In this document: in pieces, positions 1-62,018 of the stretch
Position numbering within the stretch: position 1 is the stretch's first letter
How the letters are laid out: every line of letters begins with the position of its first letter
NCBI GenBank assembly: GCA_037447655.1
Contig: JBBHKE010002614.1
Coordinates: 67,713 to 129,730, forward strand
Direction: 5' to 3'
Length of the DNA: 62,018 nucleotides
Origin: Zygnema cylindricum
Lineage: Eukaryota; Streptophyta; Zygnematophyceae; Zygnematales; Zygnemataceae
Translations under genes and position numbers: made by a program
Notes under the pieces: model-generated
Seen by the model: the letters and a program-made list of their open reading frames with translations, nothing else
Told to the model about the DNA's origin: nothing
Databases searched by the model: none

Positions 1-115
1 GCTAGAGTGAGAGAGGGAGAGGGAGGGGGAGAGGGAGAGGCAGAGGGAGAGGGAGAGGGAGAGGGAGAGGGAAAGGAAGAGGAGAGGGGGAGGGAGAGGG
101 AGAGAGTGAGATCGA
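1..115. repeat. GAGAGG-type polypurine tract
   Basis: A purine-only stretch built from GAGAGG/GAGGGA units opens the window. The open frame across it (Glu/Gly/Arg-rich) is a by-product of the repeat and is not called as a gene. Confidence 0.9.
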
Positions 116-3094
116 GAGGAAACTATTTGGTCTTCAAATACTGCATCGTAACTCGGGATACGATCACCCTCGGTAATCGATTTTTTTGTAAAAAATAAGT
201 GAGTTCATTCGTTTCTGCTCGATTCATATTTTTTTTTTCATGTGTGGATTCGGTAGAATTTTCGTTACTGGTTAGAATCATCTCTCTCTCTCTCTCTCTC
301 TTTTTTTTTTGTTTTTTTTTTATATGGGTACAATAAGTCCTGTAGGACAAAATCACCAAGGGAGAGTCTTTTCGAAGGGGGTTTTTTTTTTTTTCGAGGG
401 ATGGAAAAATTGTTATATTTGTTAAGAATGGATACCTTCAATAAATATAAATGAAAGTAATTGGAAAAATGGGGTTATTGTGGGTATAGGCTTGATTGGT
501 CGATATCGCATTGACTTTAGAAAAAGTGAAGTCTTACAAGGTTTATAATTTTTTTTTTAGTTCAAGAAACATAACTGTTGGATGGGTAACTAAACAATTT
601 TTTTTTGAATAGTACTTTAGGATATGGTACATTAAACAATCGCTATTAGGATTAAACATTTTTGGGGTAGTTTTTTTCGGGCATTTTAGGTACTTTTTTT
701 TCACTACATGTCCGATTTTTAATCGTGACATAACCAATAGAAAGACGAATTGTTACGTTTCGATGTCTCCGTTAAAAAAAATAAAAATCAACGGTTGAAA
801 ATGATGTCAAAGAGGTAAAAATATCCAAACGGTTGGAACTAGAGTTGAAAACGTTTTGAGAAATCAAAAAATGAGTAACACGAATTGTGGTGGGAATTGT
901 TAACTTGGTAGTGGAGGGTAAAAAATATTTGAATTATATACATGGGCTTTGATCCAAAATATAGAAAAGATAAAACAAGTTTTCACAAAAAAAAAATTGG
1001 TGTGTTATTTGTTTCTCTTTTTCACATGTGCACATTTATAGGAAATAGTTGCAATAGTTGTAGTGATTGTACTGTTTAAAGAAAAAGAGAGAAAGAGAAA
1101 GAGAAAAAAGGAGACGAGAAAGAAAAAAAAAGAAAGAGAGAAAAAAGAAAGAAAGGAAAAGTGAGAAGAAAGTAAAAAAAACCATCGTTTTGTGCATGTA
1201 CATATACAAGTGTTCTTGCTATTTCATTGCGAAAATGAATACATAAAACCTAAAAAATGTATAAAACAAGTGTGTAAAATAAGAGTTGACAGAATGGATA
1301 ATGCCCTAATTTGTGTTTATTTTTTTAACTCCATTAGTTAATTACTGATGCCGTTAGATATGGGTGGTTCTATGTTACACTGGTTTTATTGTTACAATTT
1401 TTATCCGCTATCCATTTAATCTTCTTAAAAGTCTATCTTATTCATGTTTTTGTTTTAGTTTGGTCTTTTCTGTCCACTTTTATTTTGTTCCCATGTACTC
1501 GCTCAAATGGTTTACTATTGTACTTTCTTAATAAAGTTTTATTATTATTTACAAATAAAGGGGGTTAATAAAGGTTTTTAATCAAAACAGGAAAGAAAGG
1601 TTTTTAATTTGCGGATATAAATGGTGAAATGGTGAAATGATTATTTTTGTCATCTAGTGGTCACATATTTCTCGATTTCATGTGTTTTTTGTTCTCAAAA
1701 AATGGAAAAACGAAAATGACAAAACAAAAAAAACTCCACCTGTTGTTTTAATTACGATATGTTTTAACCCCCAAAAAAGAAAAAAAAGTTGGTATGCATG
1801 TCATGTTAAAAAAAAACCTTTTTAAGATCCATATGTTGAATTTGACAATCCGACAAGTGTGCACCGAGAAAAGATGTCTTGAGTTTTTTTAAGCAGCGAA
1901 AAAGAAAAAAAATCATCACCATAAGTAGCGATTCAACGTGTGTAATCTTCCACTCACTCAAGTTTTCCGTAACAAAAGAAAAAAAGAAAAAAAACTAAGG
2001 ATCTTGTCTCTTTGTCACAATCGCTGGATTATTAATACAACAGGTGTGCAAGAAGAATTATGAGTTTACATACCTGAAGGAACGTAAATAATAATAATGG
2101 TAAATGATGTTGTATTATCCACTCCAAAAGTTTTTGGAGTTTAGAGTTGTTTCTACCATTTTCAAAAAAAAAAAAAAAACTCCATCGACTTCTATGTCCT
2201 TTTTAAGTGTTTTGCAATGATCATTACTTGTTTTCAGGACTTTTCTTAGAGTTTTCTTACGTTAACTAGTTTAATGTTTCTTAAATGAGGTTTCTTATAG
2301 CCCCCATTTTTTTTTTACTCTTGTAGCCTTTTGGACTGTTTTTTTGTTTTTTTTCTTTCTTTTTTCCCTATACCCAATCTTTTTTGCATCGCAGGTTTTG
2401 CAAGAAACACTATTTCTTTAGAACCATAAACACAAAAAAAAAAGAAAAATAGGCAAAAAAAAAGCAAAACCCAAAAACCACGTTATACAAAAGAAGACAA
2501 AAGACAAACAACACAACCAATAAATAAGTAAAAGAAATAAAGGGAAATAAATGCCATTGTAACACTAAATTAATCACATAATAATATACATCTGCACGAA
2601 ACAATAGTCATCCATACTAAATAATAGTCATCCACACTAAATAATAGTTCCCATACTAAAATTCTCACCTCTTTTCTGACAAGTTAACAAAAAACACCAA
2701 TCTTGTGTTTTATTGTGTTTTACCTCCGAAGTAACATTTTTTTTTTTTTTTTTTTAATAATAAAAATAAAACCTCAATACTCAAAAAAAAAAAATTTCCT
2801 ACCAAACTGCTGATCGCAAAACTCTTATGTAAACAAAAGAATCTGATGAGACCAAAAAAATAAATAGATTTACAATCACTTACTAGACCTAAAATCGCAA
2901 AAATAAAAACAAAAACATCAAAATACCCCAAAAAATCCTCATAAAATCTCCAAAAACACCCTAACCTAAAAATCCCAATAAATCCCAAAAAACCTAAGAA
3001 ACTTAACACAAAAAAATAGCGAAAAAATCTCAAAAAATCGCTAAAACATCCCAGAAAAATCGCTCAAACACTAAAAAAAATCCAAAAAGTTTCC
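116..3094. other. AT-rich non-coding stretch
   Basis: About 3 kb of AT-rich DNA with many A and T homopolymers, a GA-rich patch near 1080-1175, and three short near-repeats of an ATAATAGTCATCC unit at about 2603-2660. The open frames here are short and T- or A-rich (Phe/Lys-rich) and match no family I recognise. The part next to 3094 would be the 3' flank of the mTERF-like gene, which runs on the minus strand. Confidence 0.6.
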
Positions 3095-3883
3095 CTAAAA
3101 CCTCGCCCAACAATGGTCGCATTCGGCGATACAATCTCCTCGACAATCGACGGAGTATCCCAAAACAAGAGGTTGTCGAATTAACACTTTTGTAAGAGAT
3201 GGTCCCGAAATTTTCCACTCTCGAGCCAATTGGGCGACATTTATTTGTAGTCTTTTTTCCACACTACAAGCCAAAACATGAGGAAAGGTTTTTACGACAT
3301 GTTTCAAATCTTTTCCCTCCAATCCCAAACTTTTTAAATACGAAAGAACCGTATTTAAAGTTTCGGGTTCTGGAACCATATCGACAATTTTGTCTTCCCA
3401 ATACCCTCTTAATACCCATCCGAAAGCTTTTGCGATAATCTTTTCGGCTTCGTCTTCCTCGAATCCTAAATCTTTTACAATATTTTTACTATTTTCCCAA
3501 TTTTCAAGATCGAGTCCGGAAAGTTCTTCGGAAGGTTTTCTCGGCGCTTTGACTCCGGCAAAAACCGAAGTTGTCTTTTTAACAGAACTTTTAGTTTTAT
3601 AAAACTTTTCTCCCGTTTCGATTCTCTTCGAAAAAAACATTTTCGGTGATGACATCGATGAGTTGGCGAACCACGGAGAAGTTAAAACGAGGGAATTCTT
3701 TTTTGTAACGGTCTTTTTCTCGGAAAAAGTCGAAATTTTCGATGTGGAGGAGAGCCCAGAGGTCAAGCCCAGGGGAAGGGAGGGGGAGGGAGAAGAGAGA
3801 GAGGGAGAGGGAGAAGGAAAAGGAGAGGAAGAGGTCAATTTGAAGCGTCCCAGAGGTACAAGAATTGGTACGGAGGTCGTCAT
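3095..3883 (-). CDS. mTERF-family organellar nucleic-acid-binding protein
   Basis: A 262-residue single-exon protein. Residues 1-100 are Ser/Thr/Pro/Lys-rich with no acidic cluster, as expected for a plastid or mitochondrial transit peptide, and include a low-complexity SPFPSPSPSL region. From about residue 108 the protein becomes helical and leucine-patterned, with mTERF-type repeats around TFPHVLACSVEKRL and VLIRQPLVLGYSVD (Pro near the repeat start, about 35-residue spacing). The C-terminus ends in a cysteine motif, DCRGDCIAECDHCWARF, which I recall from the ends of some plant mTERF proteins. The ATG at 3883 is preceded in frame by a TAG two codons upstream, so the start is well fixed. mTERF proteins bind organellar DNA or RNA and act in transcription termination, splicing or ribosome biogenesis; the target here is unknown. 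It is short for the family (few repeats), so it may be a small-class member. Confidence 0.78.
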   Translation of the reverse strand: MTTSVPILVPLGRFKLTSSSPFPSPSPSLSSPSPSLPLGLTSGLSSTSKISTFSEKKTVTKKNSLVLTSPWFANSSMSSPKMFFSKRIETGEKFYKTKSSVKKTTSVFAGVKAPRKPSEELSGLDLENWENSKNIVKDLGFEEDEAEKIIAKAFGWVLRGYWEDKIVDMVPEPETLNTVLSYLKSLGLEGKDLKHVVKTFPHVLACSVEKRLQINVAQLAREWKISGPSLTKVLIRQPLVLGYSVDCRGDCIAECDHCWARF

Positions 3884-4055
3884 CGTCTAAAACAAAGATT
3901 TAAACGAGAATAAGAAACAAATGAATTCAGGGAGAGGGAGGGAGGGAGAGAGGGAGAGGGGGAGAGGAAGAGGGAGAGGAGAGGGAGAGGAGAGAGGAGA
4001 GAGAGAGGGAGAGGTTAGTTTGAAGAGTCCCACAGGTACAGAAATTAGGCGATAT

Positions 4056-4086
<31 letters not shown>

Positions 4087-4201
4087 AAGACAAGAAGGAG
4101 AGCAAGAGAGCGAGAGCGGGAGGGAGAGGGAGCGCGAGAGAGAGAGGGAGAGAGAGAGGGAGAGGGAGAGAGGAGAGGGAGGGAGGGAGGAGGGTAGAGG
4201 G

Positions 4202-4245
<44 letters not shown>
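3770..4245. repeat. GA-rich tracts flanking a duplicated mTERF 5' segment
   Basis: Two purine tracts (about 3775-3832 and 3949-4245) flank near-copies of the same 40-bp segment: one inside the mTERF-like coding start (about 3832-3876) and one upstream (about 4011-4052). Both read AATTTGAAG/TAGTTTGAAG followed by GTCCCA(G/C)AGGTAC. On the minus strand both encode a V-P-x-G-x-F-K-L-T-S peptide followed by Ser/Pro/Leu low-complexity sequence. Confidence 0.75.
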
Positions 4246-4246
<1 letters not shown>

Positions 4247-4249
4247 CAA

Positions 4250-5859
4250 AATAATCCCCTTAACCCTAACCCTAATTCAGTCAATCTCCTATAGACAGCC
4301 CTCAGTCCACACTAAAAAATCCTCTCACTCCCACCCACTCAACCCTACTTTATAAGGCTTATTAACCCCAATCAAAAACCCTAAACCAACAAAAATATAA
4401 ACATATTTTAAAATTACATAGTACTATATAATCTAACATTAAAATATTATAATACTGTAGCATTACAAACATATATTTATATGACAATACAAATACTCTT
4501 AAAAAAGAAGTTACCCTAAAAACTCCGTCAAGTAAAAACTTCAATTAAAAAAAAACTAAAGAAAGAAAAAACAACCTGGAATAAAATAACTTATTTTTAT
4601 TATTTTTGAAAAACCATTGTATCATTTTTTTCCGTTATGACTCTCCATAGCCAATCAAAACTTTTTAAAATAGGTATATAATACATTATATGTATATATT
4701 TGAATATGTATTTACAACGAATAGTGCGCGTATTATATGCGTTTTACAATGTATAATCGTAAAAAATAATACAATGTACAATTTAGGAGGACACACATAG
4801 CATTTCCAACTGCATTTATACATTTAAACTCGGAATAAAACATTGGTATATATATATATATATATTATATTTCAATTACGGAGCCGACGAGAACTTTCGA
4901 ACCAGAAAAAAACTTTTTAACAAAATGGATTTTACCTTCCGATCCGCACTTTTCCTTCTTTCCACCTTAAAATAACCTTCCTTTTGTCGCATTCTCCCGA
5001 GGATTCTCCTCGATTCCTTTCCTTTCTCTCCTCCCTCTCCTTCCTCCTTCCCTTCCTTCCTCCCTTCCTTCCTTCCTTCCTCCAAATTTTTGATCTGATG
5101 GATGAAAATTTTTGATCCGGATGGGAGGCTTTCGAAGCGCAAAAATGTTTTATTGTTGACTGACTGATTGATTTATATTTGTTTATTTATTTAGCTAAAG
5201 TAACTGAATAACCGGTAAGGTATCTGAAAAAAAAAAAAAAAAAAAGGGGATGAGAAAAAATTCGACAAAAATACGGCAAACCGACGAATAATTCGCAACA
5301 AGAAGTTAAAAATTCGAGACTGGACAGCTTGGAATATTCGTTTCTTTCTTTAATTCTTTTTCAACGAATATTCTCGTTCAGATTTTTCAAAAGACGTTCC
5401 GGTGTTTTTGCTATCTTTAAGCATGAACGTTTTGTCGTGTAGCGAAAAATTTCCGAAAAAAAAATATTCGTCGTCCGCTATGCGACGCAAAACGACGAAA
5501 ATAAATGTAGCGCTATAGTACGGAGAATTTGTTAAATCGACCTAATGGAATATTCGTTATCGACCCGAAATCTAAACTTGGAAGTACGGAACAACGAGAT
5601 TAGGAAAAGTTTTGAAAAGTACAATTTTAAGTTTTTAGGACCGTACAATTTCCTGGGCGAGTGGTACACCTTGCAAATCGGCAAATTTTCGTGACGAATT
5701 TTAAATAGAGTTGTGTATCGGATAAAAAAAAAAAAAAAAAACTTTAAAAACTTAACGCGATAAAACCGATACATATAGATATCGGTCATCGAACGGTGAA
5801 GGGTTCCTATATATCGGTCTGAGCCCAACAAATTCCTTATCGGCAAAAAGTGGAAAAAT
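4250..5859. other. AT-rich intergenic DNA
   Basis: No convincing gene. It holds CCCTAAC-like sequence at about 4257-4275 (only two units), AT-rich DNA with a short TATA run at 4849-4866, a CCTT-rich patch near 5030-5085, and A-homopolymers. Confidence 0.55.
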
Positions 5860-6585
5860 CATAGTTGTTCAAATCGTGCGATTTTTTTCAATTTTTCCGA
5901 TTAAAAAGTATAATTCGTGACTTTTGAAAAAATCGCAAAAAAACTTGATGTGCTTTCTGTCCGGTAAATTGAACAGACAATTTACGGGAAAAAACAATAT
6001 TTCCAGTAAAATGTACGTTTTTTTACGGAAATGTACGGAATTCGAGGAAAAGATACGTCGTAGTTATTGGTACTTTCTGCCCAGTGAACTGAACAGAAAT
6101 ATCACGGAACTTGTACGTCATTTCATCGAAAATGTACGGACATTATTTGAAAAAGAGACGTTGGAAACGTCACACTATTTGGAAACGTTGGAAACGGCAG
6201 AGAGAAGGCGGCCATGGGTGCCTGTCAGATAGGCTCAGACAGACAGAAATCGATAAAAGTTAGCACTTGCGAACGTTCGAACCCGAGAGTGTGACATTTG
6301 TGGCGAAGCCTACATTCGCATTCTCCGCTACTAGTTGATGATGGAATTCGGATACCAACATGGAGTGTGATATTTAATTAAATTTTTATAATATTTTAGG
6401 GCTCATTTAACTAAAAACTTACAAAATGCACTATATGTAGATTTTTTTTTGTTTTACATGTACGGAATAGTACGGAAGGAAATTCATTAACGACTTTTAA
6501 CGATTTTTTCAAAAGGTTCAATGCGTTCGTTACGTATTATTCGTCGCGATTGAAACGTTCGCACTAATCGCTATGAACAACTATG
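5860..6585. mobile_element. hAT-like MITE (family 1), intact ends with 8-bp TSD
   Basis: The element starts CATAGTTGTTCA and ends with the reverse complement TGAACAACTATG. It is flanked by a perfect 8-bp duplication, GGAAAAAT, at 5852-5859 and 6586-6593. Eight-base duplications with short TIRs beginning CA fit the hAT superfamily. No transposase is visible; the 102-residue frame inside is not recognisable. The interior resembles the copy at 22108-22879 (shared CTTTCTGTCCGGTAA), so this is a multicopy non-autonomous family. Confidence 0.9.
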
Positions 6586-6593
6586 GGAAAAAT

Positions 6594-7080
6594 ATATAGT
6601 ACGTTATATAATGGTACTTTAAGATACAATGTATTATATTATTACTAAATATTGTAACAGTAATAGCGGATCAATCTTGGTCGTAAAAAGGTATTTAATA
6701 GTTAATATAAAGTTATTAATTTGGTTGACGTCCGCGAAAGAATCGCGCGATTTGGAGTTCCATTTCAAAAGATATAGTGATGGGTGTATTTAGGTTACAA
6801 CGCGGGGTTAAACTAACAAGTGGGTATCATTGTAACGGGTTAAGGGTCAAAAGTAGCCGCAAAATTTCATGCATACGTCAATAAAGTACTAATATTCGTT
6901 TAGTACATATGATGGTTCGTTTCGTACGATTTTTAGTACGAAACGTCATAAGTTAAAATTTGTAAATGTCGTAGGTAGTTTCGCGTGTAAAACTTCTTAC
7001 GCGCAAACGTGCGAAGTCGCGTTTCAATTCGCGCGCACTTTTGCACCTAAATGTTACGCAGTAAAATGTAACGTTTCATT
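6594..7080. other. Non-coding gap between MITE and gypsy LTR
   Basis: No gene or terminal repeat recognised. It is rich in TACG and CGCG words (for example 6950-7045), and the start of the following LTR cannot be fixed because no second copy exists in the window. Confidence 0.4.
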
Positions 7081-7082
7081 GG

Positions 7083-7618
7083 TTAGAAAATGCTACGTAG
7101 TTTGTGGGAGATTTCGCACGCTTTTGCATTGGTTAGTAGTCTTTGCCGATCAATGATTGGCCCAAGTAAAACCTGTTCAAGGAAGCGTTGACTTTGGCTT
7201 GGCGAGTCCAATGTGATGATGGATAAATAGTGAAGTCTAAGAGAAGAGTAGACATCCTTTCCTTTGGAAAAATTTGTTGTAGAAATTGTGACTGATCTTG
7301 GTCTTGAGCGAATAATACCAAATTGGAGCAATGGCATTTTAGCATTGAAATCTCTTACAAACTAAGTAGTGTTTTAGTAGTCAAGAGATAGAATATTTAA
7401 GAGTGAAGAGTAGTGGAAAATACTTTAATAAGAAGGGTTGAGCCACAAGGGAAAGAGACTAAGCTAATGTTACGTGGACAGAAGCTTCTTCTAATTTAAA
7501 GTTTATCCTTATGTGAGTGCTTTCCAATGTGGATGTGTATTTTTCAATGTGTGGAATGTGTGGTTGAAATTGGTTGTAGTAATGGGATTTTCTGAGAGGT
7601 AGGAAATCCTATTACATA
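7083..7618 (+). repeat. Probable 5' LTR of gypsy element 1 (left end uncertain)
   Basis: The right end is set by the primer binding site; the LTR ends about ...ATTACA at 7616. The left edge is a guess, since the 3' LTR has been lost and no copy is available for alignment. Confidence 0.45.
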
Positions 7619-7630
7619 TGGTATCGGAGC
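7619..7630 (+). other. Primer binding site, initiator tRNA-Met type
   Basis: TGGTATCGGAGC differs at one of 12 positions from TGGTATCAGAGC, the usual plant LTR-element site complementary to the 3' end of initiator tRNA-Met. It lies two bases after the LTR end, as expected. Confidence 0.85.
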
Positions 7631-8385
7631 TTTGGTTAGAAACTAGGGAGAAGCTTGCGCACCCGAAAATCGACTGCCGTGACCGGTGAGGGTAATCTGA
7701 CCCATGTAGGTGGAACCACAATGTGAAGTGGTACGGGATTGGAGGGAAACTAAGTGACCACACTGCCAGCGGCCGCTAGTTAGATGTGGGGCGTGCTTAG
7801 GTCCTAAGGACTCAGGCGAAGTGGGCAGTGTAGCCAACACTGAAGCTTATCTCAATTACCTAGAGGCCAAACAAACTTGCAATCTCCTAGCAATGATTCA
7901 TGTGTACAGGGAGGGCTTGAAGCCATGAAGGGTAAGGATGTGAGGATTAGAGAATAAAAGATCCTGATGTAGTGGGAAATGGGAAATTTGCTAATGGAGG
8001 AGAAAGAAAGTGGAGCATTTTACTTCTTCAAGAGCAAAGGAGTCTGGAAATGACTTAAAACTTTTCAAACCCTAAATTGTAACCTTTGATTGCTTTCAAT
8101 TTTGCTATTGCAAAATTTGTGGTTGAATTTTACCTTTGAGAGCTTTCAATTTTGTTGTTGCAAAATTTGTGGGGAAACTTTTACCTTTCTATTTAAATGT
8201 TGGGGGAAATTGAATTTTCACTAACTTACTTTTAATGTTTATTTGATTTCTCAGATTTTGATATCTTTCAAAGGATTTGTTAAAGAAAGGAAGACTTGGA
8301 TTGGAGAAATCTGAGGACTTCAAAAAATGCTGCAAACTCTTTTGGATAATTATACTCTATCTTCCTTAGTGCTTAATTTCATTGT

Positions 8386-9230
8386 GTGATAATGGCAAAT
8401 TCTGCATGGAAACGTGAAATGGAAAATGCCTTGAATGTGTTGAAGAAGCGTAGTGTTAAATTGGTCAAAAGATTTAATAGTCATGCTGCTGCTGTAGATG
8501 AAACAATTGTTGAATTGAAGAGTGAATTGAAGGATGTTAAGGAAAATCGAAATGTTTCAAATCAAAAATCGGATGAGCTAATTAATCTAATTCAATCCAG
8601 AAATGATATTAATGACTAAAAGGGTGAGAGTAGTAAAACAAATTCCAGTTTTAAGGAAGATGATCACGATACACCGAGGAAGATAAGAGATCTGAAATTG
8701 TCTATCAGTGAAGCACTATCCTTTGATGGTAAGAAGATTGATGAGTTGGATGCTTGGATTTTTCATATCGAGTATTATTTAGAATGTAGGAATTGTGATC
8801 GTGATGATTACACTTCTTTTGCTGTTAGATGTGTGAAAGGTGATGCTCAGATTTGGTAATACGCTCACAGAAGGTCTAACCTAATCCCTGATAATGCCGA
8901 TTGGGAAATTTTTAAAACCGCGACCAAATCCCATTTCTTGTCTGTCACTTTTAAATCTAGAATGGAAGAAAAGTGGCTGAACTGTAAGCAGACTGGATCT
9001 GTGAAGGATTACATTGTGGAATTTGACTCGTCTAGCATTCATGTCATAGGTTTCACTGATGAAATGGCCAAGTAACATTTTTGAACTATATGAATCTTAT
9101 TGTGAAATCAGAACTCAAACATCAAAAATTTAATAATTTGAAGGAATTACAAGATAAGTCATTGGAATTAGAGGATCAATTGGGGTATAATCAGGAAATT
9201 CGATCACTCAAGGGTAATTTGAATGAAGTA
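8386..9230 (+). pseudogene. Gag capsid region of gypsy element 1, broken
   Basis: An ATG at 8386 opens a lysine-rich, coiled-coil-like N-terminus that stops at 8617. Reading continues in frame after the stop with a Gag-like capsid segment: about 8700-8860 (LSFDGKKIDELDAWIFHIEYY, a retrotransposon-gag-type W-x3-IEYY pattern) and about 8890-9080 (F-x-SRMEEKWLNCKQTGSVKDY). Further stops occur near 8617, 8857 and 9073. It would have formed the particle shell. Confidence 0.7.
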
Positions 9231-9483
9231 TAAGAGTGGGGTGAGAAGGAATTTGTGGAAAAGGGTCTGATTGTGGGTCTTGTGAATAGGCAAAATATTT
9301 TCAGGGGAAATGAGATGGGTGGACAAAGTGTTAATGTAGTAAATAAATTCCACAATAGAGGGGGATACATTAAGAGTCCTAAACCAAGTATAAATGTCAG
9401 AAACCCAATCTTAGCATTCCCACATGCACTTTCTGTCAGAAAAAAAGTCATAGGGTGAGTGTGCACAACTGAAGAAAATTAAC

Positions 9484-9594
9484 TGTTATAACTGTGGAGA
9501 GGAGGGACATTTTAGTAAAGAATGCACAAAACCGAAAAAAAAGTCACTTGTTTTAAATGCGGAGGTCTAGATCATTACGCTAAAGACTGTACAT
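9484..9594 (+). pseudogene. Two CCHC zinc knuckles of gag (nucleocapsid)
   Basis: CYNCGEEGHFSKEC and CFKCGGLDHYAKDC both fit C-x2-C-x4-H-x4-C and would bind the genomic RNA. A frameshift in the A-rich stretch near 9535 separates them, so they are not in one frame now. Confidence 0.85.
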
Positions 9595-9851
9595 ATAAGG
9601 GATCTCTTAAAACAGTTCATGTCAATGAAGTTCTTCAAGATGATATTGGATTATACCTAGCTAAATAAGAAGCCCAGGAGGTGGGAAATAGAAAGGACTA
9701 GCTGAAAGTCCGACCAGATTGAGAGGTTAAAAAGTTAACTCTGGAGGGCAAGCTAATGAATGGAAAGGCTTGGATAACTCAATTTATTATGATGCTAACT
9801 ACAGTCTATAGTTTGAACAATCCTTCTGATGAAATTTTTAACAATTGACCT

Positions 9852-10151
9852 ATGTTAGGACAGTTAAGTAACGAAGACACCAAACACAGTTTGATCAGAT
9901 TAGAGCTTTTAGTGGAAGGGAAACCATTGAGAGTTATGGTAGATTCAGGTGCAACACATAAATTTATTTCACATAAGTTTGTAGAGGAAAATAAAATTCC
10001 TACTGTCATAAGAGAAAAACCTTTGCATGTTCAGGTGGCAAATGGTAATAAATCCACATTAGATTTACAAACTGACACAATAGAAGTTGATATCCAGGGT
10101 CATAAAATGAAAGTTGTGTGTGAAATAATGAATTTGGGTAGGGAGGAGTGA
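9852..10151 (+). pseudogene. Retropepsin-like aspartic protease of element 1
   Basis: A 99-residue open frame carries the catalytic motif as VDSGATHKFIS at about residues 35-45, followed by a beta-rich region, LHVQVANGNK. It processes the Gag-Pol polyprotein in active elements. The frame closes at 10149 just before the RT region, so a fusion with RT is broken. Confidence 0.8.
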
Positions 10152-10182
10152 CTTACCCCCAGGGAGGCCACCTTCCCGAGAT

Positions 10183-11000
10183 GTGGGACATGTTATTAAC
10201 CTTGAACCTGGATGTAATCCTCTTGTCACCAGAATTTATAAGCACATTTTCTTTGAGCAGGAGGAGTTAAAAAAACAGATCAAGGAGCTTGTGGAGAAAG
10301 GACATATTCAGCCCAGCAAATCAGCGTACGGAGCACTAGTTCTCTTCGTCAAAAAGAAAGACGGAACGTTGAGAATGTGTGTCGACTATCGTAGTCTGAA
10401 CAAGATTACGGTGAAGGATAAGTATTCGTTACCTTTAATTTTTGATTTGATAAATCGTTTAAAAGGTGCTAAATTATTTTCTTTCATTGATCTTCATATT
10501 GGCTTTAATCAGGTGCCAATTAGAACCGAAGATGTTGACAAAATTGCTATTAGATTTAGAGTCGGTCATTTTGAATAGATAGTGATGCCATTTGGTTTGA
10601 CGAATGCACCGCCTACTTATCAAAGATTAATGAACCAAACCTTTTTAGATTATATAGATGAGTTTCTTCTAGTGTTTATAGATGATATTCTAATTTACAA
10701 CGAATCTAAAGAACAACATGTAATTCATTTAAGGAGAGTGTTGGAAAGGTTAAGGGAAAGAAAACTATATGGAAAATTGTCAAAATCCAGTTTACTTAAA
10801 AGTGAACAATTATTTTGGGACATATAGTTAGTGGGGAAGGTGTTAAAAAGATCCATCCAAAATTACAGCAATCCAAAATTGGAAGCAACCCACTAATGTC
10901 ACAAAAGTTAGATCATTTTTGGGATTGGCCACTTATTACAGGAAATTTATCATGAACTTCAGTATGACCGCCGCACCTTTGACGGATTTACTTTGGGAGA
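10183..11000 (+). pseudogene. Reverse transcriptase of element 1, interrupted
   Basis: The first part (10183-10578) has the RT fingers and palm with [20 protein letters not shown] and [19 protein letters not shown] at 10579-10581 interrupts it, and the same frame resumes with MPFGLTNAPPTYQRLMN and the catalytic box VFIDDILIYN (FIDD in place of YxDD). It stops at 10825, and a frameshift leads into the connection domain ([13 protein letters not shown]-like, about 10915-10955). Gypsy-type RT, now a pseudogene. Confidence 0.88.
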
Positions 11001-11077
11001 AAGAGATGTTTGTGTGAGGAGCCGATCAAGAGAGAGCTTTCGAGGAACTAAAAGGGAAGTTAACCTCTGCGCCTACA

Positions 11078-11395
11078 TTGGTGTATCCTGATCCTGCTGG
11101 AGAATTTGAAGTTCTGATCACTACAGATGCATCTGATAAAGGTCTAGGTGCAGTCATAAGTCAAAAAGTCGGCAAACATTTTCATCCTATTGCTTTTGAG
11201 TCTAAGAAATTCAATGATGCTGAAAAGAACTATTCAGCACAGGAAAAAGAATTACTTGCAATTGTTCATGCATTGGTGAAATGGCGTTGTTATTTGCATA
11301 AGAAAGAATTTACAGTTCACTGTGATGATAAGGCACTTTCCTATCTACAAAGATTAAGTGATGCACAGATTATGACTGGCAAACAAGTTAGGTAG
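11078..11395 (+). pseudogene. RNase H domain of element 1
   Basis: TTDASDKGLGAVISQ, YSAQEKELLAIVHAL and FTVHCDDKALSYLQ carry the D-E-D residues of gypsy RNase H. The frame closes with a TAG at 11393-11395. Confidence 0.85.
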
Positions 11396-11790
11396 ATGCA
11401 GAAATTGGCATATTTCAAATTAAATGTCAAACATATTTTAAGAAAAACAAATGTAGTCGCAGATCCTTTATATAGATGTTTTGAAATTATTGTGATGGTT
11501 CGCGATGAATTGTTTTTAGATGCTATTAGAAATGGTTATGATAAAGATCTTTATTTTACTGTGATTTGCAAGAATATTTTGGGAGAGAATTCTAACCCAT
11601 TCAATAAGAGGCATGTCAAAAACTTTAGAATAGAAGATGGTTTACTGTATTTGCAAAACAGGGGATAGATTATGCATTCCTGAAATGGGAGACTTAAGAA
11701 AACAACTTTACAACAAGCCGATCAACATTTAGGACATCTACGTCGAGATAAAACTCTTAGTCGGTTGCAGAGTAGATTGTTTAAGCCCGG
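11396..11790 (+). pseudogene. RNase H tether and start of integrase, truncated
   Basis: The sequence after the stop continues as a pol remnant with HILRKTNVVADPLYR (the usual end-of-RNase H motif, normally ...ADALSR). After about 11670 it enters a frameshifted integrase zinc-binding start (DQHLGHLRRDKTLSRLQSR-like, about 11725-11780). The match ends at 11790. Confidence 0.75.
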
Positions 11791-12539
11791 TGTCATGCCG
11801 CATCTCGTCGGCCATTTAGTTGTTTATATTTAGGTGTTAGGAAGGGCAGCCGCTACACTAATTTGTATTTGGGTATTATTTGGGTTTCGCAGGACCGTAC
11901 GACGTGTACCGTACGACCTACATTTTTCGTGATTTCCGGTATGGCAATTTGGATCGTACCCGCGGTCCTACCGTACGACGTATCTTTTCCGCGATTTCCG
12001 CCGACGGCGGATTTGATTATTTCGCGTCGACCGTACGACTTACGTCGACCGGAATTCCCGCGGCCACAAATTGGACCGTACTTGCGGTCCTGCCGTACTT
12101 ATTTATTTTTTCCGGATTTCTCGCCGACGACACATTTTCGAATCGCGTCGAGACAAACAAACTTACCGTATTATATATATTTTGCGCGATTCTCGCCGAC
12201 GGTAGCTTTGATCATTTGACGTCGACCGTACGACTTATATTATCCGGAATTCGCGCGACGACAAAGTGGACCGTATCTGCGATCCTGCCGTACAAGCTTT
12301 CATTTCCTTGAATCCCGGCCGACATCAAATTTTAATCATTTCGCGCGGAGTAGCATCTCGACCGTCGACGCAAAGTATACGATTCTCGTAATATCTCATC
12401 TTGACCGTTGACGCGTGTGACAGACAAAGATACTGTCAGTTCTGACGAAGCTACGCTATTGGACTATTTTAAGTCGTGAACCATTTGGAGGTTCACGCAT
12501 TCACATGTAGATAGGAAGGGTTTTAATCCGTAGGTTATA
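11791..12539 (+). repeat. Left terminal repeat (5' LTR) of element 2
   Basis: It begins TGTCATGCCGCATCTCGTCG and ends ...CCGTAGGTTATA; the right copy is 18964-19622. It is far richer in CpG and CGTACG words than the rest of the window, and contains internal repeats built around GGACCGTAC(T)TGCGGTCCTGCCGTAC (about 12070-12100 and 12268-12295). The 3' ~120 bp (from GCGTGTGACA) is best conserved between copies. It may be missing its first ~187 bp (see the U3-like segment). Confidence 0.8.
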
Positions 12540-12583
12540 TTGACGAACCGAAGGTACCGGGTTCAAATCCCGGGTCCGTCAGT
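12540..12583 (+). other. tRNA 3'-half-like sequence directly after the 5' LTR
   Basis: GACGAACCGAAGGTA is followed by a perfect 5-bp T-stem and T-loop (CCGGG-TTCAAAT-CCCGG) and a seven-base acceptor-like end GTCCGTC plus A. This is tRNA sense sequence, not the complement expected for a primer site. I could not find a matching D arm or 5' acceptor strand upstream, so it is not called as a tRNA gene. Confidence 0.5.
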
Positions 12584-12902
12584 ACTATTTTTAGTAACCT
12601 ACTAAAAATAACTGCCTGTTGAACTAAGGCAGCCATGGATCAACCACCCTCTCTATCCTTCAGTGAATCCAACAAGTATGGGGGCTAGAGAGAGGAGGTG
12701 GAGGCAGGTTGTCTGTCCTTTTCTTTTCCTAACATATTTAAACCTAGAAAATACTATAGAAATCTATGAATTTCAACAAAGGAACGCTTGTGCATTCTAT
12801 CCACTATGATTTCCGACTCACCAAAAATATCCTCTCTCTCCTTTACCACCTATAGCTCAGCTGCAGCTGCCGCGTTAGAAGCACTTCAGCTGCACAAAAA
12901 TC

Positions 12903-13289
12903 TTGCTACTATTCGAGGAGCGAAATTCACTCGATCCTCACATATGTTTTTTGGATAACGGGAAGGGTGCATTGTTGATCAATGGTATAGCCCCTTCCCT
13001 GCCTCTCATGGATACGGGTGCAAAGCCGGTGATATTGGGCTCTAGCTTTGCACTTAAGCTTAGTCTAACTGTGGACAAGCTTCATTCCACTTCTACTCGC
13101 TTGTTAACATCAGCGCGTACAACCAAGCCAGTCCTAGGAATCACTAAGGAACCGCTCGTTTTTAAGTTCCAGAACGGGAGGGCCATAAACTTTGCTGAGA
13201 TCTCGGTTCACGCTCTGGTCACTAAATGTAGTGACTATGAATGCCTAGTGGGACATGACATATATATTTTGTGTAGAGGGTGGAGTTGA
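12903..13289 (+). pseudogene. Aspartic protease of element 2
   Basis: A 128-residue frame with the retropepsin motif LMDTGAKPVILG at about residues 35-46 and a second hydrophobic strand (ECLVGHDIYIL) where such proteases have their ILG-like motif. It is the first recognisable domain after the LTR; a normal element would have gag before it. A frameshift near 13280 separates it from a linker region (13255-13536). Confidence 0.75.
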
Positions 13290-13560
13290 CATGCATGATC
13301 AGACATTTTCTTATAGGCCCACTAACTTCCCAGAACGCATAATCTGCATTCCGCTAATTTCCGCGAGGAAGCCCATGCCTATTATGGCAAATTCGGCCAC
13401 ATCCATACCTGCATTTTCAAGGAATTCGGTGGGGGCCGAAATATTTCATTCATTGTCAGCAGAAAAAAATCTGCCCGATAGTTTTTACTTACTAGAAATT
13501 TTCAGTGACCTAGGTTTTCTTATAGATACGAGGTAATTTGACCGAATCTATAACCAAACC

Positions 13561-14286
13561 TTGTCAATTCCACTTTCTCCGGCCTCTCCTACAATCTCAC
13601 TCCCTACAGACTCTTCTGGGTTTCTTCCCATTAATTGGAATCCGGTCCAATTGAAACCTCATCCAAATGGATTGGTGATTTTGGACCTTTTCGCTGGAAT
13701 AGGCACTTCCCTCCTTGCATGTTTGCGGAATGGATTATTAATCCGAATTTATTATTCGGTTGAGATTGATCCGTTAACACGGAAAGCACAATTGCATCAT
13801 TGTAATCTGTTGCATTCCCAATACCTGCATTTGTTACCGAAATCTGCATACGAGCATATGCATACCGCCCTCCCACAAGACATCCGGATTGTGGGCAACC
13901 ATTAGTTAGAGGATATTGGTCCAATCGATCTAGTTTTTCGCGGATGGGAGTGCCAGGGAATGTCTCGGGCCGGGAAAGGTCTCGGATTAGCCGATCCTCG
14001 CACCAAATTATTTTTTGAATTGATCCGCATCCTGCATTTTCTACAAACTTTAGATCATCCTATGGGGTATATCTTGGAAAATGTCGCAGCCTATAATGAT
14101 CCAAGACCTACAGTCTTGGCTGATTATCAACGGATTGAACAATTAATTGGTCCGCCTCTTATTATTGACGCGGCTCGCCATGGTTCACTAACACACCAGG
14201 TTCGCTCCAAATTGACGAACCTGATCGATATTGGTAGACTCCGGGAGGCCAACTTGTTAGTTCGTCCTCCTCCTACAGACATTTAG
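13561..14286 (+). pseudogene. C5-cytosine DNA methyltransferase domain within pol
   Basis: The domain adds a methyl group from S-adenosylmethionine to cytosine C5. Motif I is LDLFAGIGTSLLACLRNG (about 13678-13731), the SAM-binding loop. An acidic strand follows (YYSVEIDP, motif II). Motif IV with the catalytic cysteine is WECQGMSRAGKGLGLADPR (about 13946-14002), with E in place of the usual P before C. Motif VI is YILENVAAY (about 14066-14092). Motif VIII resembles THQVRSKLTN (about 14191-14220). A TAG at 13903-13905 lies between motifs II and IV, so the copy is dead unless read through; otherwise the frame is open to 14284. No target-recognition domain or motif X is evident. Its place between protease and RT shows it is a retrotransposon gene, not a host gene. 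Retrotransposon-borne methyltransferases are reported from charophytes and dinoflagellates. Confidence 0.85.
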
Positions 14287-14308
14287 GCTGCTCCTTCCTT
14301 TTCATAAG

Positions 14309-16394
14309 GTGCAGCCTTGCATTCAAAAGGACTATCCCCCTAATATCAATGTCAATGTCCCGGGTCAACCTCTCAAGGTGCTTCCTACCTTAGTTTCTTA
14401 CCCACATTCACATGCATTCTCTAATGACGGTCCTTGCATGCTCCGAACCACTCATACCGGTGAGCTCGAAGAGCCTACCTCTACGGAACGAGAACACCTA
14501 ATGCATTTCATTCCCGGTACTACTGCCTCTCTTGGTCTTATTAAACGTCAAAGATGCACTTTATTAGGTCGTGTCATGGACCCTCAGTCTTTGTCTTTTG
14601 TTTTAGGTCTTGGGTTTGCAGCTGGTCGCCACTCTCAGGCACATCCGTCTCAACCAGCTGGGGGGGGGAATGCATCACTAAGAAAATCTTTCCGTACCAC
14701 TCTCCAAGGGACCACATTTCAATTTTTCCTCTTTCCTTCTCCAATTCCACCAGTTCCGGAAATCTCTATCTACAATTTCCTCAATCCTAGCCATATGTCT
14801 TGGTCTATTCCCGCATACACGGCTGTCCAGTCTATAAGTCCCATGCATATTCCACCCACTCCTCATTGGAGTGCTGCTTTTCCGACACGTAGTTGGAATC
14901 ATGCGGTTAATTGCCTTAAACAGACACCTGTAGCTTACGAGTTAGGTCAAACGCTTATCGCAGATGAGCAGTTGGCCTTTGCACAAGCCATGGAAGCTAT
15001 GACAACCGAAAATCCCGATGCTCCTAAATGGAAATTCGGCACAAATCTAACAAAGGCCGAACAAGAGTTACTGAATGACGTAGTTTTACGAAATATCGAT
15101 GCCTTTGCCTTTTCTATGAACGATTTGGGTCGTCACACCGCTTATAAGATGTCGATAGATCTCGAAGATGATCGCCCTATATTTAAACCGAAACATCGTT
15201 TGTCAGAAACGGAATGGGAAATGGTAGACAAGCGATGTGCTGAACTAGAGGAAGCTGGCCTAATCTATCGGTCAGACTCCACATTTGCAGCTCCCACTGT
15301 CATGCCTCGGAAAAAGGATTCCGAGGGTAATTTTACTGAACGTCGAATGTGTGGTGACTATCGTGAACTAAACGCTAGAACAGTTCAAGATCGTCATCCC
15401 ATGCCTCTTGCCGAAGAAATATTTGATCATGTAGGCGGAGCAAATTATTTTAGTATCCTTGACCTTCGTCAAGGATTCAATCAAATCGAGATAGAGGAAA
15501 AAGACCGGCACAAAATTGCCTTTTGGGGTAGCGACGGCCAATGGGAATGGACCGTAATGCCATTCAGATTGAAAAATGCTCCGGCAGTATTTCAAAAAAA
15601 TCATGGACTCCGTTCTTGGAGGCTGTTAGTTTGCTGGATGTTACATCGATGACCTCATCATTGCCTCGGCTACTATCGAAGAGCACGCTGCTCACATCGA
15701 ATGGGTATTGACTGAATTGAAAAAGGTCGGATTAAAATGTCATTCAGCGAAATGCACCTTTGGAGCTGAGGGAGTGCCTTACCTCGGCCATTTTATCTCG
15801 GCTGAGGGGATCACTCCTCTCCAAGCAAAGGTAGAGGCGATCAGTAAATTGCCTGCTCCCACGGACCTCACAAGTCAACGAGCCTTTCTCGGACTTGCTA
15901 ATTATTATCGCAGGTTTGTATCTAATTTTACCACCATCGCATCTCCGATAAACGACCTTCTCAAGGAGGAAGTGGCGTTTATATGGGGTCCCGATCAAAT
16001 TTCCGCATTTCAAAAATTAAAAACCGCTTTATCAAGTGCTCCAATTCTCCGTCCTCCCAATCACAAACTCCCTTTTTGTCTCCAAACAGATTTTGGGAAA
16101 CCCGGAATTGCTTCCATTTTGACACAAAGAGAGTTGAGCGGAGAGGAATACGTAGTTGCTTACGCGAGTAGAAGCATTAACCGGGCTAAATCAAATTATA
16201 GTAGCTACGAAGGAGAGTGTCTAGCCGCGGTTTGGGGAGTCGTTCACTTCCGCCATTATTTGTACGGAAAACCTTTCACACTCCTAACTGACCATCAGCC
16301 CTTACATTGGCTGATGACAAACAATAAGCTTTCCGATAAGCTAGCCCGATGGGCTTTAATCTTACAAGAATATGACGTTGAAAGAATTCACTGA
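14309..16394 (+). pseudogene. RT and RNase H of element 2, frameshifted
   Basis: An open frame from 14309 to 15652 runs through a linker and then RT: ERRMCGDYRELNARTVQDRHP, YFSILDLRQGFNQIEI and WTVMPFRLKNAPAVFQK. A frameshift in the A7 run near 15595 and a stop follow; the catalytic box CYIDDLIIAS (about 15637-15666) continues in another frame. 15708-16394 gives the RT thumb/connection (FLGLANYYRRFVSNF) and RNase H with D (LQTDFGKPGIASIL), E (YSSYEGECLAAVW) and D (LLTDHQPLHWL), ending at a TGA where a tether would continue. Ty3/gypsy class. Confidence 0.9.
14656..14671 (+). other. Internal copy of the polypurine tract (cPPT-like)
   Basis: AGCTGGGGGGGGGAAT is identical over 16 bases to the 3' tract at 18757-18772. 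It sits between the methyltransferase and RT domains, inside an open frame (translated PAGGGNAS). Central PPTs are known second plus-strand start sites in some retroelements. Confidence 0.6.
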
Positions 16395-16647
16395 CCCGGT
16401 CTGCTTATTCTAAACGCAGATGGAATTTCTCGAAATCCTTTGCCCCGAACAACAGATAACGGAGTTCGACAGGATTTCAATAACGACGATGTTCCCGTCA
16501 TGTCAATGGGTTCTTATCTTACTTACTGCCTGGCGTCTATTCCGAACCCCCGTCGCGCCACAGATCCTTCCCGTGATGGGCCTCTCATTTTTTTCCTATC
16601 CTCCCAGACCTTCAGGTCCGGCACAACCTCCGATGAAGAAGACAGAG
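16395..16647 (+). pseudogene. RNase H-integrase tether of element 2
   Basis: After the TGA at 16392, another frame gives LNADGISRNPLPRT, the typical NADGLSR-type end of gypsy RNase H, then a Ser/Pro/Asp-rich tether (about 16440-16650) that the inserted MITE interrupts. Confidence 0.65.
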
Positions 16648-17356
16648 CATAGTTGTCCTATTCGTACGGATTCCAACTTTTTTCCGAAAACTACGTAGTA
16701 TTCGTTACTTTCATACCGTTCGTTAGTTTTCGCTGTACGATGTTCGAAGATGTACGGAAGCCGTCCCCTTAACCCTAAAAAATCCTCAAAAAAATCCTAA
16801 AAACGTACGAAAAACATACAGAAATGTACGTCATTGTACGACATGTGTACCCTAAAAAACCTAAGAGTACGGATAATGTAAGGCTGCTGTACTGTAATTT
16901 ACCGGAATGTACGAAATGCACGGGAAGAACCCTAAACACCCTAAAATCCCCCCATCACTAACCCTAAAAGTACTGAAATATACGGATGCCGTACGTAGCT
17001 GTACGAAAAATGCAAGTCCGTATAACTGAAATATACGGAAAAGTACAAAAATGTACCTTAAAAATCTCAAAATAATAACCGTCAAAAGTACGAAAAAATA
17101 CGGACACTTTACGTAAATGTACGAATAATAGTTGGCTGTTTAACATAAATATTTGAGAACGCACGAGAATTTACCCTAAAACTCCTCATACCCCCTAAAA
17201 GTACTGAAATGTACAAAAATAGTACGCAAATGTACGAAAATGTACGGTTACATAGTCAAGTACGCATTTTATAACATTTTTTTCATCGTTAAATGCGTAT
17301 CGTGCGTAGTATTCGCTCCTTCGTTTCGTGCGTATTATGCGCACGGGACAACTATG
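16648..17356. mobile_element. hAT-like MITE inside element 2, perfect 8-bp TSD
   Basis: TIRs CATAGTTGTCC and GGACAACTATG, with AGACAGAG duplicated at 16640-16647 and 17357-17364. The interior is a dense array of GTACGAAA/TACGGA words plus ACCCTAAAA, with no coding capacity. Its insertion in gypsy pol shows the MITE moved after the retrotransposon arrived. Confidence 0.92.
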
Positions 17357-18517
17357 AGACAGAGTGAAAAAGAGGGCCAAAAGTGACCTTTGGCTCGGGG
17401 GATCTTTAGTTCGGTTGTTGGCAGACGGAAGCCATAGGCACGTTCCACGGCCTACCGAGCGTCTTTCTCTCATTTAGCAGATCCACACTGAGCTTGGTAA
17501 CAACGGTACCAAGCAAACGTTAAGTCTAGTTCAGGCACGGTATTGGTGGTCATGAATGCAAGCTAATGTCGCTGCTATTCTGCACAAGTGTGCCACCTGT
17601 GACCGTCTCTGAACTTATTTTTCTAACCGGCAGACTACGCTCCAACCTCTACCTATAAGGGGTTTGTTCTATCGATGGTCGGTCGATTTGGCCGAACCTT
17701 TTCCTATCTCATGTAAAAGGAAACAATACATTATGATTATGATCGAAAATTTCAGTAAGTGGGTAGAAATCGTAGCCCTGCCTCACAAGAGAGCTAAACT
17801 AACCACCACAGCTTTTAAGGAACATGTCCTTACGAGATATGGTGCCCCAGCCGAGGTCCTTACGGATCAAGGTACAGAATTTCAGAGAGAATTTAAAGAG
17901 ATGCTTGATGAGGCCCTCATCAATCATCGTCGTACTAGTCGGGATCACCCCCAGGCTGATGGCCTAGCTAACGGGCAGTCCATTCATTTAAGCGTGCCTT
18001 GCGTAAGCATTGCTTAGAAAAACACATTTTGGTTTGGGACGAGTCCCTCGGTTACATTACCATGGGATATCGCATGTTAGTTCACGCTAGTCTGGCTAAT
18101 TTCAGCCCGTATTATGTTTTATTTGGGCGACAACCTTTGGTCGGTCGCAATATTCACAAGGCTGCAAGCTTTCCACTTCCGCTGATGTATGACACTATTT
18201 TTTTGGAAGAACTCACTCGTCGTGCTTTGTTTTTTGCCCGTGAAATGTCCATGGCTTTTGATAACCTGCATATTGCCCAGCATCGGGACACACTTCGGTT
18301 TGCCACAACTCGAAGCGGCACTTACAGGCCGCAACAGAAGCCCTATCGGATGGGAGACTGTGTTTATCTTCGCAGGCAATCTTTCGACACTTTGGACACT
18401 GATATTTTTGCACACATCTTACAGATCATTGAGGTGGATCCGAACGGAATGTTGGGATTACAAGGAGCGAACACACGGACTTTTCAAGAGCACTCCAAGA
18501 ATTGTGCTCCATGTTAC
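17357..18517 (+). pseudogene. Integrase of element 2, several frameshifts
   Basis: The zinc-binding domain (about 17486-17612) shows HTELGNNGTKQTL and ILHKCATCDR, the second half of an HHCC motif. The catalytic core (17664-18017) has the first Asp in WSVDLAEPFP and the second in VLTDQGTEFQ; the region that should hold the Glu follows DHPQADGLA but is frameshifted there. The C-terminal part (about 17999-18517) has SPYYVLFGRQP and RMGDCVYLRRQS, a GPY/F-like module and the sequence EHSKNCAPCYLPD leading towards the PHD finger. No chromodomain is visible. Confidence 0.82.
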
Positions 18518-18568
18518 TTACCAGATTTTGTCGCAGGATATGGATCCTATGCGGATGCGTATTACGGA

Positions 18569-18717
18569 GGCGACAACATGTACCTTTTGTCATCGATCGG
18601 ACGGGGAAACTACCATGTTACTTTGTGATCATTGCAACCAGGGGTTTCACATAGAGTGTTAGAGCCACCATTGTTGGCAGTTCCGGATGGTCATTTGTTT
18701 TGCCACGGATGTCGCGA
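18569..18717 (+). pseudogene. PHD finger at the C-terminus of gypsy element 2 pol
   Basis: CTFCHRSDGETTMLLCDHCN followed by QGFHIEC gives C-x2-C, C-x2-C and H-x2-C in one frame (about 18575-18660). After a stop/frameshift at 18661, GHLFCHGCREL supplies the last C-x2-C in another frame. PHD fingers read histone tails, usually H3 with K4 methylated or unmodified, so this could have guided integration in place of a chromodomain. The spacing is that of a C4HC3 PHD finger, not a RING. Confidence 0.78.
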
Positions 18718-18756
18718 GCTACCAGTCGTGTTGGCCAGCTCCTCTGCCGGCTAAAA

Positions 18757-18772
18757 AGCTGGGGGGGGGAAT
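18757..18772 (+). other. 3' polypurine tract of element 2
   Basis: AGCTGGGGGGGGGAAT, followed four bases later by TGACCTAACC. This is the expected plus-strand primer position just before a 3' LTR. It lies 191 bp before the aligned right terminal repeat, which suggests that the true LTR starts at 18777. Confidence 0.65.
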
Positions 18773-18776
18773 AAAC

Positions 18777-18963
18777 TGACCTAACCATAACCAGCTAAGT
18801 GGTTGACCTTTCTTTTTATTTCACCTTGCCTGTTGTTATATTTATTCATTTTTCTCTTTCGTGTCTTATTTCATTCACAACATATTTTCATCATTTCGGT
18901 TTAAGTGGAGCACAGCTGATGATATTGCATGTATCTTCACGTTATTGACACATGCACAACAGC
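18777..18963 (+). repeat. U3-like segment, probable true start of the 3' LTR
   Basis: It starts TGACCTAACCATAACCAGC, is absent from the 5' copy, but recurs at about 20349-20532. Its place right after the polypurine tract argues that it is the beginning of the LTR and that the 5' LTR has lost it by deletion. Confidence 0.5.
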
Positions 18964-19622
18964 TGTCATGCCGCATCTCGTCGGTCATTTTAATTGTTTA
19001 TATTTAGGTGTTAGGACGGGCAGCCGCCACACTAATTTTTATTTGGGTGTATTTGGGTTTTGCAGGGCCGTACATACTTACGTTGGCCGTAATTTCCGCC
19101 GACGGCGAGTTCGACAATACGACATACATCTCCCATGATTTTTGACGACGGTGGATTTTGTCATTTCACGTCGTCCGTACAATATATATTTTGCGCAATT
19201 TCCGCCGACGGTGGATTCGATTTTTCACGTAAATCGTATGACTAACATTTGCCGGAATTTGCGCGACAACAAAGTGGACCGTACCTACGGTCCTACCGTA
19301 CCTATTCTCATTTCCCGGAATATCCGCCGAAGACTCATTTTCGAATTTGCGCTCGTACAAATAATCGTACCGTACCAACTTTCATTCCCGTGAATTTCGG
19401 GCGACAACAGAATTTAATCATTTCGCGTGGAATAGCATCTCGGCCGTCAACGCAGAGTATGCAATTTTTCATAACATCACATCACGACCGTTGACGCGTG
19501 TGACACACAAAGCGACTGCCAGTTCTGACGAAGCGACGTGATTGGACTATTTTAAGTCGTGAACCATTTGGAGGTTCACGCATTCACATGTAGATAGGAA
19601 GGGTTTTAATCCGTAGGTTATA
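18964..19622 (+). repeat. Right terminal repeat (3' LTR) of element 2
   Basis: It aligns with 11791-12539 from TGTCATGCCGC to TAGGTTATA, but is about 90 bp shorter and clearly diverged. Many differences are loss of CG words, for example CCGTACGACTTA on the left against CCGTACAATATA on the right. Confidence 0.8.
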
Positions 19623-20348
19623 GATTTTGTAACGTATGGCATAGGATTTCGGCCTCCTATTGGCTGAATCCAAACTAGACGCAAATACTTACATAGCACG
19701 CTGTACTCTGATTGGCCTGTTTTCACTAGGCGTAGTTTTTGTTACTTAGTTCATTTCGGATCATTTCCTGCACACAATTTTCAAGTGCAGGAATTATTTA
19801 TTTTCAGTGTTGAGGATTTTCTGTAGCCATCTTTTTATTTGTAAAATTGTCCGGACAGCTTAGAGGCGATTTTCTGCCTTTGCGTGAAGTGTCTTGTTTT
19901 CTATTACATTGTTAATATTTTGTAAAGCCTTACAAATTAATCTATACAGCTTCGGCGAAGACCTACACGGTTTCCCTTCACTTTTCTCGTCTTTTTGAGT
20001 GGATTTTGACCGCGTTCTCACGACACAAACTTCTTTTCCCGACTGTGGTTGAGCTTTTATTAGTGTGGAATTTGCATGTTAGGATTATTGATTTGTTGCT
20101 TTTATTTCTTGTGATTATGTATTTATTTCTATTTGCTTATGCGCATCTTTTGAGTTTGGCTATCTCAAACATCATAAGTGTCGGGCATATTGTCATTTTC
20201 AGTTTGTTGTTTGTCTTTCTCGGTTGTTTATGCTTTGATTTGTTTTATTTAAGTATAAATTCAGATTATCCTTGATAAGATAACTCCTGCAAGGAATATA
20301 AATAGACCGTGGGGCCTAGTGGTCATCCATCGACTTAGTAGAATACAC
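19623..20348. other. Unassigned sequence after element 2
   Basis: No gene. A TATA-like TATAAATAG lies at about 20298 just before the repeated U3-like segment. It does not continue the integrase of element 1, so element 2 is not a simple insertion into element 1. Confidence 0.4.
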
Positions 20349-20532
20349 CGACCTAACCATAACCAGCTAAGTCGTTGACCTTTCTTTTTCTTCCACCTTG
20401 CCTGTTGTTGTATTTATCCATTTTTACTTTAATGTTTTATTTCATTTACGTTATCTCGCAATCATTTGAGTTTGAGTTTAGCACAGCTCATGATATTGCA
20501 TGCATCTTCATGTTATTTGATACATGCACGAC
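20349..20532 (+). repeat. Second copy of the element 2 U3-like segment
   Basis: GACCTAACCATAACCAGCTAAGT through TGATATTGCATGCATCTTCA and ...ACATGCACGACAG matches 18778-18963. Similarity stops where TGTCATGCCGC begins in the other copy. It is probably a fragment of a related LTR. Confidence 0.7.
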
Positions 20533-22107
20533 AGATTTGACACGTTTTACTGAAGAATTTATAAGTATCTTTTTAAACTCTATTTTTATCTAGTTCACCA
20601 TCATTTCAAACCTCTTTGTTTTTTTGTTGGAAAGGTAGCGGAGAAAACAAAGTTGAACACATTTAAGTGTTGCACATACATTAGCAACATCCTCAATCTA
20701 ATAGGTATTTGAGACCCACGCGTGGATCTTGTGTTTTTATATTAAGCGAAAAGAAGATTCGTTGACGCAGTTTTCAAAGGCCTCACAACCGCACGTGTTT
20801 CCTCCTAGGCAAAATTGCATGTAATCATTCTCTCTTTATGCAAAGGCCTTTGCTTTATGAGTATACACACATAGACACCTGATTTGCTTTGGAGATTTGT
20901 GAGGTCATGGAGTTCTCATCTTACGTGATTGAAGTTAGAGGACCTGACAACCTTTCCCCGCCCGTTCATGTTTGCTTTCTTCCACCAATGTATCACTGTC
21001 ACCCGTGTCCAACCTTTGACCCTTTAACTAATAGAGCAACGTGGTGAATAATTGTCGCGGACTTCAAAAATTATAGCGCACCACCTTGTGGAAATGAACG
21101 ATATTCGTAATTTTTACCTTCACTGTGGCATCGTCTTGGGCTTAGAGCCGAGGGCCCACTTCTTAGTTTGGTATTAGTGATATTTGTAGCTTTCATGTGC
21201 AAATTTATAGTTTTTAGTTACGTTTGTTATTTTTTCAATAAGTAAGGATTTTCATTTATAATATTTAATGGTCGTCAAAAGTTTTACATTTCATCATGAT
21301 GGTTTAGAGCGTTGTCTATTAGGCGGTCTCAGTAAACTTCAAAATTTTGTTTACCGAAGCCATCGTTCCATTGTGTCGAATCAGTAACGGACATTTTATT
21401 TGCATGACACACTTTGGTTGGTTCACATCACAGATGAATATGATTTTGGTAATCTTTAAATAATCTCTAACAACAAATAATGACCACATATTTCTATGAG
21501 CGAAGGTAAAAAGTGACTCGTACAAACGTGTTGAATACAATATGTACGGGCGGACGAAACTTAAGATTTGTAAAAGCGTACCAAAATGTCAGAATGGTTA
21601 GGGGATGGCAACAGAAGCGTGAAACAATATCGTTCGTCAAAGATTTTATCGCGGCTTCCGATGGCCTCGCATCCTCCCTGGTGGAAGGCGCATGTCATAA
21701 GCAACGTGTACCAACTTCGTCGCGCGGTCGTTGTGGATATTTGTTCACTTTTCCATGAGGCACGATGCTATACATTCAGGCGCTTATAATTGACCAGGTC
21801 ACTTGTTGCGAACTGAAAGTGTCAAACGATGGCGTATCCGATTATGCATCTGACGGTCCATGTTTACGCCCATAATCGTGGAAAATCAAATCCCTCATTC
21901 AGTAGGCTTATTTTTCTAACATTTTGTTTTTTTGATACGGCACTGTACGAAACAGTACGACTTTCAGTAAACAACGACATTTTTTCCCTAATGGAACCTT
22001 ACCCTTAGCCATCGCTATTTTAGATATAAAACCATCTTCAAAGTAAAAAGCCACAAACGCTCGACGTCATCGTAATTGTCCTACATTTCATTTTAATCTG
22101 TGTGGAC
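20533..22107. other. Non-coding region
   Basis: No recognisable gene; the open frames are short and unlike any family I know. Confidence 0.45.
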
Positions 22108-22879
22108 CATAATTGTTCAAATCGTGCGATTTTTTCCTATTTTATGATTGAAAGGTATAATTTGTGACAGTCCAAAAAATCGCAAAAAAACGCGATGTAC
22201 TTTCTGTCCGGTAAGTTGAACAGAAAATTTACGGGAAAAGTACAGTATTTCAGTAAAATGTACGGTTTGTTAGGGAAATGTTCGAAATTTAAAGAAAACA
22301 TACGTCGTAGTTATTAGTACTTTCTGTCTTGTGAATTGAACAGAAATTTCACGGAACATGTACGTAATTTTATCGAAAATGTATGGACATTTTCAAAAAG
22401 AGACGTTTGAAATGTCACACTATTTTCGCTCGGTAAGTTTGAAAATTGTATGAATGTCTATTTCAATATTTTTTTAAAGAAGCCTCCATGGAATGTTGAA
22501 ATGATAGAGAGAGAAGGCGGCCATGGATGTCCGATAGTATTAGATATACAAAAATATGCGTCTACCAAGATTTAAACCTAGATCTTCGACACATCGGCGT
22601 GTATCATTTTACAGTTGTCGGTTACCAGTCGATGAAAGAATTTCAATATAAGTAGGGAGTATGATACTTATTTAAATATTTATAATCTTTTGACGCTAAT
22701 TTAACGGTAAACTTACAAACTGCGCTAAATGTAAAATTCTTTTAGTTTTACATGTACGGAATAGTACGGATGGAATTCATTAACGGGTTTTGACGATTTG
22801 TTCAAAACGTTCAATGCGTTCGTTACGTAGAATTCGTCGAGATTGGATTGTTCGCACTAAACGCTTTTGAACAACTATG
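22108..22879. mobile_element. hAT-like MITE (family 1), older copy
   Basis: Ends CATAATTGTTCAAATCGTGCG and GAACAACTATG match the 5860-6585 element, as does the interior (CTTTCTGTCCGGTAAGTTGA). The flanking octamers GTGTGGAC and ATCTAGAC agree at only 5 of 8 positions, consistent with decay. Confidence 0.8.
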
Positions 22880-23039
22880 ATCTAGACGTTCGCACAAATA
22901 TTTTTGAGTTCGAACAATTCGGTTTTTGATTTCATTAATTTGAACCGGGGTACGGTACGTTTTACATGCTGTCATCACGAGCAGTGAGTACCGAGTAGTG
23001 ACAATACAGTACAGGACAGTACTGAGACATTGAGCACTA

Positions 23040-23254
23040 CACCGCCAATCGTTATTAGCGTTGTGTACGCTAATTGTGTCCCGATTTTTTTTTATTTATT
23101 CTCAAATAGAATTATCCACACTATTTAATAAAACCCTAATTCCTAATTAGAATAGACGATTTTTTCGAAAATTTTCAAATTCCCAATTAGCGTAAACCAC
23201 GCTAATTATTCGTATACACTAAAAAAACTTACACGCTAATAACGATTGGCGATG
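23040..23254. mobile_element. TA-flanked MITE, 215 bp
   Basis: TIRs CACCGCCAATCGTTATTAGC and its near-complement GCTAATAACGATTGGCGATG, flanked by TA on both sides (23038-23039, 23255-23256). The TA duplication fits the Tc1/mariner-Stowaway type, but superfamily assignment is inferred from the duplication alone. No coding capacity. Confidence 0.8.
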
Positions 23255-23285
23255 TACTGTACTGTACTGTACAGTAAGGTAATGT

Positions 23286-23520
23286 ACAGTACACCACGAA
23301 TCGTTATTAGTGTCAAAGTTTAAATAGTGTTGAAGAAAATTTACCGTACTTGATGCTAATTAAGAATTTGATTTTTTTCAAAAAAAATGTGTATTTTAAT
23401 TTCGGCATTAATGCTAATTTGGGAACAACAAAAAATGTAATATTCGCCGTACAATTATATACATTACCGTACTGTACTGTACACCGTGAATCGTTATTAG
23501 CGTACTGTACACTATATCGG
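23286..23520. mobile_element. Fragments of the same TA-flanked family
   Basis: Left-end-type sequences start at about 23290 (CACCACGAATCGTTATTAG) and 23481 (CACCGTGAATCGTTATTAGC), separated by decayed DNA and GTACTGTAC palindromes. No right ends pair with them nearby. Confidence 0.55.
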
Positions 23521-25710
23521 CACTCCGAAATTTTGACTTTGATACACGAAATACAGTGATTGAATCTAATTTATCTTTGACATTAAATGCGGTACTTGTA
23601 AATTAGCGTCAATGGTATGACCGTAGTGAATGCATGAATAGTGTGGTGTACGGAAGTAGTTTGATGGTACAACATTGTACTTCTTTACCGGAATCCGTAC
23701 GGAATTTGTGGTTATCTTATGTAGGTCGCATACATAGTTGCGTTACAAAAATTGTTGAGTCGAGCTTGCAAAATAAACGTTCACATACATTCATACTTTC
23801 GTTTTTGTGTGTTATAGTCTGAACGGATAATATGTGCACATGGTAAAAATTGTCCATGTTACGTAAGCGTAATGTTGCGTACTTACACATGTTCATCGTC
23901 GCGTTAGAGTTAAGTCTAATACGTTGCCGTATTAACTCTATTTGAGATATTGCAGAAATAATAGTGTATATATTTACACTATTACAGGGTCAAAAACAAA
24001 CATAACAGTAATACCAGACCTTTAAACCAAAAAGACGCTTATTAGAGTTAAGTTTGACTCTAAAATGGGTAATGTTTCACAAAACGACAACAAATTACTG
24101 TCACATTGTAAATAAAATAGAGTAAAGTTACAAAATTTAGGATTGAAGAAAAGCGGCGCCTAGAAAACGAGAATTGATATCAAACCAACGGCAAATGCGG
24201 AAAGAACACAAAAAATAGATTTTCTGTTCTGAGTAATCCCAACCACATCTTTGTCCTCTGGTGGGTGAATTCAGATTCTCGCAGAGCCATTTTCACATGA
24301 CGCCGCCATTTTTTCGGCAAGATACGGATCGTCTCCCAGCCGCCTCGCTGAGTCTCGCGACATCTATCGACTCCATACCTCATTTTAGGGTTTAAAGCAG
24401 TATTAGGGTACACAACAATATGCCGAAAGAACAAGGGGAATCGCGCTATTACCGTCGCTATAAATTATAGGGTTTATCAAGGGTTTTTGGGTAAGTGCGC
24501 ATTTCACCATGTTTTTTCATATCTTTCGCTCCCTCTACCTTATTATTCTTCCACCTTTTTCAATCTCTATCTCTTTTTATCCCTTTTCCTCTTCCTTTTC
24601 GCATTGCTTATCTCTCACATCCCATTTCATTTGCTTACCTTTCTCCCTCACTCTCTTCTCCCCTCTCTCTCTCCCACCCATTTTGTCCCATACCCTTTCT
24701 CTAATCATCTCTCTCATTCCCTTCTTCTCACTGTTCCGTCTCTCTCTGTCCGTCATTTTTCTCATTTTATTTGTTGAGCCCATATACCCCCTACTAATCC
24801 GTTATCTTCATCTCTCTTTCGTATGTGAAACTGTCATCTTTGATCAACTTCTATCTGATGGCTGTTGTATTGGGGAGCACCCTACGGCAACATGTGATCG
24901 TAGGGAAGAAGAAAGCATCATTTTGAAGGTGTTGGACAGAATGAAAGTTTCGGGAGTAAACCTTGAGGAGCTTTGCGTATATCTGTATTTGTTGTCACCG
25001 ATCGTTTCTAATTAGTTAGTGTGTGTAATATTACCAAGTTGTTAAATTATTTTTAATGGGATTTTCGAGCTAGAGGTAGAAACGTCAAGAATTATGTTAG
25101 TACATAGAGCTTTGTTTAATATTGTAGATTAATACGCCTATATTTTTGTTTTAGATTAACGTTGTGAAAACGATATCATCGTGAAATATACAAATTTTGT
25201 ATTTTTTTTCCATTGTTGTTAATCAATGATTTTATTAGTGTCAACTTAGTAAATATATTTTTATTAATTGTGTGTTTTTTTAATTGCTTTCATGTTGTAC
25301 CGATGACTTTTTCGCATTGGAATATATTAAATCTCGGTGTCTTTTTGTTTGTGTATCATCTGTATATGTTGAAAATATGCATCAATCTCTCTTATCACCG
25401 CGTATAGTACTTTAAATGTGCTTTTCCTACATGGAAGATTTTGCTTTCATCATTCAATCCAGTTTTTATGGTTTCACCCTTGTCAAAATTGGTATTTTTG
25501 CCAAGGTAAAAACCTTCTTACTTGTTCAGAGCTTTAATAATATCCACCTAATATGTAAACTGACGGTTCACAGGTCAGCAACGAACCAAACTCGAAGCTG
25601 TAAAGCCATGCGATCAGACAAACAACGTTACAATGAATGCCATGATTTGCATTCAGCGACGAGGCAAATTCTGCTTTGTCGGAGATAATGATGAATCACT
25701 TTCGCCGCTG
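23521..25710. other. Mostly non-coding; one possible coding fragment at 24830-25014
   Basis: A frame ending at 25015 includes a non-repetitive stretch (SDGCCIGEHPTATCDRRE, then ILKVLDRMKVSGVNLEELC) that looks more protein-like than its CT-rich upstream part. I do not recognise the family and no splice sites are clear. The remainder shows nothing definite. Confidence 0.3.
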
Positions 25711-25711
25711 G

Positions 25712-26075
25712 ATTTCCATCCAGCGACGAGACAGCCTCTGCATCGTCGAAGATGATGCATAAACAGTTTCAAAGATGTATTTCCATCGAGCGACGAGGCA
25801 CTCTCTGCATCGTCGAATGTGATGCAAAAACTGTTTCAAAGTTGAATTTCCATCCAGCGACGAGACACTTTCGGCATCGTCGAAGATGATGCAAAAATAG
25901 TTTCAAAGCTGTATTTCCATCCAGCGACGAGACAGCCTCTGTTTTGTAGAAGATGATGCAGAAGCAATTTCGCTGCTGGGTTTCCATCCAGCGACAACAC
26001 AGTCTCTGCATCGTCGAAGATCATGCTGAAGCAGTTTGAAAGCTGGATTTCCATCCAGCGACGAGGAATTATCGC
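25712..26075. repeat. 67-bp tandem satellite, five full units plus a partial
   Basis: Units begin at 25712, 25779, 25846, 25913, 25980 and 26047, exactly 67 bp apart. Each starts near ATTTCCATCCAGCGACGAG and contains a palindrome (CTGGATTTCCATCCAG in the best units) and GCATCGTCGAAGATGATGC, itself a near-palindrome. Confidence 0.9.
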
Positions 26076-27060
26076 CGTTGAAAGGGCAATCCCTAACTAC
26101 GTACGTGAAAATGTTGTAAAACTTATGAACTTCGTCGATGGACGATGAATCAGCGACGAAGTATACTCGTTGCTGATTAGTTTAGGGTACACAATGCAGC
26201 AATATATATAATTCCATACTACACGTACACTCAAATATTTAACACCACATTAACATCATCTCAAGGTAAATACATAATAAATTTCATAAATACATCCAAT
26301 TCGACATTAAGCCAAACATGTAAACTTCAGAAATACCGAAATTGTATTATCCCATAATAAAACCATACACACATATAAAATTTGTTTTTTCCCAAGAAGT
26401 GAATTAATACTAAACTTCATGGACCGTCTACATTAATCTGCCACGAGTATGACTACTACTCCCGCTATAATTAAACTACCATTCTCAAACTAACATTTAA
26501 AACAAAAAAAAAACAATACGTAGTTATATTATATCTTTAAAACTCGTTGCCGCTCATCCCTCCCTCGCTGAAAATGCTATCTTGCTGACTGTCGGCATCT
26601 TCAATATTTCGGAGGAATTCTCTTGCCCTTGTGATACTCTGTACACAATACAGAATGTAAAAGATTAAATGAGTTTTATTATGTGTGTCACTTCATTAGT
26701 CATAATGGTAAGCAATATAGCAAATTAAAGTGACAGTAAAGAGACGCGGGAATATTTAGTGACGAAGTGTTACTCTCGTTGATTCAGCGACGAGAGAAAC
26801 TCGTCGTTAAATCAACGAATTGACATTTTTTTTCGTAAACGACGTTGATACGTAGTAGTTTGCCGACCACCAATGGAAATTCGACAGTTCAGCGACGACC
26901 TTGTCTCGTCGTTAAATCGGGAAAGAGAAAGAAAGGCGGCGGTCCAACATAATAATGTACAAATACTTTAGAAGCACAACAATAATAAAATAAAACAACG
27001 CATTGTGAATGGAAACAATAAAAAAACAGGAAGGATGCGACGAAACCATTTAATAAATGG
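26076..27060. other. AGCGACGA-rich region, possible CACTA-type transposon remnant
   Basis: Scattered sense and antisense AGCGACGAG/CTCGTCGTTAAATC words at about 26150-26185, 26757-26815 and 26891-26920 resemble the subterminal repeats of plant CACTA elements. No CACTA terminus was found, so this is only suggestive. Confidence 0.35.
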
Positions 27061-27072
27061 GATGAGGTATGT

Positions 27073-27303
27073 TTAAAATGGCTTACTTGTATTGTAGACT
27101 CCGGTAAAATGCTCGGGAAACTTCCTCAAGGTCCTTGGAACGAGTTCTTTCGTCCCGTTTTTTTCGCAATCCCTCAGCATCCAGTTTATAACTCGCAGCC
27201 GTGTTACTTTAGTCGACACATGTTGAACTTTCCTGTGAAGAACACGTCCTCTCGAATTGGTCGAGGACGTAAAAAAATCCTTCCACAACGGCCGCCGGGT
27301 CAA
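27073..27303 (-). pseudogene. Protein fragment with helix-turn-helix-like segment, family unknown
   Basis: The minus-strand frame contains RLRVINWMLRDCEKNG followed by ELVPRTLRKFPEHFTG. The W/L/R pattern looks like a conserved helical DNA-binding segment, perhaps from a transposase. An adjacent, longer minus frame (27209-27649) overlaps it and is not recognisable. No function is assigned. Confidence 0.35.
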
Positions 27304-28399
27304 CCGAGGTTTCGATTTTCCGCCTCACTCCCTTCCTCGTTCGAAAATGCGATTTCCTCGTCGACCATTTCCATTTCTTCATCTTGTTCAGACTGAGCGT
27401 TGTGTGGATTGTTGATGTTATTGGCAGGGTTGGCACCCCAAATTCTATTAAGGGTCCATATAATTTCAAAACCTTAATATCACCTAAAAAATAATAAATA
27501 AGAGCTGCCGCAAAGGCAGAAAATGGCAACCTAAGCAAATGAGGAAGAAGTGATGATAGTGTCGTCTTCATCATCACAAATACATTTATATAATACACGA
27601 GGTGCAACCGAAAGTGAATTTTCGCGGTAAAAACGTAGGGATTTGCCATTTTAAAAATTTCGCAAAAAAATCAAATTTTGAACTTTATTATGCCTTTCAA
27701 TTTTTCAATATTTAAAAACGCAGGAATAGAAGCGCGATTACGTAAAACATATTTCAATTTAGCAAAATATTTCAAAACTGAAGTCGTCGATGAAATGTTG
27801 TCAGCGCCATGGAAAGACCTCATGTTTACAGTGCGTACGGCAAAAAGATGATGGGAAAAAATGCGGCTTCGTAACCCCGAAAAACGGTTGTTCAAACGTC
27901 ACGTACGAAAACTGACCAACTTTAAGAATGCGTGGATAGTAAACATGCCACGTGTTTTCGGCAACAGCCAATGATAATCTTCCAAAGGAGACTGATCATC
28001 TTTCGTCGGCGTATTATCGCCAATTAGAATTAACATGTATCCTAATAAGTGGTTTTTCTTCGTTTTACGTTCAATTAGAATTAACAGTGATATTAATAAA
28101 AGGCTTGTTCAACGTCTGATCTAAGTAAACGTATCGTTAATACACTTATGTCCCAATATTACAATACATTAATTCCAATAAAGCAAGCCGCCGGGCACCT
28201 TATTAAGGTTAAGGGTCCATATTTAACGTCATACAACGCTCGTTCTCACCGCGTACGACAATGATATTAAAATCAATCGCTGGGTTCAATGTAAGTTATG
28301 TGAAACGAAACGTAAACATGTAATGCTTGTTGCTATAGTTGCGTTCTACACAATAACAAACTAAAATGAATTAACGTATTATAATTGTACAGTTACATA

Positions 28400-28628
28400 T
28401 GTTAGATTTCCTAGAAATCTGGGATTCCGCATGTCCCACACTTGGGTAAATTGAGCTGACCAGGGTTCGAACCTGGGACCTTTCACTTCAGCTGCGAACG
28501 CACTACCACTGTGCCACCAGCTCGATGTTGAGACTGGCGGGTCCGTACCCATTTATTGCGGGCGGCTCGAGTATGGATATTTCCATATTCTACCCCGTAT
28601 TGGACCGGCTTCACGTGCCAATCCAACA
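28400..28628 (-). repeat. 3' LTR of the miniature element
   Basis: 229 bp, about 97% identical to the other LTR. Here the T run after the cloverleaf is TTTA, so the terminator-like T4 is lost. Confidence 0.9.
28453..28523 (-). tRNA. 71-nt tRNA-like cloverleaf in the 3' LTR
   Basis: The same structure as the copy in the other LTR. The acceptor 3' strand is TCAGCTC, so the last pair is a G-T wobble; the A box is TGGCACAGTGG and the B box is unchanged. Differences between the copies fall at positions that keep the fold. Confidence 0.7.
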
Positions 28629-28640
28629 CCCCCCCTCAAA
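28629..28640 (-). other. Polypurine tract of the miniature element
   Basis: TTTGAGGGGGGG ends directly at the 3' LTR start (TGTTGGATT), the expected plus-strand primer. Confidence 0.8.
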
Positions 28641-28651
28641 CCATCCGCAAT

Positions 28652-28670
28652 CCCGCTGGCTCCGAAACCA
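28652..28670 (-). other. Primer binding site of the miniature element
   Basis: TGGTTTCGGAGCCAGCGGG begins immediately after the 5' LTR; the first 12 bases match TGGTATCAGAGC at 10 positions (initiator tRNA-Met). Confidence 0.8.
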
Positions 28671-28899
28671 TGTTAGATTTCCTAGAAATCCGGGATTCGG
28701 CATGTCCCACACTTGGGAAAATTGAGCCGGCCAGGGTTCGAACCTGGGACCTTTCACTTCAGCTGCGAACGCACTACCATTGTGCCACCAGCTCGATGTT
28801 GAGACTGGCGGGTCCGTACCCATTTATTACGGGCGGCTCGAGTATGGATATTTCCATATTCTACCCCGTATTGGACCGGCTTCACGTGCCAATCCAACA
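28671..28899 (-). repeat. 5' LTR of the miniature element
   Basis: 229 bp. In element orientation the tRNA-like cloverleaf occupies about positions 106-176 of the LTR, followed after two bases by TTTT, a potential Pol III terminator. Confidence 0.9.
28724..28794 (-). tRNA. 71-nt tRNA-like cloverleaf in the 5' LTR
   Basis: It folds as a normal tRNA: acceptor GAGCTGG/CCGGCTC (7 bp, one G-T), D stem GCAC/GTGC, anticodon stem TTCGC/GTGAA, five-base variable loop, and T stem CCAGG/CCTGG with loop TTCGAAC. The A box (TGGCACAATGG) and B box (GGTTCGAACCC) match Pol III consensus. The anticodon loop AGCTGAA lacks the invariant T33, so it is probably a tRNA-derived promoter rather than a working tRNA; formally the anticodon would be CTG. 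Confidence 0.7.
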
Positions 28900-29406
28900 A
28901 CATAGCGTTATGAGATAAATGCGTTTTACAACCCCGAAGCATAGAATCGACTGTATGACGCGACAATGTACCTATGTTGTCCTCGCACCTATTTTACTGT
29001 AATCATATTCACCACGTGGGAAACAAACACTTATTAGAGTCACGCATGAACTTTAGTGAAAGTACACATACCCGTACATTTCGACGGTTTTTACTCGTAC
29101 CTATTTTAGTGTATAATATGTACGGTGTAATGATTATATATCCGCAAACCCAAAATAGAATTATGGATTTTTACAATGGAAGGACGCCACGTCGTACGGA
29201 TTGTCAGATTTTGTACTTTTACCTATTTTACCGTATATGTTAAGACGGCGGATCTTGTATACCCAAATCAGCGTTATGGAGAAATTACAATTAAGCATTT
29301 TTTTGAAAATGGTATTGATACACAAATTAGCGTAAATGACACTAATTCATTATATACACTAGTAATTTCTATACGCTAATAACGATTCACGGTGTACTGT
29401 ACACTA

Positions 29407-29623
29407 CACCGTGAATCGCTATTAGGGTTCATGATTTTTTCGCCAATTAAAACATCTTTTCTCCGTACACTTTTGTCCGATTTTCAATTTGAGACCGCCA
29501 ATCAGAAACTGAGAATCCTACCTTTCAATCGCAACCGTCAGATCCATTATCGAACAAGTTTGTACGAAGAAAAAATGTTTTAAGAGACGAAAAAAACATC
29601 AACACTAATAGCGATTCGCAGTG
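29407..29623. mobile_element. TA-flanked MITE, 217 bp
   Basis: CACCGTGAATCGCTATTAG...CTAATAGCGATTCGCAGTG with TA at both sides. The inverted arms extend inwards for about 80 bp (AAAACATCTTTTCTCCGTAC against GTACGAAG...ATGTTTTAAG), so the transcript would form a long hairpin. Confidence 0.85.
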
Positions 29624-29856
29624 TACAGTTCACTACCCAACGTTATTAGAGCTGAACATTTTTGGGGCGGTCAATGTTATTTTTCTCGTCCTTGTTCAAT
29701 TTTCAATCGTGACATTGCGATCTGATTGCTTGCAACAGAAGGAACATCCAACGGTCCATCACAACTTTTTTTTAACGTTTTAAACGCATTCGACTGCCTG
29801 AAAATGTTTAAATCTAATAACGATTGGTGGTGTACAGTACACCGTGTATCACTATT

Positions 29857-29930
29857 AGTGTTAATGTTTCTTTTGCCACTTAAAACATTGTTTCTTCGTA
29901 CACGCTTGTCGGATAATGGATCTGACGGTT
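29857..29930. mobile_element. Left half of a TA-flanked MITE
   Basis: CACCGTGTATCACTATTAGTG then the family interior ACTTAAAACATTGTTTCTTC; the element stops where the hAT-like element begins at 29936. Confidence 0.65.
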
Positions 29931-30026
29931 AGGAGCATAGTTCAAAAGTAGGTGACCGTACGCCCATACAATATGTCTATTGTATGCAAAACATACAATA
30001 TGGCCTTAAGAGTTAAGACCCATATT

Positions 30027-30651
30027 CATAGTTGTTCAAAACGTATTTTACGCACGTTTCGAACGCGCGTACAATACGTAGAAACTGGAGAGGTCGATTT
30101 GAAAAAAACGTTAATGATTTTTTTTCCGTACAAATCCGTACATTTTAACAAAATTGAATTGAACATGTACCGCAGTTCGTACGCTTTCTGTTAAATGAGC
30201 GGTGAAAACAGTTTACTAACTACTGTCGTGGCGTCGGTAATGGCGTCTTCTGTGATTTTTCGCGTTCAGCTGTTCAAATAATAATGGCGGCTTCTTTTCA
30301 AAATTTTAAGAAGACGCCCGTACAAAATTTGAACTCACAGCGCTCAAATAGTGTGACGCCGCAACGTCTCTTTTTGGAAATATTTGTAGACGTCACATTA
30401 TTTTCTTGTACAATCCATGTACATTCTGTTCGGTTTACTGAACACAAAGTATGGATACGTGCATCGATTTTTTTTTGTAAACTACCGTACAGTTTCCGTA
30501 AAAAATCTAACAGTTACAGTATTTTGTTTATTAGTTTTCGTAATATGTCAGTTTCAGTTTACAGTATACGTTTTTTTGCATATTTTTCAAAAGTCACATA
30601 CAATACGTAGAAACTGGAAAAAATGGAAAAAACCCGCGTATTGAACAACTA
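30027..30651. mobile_element. hAT-like MITE (family 1) nested in copy A
   Basis: Ends CATAGTTGTTCAAAACG and TTGAACAACTA. TTAAGACCCAT(A/G)TT occurs on both sides, so host sequence is duplicated, but the junction is not a clean 8 bp. Confidence 0.75.
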
Positions 30652-31133
30652 GGCTTAAGACCCATGTTGTATTGGTCGCAAAATGAAAAATAATAGTAAA
30701 AAGGTTGAGTTGCACTTCGATCGATAGAGAGTTAAACGTCATGTCTAAATTTTGAAAAACATTCGGACAAAATTTTATTTTTCCGTGAGTTTTGAGGTAT
30801 TTTTAATTTAAACCGTCAGATTCGCACAATCGGACGGTCTCTGATCAAAGTAGCGATATAAGAAGATCGCATGAAAAGCCCATAACATAACTTAAGATAA
30901 GACTTACGTCCTCGTTTTTTTTTTTTTCCGGGTTTTTTTTCCCGCGGAACGTCATCCTACGCCGTATCAGTTCGCTAAAAAAAATCGTACGGCGGCATGC
31001 GCTGTACTATGATGATACGTCAGATTTGTACGTTTGTACAAGAGTGTGCACAACGCACACACATACAGTATGCCTACTCTACGCGAGTTTTGTGCCAAGT
31101 TTTGTGCGCCTACCAAAGGCCTACCATAAAAAC

Positions 31134-31684
31134 CATAGTTCAAAAGTAGGCGTTTTTATGGTAGGCCTTTGGTAGGCGCACAAAACTTGGCACAAAACTC
31201 GCGTAGAGTATGCATACTGTATGTGTGTTCGTTGTGGACACTCTTGTACGGACGTACGAATCTGACGTATGATCATAGTTCAGCGCACGCCGACGGACGA
31301 ATTTTTTTAGCAAACTAAAACACGCGGACGTTTAAAATTGCAAACGCTAATATGACATATAGTCCTATCGTAAGTTGTATTATAGGCTTTTCATGTGATC
31401 TTCTTAGATCACTACTTTGATCAGAGACCGTCCGGTCGTCTGAATCTAACGGTTTAAATAAGTTTTACCTCAAAACTCACAGAAATTGTTTTTTTTGTCC
31501 GATTTTTTTTCAAAATTTAGACATGACGTGACGTTTAATTCTCTATCGATCGATGTGCAACTCAACCCTGTAACTATTTTTTTCATTTTTCGACCAATAC
31601 AATATGGGTCTTAAGGGCATATTGTATGTTTTGCATACAATAGGCATATTGTATGGGCCTACTTTCACCTACTTTTGAACTATG
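31134..31684 (-). mobile_element. hAT-like element (family 2, copy B), 551 bp, perfect 8-bp TSD
   Basis: Inserted in reverse orientation into copy A. Ends are CATAGTTCAAAAGTAGG and CCTACTTTTGAACTATG. ATAAAAAC is duplicated at 31126-31133 and 31685-31692. Because A and B are the same family in opposite orientation, the locus forms a very long palindrome of about 0.5 kb per arm. Confidence 0.92.
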
Positions 31685-31710
31685 ATAAAAACGCCTACTT
31701 TTGAACTATG

Positions 31711-34691
31711 ATTGAAATTATAGCAGTATTATGTCGCAACTCTGCATGCCGTACCAGAAGTCGCAAAAGTCAAAATTTTAGATAACCGAAACCGACCGGT
31801 TTCTTTTTTTTCAAAATCTGAGTACCCGATGGTCTTAAACTCCACAGAACCAAACTTAAATGCCGGCGCAAGTTTTTGCCGTCCAGATTTTGTTGATTTG
31901 ATAAATTGACGGCCGATAATCTCAGCTTTATCCGTCGGTTCCTTACATCTAAGAAAAACGGTAAGCCGTTCGATTCTCGTTTGTTTTTATCGGACGGCAA
32001 AAAATGCGTTGTCGATTGTTGCTTGACAAAAAAAGTGGGACCTAATATTTTCAAATTTTGCTTTTTGTCTCGTGGTGAGCGCTCATTCGTGGTGCTTGTT
32101 TCAACTTTATCGCTTTGCGGGAATGCGCGAAGCATGCATTTGACCTAACAACATTTGGGGAGATATTTTGGACGATTTGTGTAGCATGCGCGTGCACTCG
32201 TGGCGACAATAAGACAAAATTTAGATTTTGTCAGGGTGCTTAGTGTCAAAACGGACAACGTAGTAGTAAAGGTTAAAAACGCCACGTGTAAGATCTGGGG
32301 AGTAATCAGCTTCCAAAAGTGGAGAATCCGTGAATGTCGAACAGGGTTCGAACTTAGTAACTTATAAAGAAGACACGTGTTACATACCTATTCGCTAAGA
32401 GGCTACATTGTCGGAAAGAATACACGAATTTTGTTTGTTTTTGCACTTTGAGCCGATTTGCTTCGATGATTCCGATGATGGTATGAAAAACAGTAGACAA
32501 CATATTTTGTAATTTTCCCGGTTGATCCACTTAGTTGCCATTTTTGGCTCTGCTACTAAACTACAATTTGCAACGCTATTTTGCAACTTACAAAAGGGAC
32601 TCCCAACTTTTCCACTCTGCTTCGAACGGTAATAAAACGGTTTTACGTGGACCGCCACTGTGACTGTGACATATTTCTGACAATATCGGGTACTTTTTGT
32701 CGTTATGGACCAGCTACCGTCGACAATTTTCTGAGTCTAGCACTTAAGCGCACCGAACTCACAAGCCGACAAGTTTGGCGGCAGTTCCCAATTAATAATG
32801 ACGTATAAATTACGTCATCAAAGTCAAGTGGATTTTCCGCTGCGTCAATGATTGCCACGTGACGCCAACAACCGCTCATTGTTTTTGGCATTTCTCGAGC
32901 GAACATATTTCTCCCCATAATTGGATAAATCGCCTTTGCCCGTGATGCAGATTTCCTTTACATTTTACGAAAGGCTCGAATCCATCGGCCAGATTTTACG
33001 TTAAGATACTAATATTGTTGCAGTATGCCGCCGTCCGATTTCCGTACAGGCATATCGTATGACCGTTCATTTTTTAACTGTGAGCTGACCTGGCGCTAAA
33101 AACCTTCAAAATGTAATGCCACCGACAAAGAAGTCGTCATCGTTTTCGCTTCTCCCTGAACAGCTAAAGCACGACAAGGAATATTTTGTCCGTACGGTTT
33201 GGACGTATTAACTCAATCCTACGACCGCGTGTCAGACGGCTGTCGGGCACAGAAAGCCGTAAAAGTCAAATATGCTACGGGTTTAGCTGTAGCCCTAGAC
33301 CGGCCGCCGTTAGATGTTACGGTACGGTTAAATTTGAGACGACAAAGGACTCAACGGCTAAACAAAGTCTTATTTTTTCTCCTTTTGTCCGTGTACGGTT
33401 GTCATTTACGGGCAGCGAGGTGAAACGTTTTGATTTGTTTACAATTTGTTTGTTTTCTGTTTCTACGTTTTTCTGTCCCATGCGATACCGGAAACGCGAA
33501 CCACTGTGGAGGTCGGGCGACTGTACTGTAGTGTCAAAATATCAAAATCTTGACATGAGGTCATAACGGGCAACAAAAAACAAATCAGAACTGTTGATTT
33601 TATCTGAATTAGGAAATGACCAGTGATGCATTTTCGCATATATTTCCAACAAATAATGAAACGTTTTTTAGTAGCTCATCCGTTGAAACATTTGAGAAAA
33701 CTATTTCTCGAAATTATGGTATTTTCGCATGTAACCGAAACTTAGTCTTGCTACTTTGTTTTTTAGCGAAGATTCTCCGTACATATTTCAGAGCATTCGG
33801 ATGTAAACGCAAATAACTTGTCACTTAAAAAAGTGAATTACGTAGACGTGTACGAAGAATTGTGACAGATGAAGTGGTACATAAAATGAGGCGAAACTTC
33901 CACTCGCCTTCAATTTGAGGCGTTTCTCCGCACACCGTACAATTTTTGTGAATTCGTAATGTCAGTGCGCCATATTGTCGACAAATCGAAACCCTAAATT
34001 ACCTTTCGCTGTCGCACAAAATTTGCGGTTTCGTTTATCGTCTTCCCACTTGCCGACAAGGCGGCCAATATTTTTCATACGCCGTATGTGTGAAGACACG
34101 TGTTTTTGAGAGAGACGGCCCCTTTATGGATCGGCGCACCCAAAACATTACGCACAGGCTGGAAACGTGCAGTGTGTTATTTTTTTGGTACTCCGCGCAC
34201 AAAAATTGTAAAAAACCTTAAACACGTGCAACAGTGTCTGCCTATTCGCTCACCTTATTTGACTTTATTTCAAATCACCTCGCGAGGTGATTTGATGCAA
34301 ATTTTGAACATGTGTTGAAAGGACGCGAAGTGGGTCGAAATGCGCTAAACGAAAAATCGTATCGCGCTAGACGACAAACTACTGTACGCATAAAGTTTCA
34401 GGATAACGCAACTTGTACGATGGTAATTTCTATTTTTTGGTACGGCTATTGATTTTCTCGTTTTTTTCTAAGTTATGGAGGAAAACGACAAAAAATAACT
34501 GTAACTTTAGCACATGCGAAAATACCCTTACCCCACCATATTTCACCATAAAACTTTAAATGGGCGGTGACGATTGCATCGGATGCGATACGCGTCGTGT
34601 GATGTGAAAAAAATCCGATTTGTATCCCAGTGCAACACCGTGCGATGTTGTTCCCGATACAAAATATCGAGACTTTGCAAGGTACATAGTA
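31711..34691. other. Non-coding region
   Basis: No recognisable gene. It contains a perfect 24-bp palindrome at 34271-34294 (CAAATCACCTCG and its complement) that resembles a sequence inside the two PIF/Harbinger-like elements, so an older relative of these may be buried here. Confidence 0.4.
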
Positions 34692-34890
34692 CACCGTGTA
34701 TCGCTGTTAGGGTTAACAATTTTTTCTCCACTTAAAACATTTTTTATCCGTACACACTTGTCCGGTTTCAATTTGAGACCGTTAATTGGAAGTTGAGAAT
34801 CTTACCTTTCAATCGCAGCCGTCAGATCCACAATTCGACAAGCGTGTACGGAGGAAAGATGTTTTAAGAGACGAAAAAACATCAAGTGTA
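34692..34890. mobile_element. TA-flanked MITE lacking its right end
   Basis: CACCGTGTATCGCTGTTAG and the family interior (ACTTAAAACATTTTTTATCC ... GATGTTTTAAGAGACG). The right TIR after AAACATCAA is missing. Confidence 0.7.
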
Positions 34891-34913
34891 CTGTAGGTAC
34901 AGTCAGTCCAGTA

Positions 34914-35454
34914 CACAGCGAATCGTTATTAGAGTATATAACTCTAATTTGGGTTACTGAAATTTTGGTTTTTTTTTTTAAATAGTATACATGATTTTCA
35001 CTTTTCCTTTATGTTAATTAAGGAACAGTACAAAATAGCGTAAAGAACGAAAGTACAATAATATCTAAATAGTATGGTGTACGGTCGATGTCATAAATGT
35101 ACCTTTTCAAGTACAAATTTACAAAAAATGAATTAAATCAGACGCGCACGCATAGGAGCGTGCGCTCAAAAAACGGGATTCAATCTGGTCGCATAACTGC
35201 CGTAAATTAGTCTGACATGTACAGATAATAAAATTTCGCGACAACGTACGATTTCAAATATTTTTTAGGGATACATATATTAATGTATACAATTGTACGG
35301 CGATATTCCTTTTTTTGCAACTCCCAAATAAGCATTAACGCCAAAATTAGAATACACCTTTTTTTTGAAAATTTTCAAATTCCTAATTAGCATTAATAAC
35401 GATATTTTTTTATCAACACTAATAAAACTTTGGCACTATTAACGATTCGCGGTG
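34914..35454. mobile_element. TA-flanked MITE, 541 bp
   Basis: CACAGCGAATCGTTATTAG at the left and TTAACGATTCGCGGTG at the right, with TA at 34912-34913 and 35455-35456. The interior differs from the 217-bp subgroup. Confidence 0.65.
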
Positions 35455-36956
35455 TACTGTACCTGCTGAAGGAACCGTCGATAGAAACAATCCAGAAAAA
35501 ACCAAAAATACTACAATTGTAGGTTACGGACAGATACGCCAAATCTCAGGAGCACCCGGCACTGACAACTCAAATTGCCAGCTGGCTTGAATCCCGCAGT
35601 GCCAGAATTTCTTGTCGTTTGCAGCCTCAAACTAGGCCGGTATTTATCAGTTTGACAAACTGACAAAATCCGGCCTAATCTAGATAGGTAGTTTGTAGGA
35701 TGTGCTTGTCGTATTATATTTGGTAGCGCGATAGAACGCGAGTATTTTACTGTTTACGACTTTACGGTACAACGGACTGACAAGTGGCAAGTGACATGAT
35801 AACCTTTCGACATTCAAATTTGTCGTATAACACAAATATCTGTGTCAAACAAATTTTCGTCATGTATTAACAGATTGAACCCCGTTAATATATGGTTTCC
35901 CTGTATTCGATACGCTGTATTTATTTATCTGCTCGTCTATATGCTATATTGCACTATTTCTGTATCGAGCCTAGTAGTCGATTAAAAAAAAGTAGTCGCC
36001 GTAGCCGTCGAGTTTTTTAGCTCAGGTTTAAAATATTTTGGGCCGTCCATTTCATTCAGTTCCATACTTAGAAATGTAAACCCATTATTGTAGGTTATGT
36101 ACACCGCTAATCGTTATTAGTGTTAATAAAACTAATTTTATCGCGGCTTTTTCCGGCCCAAAATCATAAACTACTGTAGTGTTGCTAACATTAAATTCGA
36201 ATTAACGCTAATATGGAAGGTATATATTTAGTGTTAACCATTTTATATTGCGCTCGTTGAAATTAGTGTGATGTACGAGAAGCTCGTTTCCGTACATCGT
36301 GTCCACGTGACATCTCTTTTATACAACATTAAGTGCGCTCCGCGTGTAAAATAATTTTTAGGACCAGTAAGCCGCCGGAAAGAGCGGAACATTACAAAAT
36401 ATAAAGCATAACGTAATTTTTACTCTAACTTACATGTTTGGTATGATTTCCAAACCCCACAAGTACGTATTTCGGCGAAAACTGTCATGGTATACACCAG
36501 CGCTTGAAATAGTATTGATAACAGCTCGACGTAAACGCTAGGAGCTGGCACACAAATTGGCGTTAAGTGCCAAATTAATATTAATGCTATTCTTTTCTAA
36601 CACTTTGATCGGATTGTATTCGGTCAAGATAGCCACACACGTATTCGCAAAAAAAAAGGCCATAATAAATCAACGTAGGTAAGGAAATAGGTAAGAACAT
36701 AACGCTAATATAACCCCCCTCAAATTTATAATAGGTATAAATATATAGGTAACATTTAGGTAACTCATGCAATGGTTGATTCCGGAAATGGTTTCAACAA
36801 GGGTTTAACGATGAAACTACCAGAAATCGTGTTTAAGGCTTTTTGGGGTCATCATTGAAAACAACAACACTGATTACGGTTACCCTGAAGCTATATTTTT
36901 CCGACATGTCAAGGAAAACTTTGTATTATCAGCTTTATTTTTCTTTCTGCCTCTCA
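35455..36956. other. Non-coding region
   Basis: Only a lone TIR-like sequence (CACCGCTAATCGTTATTAG at about 36102) and a short hairpin around 35633-35675 (TAGGCCGG and CCGGCCTA) are visible. Confidence 0.4.
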
Positions 36957-37904
36957 GGGGGTGTCCCCATGTTTTAAAGTACATACTTTTCTCTGTCTTT
37001 TTGCCCTAAAATTCAGGGAACTTTGACAAAAACTTTAGCCGTACGAGAAAATCGTTTTTACCAAAGTACAGTGAACGTGAATTCATACTTTGAATGTACG
37101 GCGTGTTTGTCGTCATGTGAACGCATTTTGGCGTTTTCCCCTTTTCGACCCCCGGGCAAGAGAATCCAGCCCAAAAAAAAACTTAATCCAAAATCACCTC
37201 GAGGGGGTGATTTTAGTTCAAGTACCGCCCAAACAGCGAATGAAAAATGACCAACGCGCGCGCCACACGAGTGGGAAAATTTTAGGACGAAGGAGAGTCC
37301 TCGCTATTTTTCTCCGTCCCCGTCACGCGCTATGTACGGAAAAAAAATTCCAGGGGTCTCGGACCTCCACTTTCAATCATGGGTCCTTTGCAAAAAATTT
37401 CGCCATCGTCGCCTCTCCTCTCTCCCTCTCACACCATCGATTATATCTCACACTTTCCGAAATGAGACACGACAACCTTGGTATAAAATGAAAGATGTTT
37501 TAAAAATATTTATTTTTACAATTTTTAGGTTTTTTTTAATGGCAGGTCGAGTGAGAAAAGTAGAAAAAACGAATTCGGAAAACCATGGCGGAAAGTTCTT
37601 GAATCCGTGACGTCGACGTTGTCACAAGAGAGCGTGACGTCACTATGTCACCAAACCCTAAACGTCTACAATTTCACAAAAATCTAGACGCCTACAACCG
37701 TCGCTGTTTTTGTTGGCGTCACTATTCGTCGGAAGTTTCGTAGTCGCCTTCAATCGTCACAATTTGTACCTACGTCTACAACCGTCACGTGTCAAAGTTC
37801 CGATTTCATTTTCGCACATTGGGACGCTCTTCAAAGTAGTACGGAGAATCTTCACTACAGTCCAAAATACTTTATCAAAGTACCGATTACATGGGGACAC
37901 CCCC
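36957..37904 (+). mobile_element. PIF/Harbinger-like non-autonomous element, 948 bp
   Basis: TIRs GGGGGTGTCCCCATG and CATGGGGACACCCCC, with TCA duplicated at 36954-36956 and 37905-37907. A 3-bp duplication and TIRs beginning GGG fit PIF/Harbinger, whose usual target is TWA. The interior matches the 56453-57404 element in reverse orientation. Open frames inside are short and unrecognised. Confidence 0.8.
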
Positions 37905-37907
37905 TCA

Positions 37908-38532
37908 GTTGTTGCCCGAAAGAAACATTTTCAGTTTAAAAAGGCAAAACCGACAAGAGGGCAAAAAATAAAATCAAAATGATCAAAATGATGTTTTCCG
38001 CCTGACCTGAAAATGAGATGTCACGTTTTCTCGTTTTTCGTTTCCACGGAGTTCGTTGTCAGGGTCCCCCCTAGATGCCCTTGTCTTCCGACACGTGACA
38101 ACATTAAGCAACAAAACATCCCGTCGGTGGTCCACGTTTTGTCCGTTTCTCCAGAGATTTTGTCCTATGTTGTCGGTCTAGGGTCCGACAAAAGTCCAGT
38201 CATCGCAAAAAATGGATTTAGCTCCTGGTATTTTCTGTACTTGTTTGTACTTAAGGAAAAGTGTACGTACGGGTGAGGACGCTTCCCCTATTCGCTGCGA
38301 AATGTCAACTATGTCAGCAATTTTGTCGTATGGGCCTGGAAAAATGATGATACAAAAAAAAAGAGCATTTACCAAAGTATACCGAACACTGTAGTACGTA
38401 CTAAAAAATGGTACGGCTAAAACGTACCACAGGATCTGGAGTTTGATTGTGCAAAAAGTTCGAAAAAAAAACAAACAAAATCTACAAAGAAGAAATGAAA
38501 AACTAAGTGAAACAAAGTACAGTATGGGTGAC
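37908..38532. other. Non-coding gap
   Basis: No gene or repeat recognised. Confidence 0.4.
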
Positions 38533-39019
38533 GTTCCATCAAGTCAGTTTCCCGGTTGTTCACCTTTTCCCCGCAATGGAAGCAGTTCCATGAGTTCAGT
38601 TCGTAACTGAACTGCGCAATCAGGACAGGAGGTGGTCGTGGCCACTTCTTATTGGCTTAGTTAGCTGGTAATCATTGCATGGGCACAGCGTCGCATTTCG
38701 AGCAAATATTTTATTCGACGCCACAATTTTTTTCTCAGGGCACAATTCAAATCATGATTGGCGTAGAGCTTCTAAATTCCATCCCTCGCACGTGTGCAAT
38801 TGACTATTTGGACGACGCAAAAACTTTTCAAACCTACTTCTACTATTGGGATTAATACGTCCTTCTCATTGGTCCAAACGCTTAACCACCATGTATAACA
38901 GTTCATAACCATGTGGTTGGCTGTCGACTTTTTCAACCACTGCAATCATTATTTTTTGAACTGCAACGCTCAAGAAACCCTAAAAACACGTACCCTAAAC
39001 AGAACTGACCTGATGGAAC
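38533..39019. mobile_element. 487-bp element with inverted ends, superfamily unknown
   Basis: GTTCCATCAAGTCAGTT at the left and AACTGACCTGATGGAAC at the right are inverted repeats (16 of 17). No target duplication is evident. Confidence 0.6.
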
Positions 39020-39113
39020 ATAACCAAATTACAACAAAATAAAAGTAATTAAAAACGCACTTTTTCAAAAATAATTCGTATACTCACAAAAGACGAAATA
39101 CCACGAGACTACA

Positions 39114-39260
39114 GTCAGTACAGTACAGTCCAGTACAGTACAGTACAGTACAGTACAGTACAGTACTGTACATTACAGTGCTTTTTTAGTATGTACGAAA
39201 CAACCACGAAATAACAACGAAATAAATACTGTACTGTACTTTACTGTACTGTAGTTTGTC
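39114..39260. repeat. GTACA/CTGTA microsatellite
   Basis: Runs of CAGTA at 39114-39175 and CTGTA at about 39226-39253. These form perfect palindromic GTACTGTAC words also found beside several MITEs. Confidence 0.85.
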
Positions 39261-39261
39261 G

Positions 39262-39955
39262 GTACGAAATCGAAAGTTTCCGAGGGACGCGAAGCCGTAC
39301 ACTGACTGTAATTATTCGTACAGTTACGGGACACGTGGCGCAGCGTGACCGTACGGATTGCCAAGTGGGGGAACGTCGCCTCGTATTGATTTCGTTTTCT
39401 TTTGCTTTCGTTTTTAGTTTCCTCGACCGCCTTTTTTTTTTTGAAAATATTAACTAAAAAATTGTAAGTGAAATTTATAATAAAAAAAAGACTGTCGATT
39501 TTAGGGTTTAAAAAAGGCGCCTGAATTCTCGCATCCCTCCTTCTCCCTCCTCCCCCTCCCTCTTGCCTTATTACTATTTTTTTTTTTTTAAATTTTCGGT
39601 CTTTCCTTTTTTTTGTTTTGTTTTTTTTTGTGTTTTTTTCTTTTGTTTTTAGTTCTGCAAATAGAAGAAATAAAGACAAAAACAGGGGGAAAACGACAAA
39701 AAAGGGGAGAGGGAAGATTCGCCGATGGATCGGAAAAGATACGATTGAAACCGATACTATCTGGAGGAATTTGGGGTATAAAGGGGGTTTAAATTTGTCT
39801 TCGGGAGGGGTGGAAATAAGAGAAGAGGGAGGAAAGAGGGAGAGGAGGGAAAAGGGAGAGAGAGATAGGAGAGTAGAAGAGAGGGGGGAGAGAGAGGGAG
39901 GAGGATTATTTGAAGCGTAATTGGAAGTAAATTTGTCGCTTATTGGATTTGGGAG
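39262..39955. other. AT-rich, then GA-rich DNA
   Basis: No supported gene; the open frames are Lys- or Arg/Glu-rich products of simple sequence. Confidence 0.5.
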
Positions 39956-39973
39956 GAAAGGAAAAGGTAAAGG

Positions 39974-39988
39974 CTCTCTCTCTCCCTT

Positions 39989-40071
<83 letters not shown>

Positions 40072-40877
40072 ATATCGCTCCTCCCCTCCCTCTCTCTTCC
40101 TCCCTTCCTCCCCGCGCCCTCTCTATCTCTCTCTCCCACCCCCACTCCCCCTCCCTCCCTCCCTCCTCCTTCCCTTCCTTCCGCCCTCCCTCTTTCCCCT
40201 CTCTCTCCCACACTCCTGACCCCTATCTGCCACTTATCTTCCTCCCTCCCTCCCTCTTTGTATCTTCCTCCTTCTCCCTCTCTTTCTCCCCCCCCCCCTC
40301 CCTCTCCCCCCCCTCCCTCTTTCTCCCTCCTTTTTCTCCCTCTCCCTCTCCCTCTCTCTCTGCCTCCCGTCATCCCTCCCTCTCTCTTCCTCTCTCCCTT
40401 GCCCTCTCCTTGTTCCGCTCTCTCTCCGTGCCTCTTTCCCTCCCTCGTCCTCTCCCTCTCCCTCTCGCTCTCACTTTCCCTCTTCGCCCCATCCCTCTTT
40501 CCCCCCTACCTGTTCCCCTCCCCCTTTTCTTTTCCCTATCTCTCTACCTCCTCTCCTCCCCCCTCCCTCCCTCCCTCTTTCTCTCTTCCTCTTCCTCGCC
40601 CTCCCCCTCTCTCCATCTTCCTCTCCCTCTCCTCTTCCCTTTTCCCCCCCTCTCTCTTCCTCCACCCCTCTTCTTCTCCTTCTCACTCTGCCTCCCTCCT
40701 CTTCCCTTCCTCACTCTTCCTCTCTCCCTCGTCCTCTTCCTCTCTCTATCTCTCTTTCTACCTCTCCCTCTCCCTCTACTTCTCCTTCTCGCCCTCCCCT
40801 GCGGTCCCCCTACTCCCCCTCCTTCCCCCCTCTCTCCCTCTATCTCTCTCTCCTTCTCTCGTTCTCTCCCTCTCTCT
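39974..40877. repeat. Long CT-rich tract
   Basis: About 0.9 kb of almost pure pyrimidine on the plus strand. Long Ser/Leu/Pro frames on plus and Arg/Glu/Gly frames on minus are repeat artefacts. The end (about 40760-40877) is duplicated at about 41630-41780. Confidence 0.9.
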
Positions 40878-40878
40878 G

Positions 40879-41580
40879 AAACAAGTTTTTGTTCGATTAT
40901 CATAAACTGAAACTGAATTTCGAACGAGTCGCATATCCTCCAACTCCTGCGACTCAGTGGTCTCCATGTAATACGGAATGGCAGTTATTACGGAACGAAA
41001 ACACAACAATGCATTATGTGGGAGGGAGGACTCGAGTGAGTTTCTTTGTGCCATTTCAGTTCCGTTTTTTTCTAAGGATTCTGTTCAATTTTATCGAATA
41101 TCGTTAGAATTTAGTTCAGTTATGTCGAATGCTGTTCACTTCCAGTTTTGTGGTTTTTGTCTCCGTGTGTCAGTTTCTGGATTGTCTGTATATATATATT
41201 AAGGATTGTTTTCTTTTAAAACCAGTTTTTATGTGTCATTCAATTTGATGAATTTCTGAATTCTCAGTTTCCTAGTTTCCAGTTTCCGTTTGGTTGCCGA
41301 TTAGTTTCCGGTCCGCTTCCGCCCCGTTTCAGTTTTCTTTGTTGTTGTTTTTTCTTTTCTTGGTGTTGTGTTTACATTTTCCCTTTGCTTGTTTTCTACC
41401 CTTTTGCCCTGTGTTTATGCAGTTATGAACGCAGGAAAAATTAATTTTAATATATTATTTAGTCCCGTAACAAAATTGAAGTGGATAACTGGTGTGTCAG
41501 AGATTTATGGAATTTTCAGATGTGCATCCTGTCTGCTTGCCACGTAGCATCAAACATTAACCTCTCTTCATCTCCCTCTC
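40879..41580 (+). pseudogene. Partial duplicate of exon 1 and intron 1 of the 42.8-45.4 kb gene
   Basis: About 700 bp nearly identical to 43270-43972 (offset 2391). It holds the last ~157 bp of exon 1 (NFERVAYPPTPATQWSPCNT region), the same GTGAGT donor at 41037 and the first ~540 bp of the intron. It lacks the 5' part of exon 1 and exons 2-3. Confidence 0.88.
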
Positions 41581-42260
41581 CTCTCCCCTTTTCCCTCACC
41601 CTCTCCTATCCATCTCTCTCTCCCTCTCCCCCCCCCTCTCCCTCTCCCTCTACTTCTCCTTCTCGCCCTCCCCCGCGGTCCCCCAACTGCCCCTCCTTCC
41701 CCCCTCTCTCTTTCCCCCTCTCTCTTCATCTATCTCTCTCTCCTTCTCTCTCTTTCTCTCCCTCTCTCTCTCTCTCTCCCTATTCCTCCCTCTCTGCCTC
41801 TGTTCCTAATCCCTCCCTCTTCCTCTCATCTTAGGAGTTTTCTTAATCATACAAAACCCATCGTACCGTATTTTATTTCATTATTATTAATTTATTTTTT
41901 AATTTTAAGTTTAAATACCGAATCTCCTTTTTTCATTTTTAATTTCTATTTTTCCTTTTCTTTGGGACGTTTATTTCTATCATATTTACAATTTTTTTGT
42001 TTTCCTCGGGAATTTTTTATTTTTCATTTCAACATCTTTCAATGTTTCGTAACGTTGAGGAAATTGATGCTACGATCATTTTACACTTATATTCGTTCTC
42101 CTTTTTTTATTATTCGTCTTTCTTTTTTTGTTTTTCGAAAGGAAAAAGAAATGAAATTGAGAAAAAGGAGTGAACTGTCATTATTTTTAGAAATACATTT
42201 TTTAACACCTGGACATGACATTTTGACATTCAAAATTTATGCATATTTTGTCAAATATAA
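41581..42260. other. CT-rich tract then AT-rich DNA
   Basis: CT-rich to 41831, then AT-rich. No gene supported. Confidence 0.55.
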
Positions 42261-42269
42261 TTGTCTTTA

Positions 42270-42830
42270 TGCTTAATGTCTTTAAATGTCGAATTTCCAC
42301 TTTAAACGTTCAATGCCGAAAAATTAATTTTAAATGTCTAATGTCTCGATTGTCAGTAATAATATCTAAAATGGTAAACCTCCAATTTTGTTAATAGTTT
42401 AATGTTAATTGACTAATGTCTCCAATGTCCTCAATGTCTTCAATGTCTTCAATGTCTGGAATGTGTTAATTATTTGACATTAATAATTTTTTTAAGTTAA
42501 TTTTTAATGCCTCAATTGCCGTCCTATATCCAATATTATTATTATATATTATATATCCTATGCTAAATGTCCACTGTTGAATTATTGATGTTAAATGGAC
42601 TCTCTCGATCAATGTCTCCAGTATCCAATGTTAGATATTCATTGTCAAAGATTCAATGTTTAATACTTTTGACTCAAGTGTCTCTTACGTCTGCAATGTC
42701 TGATGGTAAGCGTGCAATGTTGAACTATAATCTAATTTATTTATCTAATGTCTCCGATTAACAACGCTGACTGTCTAATTTATAATCTGCAATCTCTAAT
42801 TTTCAATGTCTAATGCTCAATGTGGCATAT
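42270..42830. repeat. AATGTCT-type degenerate minisatellite
   Basis: Loose repeats of (T)CAATGTCTC and variants, clearest at about 42415-42460, running into the start of the following open frame. Confidence 0.7.
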
Positions 42831-43426
42831 GTCCAAAATCAAGTTCAAAGGTCAACTGCGCAAAATCTACCTTCGAATATTTACGACTTGATGACTCATT
42901 GAACCCATTTGCAGCAAAAAAAAAGGAAAATATCATCATGAAGGAACATCCTCCCGATTGCACCGGCGAGATTTGCGATGAATACACCTGTCCCTCCCGT
43001 CGACGACATCTCCTTAACTGCTATCCCTCTCCCACAAATGACAGTTTAGGGAGTGGAGAGAGAGAGGAGAAAGAGACTCCCAAAACAGTTATGGCCTGTC
43101 TCAGATGTACCCCTCATTTGGCTCGAACTCCTACTGACCGATGTGGACATTTAAATCAATTTTGTCGAGATCCGGAACATAAATCCATTTTTTGCGTCTC
43201 CGATAATTGGGTACCGAAGACGTGGATTTGGACCGAGAGAGAGACGGATTGGCTGGGAGAAGTACATGGAAACAAGTTTTTGTTCGATTATCATAAACTG
43301 AAACTGAATTTCGAACGAGTCGCATATCCTCCAACTCCTGCGACTCAGTGGTCTCCATGTAATACGGAATGGCAGTTATTACGGAACGAAAACACGACAA
43401 TGCATTATGTGGGAGGGAGGACTCGA
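42806..43426 (+). CDS. Exon 1 of a gene of unknown function (Cys/Trp-rich)
   Basis: Open from 42806, though the first ~30 codons overlap the minisatellite, so the true start may be a later ATG, for example the one opening MKEHPPDCTGEICDEYTC. The encoded segment has many Cys and Trp residues: DCTGEICDEYTC, MACLRCTPHL, RCGHLNQFC, then SDNWVPKTWIWTERETDWLG and ATQWSPCNTEWQLL. It ends ...GGRTR before a strong donor, GTGAGT, at 43427. The pattern C...W...C suggests a secreted or lumenal, disulphide-bonded protein, but there is no clear signal peptide and I do not recognise the family. A PC-esterase/TBL-like fold was considered and is not supported. Part of this exon is duplicated upstream. Confidence 0.6.
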
Positions 43427-44585
43427 GTGAGTTTCTTTGTGCCATTTCGGTTCCGTTTTTTTCTAAGGATTCTGTTCAATTTTATCAAATATCGTTAGAA
43501 TTTAGTTCAGTTATGTCGAATGCTGTTCACTTCCAGTTTTGTGGTTTTTGTCTCCGTGTGTCAGTTTCTGGATTGTCTGTATATATATATTAAGGATTGT
43601 TTTCTTTTAAAACCAGTTTTTATGTGTCATTCAATTTGATGAATTTCTGAATTCTCAGTTTCCTAGTTTCCAGTTTCCGTTTGGTTGCCGATTAGTTTCC
43701 GGTCCGCTTCCGCCCCGTTTCAGTTTTCTTTGTTGTTGTTTTTTTCTTTTCTTGGTGTTGTGTTTACATTTTCCCTTTGCTTGTTTTCTACCCTTTTGCC
43801 CTGTGTTTATGCAGTTATGAACGCAGGAAAAATTAATTTTAATATATTATTTAGTCCCGTAACAAAATTGAAGTGGATAACTGGTGTGTCAGAGATTTAT
43901 GGAATTTTCAGATGTGCATCCTGTCTGCTTGCCACGTAGCATCAAACATTAACCTCTCTTCATCTCCCTCTCCTCTCCCCTTTTCCCTCACCCTCTCTCT
44001 ATCCATCTCTCTCTCCCTCTCCCTCTCCCTCTCCCTCTCCCCTTCCCCCTCCCCCACCCCCTCCCCCCCCCCCTCCCCCTCCCCCTCCCCCCCCCCCCCC
44101 CCTCCCCCCCTCCCCCCCCCTCCCCCTCCCCCTCCCTCTCCCTCTCCCTCTCCCTCTCCCTCTCCCTCTCCCTCTCCCCCTCCCTCCCCCTCCCCCTCCC
44201 CCTCCCCCTCCCCCTCCCCCTCCCTCCCCCTCCCCCTCCCCCCTCCCCCTCCCCCTCCCCCTCCCCCTCCCCCTCCCCCTTCCCCTCCCTCCCCCTCCCC
44301 CTCCCCCTCCCCCTCCCCCTCCCCCTCCCTCTCCCTCTCCCTCCCCCTCCCTCCCTCCCTCCCTCCCTCCCTCCCTCCCTCCCTCCCTCCCCTCTCTCCC
44401 TCCTTCCCCCCCTCTCTCTCTCTCTCTCTCTCCCCCCCCCCCTCCCTCCCTCTCTCTCCCCCCTCCCTTTCCTGGTAACTCTGCGTGTGTGGGTCTCTTC
44501 CCTCCCCCACTCCTGTTGTACTCTCTCCCTCCACTACCTGGCATCTTAAACCTCCCTCTCCCTCCCTCTCCCTGTCCCCCCTTAG
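43427..44585 (+). other. Intron 1 with a ~500-bp pyrimidine tract
   Basis: Donor GTGAGT at 43427 and acceptor CCCCCCTTAG at 44585. It includes about 43970-44480, an almost uninterrupted CCCTCC/CCCCTCC run on the sense strand. Frames of Ser/Pro and Gly/Glu/Arg through it are artefacts. Confidence 0.7.
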
Positions 44586-44814
44586 GTGACTCTCCGCGTT
44601 TGGGTGTGTTCCCACCCTAATTCCTGTTGCACTCTTTCGGCTAATGGGATGCAACATGGATTTTTCAATTATGACAATCGGAATCTTTTTGAGTGTACTT
44701 TTTTAGACTTATTATTGGCACGTGTGCTAAACGACAAACTGAGCATCCCCGGGGCATTCCATGCTCTCAGTTCCGAGTTCGAGATCTGTCACGACGACAT
44801 GCCGGGATTGCCCG
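44586..44814 (+). CDS. Exon 2 of the same unknown gene
   Basis: 229 bp, phase 0 at the start, continuing exon 1. It encodes RVWVCSHPNSCCTLSANGMQ, then FFNYDNRNLFECTFLDLLLA and SEFEICHDDMPGLP. Donor G|GTAGGT at 44815. Composition is ordinary protein-coding, unlike the flanking repeats. Confidence 0.65.
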
Positions 44815-45120
44815 GTAGGTTTTCTAGGGTTTTTCCATGGTTTTTTAGGGTTTTGACGTTTTTTAGGGTTTTCTAGTGTTTTTTTTTTCTTTTTGGTTTT
44901 TTGGTTTTGCCTTTACCTGGATTATTTTGTTTTGATTTTGAACTTATCTTAATGTTCATTAAAGCTAAGCTTAAAGAGTTTCAAGAAATACTAGAGAGTA
45001 TCAAAAGTAGTGTGTTTGTTTTTCAAACGTGTGTGTGTGTATGTGTGTTTTGTTTTTTTTTTGTTCAATTTTTTTTTTTGGTTTTGTTTTGTTTTTATGT
45101 TGTTATTTTTTTGTTTTCAG

Positions 45121-45431
45121 TGAATCGGTGGAGTGCGATTCTCGATACTTATCAAAACTTCCCTCGACATCGACTGACCCTCGAGCTCGATTTCAGCGAA
45201 TTCAAAGCTTCCGCATCAACCAATGAAGAGTTGCCACGTGGCAATGAGACAAGAGAGGGAGGGAGTGAGAGGAGAGGAGCTCTGAGGAGGGAGGAGGAGG
45301 AGGAGGACATGAGGCAATCGGACGCTCAAAGACGAGAAGGACTGTCTCCTTGGATTTGGGATAATGTGATTTCTCGGAGGGTCGAATTGGGAGAGGGAAG
45401 GATGAGAAGTCGAAGTCCAATGAAACAATAA
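45121..45431 (+). CDS. Exon 3 (last) of the same unknown gene
   Basis: The acceptor TTTTTTGTTTTCAG ends at 45120; the phase (one base carried from exon 2) is consistent. It encodes VNRWSAILDTYQNFPRHRLT and LELDFSEF, then an acidic/basic low-complexity part (REEEEEDMRQ) and SPWIWDNVISRRVELGEG, stopping at a TAA at 45429. The total predicted protein is about 385 residues. Confidence 0.65.
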
Positions 45432-46010
45432 TTACAGTTGATTCGAGTCGATTTGAGTCGATATATGTCAGGTCGAGTCAATTGGAGTTCATTTGAGGCA
45501 ATTTGGGTTCAACTTGAGTCTCTATGTTGGTCAATTTGAGTCAATTCGGGTCAATTGGAGTCAATTTGGGTCAATTGGTGTCAATTTGAGTCACTTTGAG
45601 CCGTTTGAGTCAATTTTAGGAGTCAATTTCGGTCAATTTGAGTCTAATTTGAGTCCAATTCGGGTCGATTTGATCAATTTGGGCCGATTTGAGTCAATTG
45701 GAATCAACTTGAGGAGTCAATGTGAGTCAATTTGAACCTGATTTGAGTTTACGCTGGGTCAATTTGTCAATTTGGGTCAATCTGGGTCAATTTCAGTCAA
45801 TTGTGAGTCTTCCTGATTTGGTTTTTTCTAGTTTGAGTTGAGTCAACTTGAGTCAATGGGCGTCAATTTGAGTCAACTTGAGTCAATTTTAAGTCATTTG
45901 AGGAAATTTGAGTCGATGAGTTTCAATTTGATCGATTTGAATTGAATCAGTTTGTTTGAATCAATTTGAAACGAATAGATTTGAATTGAATCAATCGAAG
46001 TTGAGTTTAA
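45432..46010. repeat. GAGTCAATTTG minisatellite
   Basis: Degenerate tandem units of (G)GGTCAATTTGAGTCAATT over about 550 bp, starting right after the stop codon of the unknown gene. Confidence 0.88.
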
Positions 46011-47333
46011 CGACTTAGGCTTGACTTGAAATGTACTTTTGCGGATGACAAAGGTGTGAATATCGTTTGACTGGAGTTGACTTTCGCTGACTATAGTTTG
46101 AGTTGACTTTCGTTGACTATAGTTTAGTAGTTAGGTGGATATTTAGGATTGTAGGGTTTTTTTTCAAGCGGGTATGGTTTTGGGGTTGCGGTTTATAGAG
46201 TATAATAGGGGTACGTGCTGGGAAGATATATTGGTTTTTTTTGCCCTTTTTTTTCCTTTTTTGGTTCCTAGGGGATTTTTCTCGGTGTAGAGGATTTTGT
46301 TTGTGTTATGACTTAGAAAAGAAAGAGGCTCTTTTTTTGTTTTTTTTCGACCTTTCTTTTTCCTTTTTCCTCTCCACTTGGTAGGAATAATGTAAAAAAA
46401 CTGTAAATTTTTACGTAAAGAGTTGCAAATTTGGTACTATCGATTGTTTGTGTGAAAGTCTAAGGAATGAAAATATAATTGTGTTTTTAACAAATTCTCT
46501 TTGTATTGATTTGAATGCTCATAGTTGAGTTTGCAATTTAAAATAAAAAAGCAAATTTCCATTATGTGTAATGGAATTAATGTGGATACGAAATTGAAAT
46601 GGAGGGATGGTTTACTATTTGTTTAAATAGTTTACGACAAATAATCGTAAATAATTTTACTTTAATTTTTAGAGTATCATTTTTTTTCACATTTGAATCC
46701 ATATATGCAAACAAATTCTGAGGGAACATTATTATATTTAATGTTTGCAAAAGCTTTGAAAAATACATCGCTCAATTGTGAGGAAAATTGTGTCGACATT
46801 ATTCATTGGTTGTATGTATCTCTTATTTGTAACTCTTAGCATTATTTTAATGATCTTGTTTTACCCTCCAACCCTTAAAACAGCTCTAGTAACGCTAATT
46901 ATTATTTTGTTAACGCTTTTTATTTAAAAGTTAAAACTCTATGAAATGAACCAAGTCATTCGGAATTGAGGTAGAATCGATAAAGCTAGAATAAACCCTA
47001 AATCTGTTATGCATCGTGTATCGGTATTACTTATTAGAGAATATACTTTAGTACTTGAACCTAAAATAGTATTACTTACACTAATTCCTGTTGTCATTAT
47101 TCTATTCTCTTTAACGCTAATTCCTTAAACCACAGTCACCGCTATTCGGCAATTCCGGGAAAAAAATTTGCCGTGTTCCGTACAGTCGGTCGCTCCCGTA
47201 TATTCAGCCGGTCGCATGCATTCGGCGGCTCCCATATATTCGGCCGCTGCGCCGAATATCCGGCAATTTTTTCTGGTTTGGTTCAGTAAAGGACCGATGG
47301 AAATCCTAAAGTCTTGTACGGAATCCTTTTTGA
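46011..47333. other. AT-rich non-coding DNA
   Basis: No gene recognised. A short cluster of CGGTCGC/ATTCGGC words lies at about 47180-47260. Confidence 0.45.
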
Positions 47334-47485
47334 AGTATGCACCGTCAGATGAAACATCATCCAACGGCGTAAGTATGCACCGTCAGATGAAACATCATCC
47401 AACGGCGTAAGTATGCACCGTCAGATGAAACATCATCCAACGGCATAAGTATGCACCGTCAGATGAAACATCATCCAGCGGCAAT
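47334..47485. repeat. 38-bp tandem repeat, four copies
   Basis: Units at 47334, 47372, 47410 and 47448, each beginning AGTATGCACCGTCAGATGAA; nearly identical, hence recent. Confidence 0.95.
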
Positions 47486-48860
47486 AGACGCCAAATAAAG
47501 TTATAGAGACTTGTTTTCACCTCCGACCTCTCTCTTTCCTTCTCCCAATCTCGTCAATTCTCCTTTCTTTTTTTTACCTTTGTATTCAGTTTCGCTTTCC
47601 CTTTGTCGTAATGTCGACAAAGGACATAATACCATGATAAAAAAGACAATTCACCTGACAAAAAGATTGCAGTTTTTGATGCAGTTTTTATTTTTTATTT
47701 TTTCTTCTCATCATTATCATCACTAATTATTGTGTCACATAATACCATCTTGACTTGCCGTCTTGGGTCAAAATTTTAGACTATTAAAGTACCTGTAATT
47801 GTTTGAAGAAAACATATTTTTTTCCGTATTTTTTTCGACTTTCCTTTTATTTTTTGACTTTTGGCGCACACTGTGCACTAAATAACTAAATTCTGGACAC
47901 GCAATGGAAAAGCACTGACATGTTTTAGTAATTAATGATTCTCATTTGTATCAATATTTTATCTTAGCGTAAAAATAAATGATCCTACTGCAGAATATGG
48001 GAAGTCGCTAAATATTCTTGCCAATATTTTCCTTACCTAAATATTTTTCTAGCCAATGCAGTGACTGTACCTTTTAACAGTTCCAAAGTTACTTTTCCGC
48101 GCTCTTCAGAATTGGATTAAAGCAGTGTAATAACATTAGTATAACCCCCACACTAATAGTTAACGGAATACAATTTGTGTAATTAGAGAAACGTACATTT
48201 TTATTTGTACCTTAGTTTTGAATATCATTTTCAATATAGTACACTTGTTTCACGTCTTCTTTATAACGGTTCATAGATATTCATTGTTAGTGTAAGGATG
48301 TTGGCACTTTGTAATCATTGCAATTATTTGTCCCATAGCTTAACGAACCGTTCGCTTCATCCGTCTCACCGTTTCACGAACTAAAAACATCGAAGTTTAG
48401 ATGATTTTTTTCATTACACATTCCATGATGGAATATCAATTTTTTGTTTTCCACCGACTTTGTCATTAGCCATCACCACTTATATCTTTTTGTCTTTTGC
48501 GGCTTCGATTCTTTGTGGACATATGTAACCGGTCCACTCTAAATATAGAGCTATTTTTCATACTTAATCTGTCCATTTTGTACATCCAATTTACCGATTA
48601 TAATGAGAAGATATTTTCTCCCTTGAGCTTCTACTTTTGTATTCTTTGTCTCTCTTTGTCTTTATCTTTTTCTTTTCTGCCATGATTTTTTTCTCATTTC
48701 TTTTTCATCTCGTTCACCAATTCCTCTCTTTAATGCCCACCATGCCTTTTCCTTCAGGAGGTTATGGGCCCACCACGCTTCCGCTGCCCAAGTCGGATGA
48801 CGACCGACATTGTAGAGAAAAGGACAGAATTGCTTGCCAAAAACTGAGTGACTGAGCGAC
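47486..48860. other. Non-coding, T-rich
   Basis: No supported gene. Confidence 0.45.
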
Positions 48861-48884
48861 AAAGACTGTCATAAGAGACAAAAC

Positions 48885-49100
48885 TATCCATATTTTGATA
48901 AAAACTATCAATATTTTGGTCAAATCTATCAATATGTTGGTCAAGATCATCAGTATTCTGGTCAAAACTATAAATAGATTGGTCAAAAATATCAATATTT
49001 TGGTCAATACCATCAATACTCTGGTCAAAACTGTCAATATTTTGGTATAATTATCAATACTCTGGCCAAGACTATCAACTATCAATATTTTGGTAACAAC
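48885..49100. repeat. ATCAATATTTTGGTCAAAAC minisatellite
   Basis: About ten degenerate ~20-bp units. The minus-strand frame through it (LTKILIVLT-type repeats) is not a gene. Confidence 0.88.
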
Positions 49101-49442
49101 TAATGATATTTGGCCAAATATGAGGGATTTGAGAACGGACAATCTTCAAAAAAGACATTCTAGGGTTCTTTTTCATGCCTTTTAAATATTTGACTATTTT
49201 GAGAGGTAATAGCATCGCGTTCGAAACCAAGGGACAGTGGAGGAAAGATCAGAAGAAGACAATAATTAAATAGACTCTCATAACCAATGACAAATATTGC
49301 CTTTCTCTTTTTCCCTTTTGGATTGTTTTTCTCCAAAGATTTTGTGTCGTTGAACACCATTAATCTGGTGTACCCAAACTCCATTTATTTTTAAAAAATC
49401 ATCGTTTCAATTTATGTTGCAAAGAAGAAAGAAAAACCAAAA

Positions 49443-51094
49443 TTAATTAAGGTGGGTTTTCTTGCCAACGAATACAAACATTTCCCCTGTGTCATTATCA
49501 ATTTCAAGCATACTTATCGTTTTCGCCCCACACTGCTCTCCTCCCCCTCCTCCCTCTCCTCCTCCCTCTTCTCCCTCTCTCCTAGTATTCTTTACAGTGA
49601 CTCCTTCACCCCCTTCACCCCCTTCACCCCTTAACAATTGTCCCTTCCCTTCCCTATCAAACTCTTTCGTCTTTTCCTCTGTTTTTTTCTCCTGGGACTG
49701 CACTATTTCCTTAACTGAGTCTAAAACTGAAACGTAAGCGGGATCCTTAATGGAATTTCTAACGGAATTTCTAACGGGAACTTTAACGGAATCTTCAACA
49801 AAATCTTTAACTGACTTTTTAACAGAAACTCTAACAGAATCTTTAACCAAATTATTATTGACAGAAGTACTAAGGGAAATATTAACAGAATCATTAACGG
49901 AAGTTTTAACGGAAACGACGTTTCTTTTTTCCTCACCCATTGGTATACTTTTTTTGGATCGAATTTGAGATCCGGAGGATAAGCCCAAAGCCATAGCAAG
50001 CATCCTTCCAGCTCCTCTCCCTCTAATCCCCCCTCTAGAATGTACATCCAATTTCAACTGCTTTCTCTCTCTCTCCTCTCCCCCCACCTCTACTTTTTCT
50101 GCCCGAGGCATAGTAGAATCCCCTCCCTTACCTCCTCCTCCTCCTCCTCTCTCTCTCACCTCCCTCACTATACTACCTTGAAACAAAATCTTCTCCTCCT
50201 CCTCCGCATCCTCTTCCTTTCTTCCCTCAACTTCCAGCCCACTTTTATTCGAAACTGTCCCTTCCCTCTCCATCTTTTCTCTCTCATCCACTAAAACTCC
50301 CTCTCTCCCATTCTTCTCCTCTCCCTCTCCTTTGCCATTCTTTAGTCCGTTGTCCTTCGAAACTCTCTCCTCTCTCTTCTCTCCTTCCACCTCAACAATG
50401 CAGTTCTCTCCAGTGGTCCCTACCTCTGTCTTCTCTCTCCTTCTCCTCCCTTTTTCAGCTCTCTCTCCCTCAGTTTCCGCACTATTTATTAATCCTCTCC
50501 TCTCTAAAGGTACCAAAGGTCTCCCTAAACCAATTTCAAACATCCTTCTCGCAGCTTTCGCTCTCATTTTCTTTCTCTCTTCCTCTCCCTCTCCCTCTTT
50601 CTCTCCCTCCCTCTCTCCCTCCCTCGATTCCAAAGCTCCACACTCTTCCCTCCGAGCAGAAGTCGAGTATTCGTTAACTTTTTTGTCTTTTTTGTCCTTT
50701 TTGTCTTTTCTTTCTTCTGAAACGTTGACCTCTCTCTCACTCACTCTCCCCACATGACCGTCTTCCTCTCCCTCTGCATAATTGCCACCCGCACTCTCAC
50801 TCTCCCCCTCTCTCTCCCTCTCTCCCTCCCCCTCTCTCTCTCCCTCCACCCCTTTTTCCGGTACATTTCTTAAAGATTTTATATTGAGGGCATGAGCTAT
50901 CATTCTCCTCGCGATAACTGGCACTCCTCGGGGTCGGGACGAAATTAGAGAATCTTCGGTTTCGTCTTTTTCTGGGCTGCCCGAAGAAAGAAAAATTCGG
51001 GCTCGGGCAGCTTCGTATGCAATTTTTCTTTCTTCGAAAGACAAAAAAATACGAAATTTGGAATCGACTTCTCGACTTTCAGTTCCTGATTCAC
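49443..51094 (-). CDS. Last exon of an R3H/SUZ-type RNA-binding protein gene
   Basis: The exon begins after an AG acceptor (AATAG/GTGAATC) at 51095-51096. There is no ATG at the start of the strongest coding stretch (the codon at 51042-51044 is TTG), so this is an internal-to-terminal exon. Near its start SFEERKIAYEAARARIF matches the SUZ domain (EERExxYxxARxRIF), which binds RNA and accompanies R3H domains. The rest is low-complexity (Glu/Arg/Gly) with three copies of an R-x-A/G-RM-hydrophobic-LG motif (PVIARRMIAHALNI, AKAARRMFEIGLG, RGAGRMLAMALGLSSG) and a Val/Ser/Lys octapeptide-like array (VKKSVKDFVEDSV). The C-terminus is IDNDTGEMFVFVGKKTHLN. Coding sequence runs to a stop at 49443. Confidence 0.72.
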
Positions 51095-51132
51095 CTATTA
51101 AAAAAAAAAAAAAAAAGAGAAAAAAAAAAAAG

Positions 51133-51172
<40 letters not shown>

Positions 51173-51440
51173 TTTTTGTTAACGGGTAAAAGAAAAAAAA
51201 AAGAAAGGGTGAATGGAAAAAAAAAGTAAAACCAATAGAAAAAAAAAGAGAAAAAAAAAGAGACTAAGAATCGACTTCCTGACTTTTCATTTCCGATTCA
51301 CCTATAGAAAGAGATAAAATAAAGGAAAAAAAGAAACAAAAAGTAAAACCAAAAGAGAAAAAAAAGAAGAGAAAAAAAAGAGAGAAAAAAAAATGAGACA
51401 GAGAATTGACTGTCCGACTTCTCGTTCCCAAATCACCTAT
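51063..51440 (-). repeat. Three tandem copies of the SUZ-exon acceptor junction
   Basis: A TAG/GTGA(A/T)T-start exon segment of about 36 bp, ending GTCGATTC-like, occurs at 51063-51098 (used), 51270-51305 and 51404-51440. They are separated by A-rich DNA on the plus strand. Each copy keeps an AG acceptor; copies 2 and 3 lose the frame soon after. Confidence 0.78.
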
Positions 51441-53120
51441 CTTCCAAAAAAGAAAAAGGGTAAAAATAAATGATAAGAAAAAGAAAAAAAAGAAAAAAAG
51501 AAAAAAAGAGGGCAAAAAAGAAAAACAAAAGAGGGCAAAAGAAAAAAAATGAAAAAATCAAGGGAAAAAGAAAAAAGGGAAGGGAGAGGAAAACTCATGA
51601 GCCCTCTAATGGAGGGAGGGACAATGCTCTCCCTCCCTCTCCCTCTCTCTCTTTCTCTCTCCCTTTCTCACTCTCTCTCCCCCCCACCTGTCTCTCTCCT
51701 CATCACCCCCCTGATGGAGGGAGGGAGGACGGAGTCGAGTTCTCCCGGAAACAAAAGATCGGTCACAAGACGAAAAGGACTGTCCCCAAAACCCCATTTT
51801 TTTTTTTTTTTCATTTCCATATTTTAATGAAATTAATTGATTAATTTTAATTAAGTTGATTTCTATATTTTTAATCGAATTAATTTTTATTAATATAATT
51901 TAATCGGATTAATTTTTATTGATATATTTTGATCGAATTAATTGAGTTTCTTAATCGAATTAATTGATTTAATTTAATAGAACTAATTACTTTTTCGTTA
52001 ACAGAATAAATTTGTATATTTTAATCGAATTATAATTCTATGTTTTAATACGATTAATATCTATATTTTGAGAGAATTATTTGATTTATTTAACCCACAC
52101 TTTTTTTTTTAAACATGCGTTTTTGTTTAGAGCACATTTTTATTTTCATTTAACCCACATTTCTATTTAATCCACAATTTACATTTTACTTGACCCTTGT
52201 TTTTTATTTTATTTAGAACACATTTGATTTTTGCATAATCCATATTTTATTTAATTTTAAAACACATCTTATTTCACCCCAGCCACATTTTTCAAAATGC
52301 TTTTTTTCGCATTTTTACTCTTTTATTTTTCATTTTTGTTGTTATTTTGTCAATGTTATTGCTACTAATAGAATTATTTCATACTTTTCTTTGCCCTTTC
52401 GAACTTCAAGTTACAATGCTTCAAGTTTTTGGAAAATTTAATGATTTGGTCGAGGACTCCATATTCGATTTTTTTTTTTTTAAATTGAGTTCAATTCTTC
52501 CAATGTTAATGTTGTTTAAAGTTTCAACTGTTTGATCGTTTAAGTTTTTGAAAAGCTCTTCAAGATTTTCTTTTTAATTCTTAAAAAAATTGAATTCTTT
52601 AAATGTTTGAAGCATTTCAAATTTGAAATCTTCATGCTTAAATTTTTCTACATGTTCAAATTCTTTGAAGGTTTGAAGTTTTAATGATTCTTTAAATGTT
52701 TGATTTTTTTTTCTTTAGTATATCCTATTGTGAGGTACTCCATTGGAAAAGAAGAAGAGAGGGAGGGAAAATTAGGTAGAGGGAGAGGGCAGAGGGCTCA
52801 TTGAGACGGCCAATCAATCCGCTCGATCAGATCAAATCTTGAGAAAGTTTATTATCACATTTTACTCTATTCAATTTTTCAAAGAAAAAGAATTAAGTTA
52901 CTTTTTTAGTTTTAGAGAAAATCATACCTTCTTTATTCTATTCAATTTTCCAAACTGTAAAAGAAAAAACGCGAATGAATACATGAAATAAATGGAAAAA
53001 CGATCTGTAAGAAAAAAAAACTTTAAGAAGGTTTTAAAACAAACAAAAAAACATGGAAAAAAAACACTATAAAACCTGACAAAAGAACCTAAAGTTTTTC
53101 TCAAATCCTTACCACCCTTG
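51441..53120. other. Intronic AT-rich DNA
   Basis: Lies within the R3H/SUZ gene on the minus strand. It includes a CT-rich patch (51628-51725), an ATTAATT-rich zone (51830-52080) and TTTAAA-rich DNA. A possible micro-exon on minus at about 53107-53132 (after TTTCTCAG, before GGTAAGG) is weak. Confidence 0.4.
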
Positions 53121-53131
53121 AAAAACTTTAA

Positions 53132-53515
53132 AGTCTCTCTGAGAAATTTGAGAAATTTGAAAAATTTGCGAAATTTGTGAAATTTGAAAAATTTGAGAAA
53201 TCTGAAAAATTTGAGAAATTTGAGAAATTTGAGAAATTTGAAAAATTCGAGAGATTTAAAAAATTCGAGAAATTTGAGAAGATTGAAAAATTTGAGAAAT
53301 TTGAGAAATTCGAGAAATTTGAGAAATTCGAGAAATTTGAGAAATTTGAAAAATTTGAGAAAATTTGAGGAGATTGAAAAATTTCAAAAAATTGAGAAGT
53401 TTGAGAAATTTGAGAAATTTGAGAAATTTGAGAAATTTGAGAAATTTGAGAAATTTGAGAAATGAAAGAAATGAAAGAAATTTGAAAAATTTGAGAAATT
53501 TGAGAAAATTTGAAA
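53132..53515. repeat. GAAATTTGA minisatellite (9 bp)
   Basis: About forty units of GAAATTTGA/GAAATTCGA. All three plus frames and several minus frames are open through it (KFEKFEKFE; SQISQIS), so none is evidence of a gene. Confidence 0.95.
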
Positions 53516-54083
53516 AGTACAAAGAAATAAAAAAGACGAAAAAGTGAAGCACCAAAAACCCATAAGTAAATCCCATTTTGGGTCACTTTTTTATAGTAAA
53601 GATAACAACTTTATTTAGAAATAATACCCGTAGTAAAAATATTTTAAAAAGGTAAATTTTTAGTTAAAAAAAAAAGTTTAGAAACTTTCAGTGAAGTAAA
53701 AGTAAAATTCAGAAACTTTAGTAAAGGATAAAACATTTCCTAAAATATAAAAAGCAAGCAAGGAAAAAAAAAAGCTTTAAAAGAAAAAAGCTTTCAGAAA
53801 AAAAAACAGCTTTTCGTTGGAACAAAAAAGTTACTACAAACCTTCCCCGACGAAATTTTTTTAGAAAGAAAAAACAAACCTTTTTGTAAAAGAAAGAAAA
53901 AAATTGTATCAAAAAAAGAGTTTTAAGTAGAAAAAAAAAATTGTACCAAAAAGGAAGTCTTTTGTAGAAAAAAGGACAAGATTTGGTAAAACAAGAATTT
54001 TTCTGTAGAAAATATTGTAAAAAAAAGGAGGTTTTTGCTAAAAGAAGAACTTCAGTTTTTGTAAAAAAAAAATAATAATTTAC
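53516..54083. other. A-rich intronic DNA
   Basis: A-rich on the plus strand; no exon identified. Confidence 0.45.
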
Positions 54084-54158
54084 CCGAAAAGATCGGCCAA
54101 TCTGTGGAGAATCATTCGGACATAGGATCCCAAAGGCTCCATAGCGACTTTAGTTACT
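54084..54158 (-). CDS. R3H-domain exon of the R3H/SUZ gene
   Basis: 75 bp. The acceptor is TTTTATTTTAG before 54158 and the donor GTAAAT after 54084. It encodes KVAMEPLGSYVRMILHRLAD followed by LFG. The R-x3-H signature (RMILH) with the flanking hydrophobic helix is the nucleic-acid-binding motif of R3H domains. Start phase 1 joins exactly with the preceding exon, which ends with two bases of a codon. Confidence 0.7.
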
Positions 54159-54223
54159 CTAAAATAAAAGAAAAGAAAAGAAAAAAACAAATTTAATGAA
54201 TAAAGATAAAAAAAGAAAAAAAG

Positions 54224-54260
54224 GCTCCATAACAGCTTTTGTTACTCCAAAAAAAAAAAA
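54224..54260 (-). repeat. Decayed copy of the R3H-exon acceptor junction
   Basis: GGCTCCATAACAGCTTTTGT matches GGCTCCATAGCGACTTTAGT of the true exon start, about 91 bp away; the acceptor is degraded. Confidence 0.65.
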
Positions 54261-54577
54261 AAAAAGGAACGAAGAAAGATAAAAAAAACCGGGTAAATCT
54301 GGTCAAAATTAGTCAAAAAATGGTTAAATTTAGTTTAAAAGGGTTCAAATTACAATCACTCAACTTTTTTGCAAAATCTCCACACTTAGAACTTATTCAG
54401 CTTAAAAATTCATAAAAAATGTCAAAATCAGATCAAATTTGTCTTAAGTTAGAGATTTAAATAAAATTCGTCAAAAAATTCATAAGATTATTCAAATATA
54501 GCCCAAATAAACGAAAGAAAGGAATATTCTTAAGTTGCCTTGCCTAAGGAAGAGGCAGAGTTGCCACTCTCCTCTTC

Positions 54578-54720
54578 CTTTCTCTCTCTCGCTCTCCTTC
54601 TCCTTCTCCTCTCCTTCTCTTTCTTCCTCTCCCTCTACATTTCTCTCTCCCTCCCTCAAGGAAGTCCCTTCTCCCCCTCACCCTCCCCTCCTCTCGCCCT
54701 TGCCCTCTCCCTCTCCCTCG
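54578..54720. repeat. CT-rich tract in intron
   Basis: A pyrimidine-rich stretch on the plus strand inside the R3H/SUZ gene. Confidence 0.8.
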
Positions 54721-54783
54721 TTGTTTATCACTTTAAATTCCAACAAAAAAAAGGTAGAAACTAAGGATCTAAAAGGCTATTTT

Positions 54784-54985
54784 GTCTTACTACTTTCAGA
54801 AAAGACAAAAAGGAACCAAACGACTATTTTGGTGTACCTAATAAAAAGGAACCAAATGAAACCAAAAGGAACAAGAAGGAACCAAAAAGCTATGTTGTCT
54901 TACCTTTCAGAAAAGACAAAAAGGAACCAAAAGGAATCGAAACGAAACCAAAAGACTATTTGTTTTACCTTTCAGATAAGACAAG
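54784..54985 (-). repeat. Tandem copies of a donor junction
   Basis: The exon end and donor (CTTATCTGAAAG/GTAAAAC on minus) recurs at about 54898-54917 as GTCTTTTCTGAAAGGTAAGA and at about 54784-54806 as a more decayed form (GAAAGTAGTAAGAC). Between copies are AAGGAACCAAA repeats. Confidence 0.7.
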
Positions 54986-55072
54986 GCCCATAAATGTTCC
55001 CTCGGCGTTGCGGAGAGTGTGTTGTCCTCGAATGTCCCATCGCACCAAAGACGCGATTTCCTCGGCAGCTTC
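54969..55072 (-). CDS. Exon upstream of the R3H exon
   Basis: 104 bp between acceptor CTTCCAG (before 55072) and donor GTAAAA (after 54969). It encodes EAAEEIASLVRWDIRGQHTL followed by RNAEGTFMGLVLSE. Reading phase is 0 to 2, matching the R3H exon. It could be part of the region preceding R3H; no further domain is recognised. A possible earlier exon (about 55809-55849: ENMEDMEAAQAADE) is weaker because of its poor donor. Confidence 0.6.
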
Positions 55073-55129
55073 CTGGAAGTTTTCAAAGGCAGAAACGACA
55101 AATTTGAAAGTAGCAAAAAATAGCAAATT

Positions 55130-56240
55130 TGAAATTTGAAATTTCTTAGGTTTATAGAATGTTCAAGGCTTTTTTTAAGTTTGATTAAGGTTTGTTAGGG
55201 GTTCAATAGGCTTAATTAGGGCTTTATTAGGGATAATTAGGGTTTTATAAGGGAGATTTTGTATATGGTAAGGTAATTCAGGAATAATGTTGAGTCAAAT
55301 TACGAAGAGGAAGCCATTTCCTCAAATGCTTCCAAAAGTTTCTAAATGTGAAACAATTTTTTTCGGATTTCTTTTAAATACTTTAGGTTTGTTATGAAAT
55401 TTTAGGTTTTTGTAAAGATTTTTGCAAGTTTTGGAGTTATCGTGAAAGGTTTAAGAGGGGGGGAGAGGGGGGGAGAGGGAGGGGAAGGAAGGGAGAGGCA
55501 GGGAGAGGGAGGAGGAGAGAGAGGGAGGGATATTGAGTATTGTAAGTCGTACTAGAGAGGCAATTTTACCTTTCAAGCTCCTGGAAAATCTTCTAACATT
55601 ATAACAATAATATCAGAGTTTTTAGGGTTACTTCATGTAAATACTACTAGAAATGTTGTTGAAAAACTACTCACAATTTTTAAAGAATTTTTTATATTTT
55701 TTTCCAGAACTTTTAACTGAATAAAGTTAATTGCAAATAATTTGATCAACTCTTCAAAGACATTCTGAAGTAAGGAGAGAGGGAAGGAGGGAGGGAGGGA
55801 GGGAGGACCTCATCAGCAGCTTGAGCAGCTTCCATGTCTTCCATATTCTCTAACTTGCAGTCAGGAATCACAATTGCAGTTCCAAAAAAACATTTTGAAG
55901 ACAGTTTTAGTTTTAGGGTTTGGAATTAAAGGTACAGTTCTATCTAGAGTTTATACAATTACAGTTACATGCTATTGCAGTTGAACTTACATCTGTAGCT
56001 TATGATTACATTTACTGTTACAGTTATCAGTTACGGTGCAGTTGCGCCTATACCTACAGTTTTAATTACTGTCACTGTCACAGTGGTCAGATACGGTGAC
56101 AGTTATCAGATACGGTTACAGCTGCAGCTGGAGTTTTCATTACAGCAAACGGCTGCAGACACTGTAACAGTCATCTGTTACAGTTTCAGTTCCAGTTCGT
56201 ACTGTGGCAGTTAGAAAATACCGTCACAGTCATCTTTACC
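55130..56240. other. Intronic or upstream DNA with GA tracts and a TTACAGTTAC-rich zone
   Basis: GA-rich at 55455-55525 and 55770-55806. From about 55935 to 56225 it has many CAGTTAC/TACAGTT words forming a loose hexamer repeat. A possible decayed copy of the 55072 exon start lies near 55312-55340. Confidence 0.5.
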
Positions 56241-56244
56241 ACTA

Positions 56245-57422
56245 CACCGCGAATCGTTATTACTTATTAGCGTCAAGGTGTTTTTCGCCACTTAAAACAT
56301 CTTTTCTCCGTACACACTTGTTGGATTTTCAATTTGAAACCGCCAATGGGAAGCTGAGAATCTTACCTTTCAATCGCAACCGTCAGATCTATAATCCGAC
56401 AAGTGTGTACGGAGAAAAGATGATTTAAGCGGCGAAAAAATATTAACACTAAGGGTACGTCCCCATGTAATCGGTACTTTGATAAAGTATTTTGGACTGT
56501 AGTAAGGATTCTCCGTACTACTTTGAAGAGCGTCCCTATGTGCGAAAATGAAATCGGAACTTTGGAATGTGACGGTTGTAGACGTAGGTACAACTTGTGA
56601 CGATTGAAGTCGACTACGAAACTTCCGACGATTGGTGACGCCAACAAAAACAGCGACAGTTGTAGACGTCTAGATTTTTGTGAAATCGTAGATGTTTAGG
56701 GTTTGGTGATATTGTGACGTCACGCTCACTTATGACAACGTCAACGTCACTGATTCAATAACTTTCTGCCATGGTTTTCCGATTTCGTTTTTTCTACTTT
56801 TCTCGCTCGACTTGCCATTAAAAAAAAACCTAAAAATTGTCAAAAATAATATTTTTAAAATATCTTTCATTTTATACCAATATTGTCGTCTCTCATTCTA
56901 AACAGTGTGAGATAAAAGCGATGGTGTGAGAGGGAGAGGGGAGAGGCGACGACGGCGCAAAATTTTGCAAAGGACCCCATAAATGAAAGTGAAGGTTGGA
57001 GACCCCTGCAGATTTTTTTCCGTACATGCGCGTGACGGCACGGAGAAATATAGCGAGGACTCTCCCTCGTCCTAAAATTTTCACACTCTTGTGGAGCGTC
57101 CATGGGTCATTTTTCATTCACTGTTTGGGCGGTACTTGAACTAAAATCACCCCCTGAGGTGATTTTGGATGAAGTTTTTTTTTTGGGCTGGATTCTCTTG
57201 CCCGGGGGTCGAAAACGGGGAAAACGCCAAAAATGCGTTCACATGACGACAAATACGCCGTACATCCAAAGTATGAATTGACGTTTACTTTACTTTGGTA
57301 AAAATGATTTTCTCGTACGGCTAAAGTTTTTGTCAAAGTTCCCTGAATTTTTGGGGCAAAAAAGACAGAGAAAAGTAGATACTTTAATACATGGGGACGT
57401 ACCCTAATAGCGATACACGGTG
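56245..57422. mobile_element. TA-flanked MITE split by a PIF/Harbinger-like insertion
   Basis: Left end CACCGCGAATCGTTATTAC and right end TAATAGCGATACACGGTG, with TA at 56243-56244 and 57423-57424. Net length without the insertion is about 223 bp, the same size and interior as the 29407-29623 element. Confidence 0.88.
56453..57404 (-). mobile_element. PIF/Harbinger-like element, 952 bp, TAA target duplication
   Basis: TIRs GGGTACGTCCCCATGTA and TACATGGGGACGTACCC, with TAA at 56450-56452 and 57405-57407. It is homologous to 36957-37904 in opposite orientation. Because the host MITE is recognisable on both sides, the insertion site and duplication are unambiguous. Confidence 0.92.
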
Positions 57423-57434
57423 TACTGTACTGTA

Positions 57435-57635
57435 CACCTTTGAATCGTTATTAGCGTATAGAAATTATTAGTGTACAAGAAAAAATTAGCGTCATTCATT
57501 CTAATTTAGTGCCAGGAGACGTGGCAGATTATGGTCCACGCCCTTAAATAGTGTAATTTATTATATTTAAGGTATCGATGTCAAAATTTTGGGGTGCCGA
57601 TATAGCGTACATAGGGCTAATAACGATTCACGGTG
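57435..57635. mobile_element. TA-flanked MITE, 201 bp
   Basis: CACCTTTGAATCGTTATTAG on the left, CTAATAACGATTCACGGTG on the right, TA on both sides. Confidence 0.8.
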
Positions 57636-57819
57636 TACTGTACAGCTGTAGCTTTTTTACAGTGCGTATATTGTGAGCCTAAGCTTGTTATTTTGGTGCG
57701 GATTTGTTGCGGATTTGGTGCGTTTTTTCGTGCATGCTGGTTTTTAGTGCGCACGGTTAACTCTTTTTGTATTTGGAAACGACACATTTGAATTTTGAAG
57801 AGAGACTCTTTGAACCATA

Positions 57820-58324
57820 CACCGTGAATCGCTATTAGCGTGTTGGTCGCTAATTGAGGTACCCTGTTTTTTTTGGGCAAATTCTCAAATAGAATTAGAC
57901 ATTCTAAATGTTCCTACACGTTATTTGAGGTGTTCCATAAAATAGGATTCATGACTATAATATAGTGCCATCGTAAATAGTGTGGTGTACGGTCTGTCAG
58001 AGCCATATAGTAGAAAAGTACAGAAAAGATATTCACGCTGTCCCGTAGTCGCGCTAACATGTAATTGCGTAATTTTTTTCCGGCATTCGCGGATGAAAAA
58101 AAAATGCGACGGCGTACGATTTGAACAATTTCGTACATGCACATATTGTAGTGTGGAGATATTCTGCACCGAAATTTTTTTACAAAGCAGTTTGCAAATT
58201 AGAGTGTACGAAAAATTAGAATAAAAATTATTTCCAAAAAAAACGACATTCCCAAATTAGCGTAAATAACGCTAATTGTTTCATTACGGTATCTATTTCA
58301 TTACGCTAATAGCGATTCACGGTG
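57820..58324. mobile_element. TA-flanked MITE, 505 bp, perfect ends
   Basis: CACCGTGAATCGCTATTAGC and GCTAATAGCGATTCACGGTG are exact inverted complements, flanked by TA. The interior is shared with the 541-bp and 23.3-kb relatives (CCAAATTAGCGTAAATAACG type). Confidence 0.9.
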
Positions 58325-58626
58325 TAGTTCAAAAGTAGGTGAAAGTAGGCCCATACAATATGCCTATTGTACGCAAAACATACAATATGACCTTAAGACC
58401 CATATTGTATTCGGACCTATTCGGACCAATTAAAACATTCGGACCAAATATTGGACCAATTAAAACATTTGGACCAAAAATTTTATTTACACCGTCAGAT
58501 TCGGACGATCGGACGGTCGCTGATCAAAGTAGCGATCTAAGAAGATCACATGAAAAGCCCATAATACAACTTACGATAAAGGCGCCGACCAAAGGCCTAC
58601 CATAAAAACGCTACTTTTGAACTATG
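58325..58626 (+). mobile_element. hAT-like element (family 2), short 302-bp derivative
   Basis: TAGTTCAAAAGTAGGTG at the left and CTACTTTTGAACTATG at the right; the interior matches the family 2 elements at 29.9-31.7 kb but is internally deleted. The left CA is lost at the junction with the preceding MITE, so no duplication is visible. Confidence 0.78.
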
Positions 58627-58858
58627 GTTTGAAAGGACGAATTTAGGGAAAACGACAAATGTAGAGAAAACGTTAACTTCAAAGTAAACGTCAAATCCCA
58701 GAAAAACGTCAGTTTAGAGAAAACGACAAATTTGGATAAAATGCCAAAGTACAAGAAAACGACAGAGTTAGAGAAAACGCCTCACCTTAGAAAATAAGAA
58801 AATAAGAAAAACAAAAAAAAACGATCGGAATTTGACAAAACTGAGACGTGAAATCCAG

Positions 58859-58890
<32 letters not shown>

Positions 58891-58947
58891 TGATGGCAAA
58901 AATTTGTTCACTGAGCTACTCGGCAAATACAAAACATTTTTTTTTAG
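58627..58947. repeat. AGAAAACGACAAA-type degenerate repeat
   Basis: Loose ~20-bp units (GAGAAAACGACAAATTTGG) at about 58650-58790, then A-rich DNA with an A30 run. Confidence 0.65.
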
Positions 58948-59023
58948 GGAAAACAAATAGTAAAAATATTTCACCAAAATTTAATTCTCCTACTTTTTCT
59001 GGAGAACCATTTAATACGCCGAG
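58948..59023 (+). CDS. Candidate exon a of a Ser/Asn-rich protein gene
   Basis: Acceptor TTTTTTTTTAG ends at 58947; donor GAG/GTAACC at 59024. 76 bp, encoding KTNSKNISPKFNSPTFSGEP then FNTPR. Phase 2 to 2. Low-complexity composition suggests a disordered segment; no family recognised. Confidence 0.45.
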
Positions 59024-59029
59024 GTAACC

Positions 59030-59818
59030 TTCCCTTCCCCTCCCTCCCACCCCCTCTCTCCATCCCCTGCTCTCCCTCCTCTGCCCTCCCCCTCCCCTGC
59101 TCTCCCTCCCCCTTTCCCCTCCCCTCCTCCCCCTCCCCCCCCCCCGCCTTCCCTCTCCTCTTTTTTTTTTTGCCTCTTTTTTTTTTTTTTTCAGGACAAT
59201 AATGAGTGTAGATCTTTTTTTATTCTATTTTTTCCTTCACATTTTTGGCGAAAGGATATATTTTTTTTTATCAAATGCTAACCTTCTTCTCCCTCCCTCT
59301 CTCCCTCTCCCTCCCTCTCCCCCTCCCTCTCCTTTCCTTCTCCCTCTCCCTCTCCCTCTCTCTCTCCCTCTCCCCTCCCTCCCCTCCCCTCCCCTCCCCC
59401 CTCCCCTCCCCCCTCCCCCCTCCCCTCCCCCCTCCCCCCCTCCCCTCCCCCTTCCCCTCCCCCTCTCTTCTCCTCTCGCCCTCTCTCAACCTCTCTCCCT
59501 CCGTCTCCCTCTCTCTCCCCTCCCTCTCTCCTCTGTCCCGATCCCTCCCTCTCTCTCCCTCTTCCCCCCACTCCCTCCCTCTCCCTCACTCCCCCCCCTC
59601 TTCCCCTCTCCCTCACATCCCCCCCCTCTTCCCCTCTCCCCTTCTCTCTCTCCCTCTTCCCCTCTCTCCTCTTCCCCCCACTCCCTCCCTCTCCCTCACC
59701 TCCCCCCCCTCTTCCCCTCTCCCTCACTCCCCCCCCTCTTCCCCTCTCCCCTTCTCTCTCCCTCTTCCCCTCTCTCCTCTTCCCCTCATCCCTCTCCCTC
59801 TCCCTCTCTCTGTCCCAA
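59030..59818. repeat. CT-rich intron
   Basis: Mostly pyrimidine on the sense strand, ending in a usable acceptor (TCTGTCCCAAG). Long Ser/Leu/Pro frames through it are artefacts. Confidence 0.75.
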
Positions 59819-59819
59819 G

Positions 59820-59837
59820 AGGTGGAGGGAAGCATTG
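59820..59837 (+). CDS. Candidate 18-bp micro-exon b
   Basis: Between acceptor ...CCCAAG and donor GTGAGC; encodes GGGKH with split codons at both sides (phases 1 and 2) that fit exons a and c. Confidence 0.4.
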
Positions 59838-59959
59838 GTGAGCATATCATCATCCATACTTGTAAAAGAAAACCAAATTCTCATTTTTTTCCCCTTTTCT
59901 TCTTTTTATTGTATTTTTTTTTTTTGTTATTATTTTTTTTTTTTTTTTTTTGTGCGCAG

Positions 59960-59999
59960 TTATAATCGAAGGAAAATTTGTTGTCACTCGACGACGCCG
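59960..59999 (+). CDS. Candidate exon c
   Basis: Acceptor TTTTTGTGCGCAG, donor GTAGTT. 40 bp, encoding YNRRKICCHSTTP after a split codon; ends in phase 0. Confidence 0.42.
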
Positions 60000-60074
60000 G
60001 TAGTTTTCGACCCACAAAAGAAAATAAAAATAATATTAAATAAATATGTAAAATATGACTCTTTATTTTCTTCT

Positions 60075-60470
60075 CTTTATTCGACATTTTCGTATATTTA
60101 TATTTTTGTTATTATTGTTGTTGTTTTATTATTGTTATTGTTGTTATTATTGTAAATTTTTTTATCATTGTTATTATTATTGTTATTATATTTATTGTTG
60201 TAATAATTGTAATTTTTGTTATTACTAGTGTTGTTAGTGTTATTATTATCGTTATTATTGATATTATTATTATCGTTATTATTGTTATTCTTATTATCGT
60301 TATTATTGTTGATATTATTATCGTTATTATTGTTATTATTATAATCGTTATTATCGTTATTATCGTTATTATTGTTATTATTTTTTTATGGTTATTATTA
60401 TTATCGTTATTATTATTATCGTTATTATTGATATTATTGTTGTTGTTACTATTACAATACTATTGCTAAA
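60075..60470. repeat. TTATTG/TTATTATCG trinucleotide-rich intron
   Basis: About 400 bp of (TTATTG)n, (TTATCG)n and related units on the plus strand. Confidence 0.92.
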
Positions 60471-60525
60471 TTCTACTTCTTCTTCCGTTTTTCCCTGCGC
60501 CTATCTTTTTTTTTTTCCAAAGCAG

Positions 60526-60720
60526 AATTTTCAAACTTCACAGATTCTCCTCGGCTCAAAAAATAGTTTCCAAAAAAGAAATTCCCAAAGTAGTTTATCT
60601 CAAAAACATTTCTCTCAATGGAACTCTAATAATAATAAAAAATCTCTTTTTTTTCCCCTAAAAAAAAATATCTCTCTCTTTTCCCCTTCATGTTCCTCGA
60701 AAACCCCAAATGAACCCCAC
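60526..60720 (+). CDS. Candidate exon d (right limit uncertain)
   Basis: Acceptor TTTTTTCCAAAGCAG ends at 60525. Phase 0 continues exon c with NFQTSQILLGSKNSFQKRNS then QSSLSQKHFSQWNSNNNKKS. The frame stays open to 61047 through a Pro-rich and a hydrophobic stretch, so the true exon end is unknown. Ser/Asn/Gln-rich composition suggests a disordered regulatory or RNA-associated protein. Confidence 0.42.
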
Positions 60721-61047
60721 TCTCTCCCTCCCTCCCCTCCCCCTCCCTCTCCTCCCCCCCCTCCCGCAACTCCCCCCGAAAACCCTCCAAAAAGGGGTTT
60801 AATTTTAGCGGCATTTATTTCATTGGGGCGCCAAATTTTCCAATTTTTAAATTTGAAAATTGTTAAATTTTTCGGCGTAGTTTTTTTTTCCGGTGCCCTT
60901 TTTTTGGCCTCTCTCCCTCTTTTTTTTTCGTGGTCGAGGGGACGTGATGCCGCCCTTTTTTTGGTCAACCGAACTATTCCAGGTTTTTTATTATTATTAT
61001 TATTATTATTTTATTTGTTTTGTTTTATTGATTTATTTATTTTTTAA

Positions 61048-61658
61048 GGATTAAAAGGAAAAAAAATAGAAAAACAGTGGAGTAATCAAGAAAGTGATTA
61101 AAAAATATGATCAATAAAAAAAATGATTGATACAAAAATGATTATTAAAATACCTGATTAATAAAAAAAAAGGATTAATACTAAGAAAAAGGATTAATAG
61201 TAAAAAAAAAATGGAAAAATAATGAATGAAAGACAAATCTTGCAAGATGATAAAAGAACATGCAATTATTGAAACAAGTTTTGTTTTTTTTTTGCAAAAT
61301 TGTCGGTCAAGTTTTTATTTTTCAAGTTATTTTTTTGAAGATAGTAAATTAAGTTTTGTCTTTTTGTGTTGTTTTCAACTTGTGTATGAATTTCCATTAA
61401 ATAATATTATATATACTATAATTTCATATAAAATCGCCAATAGTTTAATAATATTAAATTATATTTAAACAAATATAACGATCGGAAAACTTGAGGTGTT
61501 TTGTTATAACAAAACAATCTAAAAACATATAAAATTACATAACACTATGTTGTTAAAATGACAACTACATTGTTAAATTAACATCTAAACTTTACAATTA
61601 TGCATTATAATTACAAAATGCTTGTGTTGTAAAAAAAAAAAAATCAATTTTTTATATA

Positions 61659-61701
<43 letters not shown>

Positions 61702-61950
61702 ATGTATGTATTATATTTTAAAACCCAAAAGAAAAACCTCAGAGAAAACCTCAAAAGGAAAAAAACCTCAAGGAGAAAAAACCAACCTCAAAAAAAAAAA
61801 AAAAAAAACACCCCCAAAAAGACCTCAAGAAAAAACCTCAAAAGAAAACCCTACAAAAGAAAACCTCATAAAAGAATAAAAACCTAAAAAAAAAACCCTC
61901 AAAAAAAACCTCTCAAAACAAAAAACCTAAAAAAAAAAATGTTTTACTTT
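61048..61950. other. AT-rich intronic DNA
   Basis: A-rich patches, a TA microsatellite at about 61666-61690 and an AAACCTCAAA-type repeat at 61735-61925. No exon seen. Confidence 0.5.
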
Positions 61951-61954
61951 TTAG

Positions 61955-61998
61955 GGCAAATTAGTGTGGAAAACGCCTCTTTGGATTGGAGGAAACCG
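61955..61998 (+). CDS. Candidate exon e at the window edge
   Basis: Acceptor TTTTACTTTTTAG, donor GTGAGA. 44 bp, encoding QISVENASLDWRKP after two bases of a split codon. Probably the same gene as exons a-d, which would continue past the window. Confidence 0.45.
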
Positions 61999-62018
61999 GT
62001 GAGAGTGAGAGGGCTCTC

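Follow-up and report, generated by a model that had tools for sequence, protein, structure and literature searches.

The window analysed is a stretch of 62,018 nucleotides from Zygnema cylindricum, and its positions 11791-20533 hold a Gypsy-type retroelement that is old and no longer intact. On the forward strand, to which all features below belong, the copy encodes in this order a protease, a DNMT3-type cytosine methyltransferase, reverse transcriptase (RT), RNase H, an integrase and a C4HC3 PHD finger; gag was not found in it. The same order had been proposed in a sequence-only reading, and profiles and tblastn agreed with it, while repeat comparison moved the end of the element from the proposed 19622 to about 20533. 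Searches by tblastn with relatives aligned every part of the copy, at E values from 3e-21 (protease) to 0.0. Because each part aligned and relatives with open frames in the same genome share the order, the arrangement is more than chance. Stops interrupt three regions (methyltransferase, RT/RNase H, integrase), and the frame changes inside the PHD finger.

The remnant of the aspartic protease (12882..13286) matched PF13650 below the cut-off (E 0.0013) and showed 35% identity to the protease of P0165 (E 3e-21). The first part of RT was located at 15017..15598 (PF00078, 5.6e-09; 70% to P0079), and the RT end together with RNase H at 15591..16394 (PF17917, 2.2e-34; 57% to P0079), with stops at 15627 and 16392. 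A repeat-rich stretch with GTACG-type internal repeats (16647..17357) forms a gap between the tblastn blocks of RNase H and integrase, and none of five relatives aligned to it by tblastn. The zinc-binding part and catalytic core of the integrase follow at 17358..17969 (PF00665, 8.6e-14; 54% to P0079, 82% to the same-genome relative L035), with stops at 17475, 17553 and 17610, and the integrase C-terminal domain lies in the next frame at 17972..18560 (tblastn; 79% to L035). The succession of RT, RNase H and DDE integrase, as in Ty3/Gypsy elements, was seen with Pfam profiles, with tblastn and in the L035 frame. Chromoviruses are Gypsy elements with a chromodomain behind the integrase; no chromodomain was detected by Pfam in the window frames (E up to 1) or in L035 (E up to 0.1). 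A search of viral contigs with two queries gave no relatives.

The terminal repeats are split direct repeats, and what had been taken for ordinary LTRs proved to be their A parts. The 5' terminal repeat A1, shortened in the window copy, occupies 11791..12541, and pieces of it are 71-87% identical to 18964-19622. The 3' terminal repeat also has an internal copy, B1 (18769..18963), which is 84% identical to 20341-20534. A2 extends over 18964..20340, where 18964-19622 matches A1 and the remainder is assigned by analogy with L035; TATAAATA lies within it at 20297-20304. Repeat comparison placed the 3' terminal repeat B2 at 20341..20533, ending in ..CACGACA, which is the 3' end of the element. The arrangement A1-ORF-B1-A2-B2 was found in the window copy, L035, L034 and L022, and B1 was arranged as in the window copy at 7 of 20 sampled loci. 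The element thus has no identical long terminal repeat at both ends, as a Ty3/Gypsy element would, and has the split terminal repeats, direct or inverted, by which DIRS elements are recognised. No tyrosine recombinase, the other mark of DIRS elements, was detected; the L035 frame from the first Met gave rve (Pfam, E up to 0.1). L035 is a young relative, its A1 and A2 being 931 bp and 100% identical. It ends in TG..CA in the manner of Ty3/Gypsy elements and has the 4-bp target duplication TTGG on both sides, and the target frame is open across the joined site. Such ends and duplication, as made by a DDE integrase, indicate integrase use. No target duplication was seen at the window copy. This copy is a dead member of a family with many copies, Gypsy-type retroelements that bear an integrase and end in split direct repeats.

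The N-terminal two thirds of the methyltransferase (13603..14262) matched PF00145 (7.6e-09) and showed 47% identity to P0165 and 79% to L035; the C-terminal part, in a different frame, was located by tblastn at 14297..14641 (76% to L035). The open frames 13537-13905 and 13906-14286 are in the same frame with a TAG at 13903 between them. The PF00145 match, above the cut-off, belongs to the latter, and the former taken alone gave no match to this profile. As had been claimed for the region between protease and RT, motif I (DLFAGIGTS), the catalytic cysteine (codon 13951-13953, in GWECQG), ENV and the later motifs of a C5-methyltransferase are all present. Alignment and predicted structure gave motif I, catalytic cysteine, ENV and AdoMet fold of a C5 DNA methyltransferase, with a stop and a frame change in the window copy. 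The best matches in a profile search were DNMT3A/B/C (4.1e-25), followed by 4onj, a 'DNA methyltransferase' (7e-12), HhaI (2.4e-10) and DRM2 (3e-10). Among five models of the P0165 methyltransferase domain the best reached a pLDDT of 81.6 and the remainder 63.9-73.1; the top structural match of the best model was DNMT3B (E 1.2e-16). The catalytic cysteine was retained in all 13 aligned methyltransferases. In six distinct within-subfamily pairs dN/dS of the methyltransferase was 0.11-0.39, a weaker constraint than on RT (0.07-0.17) and integrase (0.02, one pair). The place of the methyltransferase in pol differs between two groups. CpG decay, a footprint of self-methylation, was sought in the dead window copy against L035 and none was seen: CG in L035 corresponded to TG/CA in the window 31 times and the reverse was found 33 times, which argues against lasting dense CG methylation of the window copy.

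Intact relatives, for which the sequence-only reading had advised a search, exist in the same genome. L035 encodes gag, protease, methyltransferase, RT, RNase H, integrase and PHD in a single frame of 2395 codons, in which PF00145 (46.5 bits) and PF00628 (39.5 bits) both exceed the cut-off, and L026 encodes methyltransferase, RT, integrase and PHD in a single frame of 1520 codons. Both the methyltransferase and the PHD finger are supported as parts of the element. A methyltransferase private to the window copy was rejected, as other loci of the genome carry it, including those with open frames. Many of the listed family copies contain stops. The integrase C-terminus was kept in 12 of 20 sampled methyltransferase loci, and behind it we found a PHD match in 11 and a remnant in one. 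Among database proteins with both methyltransferase and integrase, 16 of 18 had the PHD, and the other two end too early. The genome contains 20 same-strand methyltransferase-PHD pairs, 16 of them spaced 3996-4237 bp, and no pair in any other arrangement within 10 kb. Six further integrase-PHD places were inspected; three had the methyltransferase (one already among the pairs) and three had none at the expected place. The two domains do not always occur together: Closterium elements near methyltransferase-bearing ones end, as annotated, without a PHD, and many PHD proteins have no methyltransferase in the same frame, where another frame could hold it.

The PHD finger of the window copy lies behind the integrase, as had been noted, at 18579..18712, with a frame change near 18660 and identities of 65% to P0079 and 78% to L035, each over 40 residues. 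One frame gives C-x2-C-x11-C-x2-C-x4-H-x2-C and another the final C-x2-C, so all eight ligands are encoded. The first half scored 24.1 bits with PF00628 against a cut-off of 24. A chance PHD pattern was rejected, since the eight ligands were invariant in 23 relatives, a sample chosen among PHD-bearing proteins, and the PHD recurs at family loci. In a second subfamily of the same genome the first pair is C-x3-C, and dN/dS of the finger was 0.16-1.12 (15 pairs, 46-47 codons). The L035 PHD was closest to those of PHF12, Lid/KDM5, BAZ2B, WSTF and PHF21A, with ATXR5, CHD4 and AIRE lower down; the nearest solved fingers are histone-tail readers. PHD fingers that read H3K4me3 have an aromatic cage residue two positions before the ligand His. 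At this position every one of the 65 PHDs fitting the search pattern has G, A or P. Because of these nearest fingers and the cage position without an aromatic residue, the family PHD is expected from its sequence to be a candidate reader of unmodified H3K4 (H3K4me0). It counts against this assignment that some near relatives, such as the PHDs of KMT2D, DPF3 and KAT6, do not simply read H3K4me0.

We give an even chance to the following reading of these Gypsy-type, split-direct-repeat elements, in whose polyprotein a DNMT3-type methyltransferase precedes RT and a PHD with likeness to H3K4me0 readers follows the integrase: the PHD would guide integration and the methyltransferase would mark the insertion. 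Histone reading, target choice and the activity and purpose of methylation are what we infer here. Through the PHD on the integrase C-terminus, the integration complex would dock where nucleosomes carry unmethylated H3K4, as in inactive chromatin and other transposons. The methyltransferase, packaged in the same particle, would methylate the new insertion or its surroundings. Animal DNMT3 combines an H3K4me0-reading ADD with a catalytic domain, and the family may copy this logic with a single polyprotein in which the two parts lie apart. The family resembles DNMT3A/B in fold and motif order of the catalytic domain and in the putative reader partner; it differs in that its finger is a canonical PHD, parted from the methyltransferase by RT and integrase, and in that the catalytic site, PCN in animal DNMT3, is mostly ECQ or PCQ and also SCQ or DCR.

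It is possible, though rather doubtful, that the methyltransferase serves counter-defence or protects cDNA, marking the element's own cDNA or disturbing host silencing, with no tie to the PHD. The frequent PHD proteins lacking a same-frame methyltransferase, the Closterium methyltransferase without PHD and the two places in pol are consistent with such a role, whereas the narrow spacing of 16 of the 20 pairs and the PHD in nearly all proteins with methyltransferase and integrase argue against it. It is likewise possible, though rather doubtful, that the PHD serves the integrase C-terminus as a structural zinc module, acting in folding, dimerisation or DNA binding and reading no histone, with an independent methyltransferase. 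The PHD usually begins about 50 residues behind the end of the integrase model, the ligand spacing differs in the second subfamily, and Closterium integrases, as annotated, manage without a PHD; however, its sequence is nearest to solved histone-tail readers and recurrence extends beyond the zinc ligands, since 44 of the 65 PHDs fitting the search pattern have MLL as the triplet before the third Cys. That both are passenger domains without function is very improbable, for the stops in many copies are set against the low methyltransferase dN/dS, the constant catalytic cysteine and the invariant PHD ligands.

The family was compared with other retroelements. Chromoviruses likewise have a domain of chromatin-reader type behind the integrase, but there it is a chromodomain. 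CR1-like non-LTR elements with a PHD exist; they share a PHD in a retroelement protein but are of another class, without integrase or methyltransferase. According to the main text of de Mendoza et al. 2018 (PMC5890265), KnitGypsy-Dnmt3 of Klebsormidium nitens has Gypsy domains, a Dnmt3 methyltransferase in pol and DIRS-like repeats. Judged by this description, it resembles the present family, in which the DNMT3-type methyltransferase is also within a Gypsy pol frame. The main text does not mention a PHD, which the present family has; a partial K. nitens integrase-PHD protein exists (P0077). The same text reports methyltransferases in the retroelement polyproteins of SymbioDIRS-Dnmt3 and Symbiodinium LINE elements. 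SymbioDIRS-Dnmt3, of the DIRS class, encodes a tyrosine recombinase, whereas the present family has a DDE integrase, and its young member L035 is bounded by TG..CA with a target duplication of 4 bp. Chromoviruses are named in PMC6338049; PHD is not mentioned in the part of that paper covered, nor PHD domain or PHD finger in that of PMC5745447. Among the papers listed by the literature searches, none reports a PHD in Gypsy pol by title or abstract opening. Retroelement DNMT3s with DIRS-like repeats are already known, and the PHD partner was not seen in the texts searched, in line with the earlier suspicion that it is the less described part.

For the purpose of the published retroelement methyltransferases, a linked, conserved reader-like finger in the place of the chromodomain offers a concrete hypothesis, namely to read silent chromatin, integrate and methylate. 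The pairing is worth testing as a self-carried way of choosing and marking insertion sites. More tentatively, the elements may form a broad retroelement family of the green lineage with a divided DNMT3 system, in which an H3K4me0-reading PHD on the integrase would pick silent chromatin, to be methylated there by a DNMT3-type enzyme packaged with it, whose place in pol differs between two groups. Some members would have a second methyltransferase-like domain, perhaps of adenine type, behind the PHD, and split direct repeats would be combined with a DDE integrase, the internal B1-GC-A2 junction serving as template for the element ends. With DDE integrase and split repeats together, the replication route of such elements becomes testable.

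Right after A1 the window copy contains the 3' half of a tRNA in sense orientation (12541-12582). ARAGORN and Rfam gave only two tRNA-Gln genes, far away. The tRNA half was considered as an odd primer site and assigned instead to a dispersed repeat: it is absent at this place in L035, and similar sequences occur elsewhere (L023, L030 and others).

The window lies on contig C1959 (67713-129730) of a 352.8 Mb genome, and an old retroelement copy spans its positions 11791 to about 20533. Searches of open frames with Pfam recognised a methyltransferase (PF00145, 7.6e-09), RT, RNase H, an integrase (PF00665, 8.6e-14) and a PHD finger (PF00628, 24.1 bits), together with a weak protease match under the cut-off. 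Domain boundaries were set by tblastn with five relatives: protease at 12882-13286, methyltransferase at 13603-14262 and 14297-14641, RT at 15017-15598, RT/RNase H at 15591-16646, integrase at 17358-17969 and from 17972 onward, and PHD at 18540-18659, continuing to 18712. The sequence-only reading, which described a Gypsy element with both a methyltransferase and a PHD finger, was right in this respect. The same tblastn found no gag in the element, and none of the five relatives aligned with the ~0.7 kb between RNase H and integrase (16647-17357). GTACG-type repeats are abundant in this stretch. The element is a broken copy, with stops at 13903, 15627, 16392, 17475, 17553 and 17610 in the relative-matching frames, and its methyltransferase, RT, integrase and PHD are also disrupted by frame changes. 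It shares about 70-72% DNA identity with L035, a young relative in the same genome, and 68-88% protein identity in every part except the final PHD piece (50% over 26 residues).

The methyltransferase is not peculiar to this copy, as PF00145 was scored at at least 123 places in the genome. Domain order was examined in 10 kb around each of the top 20 of these places. Open relatives were found: L026 (1520 codons) and L035 (2395 codons) carry methyltransferase, RT, integrase and PHD in a single open frame, and L036 and L039 carry them spread over two frames each. The integrase C-terminus was retained in 12 of the 20 loci. Eleven of these matched the PHD model; in L031, the one without a match, a broken PHD remnant was recognised by eye. 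The remaining eight loci end upstream of the integrase C-terminus; among the 20 sampled, L027 yielded no domain whatever. Both domains are part of the element. The 150 scored PHD and 123 scored methyltransferase places formed 20 same-strand pairs in which the PHD follows the methyltransferase at 2.0-6.8 kb. The spacing is 3996-4237 bp in 16 of these pairs, and no pair in another arrangement occurred within 10 kb.

A 260-residue query comprising the integrase end and PHD gave 149 rows at 147 places, 145 rows extending to query residue 253 or beyond (the PHD ends near residue 248); these rows favour complete copies because scoring was limited to the best of 2008 candidates. Among the scored matches, 81 of the 150 PHD places lay at integrase ends of the element family, and a methyltransferase was listed 1.0-7.5 kb upstream in 20 of the 147 integrase-PHD places. 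Two more methyltransferase places lay within 10 kb of such places, one on the opposite strand and one 7.9 kb upstream. We checked directly 801 bp at the expected upstream position of six integrase-PHD places. The methyltransferase was present in three slices, including that of C46, a place paired before this check, and absent from those of L046, L047 and L050. The L050 slice holds the end of RNase H, and spacing is therefore shifted there; the 801-bp slices of L046 and L047 showed no match to methyltransferase, RT/RNase H or protease.

In other organisms, the methyltransferase-RT frame matched 74 proteins; Closterium and the liverwort Calypogeia fissa are represented among these, as are general Gypsy RTs. 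The integrase query matched 91, including those of Klebsormidium nitens and Sphagnum, with PF00628 precomputed for 69. According to domain models, 18 of 177 proteins, part of them fragments, contained methyltransferase and integrase together. A constant pairing of methyltransferase and PHD held for 16 of these 18, and the other two (P0016 and P0139) end short of the PHD position; it did not hold for five Closterium proteins, all database gene models, that stop after the integrase without a PHD (P0128, P0153, P0154, P0159 and P0140). The first four extend 46-91 residues beyond the end of the integrase model. Final residues are identical in four of the five, and P0140 shares 68% identity over 263 residues with the methyltransferase-bearing P0012. 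P0109 showed no PHD pattern despite continuing past the integrase, and is perhaps frame-shifted. The pairing is thus strong, not absolute. The methyltransferase precedes RT in the window type; in other proteins it follows RNase H and precedes the integrase. In a 26-row tree the two placements fell on opposite sides of one branch (support 99/99), the second placement being inferred in several rows where RT lies outside the protein. The integrase tree (89 rows) grouped the window copy with P0079, P0080, P0088 and P0089 (support 95/89). P0115, P0121, P0148, P0156, P0169, P0150 and others have an extra class I methyltransferase-like domain after the PHD, with motifs DPWxGTG and SPWF, for which M.TaqI was the top match in VIA-align and ranked third in Foldseek.

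A six-sequence methyltransferase profile matched DNMT3 chains best (4.1e-25), followed by 4onj 'DNA methyltransferase' (7e-12), HhaI (2.4e-10) and DRM2 (3e-10). The P0165 domain was modelled five times, and the best model (mean pLDDT 81.6, against 63.9-73.1 for the rest) was closest to DNMT3B (E 1.2e-16, TM 0.65/0.76). The catalytic Cys was kept in 13 of 13 aligned methyltransferases, preceded by E, P, S or D. Methyltransferase dN/dS was 0.11-0.39 in nine pairs of open copies from a single subfamily; six of these pairs are distinct, since L028 and L029 have the same sequence in this region. Saturated between-subfamily pairs, L040 (stop) and L035-L036 (0.32, with hardly any change) were left out. 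Same-subfamily values were 0.07-0.17 for RT and 0.02 for integrase (one pair).

All eight PHD ligands were invariant in 23 of 23 relatives chosen among PHD-bearing proteins. Among solved structures, the L035 PHD was closest to PHF12, Lid, BAZ2B, WSTF, PHF21A, ORC1B, KDM5B, KMT2D and KDM5A, then CHD4, BAZ2A, ATXR5, DPF3, KAT6, AIRE and UHRF1; for P0079, KDM5 came first. Most of these bind unmodified H3K4 or H3 tails. H3K4me3-reading PHDs have a cage Trp at a defined position, which in 65 pattern-matching PHDs of the family is G (59), A (4) or P (2). A second subfamily in the same genome (L022, L026, L028, L030, L034 and L039) has C-x3-C as the first ligand pair and PHD dN/dS of 0.16-1.12 (15 pairs), features that count against a uniform histone reader.

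Self-comparison of the window located paired terminal repeats A1 (11791-12541) and A2 (from 18964), and B1 (18769-18962) and B2 (20341-20534). The element has a DDE integrase and carries split direct repeats in the order A1-ORF-B1-A2-B2. The B1/B2 arrangement also occurs in seven of the 20 loci (91.6-99.6% identity); in L026 and L039, both open copies, the 10 kb examined contained none of these repeats. The split repeats of L035 (L035:7981-9398 with L041:1758-2688) are 100% identical over 931 bp for A1 and A2 and 99.6% for B1 and B2. A1 was present upstream of L034 (91.6%) and L022 (83%), and was not found within 3 kb upstream of L036. A GC dinucleotide separates B1 from A2 in the window, L035, L034 and L022. 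The junction looks like joined unprocessed ends and may template the element termini. A combination of DIRS-type repeats with Gypsy-type domains was described earlier for KnitGypsy-Dnmt3 of Klebsormidium nitens (de Mendoza et al. 2018, PMC5890265). Directly after A1, window 12542-12755 contains a sense tRNA 3' half and resembles pieces in L023, L030 and others; it is probably a dispersed tRNA-derived repeat.

L035 has termini TGTCATG..CACGACA flanked on both sides by TTGG, a 4-bp target duplication. When its flanks were joined with one TTGG, the sequence read through the site in frame as pol of a different Gypsy element. A relative of this host (87.8-90.9% identical) occupies window 9849-11790, is uninterrupted near 11437 and is interrupted at 11790 by the studied element, about 350 bp beyond the L035-equivalent point. 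No target duplication was found at the window copy.

We favour a reading in which the PHD would dock the integration complex onto H3K4me0 chromatin and the co-packaged methyltransferase would then methylate. The window copy and L035 are both inserted in copies of that other Gypsy element, a pattern consistent with silent repeats being the target, although it comprises only two cases; the 5' stretch of L025 (804 bp, boundary unsure) had no match to that Gypsy. From methyltransferase to RNase H, the window copy showed no CpG decay against L035 (31 vs 33 changes), whereas CpG observed/expected was 0.46-0.50 in the surrounding Gypsy. This result speaks against lasting CG methylation of the window copy, with the caveat that elements differ in composition (0.62-0.63 in the open copies L026 and L039 of the second subfamily, 0.85 in L035). 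Retroelements with captured DNMT3 are a known kind, to which this element belongs; a PHD-bearing integrase linked to captured DNMT3 is not reported in the literature searched.

Elsewhere in the window, the minus strand carries two tRNA-Gln (CTG) genes (28452-28523 and 28723-28794) and an open frame that by eye looks like an mTERF-type protein (3095-3886). A four-copy direct repeat with 67-bp spacing lies at 25645-25995.
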